A stretch of 23,470 nt of DNA from a virus, in the IMG/VR virus record IMGVR_UViG_3300034375_006907, positions 1 to 23,470 of that record; one strand, written 5' to 3'. Below the pieces are notes generated by a model, which was not told the DNA's origin, made no database searches, and saw only the letters and a list, made by a program, of their open reading frames with translations. Positions 1-23,470 of the stretch are shown in pieces. How positions within the stretch are numbered: the stretch's first letter is position 1; every line of letters begins with the position of its first letter. Position numbers and translations under genes: made by a program.

Positions 1-265
1 TCATGTCACCTAGAACCTCGCCTGTGAGCCACTCTAGGCGCGTTCTGTTGTCTGTGGGGTCCAAGTCATCACTCCACCCACTGTAAAGCTCGCTGTGGGC
101 ACACAGGGGTGTTATAGCCCCAATTAGCTCGTGCTGCTTGACAGCACCGCGGTAGAGCAAGATAGCCCAGACAAACGGCTTGACGTCTGCGTGCGTGAGC
201 TTCGGGGTCTCGTCAAACAGAAGTCCCAGAGTTCCGGGGGCGACTTCCGCTTCTTCAATGTTCAT
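1..265 (-). CDS. Hypothetical protein, 3' end outside window
   Basis: An open frame of 88 codons runs from an ATG at 265 to the window edge without a stop; the protein begins MNIEEAEVAPGTLGLLFDET. I do not recognise the family. The product is acidic at its N terminus and has no clear membrane segment or catalytic motif. It follows the single-stranded DNA-binding protein gene on the same strand. Its ATG directly touches the T-tract of an intrinsic terminator (266-293), so no normal ribosome-binding site is visible. A degenerate late-type motif (GATACACTGG, 302-293) lies just upstream. Weak codon-level evidence only, but the frame is uninterrupted and uses the same codon style as its neighbours. 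Confidence 0.6.
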   Translation of the reverse strand, partial: MNIEEAEVAPGTLGLLFDETPKLTHADVKPFVWAILLYRGAVKQHELIGAITPLCAHSELYSGWSDDLDPTDNRTRLEWLTGEVLGDM

Positions 266-293
266 AAAAAAAGAGGGGCTTGGTGGGCCCCTC
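266..293 (-). terminator. Intrinsic terminator after the SSB gene, abutting the next ATG
   Basis: On the minus strand a 7-bp stem GAGGGGC/GCCCCTC (293-287 with 279-273) with a 7-nt loop is followed by seven T residues (272-266). The T-tract is immediately followed by the ATG of the next gene at 265, so terminator and translation start are fused. Confidence 0.8.
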
Positions 294-305
294 CAGTGTA
301 TCAGA

Positions 306-656
306 TCAGAAGGCGTCTCCGCCACTCTCTTTACGCTCTTTGTAAGGTTGGTTAACACGAGCGTCTTTCACGTCAAGATAGGTCTTGCCGTTGTACTCGC
401 GCTGAACCAGCTGCCCAGTCACGGAGACGAAGTCACCACGCTCCAGTCGGTCGGGCAGGAACTCAGCAGCTTTGCCGCCGACCTGTACCTTGTAGAACTG
501 GCCAGGCTTGTCTTCTTTGTCCCCCTTGAAGTAGAAGTACTCAGTGTCGCGGACAGAGAACTCAGCGATGGTGTAGTCATTGCCGAGGGTCTTCAGGGTC
601 ACAGGCTCTTCGCCTTGCTTGCAGACGACTGTACCTGAAATGTTAACCTGTGCCAT
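306..656 (-). CDS. ssb: Single-stranded DNA-binding protein (OB fold)
   Basis: The 116-aa product has the layout of a short SSB-like OB-fold protein. It opens with a beta strand, MAQVNISGTVV, then has alternating strands (YTIAEFSVRDTEYFYF, residues about 28-43; FYKVQVGGKAAEFLPDRLERG, about 54-74) and the typical SSB phrase GDFVSVTGQLVQREYNGKTYLDVK (about 74-97). The C terminus is acidic to neutral (SGGDAF). It is expected to coat single-stranded DNA during phage replication and recombination. It lies 30 bp downstream of the sigma gene and near an annealing protein, which fits. The ATG at 656 has no strong Shine-Dalgarno sequence. An extended -10 promoter overlaps the stop codon of the sigma gene just upstream. 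Confidence 0.85.
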   Translation of the reverse strand: MAQVNISGTVVCKQGEEPVTLKTLGNDYTIAEFSVRDTEYFYFKGDKEDKPGQFYKVQVGGKAAEFLPDRLERGDFVSVTGQLVQREYNGKTYLDVKDARVNQPYKERKESGGDAF

Positions 657-685
657 GGGTGGGGTCCCTATTTGATTACCCCTCC

Positions 686-694
686 ATTATACCA
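686..694 (-). promoter_or_regulatory. Extended -10 promoter for the SSB gene
   Basis: The minus strand reads CTGGTATAATGG: a perfect TATAAT (691-686) with the TG dinucleotide of an extended -10. It overlaps the TAA stop of the sigma gene and lies 30 bp from the SSB start. No good -35 is visible at 17 bp. The same CTGGTATAnTG pattern recurs at 2288 and 5807. Confidence 0.6.
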
Positions 695-1463
695 GCTTCC
701 GCATTTTAGCAATGGCGCCATCAACGAGGCGACGGGCATGGGTCTGGCTGACCTTGACTCGGGTAGCAGCCGTAGACAGACGGCCCCCCTTAGCGTACTC
801 CATCACCAGGTCCTGCACCTTGGGCTCGACCTGTGCCTGTGCCAGCAGGTCACGGAGTTTAAGGATTGCCTTGTCTTGGCTGGCGGCAGATCCCTCAGTA
901 GAGGGCTGCTCAAGGATGTCAGCTAAAGTAATGGCGTCATCGTCAGAACCCATGGGCTTGTCGAGAGACAGGGGCTCAGCGGTGGCGTAACGGGCCAGGT
1001 CAACAAGTCGAGTGTTCTTAGGGGTGCGCTTGGTATTGCTCAGGCAGCCGTGGGTCTTAAGGTGGTTGACCTCATGCACCAGGTTCTCGGGCACGTAGAT
1101 CGGTTGCTCCTTCTGGATCATGTAGCGACCGAGCTTCTGCTTAATCCAGGGCACAGCGATGGTAGAGATCCGGGTGTTACGAGAAGCGTCGTAGCGGCTA
1201 ATAGCATGGCGCAGGCCCAGAACACCTTCCTGCAGCAGGTCTGCACTTAGTTCAGTGCCCCAGCGAAGGCGACGGCGATCAGAATAAGACTTGACGGTGG
1301 TATACACCAGCTTGAGATTGCCCTGGCAGATCTTGTTGATCAGGACGTTGCGACGCTTCTCGTCGGTAGTGCGACCCAGTTCAGCGAGCAGTTCAGTGGT
1401 GCGAACCTTGTCGATGGCGTGGTTGCCAGCGGTATTGAGCCAGGAAGTAACGGAGTCGGCCAT
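687..1463 (-). CDS. Phage RNA polymerase sigma factor (sigma-70 family)
   Basis: The 258-aa product carries a recognisable sigma-70 core. Region 2.1 is around GNLKLVYTTVKSY (48-60). Regions 2.2-2.4 are DLLQEGVLGLRHAISRYD (75-92) followed by the TRISTIAVPWIKQKLGRYM segment (97-115), equivalent to the FSTYAxWWIRQ element that melts and reads the -10 box. A region-3 like stretch IYVPENLVHEVNHL follows (122-135). The phrase PLSLDKPMGSDDDAITLADI (164-183) resembles the region 3.2 linker. A region-4 helix-turn-helix lies at the end (LSTAATRVKVSQTHARRLVDGAIAKMRKL, 229-257). It should direct host RNA polymerase to phage promoters, most plausibly the late motif described here. A strong sigma-70 promoter lies upstream, so the host enzyme can make it. 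It differs from T4 gp55 in having a region 4. Confidence 0.9.
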   Translation of the reverse strand: MADSVTSWLNTAGNHAIDKVRTTELLAELGRTTDEKRRNVLINKICQGNLKLVYTTVKSYSDRRRLRWGTELSADLLQEGVLGLRHAISRYDASRNTRISTIAVPWIKQKLGRYMIQKEQPIYVPENLVHEVNHLKTHGCLSNTKRTPKNTRLVDLARYATAEPLSLDKPMGSDDDAITLADILEQPSTEGSAASQDKAILKLRDLLAQAQVEPKVQDLVMEYAKGGRLSTAATRVKVSQTHARRLVDGAIAKMRKLV

Positions 1464-1486
1464 GGTTGTTTGGTGGTGGTGTCTTA

Positions 1487-1516
1487 ATTGTAAACAGAAA
1501 AATCGAGGGCTGTCAA
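1487..1516 (-). promoter_or_regulatory. Sigma-70 promoter of the phage sigma gene
   Basis: The minus strand carries TTGACA (1516-1511) and TACAAT (1492-1487) separated by exactly 18 bp, a near-consensus host promoter 24 bp upstream of the sigma ATG. The -35 hexamer lies largely in the loop of the upstream terminator hairpin (1502-1524). Confidence 0.75.
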
Positions 1517-1524
1517 CCCTCGAT
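1498..1524 (-). terminator. Intrinsic terminator upstream of the sigma gene
   Basis: An 8-bp perfect stem ATCGAGGG/CCCTCGAT (1524-1517 with 1509-1502), 7-nt loop, then a short T-tract (1502-1498). It is the second of two tandem terminators after the annealing-protein gene and insulates the sigma gene from read-through. Confidence 0.7.
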
Positions 1525-1552
1525 CGATAAGTCTTCTGTGATGGTTCCCTTG

Positions 1553-1579
1553 AAAAAGGCAGCCAAGCTATTAGCTGCC
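1553..1579 (-). terminator. Intrinsic terminator after the annealing-protein gene
   Basis: Stem GGCAGC/GCTGCC (1579-1574 with 1563-1558), loop of 10 nt, followed by TTTTT (1557-1553). It lies just after the stop codon at 1589, on the same strand. Confidence 0.7.
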
Positions 1580-1588
1580 CTTATCAGA

Positions 1589-2263
1589 TCACCATCCTGA
1601 GCCGTCTTCGTCACCTGCGGGGGCGAACTTGGCGTTGAGGGCTTCGACTTCGTCGGCTGTTTTCTTGGCGACGGTTGCGACACCCTTGGCGTAGTCACCC
1701 TTGATGAGACCGAGGAGTCCGTCGACGGCAAAGGTTGTGAAACCTTTTTCGAGGGCTGCTTCGCGAAAGCTGGCCTCTGTAGCCTCCTCCTTGGCCGGTG
1801 CAGCAGCCTTGGCGGCAGGTGCAGCCTTGGGGGCTTCAGAAGGAGCCTCATCGCTCTGGTAGCCGCTTTCCAGGGGCATCTTAGCCCACAGCTCATAAGC
1901 CAGACCGAAGACGAATGCCGCGGCCATGCAAGTACCACGACGCTGGGTGTCGGTGATGTCGCGAGCGGTGATCTTCTCGTAAGGGATCGCGTTGTTGCGG
2001 TGATCCATCACAGCCTGGGGGATGGCAGGAGTCTCAGAGCCGTCGACGTGGACGAATTGGATCAGCAGGTAAGCGCCAACAGGAGCTTTGTGAAGCAGGC
2101 TGCCATCATCGGCAGTGATGCAGCTAGCAGTCCAACCAGGAGCGTGCTCACGCAGCAGGTGCAGGGTGCGGGACCAGTTGATGTAGGCGGCGCTGAACTT
2201 ACCGGTGCCGATCTTCTCGACCAGGTCCTTGGTAGCAACGCCAGCAAGATTAGGCAGGGTCAT
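1589..2263 (-). CDS. Sak-like single-strand annealing protein (DUF1071 type)
   Basis: The 224-aa product matches, by eye, the DUF1071/Sak single-strand annealing family (Rad52 superfamily). GKFSAAYINWSRTLHLLREH (21-40) resembles the family's 'KxxYxSWAxAW' start. VMDHRNNAIPYEKITARDIT (85-104) matches the conserved 'PVMDxxNkpI...Tx.DINxA.qR' block. TQRRGTCMAAAFVFGLAYELW (106-126) matches the 'R.L.KaiA.fGLG' helix. An Ala/Pro/Lys-rich linker (139-165) joins a short helical C-terminal part. It should anneal complementary strands with the SSB nearby, supporting recombination-dependent replication. An extended -10 promoter (2288) precedes it and no Shine-Dalgarno is seen before the ATG. The family assignment is from memory of motifs. 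Confidence 0.75.
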   Translation of the reverse strand: MTLPNLAGVATKDLVEKIGTGKFSAAYINWSRTLHLLREHAPGWTASCITADDGSLLHKAPVGAYLLIQFVHVDGSETPAIPQAVMDHRNNAIPYEKITARDITDTQRRGTCMAAAFVFGLAYELWAKMPLESGYQSDEAPSEAPKAAPAAKAAAPAKEEATEASFREAALEKGFTTFAVDGLLGLIKGDYAKGVATVAKKTADEVEALNAKFAPAGDEDGSGW

Positions 2264-2287
2264 TTGGTTTCGTCGGGGGACCCACTC

Positions 2288-2296
2288 AATATACCA
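2288..2296 (-). promoter_or_regulatory. Extended -10 promoter for the annealing-protein gene
   Basis: The minus strand reads CCTGGTATATTGAGTGGG, with TATATT at 2293-2288 and an extended -10 TG at 2296-2295. It sits just after the stop codon of the upstream gene and 25 bp from the ATG at 2263. Its context closely matches the promoter before the SSB gene. Confidence 0.55.
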
Positions 2297-2299
2297 GGT

Positions 2300-2557
2300 T
2301 TATCGACCTTTGCGCTTGCGGTGGTAACGACGCGCAATAACCCTCCTGGCCTCTATGGGGTTCTCGTCGCGGTACAGACACCTGAAGCCATACAGGTACC
2401 ACTTGGGCCACAGCTTGACGCCCTTGAGGAGCTTCCACAGGTACTCCTCGCGATCAGGGGTGTGTAAGATCATCTTCCCGATCGCCCTTCCCCCTTCCTC
2501 GTAAGCCGCTATGAGGTCCTGGTCTTGCTTGTAGTTTTTTGGATCCTTCCGTCCCAT
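2300..2557 (-). CDS. Small basic hypothetical protein
   Basis: The 85-aa product starts MGRKDPKNYKQDQDLIAAYE and ends in a strongly basic tail (RRVIARRYHRKRKGR). It is Trp- and Tyr-rich in the middle (LWKLLKGVKLWPKWYLYGF, about 40-58), with no transmembrane segment. I do not recognise a family; the basic tail suggests nucleic-acid binding, which is inference. It is transcribed away from the initiator gene across the iteron-like control region, so it may be one of the earliest genes and subject to the same operator. Its ATG has no Shine-Dalgarno sequence (CAAATAACACTATG). Confidence 0.7.
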   Translation of the reverse strand: MGRKDPKNYKQDQDLIAAYEEGGRAIGKMILHTPDREEYLWKLLKGVKLWPKWYLYGFRCLYRDENPIEARRVIARRYHRKRKGR

Positions 2558-2595
2558 AGTGTTATTTGTGTTATGTATTAATATATAAAGAGGGT

Positions 2596-2671
2596 ATCGG
2601 ATTTGATCGGATATTTTATCGGATCTGATCGGATGTCTTATCGGATTTGACCGTATACGACGAAATCCGAT
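2596..2671 (+). repeat. Iteron-like array of ATCGGAT boxes
   Basis: Five exact direct copies of ATCGGAT start at 2596, 2606, 2618, 2628 and 2640. A degenerate copy (ACCGTAT) lies at 2650 and an exact inverted copy (ATCCGAT) at 2665-2671. Spacing alternates 10 and 12 bp, giving pairs with a 22-bp period, about two helical turns. The boxes overlap the -35 (2647) and touch the -10 (2671) of the initiator promoter, so whatever binds them would also control transcription. Confidence 0.85.
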
Positions 2672-2676
2672 ATACT
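2647..2676 (+). promoter_or_regulatory. Sigma-70 promoter of the replication operon
   Basis: TTGACC (2647-2652) and TATACT (2671-2676) are spaced by 18 bp, 23 bp before the initiator ATG. Spacing equals that of the sigma-gene promoter. The -35 overlaps the end of the fifth ATCGGAT box and the start of the degenerate sixth. The first base of the -10 is the last base of the inverted box, which points to autoregulation. Confidence 0.7.
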
Positions 2677-2698
2677 GGGCTCAGACCACCCCCGAACC

Positions 2699-3580
2699 AT
2701 GTTCAGCATCGCGTTTACAGAACCCAGTCGCGACTTCGTCCAAACAGACAAAGCGCTCCTAAGGTGCCCGCATTTGACCGACGGCCAGAAGATCACCTGG
2801 CAGCTGATCGCCAGCGTCTGCTGGTATGGAGAGTCTTCCAAAACGATCAATGGCTGGGCCGACGTCTCCAAGGCCAATGGCATCGAGTACAAGAAATTTA
2901 TGGACCGCCTCAAGAGCCTTAAGCGGGCTGGCGGGCTGATCGTCAATGACGACGGCGAATGGGAGCTGGTCGTCCCGACAGCAAAGCATGAGCCAACCAT
3001 CCAGGACGAAGTCGAGGACCAGGGTAAGCGCAAGCACAATATGTCCCAAAAGGACTCCTGGGAGCTTGTGAAGGAAGGATGGAACAAGAACAAGCCTGAC
3101 TCATGGCTCCGTCTCGATGGCTCCATGAACCTGCCCGTAATGATCGCCCTTGAAACACAGGCTAAACGGCTGGAGATCCAGCGTGAGCAGTACGGAGAGT
3201 TTGTCGGCCAGGTTTGCCGCGGGGCTACTGCTGACTCTTGGTGGTCAAGCCAGAACATGAAGGCCAGTAGCGTGTTCGGCTTCTCGAAGGTCTCCGACAA
3301 GAAGTTCGAGAATGTTGAGAAGCTTTACAAGGCTGGCAGCAAGGTTGAGAAGAAGGTAGATTATCAGAGCGACGCAGAAGTCTTCGCCAGGTATGCTGTC
3401 TATGGATACACCCGGTCTAAGATCGAGCGCATCCAAGTCAAGGACTACAACGAAGCTGCTGAGATCGCCACCAAGCACAATCCAGAGGACACCTTCGTTC
3501 TTTACTTTGCACCCAACCGAGAGAAGCCAGTGTTCTGGACTGGCATCTACACCGACCGTACTCGCTACCTGTTCGCCTGA
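2699..3580 (+). CDS. Replication initiator-like winged-helix protein
   Basis: The 293-aa product has an N-terminal helical domain (about 20-92) that reads like a winged helix of phage and plasmid replication proteins. LTDGQKITWQLIASVCWYG (26-44) is followed by SKTINGWADVSKANGIEYKKF (47-67), a lysine-rich helix DRLKSLKRAGG (69-79) and a wing-like hairpin LIVNDDGEWELVVP (80-93). The middle is charged and the C terminus (about 218-293) is a mixed alpha/beta segment I do not recognise. Its position fits an initiator or helicase loader: iterons and an AT-rich tract lie immediately upstream and a DnaB-type helicase overlaps its stop codon (TGATG). The role is inferred mainly from context. It could instead be only a repressor of the divergent region. 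Confidence 0.6.
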   Translation: MFSIAFTEPSRDFVQTDKALLRCPHLTDGQKITWQLIASVCWYGESSKTINGWADVSKANGIEYKKFMDRLKSLKRAGGLIVNDDGEWELVVPTAKHEPTIQDEVEDQGKRKHNMSQKDSWELVKEGWNKNKPDSWLRLDGSMNLPVMIALETQAKRLEIQREQYGEFVGQVCRGATADSWWSSQNMKASSVFGFSKVSDKKFENVEKLYKAGSKVEKKVDYQSDAEVFARYAVYGYTRSKIERIQVKDYNEAAEIATKHNPEDTFVLYFAPNREKPVFWTGIYTDRTRYLFA

Positions 3581-5322
3581 TGTCATTCCCCCACTACATT
3601 CAAGAAGCTGTACGCCTTGGCCTCCTGGTCGAGGAGGGTGGTCAGATCGTTGACTGCAAAAAGGATGAGGTCGAGACAGTGCTGGGAACGGCTCGCATCG
3701 TCGAGAAGCTGCAGCCAACCACAACTGCTGAGGTTGAGAACACCACGGACCAAGAAGCTATAGTTCTGTGTCGCATCCTCAACTCACCACACGGTACTGC
3801 CCGTGAGTTGTGGTCTCAGCTTCGTGTCGGCTTTGGCGTGGCTCACGACCAGGCTATCCCCCTCAACCTATGGTCGACCTCTGAGTTCAAGGCTGTCGGC
3901 AACGAAATCGACCGCACTTACCTGAACCAGCGGGACAATCAGGTTATCAGTCGAGAAGGTCTGATCGGCAGCTACGTTGCGCTGCAGCCAGCCTCTCAGC
4001 TCGTTGATCCTATTTCCTTCAACCAGGTCGTAGGCAATCTCGGCCACGAGGAGGCGATGGCCGCCTATGGTGACGCTGGCTCGGAGTGGGAGGTTGCACT
4101 AGACCTGCTCCGTAAAGCTCGTGTCAAGGCCCTCTACCAGGAAATGCTCCAAGAGGTTGCACAGGTTCAGCGTGCAGACACCAAACTGGAGAAGCAGATC
4201 GAGTTCCAGCAGGGTCGTCTGATGGAGTGTCTCGGCCTACTGCAGGGGTCCCTGGGCAATCAAGGTAACGCGGTCGATGCTGTTGAGGACCTTCTAGCTC
4301 CCCAGAACGGCGGCGTGTCGATTATCGACCAGATCATGAATGCTCGCACCAAGGCCGCGCCCGTCAGCACTGGAATCCAGGCGATGGATCTGGATATGGA
4401 GGGTGGCGTCCGTCCGGCAGGCCAGGAAACTGGAGGCAGGTTGTTCACACTAGCTGCCCGCACCGGTATCGGTAAAACCGTCTTGGGTGTACATGCGTTT
4501 GTCAACCTGGCCATGGGCGGCCTGACTGTTGGCTTCATCTCCGCAGAACTTGACCGCGCCGCTATCTACGCTCGGATCTGGGCTAATGCCACCAAGGTCG
4601 CTTATCTCAGCAAGAAAAACGCCCCCATGGCCGATGCTGGGGATCTGATGCGTAACTGCGTGACCGTGGGTAGCATCGAGTCCCCCGACAAGGATCGAGA
4701 GAAGCACGCAATGTTGATCTCAGAAGCGGCCATGCTGGTGCAAGCAGCCGGTGGCAAGATGCTGATCGAGGATCCCTGGGGCGCCAACGTGGATGAGGTG
4801 ATCAACTCCCTTCGCTCCATGAAGGCAAAGAACCCGGAGCTTCGCGCTGCCGTAGTGGATCACTTCCACGTATTGGGTCGACACAAGGGTGCTCCCGCCT
4901 CTGAAGCTGCAATGCTTGAAGAGCGTGCTTACAAGCTAATGACATGCGCCAAGGAGTTAGGCATTGACCTGATTGTTCTGGCTCAGATGAATCGCGTTGG
5001 CATGGACATGCTTGGCAAGAAGCAGCCGCCTGGCCTAGACCAGATTCGTGGCACCGACGCTCTGTCCCACGTCAGCCACGCTGTCTGGATCGTCCGTAAG
5101 GAGATGGAGGCGGTTGACGGGAAAGACGAATGGACCAAACGACTGGAGTTTCATCATGCCAAGACTCGTGGGCGCCAAGCTTACTGGGATACCTCCAAGG
5201 AAGCTATGACTGGAATCAACGGAAACCTTGGGTGCTCTATCCTGGAGATGGATTACTCCTTCAGCTCGGTACGATCAGACAATACCTTGAGCCAGATCCA
5301 GCAAACCGGAGGATCCTTATGA
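3580..5322 (+). CDS. dnaB: DnaB-type replicative DNA helicase
   Basis: The 580-aa product has a DnaB/RecA-fold helicase core. Walker A is ARTGIGKT (293-300), followed by FISAELDRAAIYARIWA (319-335), the DnaB 'SlEMs...l..R' element. Walker B is LRAAVVDHFHVLG (421-433), then LIVLAQMNR (464-472), QIRGTDALSHVSHAVWIVRK (488-507) and a C-terminal KTRGR (528-532) at the arginine-finger position. It should unwind the phage replication fork as a hexamer. The N-terminal part (1-290) is about 60 residues longer than in typical bacterial DnaB; residues 50-140 may be the usual helical N-terminal domain. The ATG at 3580 overlaps the upstream stop codon, showing translational coupling. No primase gene is in the window. 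Confidence 0.88.
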   Translation: MSFPHYIQEAVRLGLLVEEGGQIVDCKKDEVETVLGTARIVEKLQPTTTAEVENTTDQEAIVLCRILNSPHGTARELWSQLRVGFGVAHDQAIPLNLWSTSEFKAVGNEIDRTYLNQRDNQVISREGLIGSYVALQPASQLVDPISFNQVVGNLGHEEAMAAYGDAGSEWEVALDLLRKARVKALYQEMLQEVAQVQRADTKLEKQIEFQQGRLMECLGLLQGSLGNQGNAVDAVEDLLAPQNGGVSIIDQIMNARTKAAPVSTGIQAMDLDMEGGVRPAGQETGGRLFTLAARTGIGKTVLGVHAFVNLAMGGLTVGFISAELDRAAIYARIWANATKVAYLSKKNAPMADAGDLMRNCVTVGSIESPDKDREKHAMLISEAAMLVQAAGGKMLIEDPWGANVDEVINSLRSMKAKNPELRAAVVDHFHVLGRHKGAPASEAAMLEERAYKLMTCAKELGIDLIVLAQMNRVGMDMLGKKQPPGLDQIRGTDALSHVSHAVWIVRKEMEAVDGKDEWTKRLEFHHAKTRGRQAYWDTSKEAMTGINGNLGCSILEMDYSFSSVRSDNTLSQIQQTGGSL

Positions 5323-5354
5323 GTCGGTAAACTGGAGGTGGAATAAAGGAAACG

Positions 5355-5801
5355 ATGAAGAACTTCCTGTTTGAAGCAACAACCCGATTCACCTACGCCC
5401 TAATCTGGTTCAGTGACAGGTTCTTCGCGTTTCCAGTCGCCATTTTGATGTGGCTACAACAAACAGCTCGCGTTAGCGTTGCTAGCGTGGGCTATTTCTT
5501 TATGAAAAAGATCGACGAAACACGCTGCAAAGTGGTCGAGGCTGAGAGCGAAGCGGATCCCGCTGAACTCAAAGTGCAGTCAATGGAGCTTAAACTGCTT
5601 GAGTCATCCTACAAGGTTCGCGACCACGCCCAAGAGACCGGTGACTGGACGGATCACCACACCGAGGCTATTGAGGCCATCGGCACTGCCCTGCTGTTGG
5701 ACATCGGCTGGGATGAACAGTCTGTCGAGCAGCACATGAAGTCTGTCGTGGAGTCGATCGACGGCCTTGAGTTCGACGCCTGGTTCGAGGATGACGACTG
5801 A
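5355..5801 (+). CDS. Hypothetical protein with N-terminal hydrophobic segments
   Basis: The 148-aa product has an aromatic and hydrophobic N terminus (about 12-50, including ALIWFSDRFFAFPVAILMWL) that could be one or two membrane helices. A soluble acidic region follows with two likely helices (about 58-90 and 101-140), ending in FDAWFEDDD. I recognise no family. It follows the helicase gene by 32 bp and has a clear Shine-Dalgarno (AAAGGAAACG before the ATG), unlike many genes here, so it belongs to the replication operon. A terminator at 5851-5882 closes the operon. Confidence 0.75.
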   Translation: MKNFLFEATTRFTYALIWFSDRFFAFPVAILMWLQQTARVSVASVGYFFMKKIDETRCKVVEAESEADPAELKVQSMELKLLESSYKVRDHAQETGDWTDHHTEAIEAIGTALLLDIGWDEQSVEQHMKSVVESIDGLEFDAWFEDDD

Positions 5802-5803
5802 CC

Positions 5804-5812
5804 TGGTATACT
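5804..5812 (+). promoter_or_regulatory. Extended -10 promoter inside the replication operon end
   Basis: TGGTATACT (5804-5812) is an extended -10 at the stop codon of the 148-aa gene; the context CTGGTATACTGAAGGGG matches the promoters before the SSB and annealing-protein genes. A transcript starting near 5819 would meet the terminator at 5851-5882. That would give an RNA of about 60 nt, with a strong Shine-Dalgarno and a 7-codon reading frame (MVGLSVG, 5824-5847). Confidence 0.45.
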
Positions 5813-5850
5813 GAAGGGGAGTCATGGTTGGCTTATCGGTGGGTTGACAA

Positions 5851-5882
5851 GGGCAGGGGTTCACGCCTCTGCCCTTTTCTTT
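5851..5882 (+). terminator. Intrinsic terminator closing the replication operon
   Basis: Stem GGGCAGGGG/CCTCTGCCC (5851-5859 with 5866-5874, one G-U pair), 6-nt loop, followed by TTTTCTTT. It separates the replication genes from the HNH gene. Confidence 0.8.
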
Positions 5883-5883
5883 A

Positions 5884-5892
5884 TGGTATGAT
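5884..5892 (+). promoter_or_regulatory. Extended -10 promoter for the HNH gene, possibly leaderless
   Basis: TGGTATGAT (5884-5892) is an extended -10 ending only 6 bp before the ATG at 5899. Initiation at the usual distance would place the first base at or next to the start codon. No Shine-Dalgarno is present, consistent with a leaderless message. The site lies right after the terminator T-tract. Confidence 0.5.
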
Positions 5893-5898
5893 GGGGCT

Positions 5899-6354
5899 AT
5901 GGACAAAGACCTTTCCCGCTTTTACGCCAAAACATCTCGGGCCACTAATGGCTGCCTTGAATGGACCGGTACCAGGAAGGGCGATAGCTACGGCAAATTC
6001 TGGTGTGACGGGAGGATGCACACGGCGAGCAGGTGGATCTACCAGAGGCTCAGTGACGTGGTGTTGGAGAAAACGCAGGTGGTGATGCACAAGTGCGACA
6101 ACCCAGGCTGCGTGAACATCGACCATCTAAGCGTGGGCACTCTCAGCGAGAACTCGACTGACATGGTCAACAAGGGCAGGCAGGTCTGCGGGTTCGGATT
6201 GGGGGAGGCTCATTATGACTCCAAGCTGACGGCAGAAAAGGTGCTGCTAATCCGAGCCTCCAGCGAAACGCATGCGTCTCTTTCCAGAGCTTACGGGGTA
6301 AGCACTACTACTATTCGCAACATTCGCAAGAGGAAGATCTGGAAGAGCGTCTAG
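5899..6354 (+). CDS. Free-standing HNH endonuclease
   Basis: The 151-aa product is an HNH nuclease of the phage homing type. GCLEWTGTRKGDSYGKFWCDGR (18-39) is followed by the metal and catalytic block MHKCDNPGCVNIDHLSVGT (63-81), with H64 and H76, and then ENSTDMVNKGR (84-94). The C terminus (about 104-149) is a helix-turn-helix: KLTAEKVLLIRA, then LSRAYGVSTTTIRNIRKRKIW, typical of DNA-recognition tails in this family. It probably nicks or cuts phage DNA and spreads as a selfish gene. It sits alone between the replication operon terminator and an opposing gene; both neighbours' ends are intact. Its stop overlaps the opposing gene's stop on a CTAG palindrome. Confidence 0.9.
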   Translation: MDKDLSRFYAKTSRATNGCLEWTGTRKGDSYGKFWCDGRMHTASRWIYQRLSDVVLEKTQVVMHKCDNPGCVNIDHLSVGTLSENSTDMVNKGRQVCGFGLGEAHYDSKLTAEKVLLIRASSETHASLSRAYGVSTTTIRNIRKRKIWKSV

Positions 6355-6563
6355 ATTCTCCCCGCTTTCAGCGCGTCCACGATCCCTTGGTGCCTGACGA
6401 ACATTCCCACTGTGGCACCGTGGGTAAAGATGGGGCGCACGTAGTATCTGACCTCCCCATTCTCTGGGTTGACGTGCATGGTGGGGCGGATCGCCGCCCC
6501 CGTCGACTTCAGAGAGTGGCCGTCAAAGTAGTAGCCGGGTAACCATGAAAGAACAGCTTGCAT
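6351..6563 (-). CDS. Small hypothetical protein downstream of the lysin
   Basis: I choose the ATG at 6563, giving 70 aa beginning MQAVLSWLPGYYFDGHSLKS. An upstream TTG at 6584 overlaps the AAGGA ribosome-binding element, so it is unlikely to be the start. The product is beta-rich in appearance (GEVRYYVRPIFTHGATVGMFV) with no membrane helix; I recognise no family. It follows the lysin by 33 bp on the same strand and may be expressed with it. An 18-bp sequence in its leader (6575-6592) is repeated exactly before the 972-aa virion gene. Its TAG stop overlaps the HNH gene's TAG tail to tail. Confidence 0.65.
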   Translation of the reverse strand: MQAVLSWLPGYYFDGHSLKSTGAAIRPTMHVNPENGEVRYYVRPIFTHGATVGMFVRHQGIVDALKAGRI

Positions 6564-6574
6564 CGGATTATTGA

Positions 6575-6592
6575 TTCCTTGCAAGGGTACCT
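6575..6592 (-). repeat. 18-bp leader repeat, copy 1 (with 19759-19776)
   Basis: The plus-strand sequence TTCCTTGCAAGGGTACCT is identical at 6575-6592 and 19759-19776. Read on the coding strand it contains AAGGA (ribosome-binding) inside the palindrome CCTTGCAAGG. Both copies precede minus-strand genes, so it looks like a shared translation leader. Confidence 0.8.
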
Positions 6593-6596
6593 AAAA

Positions 6597-7715
6597 CTAA
6601 GCAATACGCATGTACCAGCCATCATGGTCACTGGCAATCAGCCAGCGCTTCATGAGGTTCTTCTTGCTGTAGCGCACAAAATTACCATCATTGGGGCCCG
6701 TAGTAACATAGCCGCCATTAACTAGATCCATTCGACCAAACGGGTCATGAACAATGAATTCGGCCTCATTGTGACCCACCAGGCAAATCCAATGACCACC
6801 TCCCGTAGGTCTGTCAACGTGACCTTTATGCAGAACCCCGATCGGCACTGGTGTCCCTCCGTCTAGCAGTTCTTCGAGGTCCCTCTGTCGGCCATCCATG
6901 TGGAAGCTGGCATCAAGCCCCAGGGAGCGAGCGGCTTTGACTTGGGCGGTAGTGGAGGTCGTGTCCCCAAAGTAAAGCACGACATCCAGGTACCAGTCAT
7001 CGTCTCCGTCGATCACCTCTGGCTTAAGATAGTCCAGCGCCATCGCCATCGAACTGGAGAAGCACATCCTCTCTCCGTGACCAGTCCTGCTGTCCAGCTG
7101 GTAAAAGTATGGGACATCTAGGACCTCGTCGACCTCAGGCTTGGCAACAGGTGCTTCCTCCCTCATACCTCTATATGCCTTTTTGAACGCCTCCAGCACA
7201 TCTCCGTCCAGCAGGTGCTCCAGCTCACGCCAGGCAGCCGTCTGATGGGGCTCAGCGGTATAGTAGGCCGCGGCCTTCTCCAGGAAGTAGTCGCTCTCCA
7301 CTTTCGCTTGATTGTCGTTCATTAGGTTGATCAGGAGCTCTGGGTAGACAGGGTCAGTCGCGTAGCCTTCTTGCTTCAGTAACTCAGCCGCCTCTTCGCG
7401 GGTGTCGGCACGGTTAACGCCTTGATAGCCTCGGTAGTCCTTGTACCACTGGGTCACAAGGTGCCGCACGCAGTCAAGTGGCGAGTCAAAATCCTTGAAC
7501 TCATCTTTGATCGTGATGTAGCGACTGCCGTTCCACTCCTGGGTAGTTACGACGGTACCAGGAGAGCCCTTGATACCGAAGTAGTTATTCTTGCCAGACA
7601 AGTGCTCACCCCAGCCAGACTCAAGCGCAGCCTGGGCTGCGACGAGTTCAGGGAATTTGGCACCAGCCGCCTTCCCATAATCGTAGAACTCTTGCCAGAA
7701 AGATGGGTTAGACAT
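6597..7715 (-). CDS. Two-domain lysin: glucosaminidase plus C39-like peptidase
   Basis: The 372-aa product joins two wall-degrading domains. Residues 1-140 resemble FlgJ/GH73-type glucosaminidases: PELVAAQAALESGWGEHLSG (22-41, with E32 as the likely catalytic acid), then NNYFGIKG (43-50), and the 'F.d..S...h...l' helix FDSPLDCVRHLVTQWY. After a helical linker (about 140-198), residues 199-372 resemble a Peptidase_C39_2 papain-like domain: VPYFYQLDSRTGHGERMCFS with C218, GGGHWICLVGH with H308, and FIVHDPFG with D324. There is no signal peptide, so release would need a holin or a virion location. Four upstream neighbours are tail-fibre genes. The late motif is 20 nt upstream of the ATG, so expression is late. 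It may be the endolysin or a tail-associated lysin. Confidence 0.85.
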   Translation of the reverse strand: MSNPSFWQEFYDYGKAAGAKFPELVAAQAALESGWGEHLSGKNNYFGIKGSPGTVVTTQEWNGSRYITIKDEFKDFDSPLDCVRHLVTQWYKDYRGYQGVNRADTREEAAELLKQEGYATDPVYPELLINLMNDNQAKVESDYFLEKAAAYYTAEPHQTAAWRELEHLLDGDVLEAFKKAYRGMREEAPVAKPEVDEVLDVPYFYQLDSRTGHGERMCFSSSMAMALDYLKPEVIDGDDDWYLDVVLYFGDTTSTTAQVKAARSLGLDASFHMDGRQRDLEELLDGGTPVPIGVLHKGHVDRPTGGGHWICLVGHNEAEFIVHDPFGRMDLVNGGYVTTGPNDGNFVRYSKKNLMKRWLIASDHDGWYMRIA

Positions 7716-7716
7716 T

Positions 7717-7743
7717 GCCCAGTGGAGACTGGGCTAGTGTTCC
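7717..7743 (-). promoter_or_regulatory. Late motif plus leader hairpin before the lysin
   Basis: The minus strand has GGAACACTAG (7743-7734), a match to GGHANWCTAR, overlapping the end of the fibre gene. The A of CTA lies exactly 20 nt from the ATG. It is followed at once by a perfect 7-bp hairpin GCCCAGT/ACTGGGC (7734-7728 with 7723-7717), whose base ends one base before the start codon. Confidence 0.6.
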
Positions 7744-7745
7744 GA

Positions 7746-10700
7746 TCAGGTAAAGACGATCATCAGGGTACCGTCGGCCTTTCGATACACGTCACCATCA
7801 ACCAAACCGCCAGCCTTGGCAGCTGTGTTGTCGGTATAGACAGAGACCGCCCCCAGGTTGATTGAGCCAGTAAACGTCCCAGAAAGAACATTGTCAATCT
7901 GCTCTTGGGTTACCGTATCAGGCAGCTGAGCGTTAGTGGCGTGGACGACGACATTAAAGTCCGTGTCCACATACGTCTGGGTGATGTCGCTATAGAGACC
8001 AATCTGACACCCAGTAGTGGTCTTGCTAAGGACAAATATAGACGCAGAACTACCGTTACCGGCAGCGGTGACGATTGCATAGTCTGCAGTCGGCATTGGG
8101 GTTGTGAATACCAGATCGTATTTACCAGTTGCAGATTTAGTTACTGAAGCAATGTTAAAGCTAGATTCAACTGTCCCACCAGCCTTACATGACATCCAAG
8201 CATCAGCACCTGTTCCACCACGTGGAGGTAGGGCATTGGTGGCAGCTACATGAAAGGAGAAAGCCTGATCGTTTAGCCCAGTGTCTACAGAAAGTTGAAC
8301 GCTAAATCCTGTTGCTGATTGGTTGTAGGGAGAGAATGTAAAGGTGTTAGCACCAAATGATGACCCAACGACTGCATAATTTGCACTCGGCATTGGGTTC
8401 TGAAACACAACATCGTATAAGCCCAGACTCGTTCTAGTTACAGAAGCAACGTTCAACGAACCATTGACCTGACAAGGACCATTGACGGTTGTTTGGGCAA
8501 CAAGACCCCAAGCACTTAAACCAGGATTATTGATAGCAGCTTCAATCTGCTCTTGGGTTACCGTGTCAGGTAGCTGAGCGTTAGTGGCGTGGACAACTAC
8601 TGAATGGGCGTAGTCGATAGGGGTATTTGTAAACGACGCATTTGGGAAAGTAATATAAATCCTGAAGCCAGTGGTTGTCCTGTTAAGTGTCTTAGAAGTA
8701 GCAAAGGTATTGTCGTTGATACTTGTCACCACTGCGTAGTTAGCAGTTGGCATGGGATTCGTAAAGACGTAATCGTAGATACCAGTACCACCCTTAGTTA
8801 CTGAAGCAATGTTAAAGCCTGCTTGGAGCGTACCATCAACAGCAGTATCAGCCCAAGAGTCAGCACCTGTTCCACCTTTGGGGGGTAGGGCATTAGTGGC
8901 GTGGACAACAGCAGAGAAGTCGAGGTCAAAGCGTTGATCATTTGAGTTGGCAATTTTAATAGAAAAGCCATTGGCCGTTCTCGCAGTGTTATACGCAACA
9001 ACGCTGAACGTGTCTTCCGCAACAGTACACTGAACGCTGTAGTCAGCACTTGGCATAGGCGTAGCGAACGCTACGTCATATAGGCCTAAACCTGTTCGTG
9101 TAACACTTGCAATGTTGAGGCTAGACTGAGTTGTCCCATCACCATTACCTAGCACCCAAGCGCTTGCGCCAGGATTGTTGATAGCAGCTTCAATCTGCTC
9201 CTGAGTTACCGTGTCGGGCAGTTGGGCATTAGTGCAATGCACCATTGAGCTAACAAACGCACAATCAAAAGCAGTGCTAGTTTCACCACTTGCACATTGA
9301 ATTTTATAGCTAGTAGTGGTGTTAACGACTCCAGCAGGTGATACAACACCAACATTGTTGGTATTTACATTTACGTTTGCACTGTTGAACGTCGCATAGT
9401 TAGACGTTGGCATAGGATTCGTAAAATGAATCGTATATGTACCTGTCCCAGTATGTTCGACCCTGCTAACGTTAAAGCTTGCTCGGATAGTGCAGTCTGT
9501 TCCAATTGCTGATGTACCGTCAAATTCAACCCAAGAATCAGCACCTGTTCCACCCTGTGGAGGCAGAGCATTCAGGGCGTGAACGGCGAAACGTACCTCA
9601 GCCAGTTGTGCAGTACCAGATTGATTTAGCACATATAAGCGAAATCCATTAGCAGTGACGTTCGTATATTGAACATCGCTAACAGTATTCGCCCTCCAAG
9701 CTGCACATGCCGTAATGGAGTAATTAGCATCAGGCATCGGCGTGTTGAAGGTTACATCAAAGCCGAAGCCGTCAGAGCTGACTGCAGTAGTGCAGTTCAA
9801 GCCTGATGAAAGTTGTCCGCTTTGTGCAATACTGCCCCAAGCCGCAGCACCGCTGTATTCAATCGTGGTACCACCTTCTCCAGCCTGAACTACGCTCCAT
9901 CCAGCATTCTGGCGAGCATACTGGTTGCCGTCAATGGGAGCTTCGGGGATGCCGCCGCCGGCGCCAGTAGCGTTGATCGTTACCGCGCCAGTGCCGCCGA
10001 CTGGGTCAATGGTGACATTGGTGCCTGCGATGATCTGGGTAACACCAGCGTCAGTAATGTAGCCCGCGTCGTTGGTCAGCTCGCTCACATTGTCGCCAGG
10101 CTGCAGGCCGACAACTGGTGGAGACTCGAATTGAGTCACCGCGTCGTTGTTGTTCTGGAGCGCTACACCCGTCTCTGACACCAAGGCTACGTTCCAGATC
10201 ACGTTGCCAGCATTGTTGCTGTCAAAGGAGGTGATCTCGAACATCACCGAGCGGGTCGGGTCGTTCTGCTGCTCGAAGTAGACAGTGAATCCAGGCTGAA
10301 CAATGTCGTTCAGGAACTCGCTCGTGTCTCGCCCCTCCCTGTCGATCTTGCTGAATGCGATCTGGGTAACACTGGCGTATGTGGTGGAGTTGAACCTTAC
10401 AACCGCAGCGGGAGGGGTGAGGGTGGTGTTGCTCTCGTACCTGTAGCGACCAGTGAAGAGACTGCCAGGGATCTCGGTGATATAGCCAGCGTCATTGACC
10501 AGCTCACTAATGTTGTCGCCACTCTGCAGGGCAGTGTCGGCAAGAGCGCCCTGTGCAGCGGTAGCATAGTCGGCATCGCTAAAGTCAGTGATATCGGCCT
10601 TGACCAGCGTCACGTCACCCGTTTTGCCAGCGACGGAGTTGACGGGAGCCTCACTGCTTACAGCAAGCAGGGATCCGTTCTTCTTGACATACAGCTTATC

Positions 10701-10814
10701 TTCGTCCAGCGCATAGCAAAGCTCACCCTCGTCAATCGCAGCTACCGCAGCATTCAGCGCAGAAATGTCGCCGCGTGCAGGAAGGATCTTGTAGCGTACA
10801 GAGGGTGCTGGCAT
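7746..10814 (-). CDS. Tail fibre protein with six alternating beta-type repeats
   Basis: The 1022-aa product is a fibre-type virion protein. Residues 1-55 (RYKILPARGDISALNAAVAA, then EGELCYALDEDKLYVKKNG) and the block LQPGDNVSELTNDAGYITDA with PVGGTGAVTINAT (about 240-285) are shared with the neighbouring 136-aa protein, and probably attach or trimerise the fibre. From about residue 310 to 980 there are six repeats of about 110 aa. Each holds a core like NIASVTRTGLGLYDV, then NPMPSANYAV, then VHATNA. They alternate between two linkers, ALPPxGGTGADSW (three times) and AQLPDTVTQEQIEAAINNPG (three times, the last shortened). The C terminus (DGDVYRKADGTLMIVFT) resembles other phage fibre tips. 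It should help recognise the host surface. The repeat region is more AT-rich than the N-terminal part. A late motif lies 20 nt before the ATG. Confidence 0.85.
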   Translation of the reverse strand: MPAPSVRYKILPARGDISALNAAVAAIDEGELCYALDEDKLYVKKNGSLLAVSSEAPVNSVAGKTGDVTLVKADITDFSDADYATAAQGALADTALQSGDNISELVNDAGYITEIPGSLFTGRYRYESNTTLTPPAAVVRFNSTTYASVTQIAFSKIDREGRDTSEFLNDIVQPGFTVYFEQQNDPTRSVMFEITSFDSNNAGNVIWNVALVSETGVALQNNNDAVTQFESPPVVGLQPGDNVSELTNDAGYITDAGVTQIIAGTNVTIDPVGGTGAVTINATGAGGGIPEAPIDGNQYARQNAGWSVVQAGEGGTTIEYSGAAAWGSIAQSGQLSSGLNCTTAVSSDGFGFDVTFNTPMPDANYSITACAAWRANTVSDVQYTNVTANGFRLYVLNQSGTAQLAEVRFAVHALNALPPQGGTGADSWVEFDGTSAIGTDCTIRASFNVSRVEHTGTGTYTIHFTNPMPTSNYATFNSANVNVNTNNVGVVSPAGVVNTTTSYKIQCASGETSTAFDCAFVSSMVHCTNAQLPDTVTQEQIEAAINNPGASAWVLGNGDGTTQSSLNIASVTRTGLGLYDVAFATPMPSADYSVQCTVAEDTFSVVAYNTARTANGFSIKIANSNDQRFDLDFSAVVHATNALPPKGGTGADSWADTAVDGTLQAGFNIASVTKGGTGIYDYVFTNPMPTANYAVVTSINDNTFATSKTLNRTTTGFRIYITFPNASFTNTPIDYAHSVVVHATNAQLPDTVTQEQIEAAINNPGLSAWGLVAQTTVNGPCQVNGSLNVASVTRTSLGLYDVVFQNPMPSANYAVVGSSFGANTFTFSPYNQSATGFSVQLSVDTGLNDQAFSFHVAATNALPPRGGTGADAWMSCKAGGTVESSFNIASVTKSATGKYDLVFTTPMPTADYAIVTAAGNGSSASIFVLSKTTTGCQIGLYSDITQTYVDTDFNVVVHATNAQLPDTVTQEQIDNVLSGTFTGSINLGAVSVYTDNTAAKAGGLVDGDVYRKADGTLMIVFT
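7895..9560 (-). repeat. Long imperfect tandem repeat in the fibre gene (about 650-bp unit)
   Basis: The linker segment starting CAATCTGCTC occurs at 7895, 8543 and 9191, exactly 648 bp apart each time. The other linker (segment AGCACCTGTTCCACC) occurs in between, near 8206, 8862 and 9541. Each 648-678 bp unit encodes two repeat domains, so the gene grew by duplication of a two-domain unit. Confidence 0.85.
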
Positions 10815-10832
10815 GGCTGTCCTTTAATCTGT

Positions 10833-10842
10833 CTAGTATTCC
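10833..10842 (-). promoter_or_regulatory. Late motif before the 1022-aa fibre gene
   Basis: GGAATACTAG on the minus strand, 20 nt (A of CTA to A of ATG) before the start at 10814. A Shine-Dalgarno AAAGGA lies between motif and ATG. It begins just after the stop codon of the 136-aa gene. Confidence 0.6.
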
Positions 10843-10843
10843 T

Positions 10844-11254
10844 TTAGGTGAATAATCCGCCATCGAGCTGAGCCGTGCCATCCGCAGTGTCAGCGCCAGT
10901 ATTGAAGTTGCCGCCATCAAGAGTGCCGCCGCCGACTGGCATGGTAGCGTTAATGGTAACAGCTCCAGTGCCGCCGACGGGACTGATTGCGATATTGTCG
11001 CCAGCGATGATCGAAGTAACGCCTGCGTCAGTGATGTACCCAGCGTCATTCACAAGCTCGCTGACGTTGTCGCCTGGCTGCAGGCCGCCACCAGCTTTTA
11101 CTAAGACGCCCCCTTCAACCTGATAAAGCGCGTCTTCGTCTTTTGCATAACAAAGCTCGCCTTCCAGTAGGTCGCCAGCAGTCAAGGCTGCATCAAGGTT
11201 AGCCTTCGACCCCCTTGCGGGCAGGATTTTACTGCGTGAAGTAGGGGTAGGCAT
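10844..11254 (-). CDS. Short fibre-type protein, paralogue of the fibre N terminus
   Basis: The 136-aa product is built almost entirely from modules of the adjacent 1022-aa fibre. SKILPARGSKANLDAALTAG (8-27) with EGELCYAKDEDALYQVEGG matches the fibre N terminus. LQPGDNVSELVNDAGYITDA plus VTSIIAGDNIAISPVGGTG matches fibre residues about 240-280. The C terminus (GGGTLDGGNFNTGADT and AQLDGGLFT) is glycine-rich, of a style I associate with cyanophage fibres. It lacks the repeat domains. It may be a spacer or attachment subunit of the tail tip, or the remnant of a duplicated fibre. The frame is intact and carries its own late motif 20 nt upstream, so I consider it a functional gene. Confidence 0.8.
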   Translation of the reverse strand: MPTPTSRSKILPARGSKANLDAALTAGDLLEGELCYAKDEDALYQVEGGVLVKAGGGLQPGDNVSELVNDAGYITDAGVTSIIAGDNIAISPVGGTGAVTINATMPVGGGTLDGGNFNTGADTADGTAQLDGGLFT

Positions 11255-11272
11255 GCCGTCTGGAGCGCTAGG

Positions 11273-11282
11273 TTAGTCTGCC
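11273..11282 (-). promoter_or_regulatory. Late motif before the 136-aa fibre gene
   Basis: GGCAGACTAA on the minus strand in the context TAATCGGCAGACTAACC, overlapping the region of the upstream stop codon (TAA at 11287-11285). A of CTA is 20 nt from the ATG at 11254. Confidence 0.6.
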
Positions 11283-11284
11283 GA

Positions 11285-13765
11285 TTACCAGGTTTCCAGA
11301 GTGAACCTCTTCCAGCTATTGTCCGCGATGCAGATGTAGAAATAGTTGGCGTCGTACCTGACCTCACCCGCAGTACCGACGGCTGTCGATGATGCAGGAG
11401 CGGTCACTGGGCTGATCTTGTGAGCCTCGGACCTGGCGTAAACCCCGATCACCATGGTTTTATTGTTGGTGAACGTCCCCGTACCGCCCACATGCTCGAT
11501 TGGGACTGCGATGTAGTTACCCTGGTCAACCGCTTGACCCGTGGTCCGATAGGCGTGAGCTTCGGAGGCGTCATCTTTTCGCTGAATATACAAGCCCTGA
11601 GCCAAGCCTAGACCCATGCTGAACACAGCAGAAAGGTCGACATTGTTAGTTGTGGTCTTATGAACTCGGATCTCGGTAGCGAGGGTGGGGTCAGCGTTAT
11701 CTAGAGCGATGTGACCATTGGAAGGATCGCCCGTCAGAGTGTTCTTGTACTTGTAGGCCGCTGAAGTGATCCCGTCTGCGCCATGCTGAGCCTGCTTGAA
11801 GATCTGAGCAACCGCATCCCAGACGATGGTGGCGCCTTCTTCAAAGTTGGTACCGTCGAAGTCACCTAGGTTTCTGACCGTGTTCGGCGTTGGCAGCCAG
11901 TTGCCGGAGGCTTGATCGTAGACGAGGAGATCGTTATCAGCAGGGCTGGTCGTAGTCAGGTCTACGTCGGACAGATCATCCAGCTCGACCACGCCGACAA
12001 TGCCGATACCGTCGCAACCAGTTTCTTGCGCTGTGCCTGAGTCAAAGTCACCACCGTCAGAGACGGTGTAGTCGCAGGTGCTCGCAGGTGTTTCGGCAGT
12101 CCAGATACCCGAACGATAGACAAGCAAATCGGCGTCTGCTGCTCCGACGGTGTTCGTGTCGCTAAGTTCTGCCAGCGTGGTAGCTCCACCACCGCCACCA
12201 CCTCCTGAGACGACCATGAAGCTGAGGTCGCACAGCTTGTCCTTAGTGATATCCGCAACAGCAGTTCCCTGGCTAACGAAGGACACTGCGATGCGGCAGC
12301 CCTTTGTGTCAGCGTCCACGGGCACCGCCTCGACCAGCAGGATCACCCAAGCATCGGTGCGATCCTTGCGCTGAATGTAGACATACTGGTCTGGCTTGAC
12401 CAGGTTGAGCAGAATGTTCTTGACATTCGCCCCGTCGTCAGTCTTGTAGCCAACGTAGAGTTCAGTTGTCAAAGACCAGTCGGTCTTGTTCTGGTGGCTG
12501 TTGACGCGGAACTTGCCATCGTCATAGCCTTCGGTTTCAGGGTCATTGAACTTCCAGAAGCCAGAAGCAACGCCGCCGCTAGCTCCCTCGTTGACCTTGA
12601 TCTCCTCCCAGGCGCCGTCAATGTATAGATAGAGTTGGTCGGTAGATGGTAAATACCAGCTATCGCCTTGAATCAGTGCATCACCGTTGTCTCGAAGAGT
12701 AGGAGTCGTCTCTGAGACGATCGTAACATTGTCAACACTGCCAGGATCTGGCGCCGACCTGGTGAACAGGAACTCGTAGAGCTTGGCATTCTGGTAATCG
12801 GGCTCTAGGCCAGCCGTCTCTACATGGGTAACATTGATCTCGAAGCCGCCAACGGTCTCCGTGTAGCTCGTGATGCTGTACAGGTGCGCCTGAGATAGGT
12901 CCTCGCCAAGAGCAACATAGATACGGTCGTAGCCCTGAGTCAGCAGGTCGCGCAGCAGGACCTCGACATCATTGCCTCTGCTGGTTTCGTTGCTGACATG
13001 AAAAACGGTAACAAGCTCACCGTCAGCAGAATCGGTATGGAAGTGGCCGCTATTGGGTTCTTCGGTGTGATCATGGGGATGGTAGGTCCAGCCAATGGTT
13101 GAACCCACGCCAGTACTGCCGCCACCAGTAGCGCTAACAGCAGACCCGCCAGCGGACATGGTCTGACGGAGAAACAGGTTTGTCCACTTGGCGCCATCCC
13201 AGGTGAGAACCTGACCCTTTTCCACGGGCAGGATTGACTGGTCGACGTCTTTTAGGTCGAACAATTCGGCATCAGTGGCCACCAGGTCCTTGCCATCGCG
13301 ACCATCAACGCCGTCACGACCGTCTTGGCCGTCTTTCCCAGCCCTGCCGCTGGTCACGAGCAGCATTCTGTCCTGTACGTCCTCTACAAGGCTCTGGAAG
13401 CGCTCTTCGTACTGTGTCAGGTCTACTTGTGCCGTTTTAGCTTCAGAGGCCTCTGGGGCCGCCTGAGTGCTCTCTGAGCGAAACTCAGTCGTAGAAACCG
13501 TCGTCATCAGGCCGCGAGTCACCTGCACGCGAGGAAGCAGGCGCTGTAACTCGGCGATAATCAGATCGTCTTCTTCGTCGGACTCGATCCAGATCTGCCA
13601 GGTCGCCTCGAACTCCTGCAGAGTCGGGAAGCGGTTAACGTAGATATAGATCCCTTCACGGCCGGACAGAGCAGGCTTGCCGTCGACAATACTAAGCTTT
13701 GCAGATAGGCGGATGATCTCGTTGCCGCCGAGAATCCCTAGAATGTCGGCACTGCTGAGAATCAT
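11285..13765 (-). CDS. Tail fibre-like protein with a collagen-like stretch
   Basis: The 826-aa product starts with a globular domain (1-95; EFEATWQIWIESDEEDDLII). A probable coiled coil follows (about 112-138), then seven collagen-like Gly-X-Y triplets (140-160, rich in Lys/Arg-Asp). Repeats with the phrase 'L.Dvd...p..dqvL.wd...W' come next (LFDLKDVDQSILPVEKGQVL, about 168-187; LSDVDLTTTSPADNDLLVYD near 590). Three copies of a beta-rich domain of about 110 aa are visible, near residues 225-340, 395-520 and 685-790; the last two share YIQRKD. A Gly-run links domains near 525. The C terminus, GEVRYDANYFYICIADNSWKR, is a style seen in cyanophage fibres. It is probably a trimeric fibre or adhesin of the virion. 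A late motif lies 20 nt before the ATG. Confidence 0.8.
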   Translation of the reverse strand: MILSSADILGILGGNEIIRLSAKLSIVDGKPALSGREGIYIYVNRFPTLQEFEATWQIWIESDEEDDLIIAELQRLLPRVQVTRGLMTTVSTTEFRSESTQAAPEASEAKTAQVDLTQYEERFQSLVEDVQDRMLLVTSGRAGKDGQDGRDGVDGRDGKDLVATDAELFDLKDVDQSILPVEKGQVLTWDGAKWTNLFLRQTMSAGGSAVSATGGGSTGVGSTIGWTYHPHDHTEEPNSGHFHTDSADGELVTVFHVSNETSRGNDVEVLLRDLLTQGYDRIYVALGEDLSQAHLYSITSYTETVGGFEINVTHVETAGLEPDYQNAKLYEFLFTRSAPDPGSVDNVTIVSETTPTLRDNGDALIQGDSWYLPSTDQLYLYIDGAWEEIKVNEGASGGVASGFWKFNDPETEGYDDGKFRVNSHQNKTDWSLTTELYVGYKTDDGANVKNILLNLVKPDQYVYIQRKDRTDAWVILLVEAVPVDADTKGCRIAVSFVSQGTAVADITKDKLCDLSFMVVSGGGGGGGATTLAELSDTNTVGAADADLLVYRSGIWTAETPASTCDYTVSDGGDFDSGTAQETGCDGIGIVGVVELDDLSDVDLTTTSPADNDLLVYDQASGNWLPTPNTVRNLGDFDGTNFEEGATIVWDAVAQIFKQAQHGADGITSAAYKYKNTLTGDPSNGHIALDNADPTLATEIRVHKTTTNNVDLSAVFSMGLGLAQGLYIQRKDDASEAHAYRTTGQAVDQGNYIAVPIEHVGGTGTFTNNKTMVIGVYARSEAHKISPVTAPASSTAVGTAGEVRYDANYFYICIADNSWKRFTLETW

Positions 13766-13783
13766 ACCACTAATGACGCTAGG

Positions 13784-13793
13784 CTAGTTTGCC
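13784..13793 (-). promoter_or_regulatory. Late motif before the 826-aa fibre gene
   Basis: GGCAAACTAG on the minus strand in the context CTATCGGCAAACTAGCC; A of CTA is 20 nt from the ATG at 13765. It stands back to back with the plus-strand motif at 13808, separated by 14 bp of AT-rich DNA. Confidence 0.6.
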
Positions 13794-13807
13794 GATAGGT
13801 AATATAT

Positions 13808-13817
13808 GGCAGTCTAG
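13808..13817 (+). promoter_or_regulatory. Late motif before the 46-aa membrane protein gene
   Basis: GGCAGTCTAG on the plus strand in the context ATATGGCAGTCTAGAC; A of CTA is 13 nt from the ATG at 13829. It forms a divergent pair with the motif at 13793-13784. Confidence 0.6.
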
Positions 13818-13828
13818 ACTATTCCATC

Positions 13829-13969
13829 ATGGAAACAACTGTTATCATCGGCCTTGTGCTGTTCATCGCTTCCGAGATCATGCCTTACCTGCCGATCAAG
13901 TCGAATGGCCTGATTCAGGCTATCCTCGAGGCGCTGATGACCGTCTTCCCGAAGCCTGAAAAGAAGTGA
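13829..13969 (+). CDS. 46-aa small membrane protein
   Basis: A short frame encodes METTVIIGLVLFIASEIMPY followed by about 26 residues ending FPKPEKK. Residues 4-20 form a single hydrophobic helix; the tail is basic. Similar tiny one-helix proteins are, from memory, common in cyanophages, with no known function; a role in lysis or virion membrane contact is possible. The start is supported by the late motif 13 nt upstream and the end by a terminator about 20 nt downstream. It opens a four-gene plus-strand island within the late minus-strand region. Confidence 0.7.
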   Translation: METTVIIGLVLFIASEIMPYLPIKSNGLIQAILEALMTVFPKPEKK

Positions 13970-13981
13970 TCACCTAGCCAA

Positions 13982-13991
13982 GGAAGACTAA
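13982..13991 (+). promoter_or_regulatory. Late motif fused to a terminator before the 100-aa gene
   Basis: GGAAGACTAA on the plus strand; its last two bases are the first two of the terminator stem that follows. A of CTA is 24 nt from the ATG at 14014. Confidence 0.6.
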
Positions 13992-14013
13992 GGGGCTTTC
14001 GGGCCCCTTTTTT
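13990..14013 (+). terminator. Intrinsic terminator abutting the next ATG
   Basis: Stem AAGGGGC/GCCCCTT (13990-13996 with 14003-14009), loop TTTCGG, U-tract of six T (14008-14013). The next base is the A of the ATG at 14014. It ends the 46-aa gene transcript. Confidence 0.85.
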
Positions 14014-14316
14014 ATGTCTACTTGCTTCACCTTTCAGGGATTTGTCGTCGAGATCATCCGCATCCTCTGGGACCACGGCGTGTATCAGGACAACAAGTGG
14101 CTGAACATGGTACATGACAACTGGTTCAACTTCTGGGTGGACTACAAGACCTGTCTGACGATGCAGGACGTTGACCGCCAGATCGAAGAGCTTTTGGAAC
14201 CCTCTGGAGTCGACGAGCCGATCTTCACGGAAACCCTTGAAGGCGAGACACCGCTCGGCGGCGAGATGAGACTCTCAGCGCCCTGGAATGAAACTGACGA
14301 CGAAGCAAGCATGTGA
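14014..14316 (+). CDS. Hypothetical protein (100 aa)
   Basis: The 100-aa product begins MSTCFTFQGFVVEIIRILWD. It has an aromatic-rich helical first half (GVYQDNKWLNMVHDNWFNFW) and an acidic second half ending NETDDEASM. No family is recognised, though similar proteins occur, from memory, in cyanophages. The ATG immediately follows a terminator U-tract (TTTTTTATG) and there is no Shine-Dalgarno. It overlaps the next gene by 29 bp in another frame, suggesting coupled translation. Confidence 0.7.
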   Translation: MSTCFTFQGFVVEIIRILWDHGVYQDNKWLNMVHDNWFNFWVDYKTCLTMQDVDRQIEELLEPSGVDEPIFTETLEGETPLGGEMRLSAPWNETDDEASM

Positions 14317-14476
14317 CCTCCTCTTCTGTGGGAAGAGCAACGTGCCCAACGCCGCCAAGCAATGCGGCTTGGCTACTGAGACAATGTTTGAGGTATTCAG
14401 TACCTACGCAAAAGAGATCCCCGTATCCGAGGACGCCTGGCGCGGCGACGTGGATCTAGCCTGGCCCTGGGCGTGA
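14288..14476 (+). CDS. Hypothetical protein (62 aa)
   Basis: The 62-aa product starts MKLTTKQACDLLFCGKSNVP and contains a helix-turn-helix-like middle (NAAKQCGLATETMFEVFSTY, about 21-40), then an acidic/Trp-rich end (DAWRGDVDLAWPWA). Small proteins with this pattern occur in cyanophages, from memory, without known function. It overlaps the end of the preceding gene by 29 bp. Its TGA stop overlaps the extended -10 promoter of the next gene. Confidence 0.7.
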   Translation: MKLTTKQACDLLFCGKSNVPNAAKQCGLATETMFEVFSTYAKEIPVSEDAWRGDVDLAWPWA

Positions 14477-14482
14477 TATAAT
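14474..14482 (+). promoter_or_regulatory. Extended -10 promoter, possibly leaderless
   Basis: TGATATAAT (14474-14482) is a perfect TATAAT with an extended TG. It ends 6 bp before the ATG at 14489, the same spacing as before the HNH gene, so transcription would begin at about the start codon. No -35 is visible. Confidence 0.45.
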
Positions 14483-14488
14483 GTAGCC

Positions 14489-14731
14489 ATGGCAAAGTAC
14501 AAGACTGACATCCGCGACGAGTTGCGCCACGTTGCCAACTTCGGTTTTATCGGATCCTATCTGTGTCTGGAGAGAGGGCACCTCATCGCCGGAGCCCTCT
14601 TCACCATCGTAGCAGAATCACTTCTTTTTCCGTCGGCCCTTAAGCACCGTAGCTGGTCGACCCTTCTTGTAGGAGGCATTTTTCTTTGCCTTGCGCTTGC
14701 TACGCTTTCCCGCAGTCTGCTGGGCGGTTGA
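14489..14731 (+). CDS. Small membrane protein, possible holin
   Basis: The 80-aa product begins MAKYKTDIRDELRHVANFGF. It has hydrophobic segments at about 18-26, 31-48 (LIAGALFTIVAESLLFPS) and 57-77 (STLLVGGIFLCLALATL), so two membrane helices are likely, with a short charged N terminus. Length and topology would suit a holin partner for the lysin, but there is no specific motif. A cyanophage family of similar proteins is known to me only by appearance. It ends the plus-strand island, 14 bp from the stop of the opposing gene. I see no clear terminator between them. Confidence 0.7.
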   Translation: MAKYKTDIRDELRHVANFGFIGSYLCLERGHLIAGALFTIVAESLLFPSALKHRSWSTLLVGGIFLCLALATLSRSLLGG

Positions 14732-14745
14732 GAGGGGCAAAGGCA

Positions 14746-15048
14746 TCACCACTTCTCCCGATTGGCCCAGTAGGCTGCAGACATCTTACCTTTAGCAATG
14801 TTCTTAGCGTGACGAGCCTTGAAGCTGTCGCGCTTTTTCTTCATGGCAGAAGATTCGCCCTTCTTGGGCTTGCCAGCGGTCTTGGCTCCCTGTTCGCCAA
14901 AGCGGATCAGCTTAGTCTTGCCACCTTCCTTGGCCAGCACAACGTGGCTCTTGGTGGGGTGGCCAGGCGTGCGCTTTGGCTTGTTGTAGCCAGACAGACC
15001 GTTCTTGGTCAGGCGTGGATCTTTCTTGGACGGTTTCTTGGGGGCCAT
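14746..15048 (-). CDS. DUF6321-like small basic protein
   Basis: The 100-aa product is lysine-rich: MAPKKPSKKDPRLTKNGLSG, then YNKPKRTPGHPTKSHVVLAK, RFGEQGAKTAGKPKKGESSA and a C terminus FKARHAKNIAKGKMSAAYW. This matches my memory of the DUF6321 family, widespread in cyanophages and other phages and without known function. The charge suggests binding to DNA or RNA in the virion or cell. Its ATG overlaps the stop of the upstream 54-aa gene (TAATG), so the two are translationally coupled within a run of small basic genes. Confidence 0.8.
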   Translation of the reverse strand: MAPKKPSKKDPRLTKNGLSGYNKPKRTPGHPTKSHVVLAKEGGKTKLIRFGEQGAKTAGKPKKGESSAMKKKRDSFKARHAKNIAKGKMSAAYWANREKW

Positions 15049-15212
15049 TACTTTTTACCTCGGCGAGCTTTTGCTTTAGCGGCAGCCTCACGGCGAGCCT
15101 TGTTCCACTGCTTAGCAGATGGAGCACCCTTCTGACCTGGCTTGCGTGGTTTTTTGCCAGCAGCCTTGCGCTTGCGGATGTTATCAAATAGGTTGGGCTT
15201 TTTAGATGCCAT
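15048..15212 (-). CDS. 54-aa lysine/arginine-rich protein
   Basis: A short frame begins MASKKPNLFDNIRKRKAAGK and ends AAAKAKARRGKK. About 40 percent of its residues are Lys or Arg. The start has an in-frame ATG two bases after the stop of the upstream gene, and its TAA overlaps the ATG of the DUF6321-like gene. No family is recognised. The composition resembles other DNA-binding or virion-packaged basic peptides of phages; function is unknown. Confidence 0.7.
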   Translation of the reverse strand: MASKKPNLFDNIRKRKAAGKKPRKPGQKGAPSAKQWNKARREAAAKAKARRGKK

Positions 15213-15214
15213 GA

Positions 15215-15400
15215 TTACTGCATGGGTGAGGGTGCTAGCAGTGCCAGCAGGACCGTAACGTAGGTTTCCGCAGCTTGCTGGAAGTCCTGAGCAGCTGAGT
15301 CGCTGTTATCCTTGAAGCCAAGGAATGCCAGGTGGGATGTCAGGAGGAGGGCCAGCAGGGCTGGTACCCACTTCCCTTTATTTCTTGGTTGATTTGCCAT
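15215..15400 (-). CDS. Small membrane protein, possible holin
   Basis: The 61-aa product begins MANQPRNKGKWVPALLALLL. A hydrophobic helix spans about 12-29 and a second hydrophobic stretch (TYVTVLLALLAP) lies near 46-57. A positively charged N terminus with two hydrophobic helices is compatible with a small holin, but no diagnostic motif is present. Its start lies 23 bp inside the end of the upstream basic-protein gene, and its stop is two bases before the next ATG. Confidence 0.65.
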   Translation of the reverse strand: MANQPRNKGKWVPALLALLLTSHLAFLGFKDNSDSAAQDFQQAAETYVTVLLALLAPSPMQ

Positions 15401-15641
15401 TAGAACCGTTCCTTGCTCTGTTTTTAGAGGCAGACTCTCTGACTAATCGACCAGATTTAGTGTGGCTCATGTCACCACCACCTTTACTCATGATGCCACG
15501 CTTGCGACGGGCCTTGGCCAGATCAGCGCGGTACTTGCGGCGCTTAGCGGTAGAGTGGTATCTAGTGTTATAGGCATTCTTCTTCTTCCGAGCTTCAGGG
15601 TTGCTGGCGTAATAACGTGCTGACTTCGATTTGGCTGCCAT
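15378..15641 (-). CDS. Small basic protein of cyanophage type
   Basis: The 87-aa product starts MAAKSKSARYYASNPEARKK, continues with NTRYHSTAKRRKYRADLAKA and RRKRGIMSKGGGDMSHTKSG, and ends KNRARNGSNGKSTKK. It is strongly basic and, from memory, closely follows a family common in cyanophages with conserved 'SARYYA.NP.ARKKK' and 'SHTKxG...SKNR' motifs. Function is unknown; nucleic-acid binding is plausible. It lies just after the coiled-coil membrane protein gene and overlaps the next gene. Confidence 0.78.
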   Translation of the reverse strand: MAAKSKSARYYASNPEARKKKNAYNTRYHSTAKRRKYRADLAKARRKRGIMSKGGGDMSHTKSGRLVRESASKNRARNGSNGKSTKK

Positions 15642-15643
15642 GA

Positions 15644-15982
15644 TCAGAGTCCGTAGGGGTTGTTGCGGTGGTCTTGGCGGAGCTTGCTTACCTCCTGCCT
15701 TAGCCCCCTTGTTTCATTGGCCTGCTCTCCGACGTGGTAGTCGACGCGATCAGACACGTATTTCACGGCTGCCTTCATCTCGGCCAGCGTATCAAACAGT
15801 CTGTCCATATATAACTCAAAATCCTTCTTGGTCAGGTACTCCTCCGCCATCTTGAGTTCTACTCGGTCAACCTGGTCAGCCGCTTGTCGGGCGGCCAGCA
15901 AGGCGTCTTCAGCTCTTTTCCACGTAAAACCACCCCACCCTACGGCGGCCGACACTAAAATACCAACTAAGTACTCGGGCAT
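15644..15982 (-). CDS. Membrane-anchored coiled-coil protein
   Basis: The 112-aa product has one N-terminal membrane helix (MPEYLVGILVSAAVGWGGFT). A long charged helix with heptad-like spacing follows (about 24-105; RVELKMAEEYLTKKDFELYM, then RGLRQEVSKLRQD). This topology is shared by small phage proteins linked to lysis or membrane anchoring (inner spanin or hemolysin-XhlA like), but there is no firm match. A late motif lies 22 nt upstream and overlaps the stop codon of the preceding gene. Confidence 0.7.
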   Translation of the reverse strand: MPEYLVGILVSAAVGWGGFTWKRAEDALLAARQAADQVDRVELKMAEEYLTKKDFELYMDRLFDTLAEMKAAVKYVSDRVDYHVGEQANETRGLRQEVSKLRQDHRNNPYGL

Positions 15983-16002
15983 AGGAATGGTATCATCCAG
16001 TT

Positions 16003-16012
16003 TTAGTCTGCC
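16003..16012 (-). promoter_or_regulatory. Late motif before the coiled-coil membrane protein gene
   Basis: GGCAGACTAA on the minus strand; the TAA is also the stop codon of the 81-aa gene. A of CTA is 22 nt from the ATG at 15982. Confidence 0.55.
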
Positions 16013-16248
16013 ATATCGTAATGCGTTCCAGGATGCTCGTGGTCGAACAGCGCGGACGGGTTGGTAAATAAAAGTTCAAGATGCAAGCGGTGGTGGGGGC
16101 TACTACTGCATAAAAGAAACATAAAGAATGCCACGCCCATGCAGAAGTTCGTCACGGCAAACAGGGCCAGGCTGATCCTGACATGCCGCTTAGTCCTTGG
16201 GTAGGTGACGCAAGCGGGTGCTGCTAATGGGCGATCGCACTTACTCAT
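16003..16248 (-). CDS. Small single-pass membrane protein
   Basis: The 81-aa product has a basic N terminus (MSKCDRPLAAPACVTYPRTK), one hydrophobic helix at about 25-46 (ISLALFAVTNFCMGVAFFMF) and a His-rich tail (HHRLHLELLF, DHEHPGTHYD). I recognise no family. Its ATG overlaps the upstream stop (ATGA), so it is coupled to the preceding gene. The histidine-rich tail might bind metal, but this is speculative. Confidence 0.6.
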   Translation of the reverse strand: MSKCDRPLAAPACVTYPRTKRHVRISLALFAVTNFCMGVAFFMFLLCSSSPHHRLHLELLFTNPSALFDHEHPGTHYDMAD

Positions 16249-16430
16249 AGGTCTGAACCGTCTTTGTTCTTCTGCCCAGGCTCGTAGCCTTTGCCGTCAA
16301 GCCCGGTGACAGGCTCGTCAATGTCCCGCTCGACCTGCTTGCTGGGGAAGCCAGCGTTAGCATCGGCGTCAATGTTGACCCCGTCGATATAACGGGGTCC
16401 AGAGCTGTACTCCACATAGAAGTCGGACAT
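16245..16430 (-). CDS. 61-aa hypothetical protein
   Basis: I choose the ATG at 16430 (MSDFYVEYSSGPRYIDGVNI), because it overlaps the stop codon of the upstream gene as TGATG; an in-frame ATG at 16457 would lie inside that gene. The product is acidic and Gly/Asp-rich (VNIDADANAGFPSKQVERDI, then TGLDGKGYEPGQKNKDGSDL) and probably poorly structured. No family is recognised. It sits in a tightly overlapping group with the genes on either side. Confidence 0.65.
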   Translation of the reverse strand: MSDFYVEYSSGPRYIDGVNIDADANAGFPSKQVERDIDEPVTGLDGKGYEPGQKNKDGSDL

Positions 16431-16783
16431 CAGACTTGCTCCTGGATCTCCTTGCAAGCTGCGAGGATTTCAGCTTTAGGCAAAGCATTCTTGAGGTCGT
16501 GACCACGCTCCATGGCGTAGTCAAGCAGCTCAGCCTTGGTCATGTCCTCGAGGTTCTCCTCTTCGACTTCCAGCTTGGTTTCCATCTCGAAGGCATCGGC
16601 GCCAGCCTCGACAACCACTTCGGGCACGGGCTTGGCTTCATGGGCCTTGATCTTCTGGGGCTTCTCTGCACCTTCCTGTACATAGCCACGAGCAATCAGC
16701 TCACGAGCCTGGATGGTGTAATACGCAGCCTTACGCTTGTCGCCCTTGACGAAGTACGTCGGCATTTTCTCAAGGTGTGCCAT
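16430..16783 (-). CDS. Hypothetical protein with C-terminal HeH/SAP-like motif
   Basis: The 117-aa product begins MAHLEKMPTYFVKGDKRKAA with YYTIQARELIARGYVQEGAE, a short helical N-terminal unit. After a Pro/Glu-rich linker (about 40-75) the C terminus (LEDMTKAELLDYAMERGHDL, then ALPKAEILAACKEI, about 77-113) has the helix-extended-loop-helix pattern of HeH/SAP domains, which often bind DNA or occur in phage structural proteins. The ATG follows directly on a terminator U-tract, and a late motif fused with that terminator is 26 nt upstream. Likely a virion-associated accessory protein. Confidence 0.7.
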   Translation of the reverse strand: MAHLEKMPTYFVKGDKRKAAYYTIQARELIARGYVQEGAEKPQKIKAHEAKPVPEVVVEAGADAFEMETKLEVEEENLEDMTKAELLDYAMERGHDLKNALPKAEILAACKEIQEQV

Positions 16784-16784
16784 G

Positions 16785-16809
16785 AAAAAAGGGGTCGTGT
16801 TGACCCCTT
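16785..16809 (-). terminator. Intrinsic terminator abutting the next ATG, fused with late motif
   Basis: Stem AAGGGGTC/GACCCCTT (16809-16802 with 16796-16789), 5-nt loop, six T residues (16790-16785), then C and the ATG at 16783. It ends transcripts of the 972-aa gene. Confidence 0.85.
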
Positions 16810-16817
16810 AGACTACC
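16808..16817 (-). promoter_or_regulatory. Late motif before the HeH-domain protein gene
   Basis: GGTAGTCTAA on the minus strand in the context TAATCGGTAGTCTAAGG. Its last two bases are the first bases of the terminator stem. A of CTA is 26 nt from the ATG. Confidence 0.6.
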
Positions 16818-16833
16818 GATTAGTGGGTATGTA

Positions 16834-19752
16834 TCAGCGAGGGAACTTTTTGAGGTGATCCTCCAGTTCTCCTTGCATGTGCTGGGTCAGCTCCAGCTCG
16901 CCGGAAACGGCGACAGGCGCAACACCTGGTCCGGTAAAGGTCAGGTCCAGCGGGTGGCTGCCAGAGATGAACTGGTTCACCAGGTTGCTGGGGTTGGCAA
17001 CGCCAGCGGCTGCCAGGTCATACTGCAGGGTGGTTGCAGTTGCCACAGGAGCGGTGAAGGTGTAGGAACCGTCCTGGTTACCACCGCCTGCCACTGTAAA
17101 GCCAGTGGTGGTGTAAGCAAAGGCGCTGGTGTGGTGAGTGCCGTCGAAGTACAGCGTCATAGTGGTGTCGCTGATGCTAAAGCGCTCAATACCGAGAACG
17201 GTAGAGAAGGCGCTAGAGGGATCGATGGCGGCGGACTCGGAGCCAGCATAGGTGCCGTCGTAAACAAGGGTCTGAGCGGTGCTGGTGGGAGCCGCGGCCA
17301 GAAGCTCGTTGACCTCCTCGAGTGTTACCTCGACAGAGCCAGCGCGTGAAGCGACCAGAGCGTCGGCGAACAGGCCCATCTTCTGCTGAATCTGCTCAAC
17401 GGTAAGGTCAAGGCTGTGGAAGTAACCACGAGCATCTTCCTCGGCGTGAGCTAGCTGAAGAGCGTCCATCGCAATCACGGGACGCATTGCAGCAACACGC
17501 TCGCCCAGGGTTGCGCCGGTGAAGTCCTGGAAGGCGCGGACGTAGCGAGCAGCAGAAGCCTCGGCATCGGTCAGCTCGATGTTGTACCCGACACCAGAAG
17601 CCTGAGTATCAGAGTACAGCCAGTAGCCGCCACCCGAGGACAGGATGGTTGCCTCAACACGGCTAGGAGCCGCGTCGCTCATGTAGTAGTGAGCGCCAGA
17701 GGCAGTAGGTGCGGTACCGCCCTGAATGTTAGAGCCAGATCCGGTAGGCTGATCCAGGATACGACCGGTTTGACCGTACTGGTGGAAGTACAGATCAACG
17801 CCCGAGGCGGGAACGACCTCGGTACGAACGTGGTAGTGTCCGTCGATGAAGATCTCGATGCGATAGTCGTCTGCAACACGGAAGGTGATAGGCAGCTCGC
17901 CCGCATTGCCGGTGTAGCCGATACCAGTAGAGTTGCGGCGATCAGCCAGATTGTATCCGTAGGTGGTGCCACCGAAGTAGGGCTCCATGTAGGACATCTG
18001 GAACTCGATCAGAGCGTAGTCAGCGGGATCGCTAACCATCCAGGAGACGCCGCTGCTGGGCTGACCTGCAACCTTCCAGGAAAGGGCAGAGTTGTCAGTG
18101 CCAGGAACCAGACCAAAGAAACCGTAACGGTAGAAGGCGCTGGTGTTGTTGGAGCACTGGAAAGTGACTTCGTCACCAGGAGTCTTCAGGGTAGCGAATT
18201 TAACCTGGCGGGACAGGATGTCGCTAGTGCCACCAGTGGACTGCAGCTTGCCGTCAGGAGTGTTGATCCAGTTGCCTTCGGGATAAGCGTTCTCGAAGCC
18301 GTAGCCAGATCCATCAATGGAGCTGTAAACGTACTGGTAGGGATAGTCGTTAACGGCAGCGGTAGGAGCCACGGCCTCGGTCCCGGTCTTGACCCAGGTA
18401 CCACCTTCGACGTCCCAGACGTACATCTTGTCTTCGACGGTCTCGATCAGCCACTCATCGAGGTGACCGGTCGCGGGGAAGTTGGCGCTGCCAGCAAAAG
18501 CACCACGGTAGTAGGTAGTGTAGGCAGGAGGCTGGGCGGGGTTGGCCACATACTGGATGGTGCGAACCTTGCCACCGAAGGCAATGCCAGACTCGCGAAG
18601 CACGAACTCCTCTTGACCCTCGGGTAGACCCGAAGAAGAAGAGATGGCCATCAGCCACAACGCCTCGTTGGCGCCCTGAGGACCAGCAGAAGAGAAGGAC
18701 TCAATGCTGAGAGTCGTGGTCGCAGCGGTCGGATACTTGCCCTGCAGAGTTGCCAGGCGAGCAGCGTTGAAGTTGGAGGTGACCAGGATGTGGAGGCCAG
18801 AGCTCAGCTTGTTGCCGAAGCTTCCACCAGGACCATAGGTCAGGCGAGAGCGATACCAGGATGCGTCGCTGCCGTCGTTCTGACGAGCGGTGTACAGAGC
18901 CAGGTACGGCCAGGAGGTAGTGTTGCGGGCATCGACCACCATGTAGAAGCCGCCCTCTTCGTCGACGGTTGCCGACTGGAAAGCGCCCAGGGTGTCGGTG
19001 TCTTCGCCGCCACTGTAGAAGTACCAGTTGATCTTACGACCAGGCTCGTTCCTGTAGTACCAGCCAGAGGTCCCACTGGGATCGGCGGTAGCGTGCTCGC
19101 CGTCGGCGAAGACGTTGGCGTCCGAGGTGGTCAGGATCTGACGGCCAGTGAAGGTAGAACCCACAGCGGCTGCGATCTTGCTGTCGACACTGGAGATGGT
19201 GTCGTAGGGACTCAGGTCAAGTGCGGTCCACTCGCCGTCGCGGCGAATGTAGTCAGCGCCAGAGGGAGCATCAACGATTGACTCGGGTTGACCGATGTAT
19301 CGAGGGCCGCCAGCCTTGAGGGTGAAGTGAATCCAGTTATCGAGGTCGTCGTACTGGCCGTTGTCAGCTTCGCCAGTCAGCAGGAGGAGGGTTGCCTTGT
19401 CCGTTCCAGAGGCAAGATTGTCTACTTCGGTATAACCGGCTGCTGCTAGTTTTTCGAGACCAACGTTCGTGTCAAAGCCCGCAACAGTGCCATGACCGAC
19501 GACATAGAGATGGATTTTGCTGTAAACGCGCTGGCGCCCGTCGGCCAGGTTGTCCACATACTGCTCAACTTCGTCGCCAAAGATAAGGTCGTAGCCGTCG
19601 GTTGCGCGGGGCTTGGTCGCGTTGTTCTTGAGGGTCGCGACCTCATAGATATGTTCAACAAGAGGCAGGTCCGTTACTCGGTTGCGAGACCTAAAGAAGT
19701 CTGCAACGTCGGCGGGCTGGCCTTGCTGAATGCCGTAAATACGGTCAGCCAT
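16834..19752 (-). CDS. Large virion structural protein (972 aa)
   Basis: The 972-aa product begins MADRIYGIQQGQPADVADFF. It has many beta-strand and Gly/Ser/Thr-rich stretches typical of fibres, decoration or adhesin proteins, and phrases such as YIRRDGEWTALDLSPYDTIS (near 170-190) used as fibre linkers. Residues about 730-860 are more helical (QLAHAEEDARGYFHSLDLTV). The C-terminal 120 residues form a probable beta domain (TLVYDGTYAGSESAAIDPSS onward), ending in a helical tail. I recognise no specific family. Codons are strongly G/C-ended as in the capsid gene, suggesting high expression. It sits in the head-gene cluster after the two decoration-like proteins, with a late motif and a Shine-Dalgarno AAGGA upstream, so it may be a head fibre or a main tail protein. 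Confidence 0.7.
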   Translation of the reverse strand: MADRIYGIQQGQPADVADFFRSRNRVTDLPLVEHIYEVATLKNNATKPRATDGYDLIFGDEVEQYVDNLADGRQRVYSKIHLYVVGHGTVAGFDTNVGLEKLAAAGYTEVDNLASGTDKATLLLLTGEADNGQYDDLDNWIHFTLKAGGPRYIGQPESIVDAPSGADYIRRDGEWTALDLSPYDTISSVDSKIAAAVGSTFTGRQILTTSDANVFADGEHATADPSGTSGWYYRNEPGRKINWYFYSGGEDTDTLGAFQSATVDEEGGFYMVVDARNTTSWPYLALYTARQNDGSDASWYRSRLTYGPGGSFGNKLSSGLHILVTSNFNAARLATLQGKYPTAATTTLSIESFSSAGPQGANEALWLMAISSSSGLPEGQEEFVLRESGIAFGGKVRTIQYVANPAQPPAYTTYYRGAFAGSANFPATGHLDEWLIETVEDKMYVWDVEGGTWVKTGTEAVAPTAAVNDYPYQYVYSSIDGSGYGFENAYPEGNWINTPDGKLQSTGGTSDILSRQVKFATLKTPGDEVTFQCSNNTSAFYRYGFFGLVPGTDNSALSWKVAGQPSSGVSWMVSDPADYALIEFQMSYMEPYFGGTTYGYNLADRRNSTGIGYTGNAGELPITFRVADDYRIEIFIDGHYHVRTEVVPASGVDLYFHQYGQTGRILDQPTGSGSNIQGGTAPTASGAHYYMSDAAPSRVEATILSSGGGYWLYSDTQASGVGYNIELTDAEASAARYVRAFQDFTGATLGERVAAMRPVIAMDALQLAHAEEDARGYFHSLDLTVEQIQQKMGLFADALVASRAGSVEVTLEEVNELLAAAPTSTAQTLVYDGTYAGSESAAIDPSSAFSTVLGIERFSISDTTMTLYFDGTHHTSAFAYTTTGFTVAGGGNQDGSYTFTAPVATATTLQYDLAAAGVANPSNLVNQFISGSHPLDLTFTGPGVAPVAVSGELELTQHMQGELEDHLKKFPR

Positions 19753-19758
19753 GGAATG

Positions 19759-19776
19759 TTCCTTGCAAGGGTACCT
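19759..19776 (-). repeat. 18-bp leader repeat, copy 2 (with 6575-6592)
   Basis: TTCCTTGCAAGGGTACCT on the plus strand, identical to 6575-6592. On the coding strand it supplies the AAGGA ribosome-binding site 7 nt before the 972-aa gene's ATG. Confidence 0.8.
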
Positions 19777-19777
19777 C

Positions 19778-19787
19778 TTAGTCTTCC
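19778..19787 (-). promoter_or_regulatory. Late motif before the 972-aa virion gene
   Basis: GGAAGACTAA on the minus strand, 27 nt (A of CTA to A of ATG) from 19752. It begins 7 bp after the T-tract of the preceding terminator. Confidence 0.6.
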
Positions 19788-19793
19788 GCCATT

Positions 19794-19813
19794 AAAAAGC
19801 CCCTTGCGGGGCT
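19794..19813 (-). terminator. Intrinsic terminator after the 110-aa decoration gene
   Basis: Stem AGCCCC/GGGGCT (19813-19808 with 19803-19798), loop GCAA, five T residues (19798-19794). It is followed within a few bases by a late motif. Confidence 0.85.
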
Positions 19814-19841
19814 CTTGAGTATTTAGTTGGGTCTAATGAGA

Positions 19842-20174
19842 TCAGCGACGGGGGCCGTCAACCAGCTCGTAGAACACGCCGCCCACGGTGCCAGCAGACA
19901 GGGCGTAGGAGACGTTGTTGTCAGCGTTGCAGAGAGCGCCACGGATGTGGCCGATCACCACGCCGTTGGGATCAGCGTCGGCAGCCTGGAGAACCAGGGT
20001 CTCGCCGCCCAGAGTCACGGTAGCGTCGCCACCGACCAGAGCCACACAGATCACGCGGATGGTCTTAGCGTGAGCCAGGGTGGTAGCAGCGGCGGTAGGG
20101 GTCACGGTGATTTCGCACTCAGCGTCAAGGTTAAAACCTTCGCGAGGGAACATTCCAGTAGAACGTGCAGCCAT
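19842..20174 (-). CDS. Decoration-like virion protein, paralogue B (110 aa)
   Basis: The 110-aa product begins MAARSTGMFPREGFNLDAEC and ends GVFYELVDGPRR. It shares its first 17 residues almost exactly, the DPNGV..xHxRG motif (DADPNGVVIGHIRGA) and the C-terminal 'F.EL.DG..R' with the next upstream gene, so the two are paralogues. Predicted structure is mostly beta, with no Cys pattern or enzyme motif. Position next to the major capsid gene, small size and strong codon bias suggest an abundant capsid decoration or cement protein, which is inference. A late motif lies 61 nt upstream, with a possible leader hairpin (20206-20227), and a terminator follows. Confidence 0.7.
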   Translation of the reverse strand: MAARSTGMFPREGFNLDAECEITVTPTAAATTLAHAKTIRVICVALVGGDATVTLGGETLVLQAADADPNGVVIGHIRGALCNADNNVSYALSAGTVGGVFYELVDGPRR

Positions 20175-20233
20175 TTGAAATACCTAGAAAGTAGGGGTTA
20201 GGGTTGAGCCCGACCAACGCGAGGCTCGATAAC

Positions 20234-20243
20234 TTAGAGTACC
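20234..20243 (-). promoter_or_regulatory. Late motif before the 110-aa decoration gene
   Basis: GGTACTCTAA on the minus strand in the context TGATCGGTACTCTAAG, where the TGA is the stop of the 128-aa gene. A of CTA is 61 nt from the ATG at 20174, the longest spacing of the set; a GAGCC/GGCTC stem lies between. Confidence 0.5.
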
Positions 20244-20245
20244 GA

Positions 20246-20632
20246 TCAGCGGGCAACGCCGTCACACAGCTCGATGAACATGCCATCGAAGGTAACGTCG
20301 CCAGGGGTGCCTGTTGTGCCAGTAGAAGCAGTCACGGTGTACTGGATAACATTGGTGGCACGGCCATAGCCGCGATGATGTGCGATGTAGACGCCGTTGG
20401 GATCCACCTGAGCGGGATCAACAGCAAAAACGTCACCACCAATCTGGTAGGTCAGAGTAGCAGCGGTGTAGTCGCCAGTAGGAGCGGTTTCCGTCAGGCC
20501 AACAACGATCACTCGCAGGGTGCGGATCGTGTTCAGGGAAACAGGCGCCTGTTCGGCGGAAGCCGTAACTTCAAAAGCGTTGTCAAGGTTAAAACCTTCA
20601 CGGGGGAAGATCCCCTCAGAACGAGCAGCCAT
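20246..20632 (-). CDS. Decoration-like virion protein, paralogue A (128 aa)
   Basis: The 128-aa product begins MAARSEGIFPREGFNLDNAF. It contains VDPNGVYIAHHRGYGRATNV and ends FIELCDGVAR, matching the 110-aa neighbour at both ends and in the middle. It is about 18 residues longer owing to insertions near residues 48-66 and 100-113. It is rich in beta-forming and Thr residues and has no transmembrane segment. It lies between the capsid gene terminator and its paralogue, so an abundant head-surface protein is likely. A late motif is 25 nt upstream. It could instead be a major tail protein, but the close duplication makes decoration more plausible. Confidence 0.7.
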   Translation of the reverse strand: MAARSEGIFPREGFNLDNAFEVTASAEQAPVSLNTIRTLRVIVVGLTETAPTGDYTAATLTYQIGGDVFAVDPAQVDPNGVYIAHHRGYGRATNVIQYTVTASTGTTGTPGDVTFDGMFIELCDGVAR

Positions 20633-20655
20633 AATAGGAGGGGCTAGTCAACAGT

Positions 20656-20665
20656 ATAGACTTCC
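20656..20665 (-). promoter_or_regulatory. Late motif before the 128-aa decoration gene
   Basis: GGAAGTCTAT on the minus strand (last base T instead of A/G), 25 nt from the ATG at 20632. It begins 7 bp after the T-tract of the capsid gene terminator. Confidence 0.55.
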
Positions 20666-20672
20666 GAGCATT

Positions 20673-20698
20673 AAAAAAGGGCCCCTCGAAAGGAGCCC
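20673..20698 (-). terminator. Intrinsic terminator after the major capsid gene
   Basis: A stem of four plus three base pairs with one mismatch (20698-20695 and 20693-20691 with 20679-20682 and 20684-20686), loop TTCG, followed by six T residues (20678-20673) on the minus strand. Confidence 0.8.
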
Positions 20699-20719
20699 CT
20701 GAAGGATCAACCTGATAGA

Positions 20720-21622
20720 TCAGGAAGGATCGAGGTTAGCGTTGAAGTCAGCGATACGAGCAGCAGCGCGGCCGTTGATCAGGGCCAGGCCACAGTACCA
20801 CTCAACACGGGTGATGAGCTGAGGCTGGTCGAAGGACTCACCCAGTTCACGCACGTTCACGCCACCGTTCTGAATGCCGGTGAGGTGGTCGTTGCCGAAG
20901 GAGACGACATAAGCGTCCTGACTGGTCACGTCGCTGTCGAGGATAGCCACGTTCTTGTGGTCGCGGTCCAGCTCGAGCACGGGCAGGCCAGCGTAGATCA
21001 TTTGCTGGTAACCGAACTCGTTACGGGAGATCTCGATCTGGGTGTTGGTGCGTGCTTGACGGCTCAGGGCGCGACGAGCAGACTTCGACATCACCAGGTA
21101 CTTGCGGCCGCCTTGTGCGTCCACGTTGTCGATGGCTTCGTCGAGGGTACCCAGGCTCAGAGCCTCACCAGCGCCGCCGCCGTTTTGGAAGTACTGGCTG
21201 GAGCCGGTGCCGATACGAGCGGCCAGGCCGTCGAACTCGGAGGGAGACTGGTTGCTGTCACCGTTGATGAACAGAGCTTCCCAAGCCAGACGCATTGCGC
21301 GGACGCGAGCCTGGATCTGGTAGGCCTTGGCTTCGGCGCCTTCGAGGTCCACGATAGCGCGGTCAACCTTGATGTCGCCACCGAAGAGCTTCAGGCTCTC
21401 GGACTGCTGGCTGACTTCAGCATAGCTCTCAGCCAGAGCGCCGTTGTAGTTACGGAATCCGACATCGGGCAGGCTCTCCTCACGCTTCCAGAACAGGCCG
21501 TTGCCTTCGATGGAGCGGAAGGGGAGAACAGACATGAGCTGACCAGCAGCAAGCTCAGTCACCACAGCCAATTCGGCGGGGGTCTTAGCGTGCTTCTGCG
21601 CTTCGAGCAGAGTAAGTGCCAT
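20720..21622 (-). CDS. Major capsid protein (HK97-fold type)
   Basis: The 300-aa product matches, by eye, a widespread phage major capsid family. It opens with EAQKHAKTPAELAVVTELAA (7-26) and VLPFRSIEGNGLFWKREESL (32-51), then PDVGFRNYNGALAESYAEVS, a segment DIKVDRAIVDLEG (83-95) and the long helix AKAYQIQARVRAMRLAWEAL (98-117). FINGDSNQSPSEFDGLAARI (118-137) is highly characteristic, and the C terminus is YCGLALINGRAAARIADFNA. It builds the icosahedral head after scaffold-guided assembly. The scaffold gene is upstream and decoration-like genes are downstream. Codons are strongly biased, as expected for the most abundant protein. A Shine-Dalgarno (AAGGA) lies 10 nt before the ATG, at the end of a leader of at least 130 nt. 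Confidence 0.88.
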   Translation of the reverse strand: MALTLLEAQKHAKTPAELAVVTELAAGQLMSVLPFRSIEGNGLFWKREESLPDVGFRNYNGALAESYAEVSQQSESLKLFGGDIKVDRAIVDLEGAEAKAYQIQARVRAMRLAWEALFINGDSNQSPSEFDGLAARIGTGSSQYFQNGGGAGEALSLGTLDEAIDNVDAQGGRKYLVMSKSARRALSRQARTNTQIEISRNEFGYQQMIYAGLPVLELDRDHKNVAILDSDVTSQDAYVVSFGNDHLTGIQNGGVNVRELGESFDQPQLITRVEWYCGLALINGRAAARIADFNANLDPS

Positions 21623-21772
21623 TGTTAAAAATCCTTAAAAGATGAAGGTGAAAAGGTTTGGGTGATTGAGCCGCCGAGCATCGCGCTCCTTGCCTCAGGA
21701 CACCCTGTCCAGTTCGCCTCATCACGAAACGACCCTTAAGGGTATCATCTATTGTAAGGTTACCTATTCATG
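21623..21772 (-). promoter_or_regulatory. Long leader of the major capsid gene
   Basis: This gap holds no gene. On the minus strand it has, in order: a degenerate late-like motif (GGTAACCTTA, 21764-21755), the 10-bp palindrome CCCTTAAGGG (21742-21733), a small hairpin GGACA/TGTCC (21710-21698) and the capsid gene ribosome-binding site. It is the longest untranslated leader in the window. It could hold the promoter or an mRNA-stabilising structure for the most abundant protein. Confidence 0.45.
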
Positions 21773-21795
21773 AAAAAAGGGGCCTCAAGGGCCCC
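21773..21795 (-). terminator. Intrinsic terminator after the scaffold gene
   Basis: Stem GGGGCC/GGCCCC (21795-21790 with 21784-21779), loop of 5 nt, six T residues (21778-21773) on the minus strand. Confidence 0.85.
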
Positions 21796-21826
21796 CGAAA
21801 GCATCAGACTCCGTACTTCTAGTATA

Positions 21827-22546
21827 TCAACCAAAAGCACGCTTGAAGAGCTCTTCACGGCTGAGAGAGGACAGATCCTCTGATGGCATACCATTAGCGT
21901 CGGTGCCGCCGTAACCAATACCAGCTCCAGCACCCTTGGCGCCCTTGAAGAAGGTGCCATAGATCGGGTGAACCTTGTAGCTAGCAATGAAGTCCTCTGC
22001 GGAGATACGCTTGCCAGACTCCTTGTCTAGGACAGGATCACCAGCTGCGTCAACGACAGTCAGGGAGCCATCAGCCTCCTGACGGAAACTGCCGCCAACT
22101 TGCTGAGCCATCATGTCGAAGAACGACACGCCATCGGCAGCGTCCGTGCGGCCACCAGCGGCATAGAACACCTTCTCAAGGGCGTACTTCTTCTGGTAGT
22201 CCTGCAGGGCAGCCTTAGCAGCTGCAGCCTCCTTAGCGGCTTCTTGAGCCTGAGCGGAGTACTTAGCTTCGATCGCTTCCTGAGCTGCACCAAAGTTAGC
22301 CTGCAGTGCAGCAGCTTCGGCAGCTTCCTTCTGCAGTTTGGTGTACTCGTCGGGATTAATCTCGGCAAAGCGCTCGAGCTGGGTCTTGGTGTCCTTCAGG
22401 TCACGTTCGTACTGCTTGCGAGCTTCGCGTTCAGCCTTGAGTGCCTTAAGGAGGTTCTCTGCTTCAGAACGAGGCATGAGGTCCTCGCCTGCTGCGGGGG
22501 TCGGAGCTTTGACTTCCGTCTCGGGAGTCGTGTTCTCGTCAGCCAT
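21827..22546 (-). CDS. Capsid scaffolding protein
   Basis: The 239-aa product has the build of a phage scaffold. It has a disordered acidic N terminus (MADENTTPETEVKAPTPAAG), then a long Ala/Glu/Lys-rich coiled coil (about 27-122; RSEAENLLKALKAEREARKQ, KEAAEAAALQANFGAAQEAI). A compact middle follows (YALEKVFYAAGGRTDAADGV) and a C-terminal segment ending SLSREELFKRAFG, which may contact the capsid protein. It lies directly before the major capsid gene, the normal place for a scaffold. There is no protease motif. A late motif is 42 nt upstream, with a perfect hairpin (22555-22571) between motif and ATG. Confidence 0.8.
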   Translation of the reverse strand: MADENTTPETEVKAPTPAAGEDLMPRSEAENLLKALKAEREARKQYERDLKDTKTQLERFAEINPDEYTKLQKEAAEAAALQANFGAAQEAIEAKYSAQAQEAAKEAAAAKAALQDYQKKYALEKVFYAAGGRTDAADGVSFFDMMAQQVGGSFRQEADGSLTVVDAAGDPVLDKESGKRISAEDFIASYKVHPIYGTFFKGAKGAGAGIGYGGTDANGMPSEDLSSLSREELFKRAFG

Positions 22547-22554
22547 GTATGTCG

Positions 22555-22596
22555 CCAGGCATCACGCCTGGTTGAAAGTTACGGCGTTAGTATGCC
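22555..22596 (-). promoter_or_regulatory. Late motif plus leader hairpin before the scaffold gene
   Basis: GGCATACTAA (22596-22587) on the minus strand starts right at the stop codon of the Cys-rich gene. A 6-bp hairpin CCAGGC/GCCTGG with a 5-nt loop (22571-22555) follows and ends 8 nt before the ATG at 22546. Confidence 0.55.
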
Positions 22597-23090
22597 TAAT
22601 CGTAAACAACTGAAACATCGTAGGGTGTCGCGATAGCACCCGAGGACGTATTAACGCTACAGCCAGGGGCGCCGATAACGACGGTCCTGAAAGCAGGACT
22701 ACCATCTACGCAGGCAAGGTACGTGATGACTGCAGTAGTGTTCTCCGTGCCAGAGCAGGTACCAAAGACCCCGGTGCCCTGAGTAGTTACCACGATCTCC
22801 GCTCCAGGCGCCAAGTCAGTAACCTGCCTCGAGTAAGGGGTGTTACCAAAATCAAAACAAAGAGTGGTATCGGGCGCACATGCAGCAGCATAGGTCGCGA
22901 AACTGACCTTCCAAAATACGGTCGCAGTCGCGGGTGTATCGCACAGGATTTCGCAGTCGCACGTCAAGGAATTAAAAATCCCTGACCCCTGACACGGATC
23001 AAGAGCATCATAGGCCTGGCCCTCGTTGGGGCCAAAAATACACCGCTTCTTCGGGGTGCAGTCATCCATGTTAGCGGCTGGCAGTGCCAT
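22596..23090 (-). CDS. Cys-rich hypothetical virion-region protein
   Basis: The 164-aa product starts MALPAANMDDCTPKKRCIFG and contains 11 cysteines (residues 11, 17, 33, 44, 46, 50, 71, 78, 112, 127, 144), including LTCDCEILCD. The C-terminal half is beta-rich (RQVTDLAPGAEIVVTTQGTG) and resembles a small beta-sandwich. No signal peptide is present, so the cysteines may bind metal or form disulphides after assembly. I recognise no family. It lies between the zinc-ribbon gene and the scaffold gene, with its ATG one base after the upstream stop codon, so it belongs to the head cluster and may be a head-joining or decoration component. Confidence 0.65.
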   Translation of the reverse strand: MALPAANMDDCTPKKRCIFGPNEGQAYDALDPCQGSGIFNSLTCDCEILCDTPATATVFWKVSFATYAAACAPDTTLCFDFGNTPYSRQVTDLAPGAEIVVTTQGTGVFGTCSGTENTTAVITYLACVDGSPAFRTVVIGAPGCSVNTSSGAIATPYDVSVVYD

Positions 23091-23091
23091 G

Positions 23092-23454
23092 TCAGCGGCT
23101 CCACTTCTTTAAGGGGCATAACGCATCGGGATTACCGCCGATCCATGTCTTAGCCTCCATAAAACAGCCGCACTCGCTGCAGCGCTTAGAATCTTCAATG
23201 AAAGCGGGACATGATTTACAGGTGTCGTAACGCTCCTTTCGAACCTCCTTTGAGACTTTCCCGTTCAGCACCGCCTGGCCAGCCGTCTTCAGAAGCCCGC
23301 CAGCTATCTTGCCAGCAGACGCATTAACTTTCTTGGCGTGCTCGGGTCTTTTGGAGGCAGCCGCCATTAAAGTCAGGTGCCTTTCTTGTGGCCATGCAGA
23401 GCAAGGGCCTGTCGGATACGTTCCTGCGGACTTAAGTTCCTCGCTGATGTTCAT
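23092..23454 (-). CDS. Zinc-ribbon protein, start uncertain
   Basis: The frame from the ATG at 23454 gives 120 aa. The C-terminal half carries a Cys cluster: ERYDTCKSCPAFIEDSKRCS, then ECGCFMEAKTWIGG and CPLKKW. The CxxC, CxxCxC and final CP spacing suggests a zinc ribbon found in many small phage proteins. The middle is Ala/Lys-rich (KKVNASAGKIAGGLLKTAGQ). The reading frame is open to the window edge, so the true start may lie outside; a later ATG at 23367 (MAAASKRPEHAKKVNASAGK) is also possible. Function unknown. It precedes the Cys-rich gene by one base. Confidence 0.6.
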   Translation of the reverse strand: MNISEELKSAGTYPTGPCSAWPQERHLTLMAAASKRPEHAKKVNASAGKIAGGLLKTAGQAVLNGKVSKEVRKERYDTCKSCPAFIEDSKRCSECGCFMEAKTWIGGNPDALCPLKKWSR

Positions 23455-23470
23455 TTCCAACCAAAAGCTG

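Follow-up and report, generated by a model that had tools for sequence, protein, structure and literature searches.

Results

Overlapping promoters and terminators in a cyanophage fragment. The window analyzed here, i.e., the whole stretch of 23,470 bases, represents part of the genome of a tailed cyanophage, a Synechococcus siphovirus of the S-CBS2/S-CRES type, with S-CRES3 (88% over 6 kb), S-CRES1, S-CRES2, and S-CBS2 as its relatives. Its gene content comprises replication genes, structural genes, and the gene for a phage sigma factor (687 to 1463, minus strand; phrog_351, Sigma70_r2), which is preceded by a sigma70-type promoter at 1516 to 1487. No known RNA families were detected in the window with Rfam covariance models, and no tRNA was found there. 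A cluster of ATCGGAT-type direct repeats, a candidate origin or operator array, is located at 2580 to 2680, between divergent early genes and upstream of the replication gene at 2699. Late promoters are placed back-to-back at 13760 to 13830, between divergent genes that lie at 13765 (minus strand) and approximately 13830 (plus strand).

Shortly downstream, on the plus strand, a late -10-like motif, GGAAGACTA (13982 to 13990; PWM score of 10.2 bits), has its T at 13989, and the 5' arm of a terminator hairpin, AAGGGGCT-TTCG-GGCCCCTT (13990 to 14009; folding energy of -13.0 kcal/mol), begins at the very next base, here denoted T+1. The T6 tract of this cassette (14008 to 14013) abuts the ATG of a phrog_3316-family gene of 100 aa (14014 to 14316, plus strand). 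The same arrangement is found on the minus strand, where the motif GGTAGTCTA (16809 to 16817, T at 16810; 14.4 bits) is joined at T+1 by the hairpin AAGGGGTC-AACAC-GACCCCTT (16789 to 16809; -13.3 kcal/mol), followed by a T6 tract (16785 to 16790), a single C, and the ATG at 16783 of a 117-aa gene, MAHLEKMPTYF.. (16430 to 16783, minus strand; phrog_3281, labelled endonuclease VII), hereafter MAHL... With a GC-rich stem of 8 bp, a folding energy of -13 kcal/mol, and a T6 tract, the cassette has what is expected of an intrinsic terminator. A sequence-only reading of this DNA had described a late motif running into a strong terminator stem on both strands, at 13982 to 14016 (plus) and 16817 to 16781 (minus), with the U-tract touching the ATG or one base away from it; this is exactly what we observed, the gap being 0 nt on the plus strand and 1 nt on the minus strand.

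A third overlapping cassette, at 303 to 263 on the minus strand, consists of the -10 sequence TGATACACT (295 to 303), the hairpin GGAGGGGC-CCACCAA-GCCCCTCT (272 to 294) with its stem at T+1, a T tract, and the ATG at 265 to 263. It had been taken for a degenerate copy of the other two. The copy is indeed present and in the same register, but its -10 is of an early type, with a late-motif score of just 3.0 bits. A contrasting layout, in which the terminator comes first, occurs twice on the minus strand of the window: before the gene at 19752, with the terminator at 19813 to 19798 and a late-type motif at 19787 to 19779, and before the gene at 20632, with the terminator at 20700 to 20677 and a late motif at 20665 to 20657.

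A late promoter motif without a -35 box. The late motif escaped a generic sigma-70 scan, which returned fewer sites than in shuffled sequences, and we therefore used expectation-maximisation motif discovery, without prior input, on the regions preceding genes in the window and three reference phages. This resulted in ATnGGnAnACTAG, a -10-like motif lacking a -35 box, which precedes approximately 42% of the genes with an intergenic gap in the reference phages. The designation late is supported by its distribution in S-CRES3, where 18 of 21 good sites fall within the structural half (33 to 71 kb). Across 179 weighted gene clusters, the -35 region carries no more than 0.05 bit from -28 to -52. 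With its A at -11, T at -7, and GG at -14/-13, the motif is similar to an extended -10 element, and it is probably read by a phage sigma factor: phage sigma genes are present, and the product of the gene at 687 to 1463 is a candidate reader.

Outside the motif model, the same 179 clusters display a C at T+5 and purines at T+6 (82%) and T+7 (80%). We interpret this C-purine-purine as an initiator-like signal that would place the transcription start at T+6/T+7. Together with the register of phiX174 (see below), it predicts starts at 13995 to 13996, the last G of the GGGG arm, for the plus-strand cassette and at 16803 to 16804 for the minus-strand cassette. The distance from the motif T to the ATG is mostly 21 to 24 nt (approximately 100 loci), corresponding to a leader of about 15 nt with a narrow length range. 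Since late leaders are generally devoid of a Shine-Dalgarno (SD) sequence (SD-like 4-mers in approximately 15% of families), starting without one does not distinguish the cassettes; the lack of an SD sequence, earlier presented as a cassette feature, is thus real but a general trait of late leaders. Ribosome loading through protein S1, as suggested for the U-rich leader of the cassettes, is a hypothetical mechanism.

The hairpin begins at a fixed position relative to the motif. The sequence-only reading had pointed to related genomes as a place to look for the motif-terminator-ATG arrangement, and there it recurs in one register. In approximately 100 relatives, 21 terminators have the first base of their hairpin exactly at T+1, and almost none have it at neighbouring offsets. 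When binned by 5 nt, the motif T falls in the bin around the T+1 offset for 26 unique terminators, compared to about 1 per bin elsewhere upstream. An independent motif model, which ends at T+1 and was built solely from promoters distant from any terminator, placed 11 DNA-context families at the T+1 offset, compared to an average of 0.09 for each position upstream. The cassette layout is beyond chance. The other preferred layout is that with the terminator first, where the stem ends 13 to 22 nt before the motif T.

A pattern scan of 2.9 million viral contigs with one form of the late cassette gave six matches, all before one gene family of this phage group, while a control pattern with a scrambled -10 gave none in the same contigs. 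A second form, with an AGGGGG arm, gave five matches, three of which (L135, L137, and L138) were in another phage type and were rejected as chance, the terminator there preceding a TATAAT promoter.

The layout switches repeatedly at an orthologous boundary. Most cassette copies belong to one gene family, that of MAHL... Among 44 non-identical orthologs of this boundary, 21 have the overlapping layout, 13 have the terminator followed by the promoter, and 10 have the promoter only, so that the promoter is present in all 44. On the protein (gene) tree, at least 13 changes of layout are needed, indicating repeated switching, and two MAHL.. loci with identical proteins differ in that one has an intact stem and the other a broken 5' arm. 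Upstream of a MAHL-type gene in L016 and L044, the late motif is accompanied by a hairpin, AGGAGG..CCTCCT, which nearly touches a GTG start and has no T tract.

That the same layout stands on opposite strands before unrelated genes, as had been claimed, holds more widely, in that cassettes recur before several gene families. Cassettes were also found before two distantly related phrog_3316 genes, that of the window and a 54% identical relative in which the cassette is retained (L011, L033, and L040), and before a 91-aa gene of L013; cassettes with early-type -10s precede HNH gp47 of S-CBS2, gp112 of S-CRES3, and the gene following ssb in the window and in S-CBS2. A candidate at 31887 of S-CBS2 was dropped, as its ATG opens no gene and its motif is weak. 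A protein search of the viral collection with phrog_3316 gave one locus only. In S-CRES1, S-CRES2, and S-CRES3, the phrog_3316 gene is preceded by a hairpin, T tract, and ATG without a recognisable promoter motif, which shows that the promoter and terminator halves are separable. Orthologs of this kind, with a terminator abutting the ATG, lie at approximately 14815 to 14830 (minus strand) in L003 (S-CRES3) and at reverse-complement position 8726 in L005 and L007.

Contact between T tract and ATG is mostly a general terminator property. The proximity of the U-tract to the ATG had been proposed as a cassette trait. An ATG follows the T tract within 5 nt in 142 of 292 terminators, compared to 7 to 12% in controls, and the contact is therefore mostly a property of terminators in general; in the cassettes, this ATG is used as a start codon. 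In the terminator-first class, most of the ATGs after the tract open ORFs of fewer than 25 codons, whereas in the overlapping class 21 of 22 start an ORF that is 45 aa or longer. The notion that the contact between U-run and ATG is specific to start codons was accordingly rejected, many of these ATGs being no start codon. Even in places where no gene starts, [AC]ATG or ATTG comes after T tracts far more often than expected by chance, e.g., on the minus strand of the window at 20677 to 20700, 19798 to 19813, and 21760 to 21790, and an ATG-type sequence in this position is possibly a pause or release signal. No such ATG enrichment after T tracts was seen in T4 or Kayvirus 515A1.

Pairing is maintained in the promoter-proximal part of the stem. 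The cassette arms were compared in a fixed register, as MAFFT alignment misplaced the loops. At T+1 to T+6, pairing was found in 148 of 150 cells, compared to 135 (maximum of 143 in 10,000) when arms were dealt among the sequences, relatedness being uncorrected in this comparison. Compensatory changes were observed at T+3 (G-C to A-T) and at T+6 (G-C to C-G or T-A). The arms themselves vary (GGGGTC, GGGTGGC, GGAGGGA, and GGGGCA), as do the loops (3 to 7), and a T tract follows every stem. If transcription starts at T+6/T+7, the pairs from T+1 to T+5 can form only in read-through RNA, and the maintenance of pairing in this promoter-proximal part of the arm argues for selection on the termination of upstream transcripts.

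RNA beginning at T+1 folds with approximately -12 to -14 kcal/mol, while RNA beginning at T+6 mostly has -1 to -2 kcal/mol and RNA from T+7 mostly 0. A start at T+6/T+7 thus leaves about one base of the GGGG arm and reduces the stability from approximately -13 to approximately -1 kcal/mol. With a start at T+3 or earlier, on the other hand, the hairpin would survive (mostly -10 to -14 kcal/mol for RNA from T+1 to T+3). Not every contact between promoter and hairpin frees the RNA: at L011:6122, L012:5335, and L047:18624 (plus strand), the late motif is followed by a strong hairpin with a T tract that starts at T+3 to T+5, about 46 nt before the gene, and would largely remain. With most of the structure predicted to lie inside the new RNA, these hairpins are candidate attenuators.

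Comparison with other phages. The overlap of a promoter with a terminator is not unprecedented, as the H-A element of phiX174, i.e., the gene A promoter pA together with the terminator after gene H, has the same layout; a simulation study (PMC9135205) terms it an overlapping promoter-terminator element and notes that it appears to decouple the adjacent genes. Its annotated start at 3962 lies inside the hairpin at 3956 to 3974. When TTTCAT, 17 bp from TTGACA, is taken as the -10, which is our own assignment, the stem is at T+1, the annotated start at T+7, and the ATG of gene A at T+26. The two systems thus share the register of -10 and stem and a T6 tract touching the ATG; a start in the 5' arm is annotated in phiX174 and predicted for the cassettes. 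However, the phiX174 element is a single copy in a small ssDNA phage and has a sigma70 promoter with a TTGACA -35 box, whereas the cyanophage cassette recurs before several genes in tailed dsDNA phages, uses a -35-less motif, and has a stem that is preserved in evolution.

In T4, the late promoters of I-TevI, segB, soc, and e lie inside inhibitory hairpins, so that the structure is present only in read-through RNA (PMC2988022). Starting late RNA within a hairpin would likewise free the downstream gene here, but the T4 hairpins hide the SD sequence, while the cassettes have none, either within the stem or from there to the ATG, and carry a terminator T tract instead. Late promoters of T4 and Kayvirus have a long -10, no -35 box, and an initiator approximately 6 nt downstream (PMC7698491), and the cyanophage motif is similar in all these respects. 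No overlap of TATAAATA with a terminator was found in T4; in both T4 and Kayvirus 515A1, terminators precede promoters, and no overlapping arrangement was found. Bidirectional intrinsic terminators also place a hairpin at a gene boundary, but the cassette has a proper T tract on one strand only, with two A in its 5' flank and a weak tail, AGTCTTCCTT, on the opposite strand.

Discussion

We propose that the cassette is a compact boundary element in which a -35-less, phage-specific -10 abuts an intrinsic terminator, and that the new RNA lacks the 5' arm, leaving the downstream gene insulated; judging from the sequences, we give this reading a probability of roughly 0.8. A polymerase arriving from the upstream gene would transcribe both arms and the U-tract and stop. 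A polymerase recruited by the -10 motif would start on the final G of the GGGG arm (T+6/T+7), and its RNA, lacking the 5' arm, could not form the terminator and would reach the AUG approximately 19 to 22 nt later. As upstream RNA would stop and new RNA escape, the downstream gene would be insulated from upstream transcription and depend on its own promoter only. Initiation inside the hairpin, which had been suggested before, is supported by four independent lines of evidence: the T+1 register, the C-purine-purine at T+5 to T+7, the compensatory arm pairs, and phiX174. The accompanying idea that the upstream transcript ends where the downstream one starts appears well supported as a mechanism, though with a precedent in phiX174. 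What can be read from the DNA itself is the layout with its fixed register, the fact that it recurs before unrelated genes, the covariation in the stem, and the exchange with the terminator-then-promoter layout. From these we infer where transcription starts, that a phage sigma recognises the motif, that termination takes place in vivo, and that insulation is the function under selection.

Other explanations were considered. The promoter could be self-attenuated, with a start at T+1 to T+3 that places the whole hairpin in the leader, so that most RNA would end ahead of the ATG if no antitermination factor of the phage intervenes. The energies of RNA from T+1 to T+3 would fit this, as would the L011, L012, and L047 hairpins, which lie mostly after the predicted start, and the presence in S-CRES1 to S-CRES3 of an ORF with the annotation SPT5-like elongation factor. 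Promoters of the sigma-70 family, however, start approximately 6 to 8 nt from the -10 T, which together with the initiator-like purines at T+6/T+7 and the phiX174 start at T+7 in the same layout makes self-attenuation quite unlikely. We regard it as very improbable that the hairpin is only the terminator of the upstream gene, with an inactive or coincidental motif and a downstream gene fed by read-through: junctions of terminator and ATG without a promoter do exist, but the motif is in register-specific excess and scores strongly, and a promoter is kept in 44 of 44 orthologous boundaries whatever the layout. Operators are classically found as inverted repeats over start sites, and a dimeric regulator could bind AAGGGGTC..GACCCCTT in just this place. 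An operator would nevertheless be a most improbable explanation for inverted repeats whose arm sequences and loops vary while the pairing is kept and a T tract is always present.

A translational switch of the T4 type, in which the read-through hairpin next to the AUG blocks ribosomes, only RNA initiated inside the hairpin is translated, and termination is secondary, has a parallel in the late T4 RNAs of I-TevI, segB, and others, which lack the inhibitory hairpin (PMC2988022), and the cassette hairpin ends about 5 to 8 nt before the AUG. As no SD sequence is sequestered and every stem is followed by a terminator-like T tract, we consider it unlikely as the main function, although such a switch may act in addition to termination. 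A further, doubtful idea is that the cassette is a stop-and-restart module: the terminated polymerase would stay on the DNA, slide back a few bp, and restart with the phage sigma at the overlapping promoter, so that one polymerase would be handed from gene to gene with a break in the RNA between them. Sliding and reinitiation after termination have been described for E. coli RNAP in vitro (PMC6978380).

As far as we found in the open-access literature, no late promoter motif had been defined for S-CBS2-like cyanosiphoviruses before the one described here. The boundary element proposed here would separate and drive adjacent genes within approximately 35 bp, in the same base-pair register as in the unrelated phiX174, and the cassette may serve as a minimal insulator for synthetic operons. 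Its natural variants, i.e., overlap, terminator first, and broken arm, offer material for studying the evolution of promoters and terminators where the boundary itself stays fixed.
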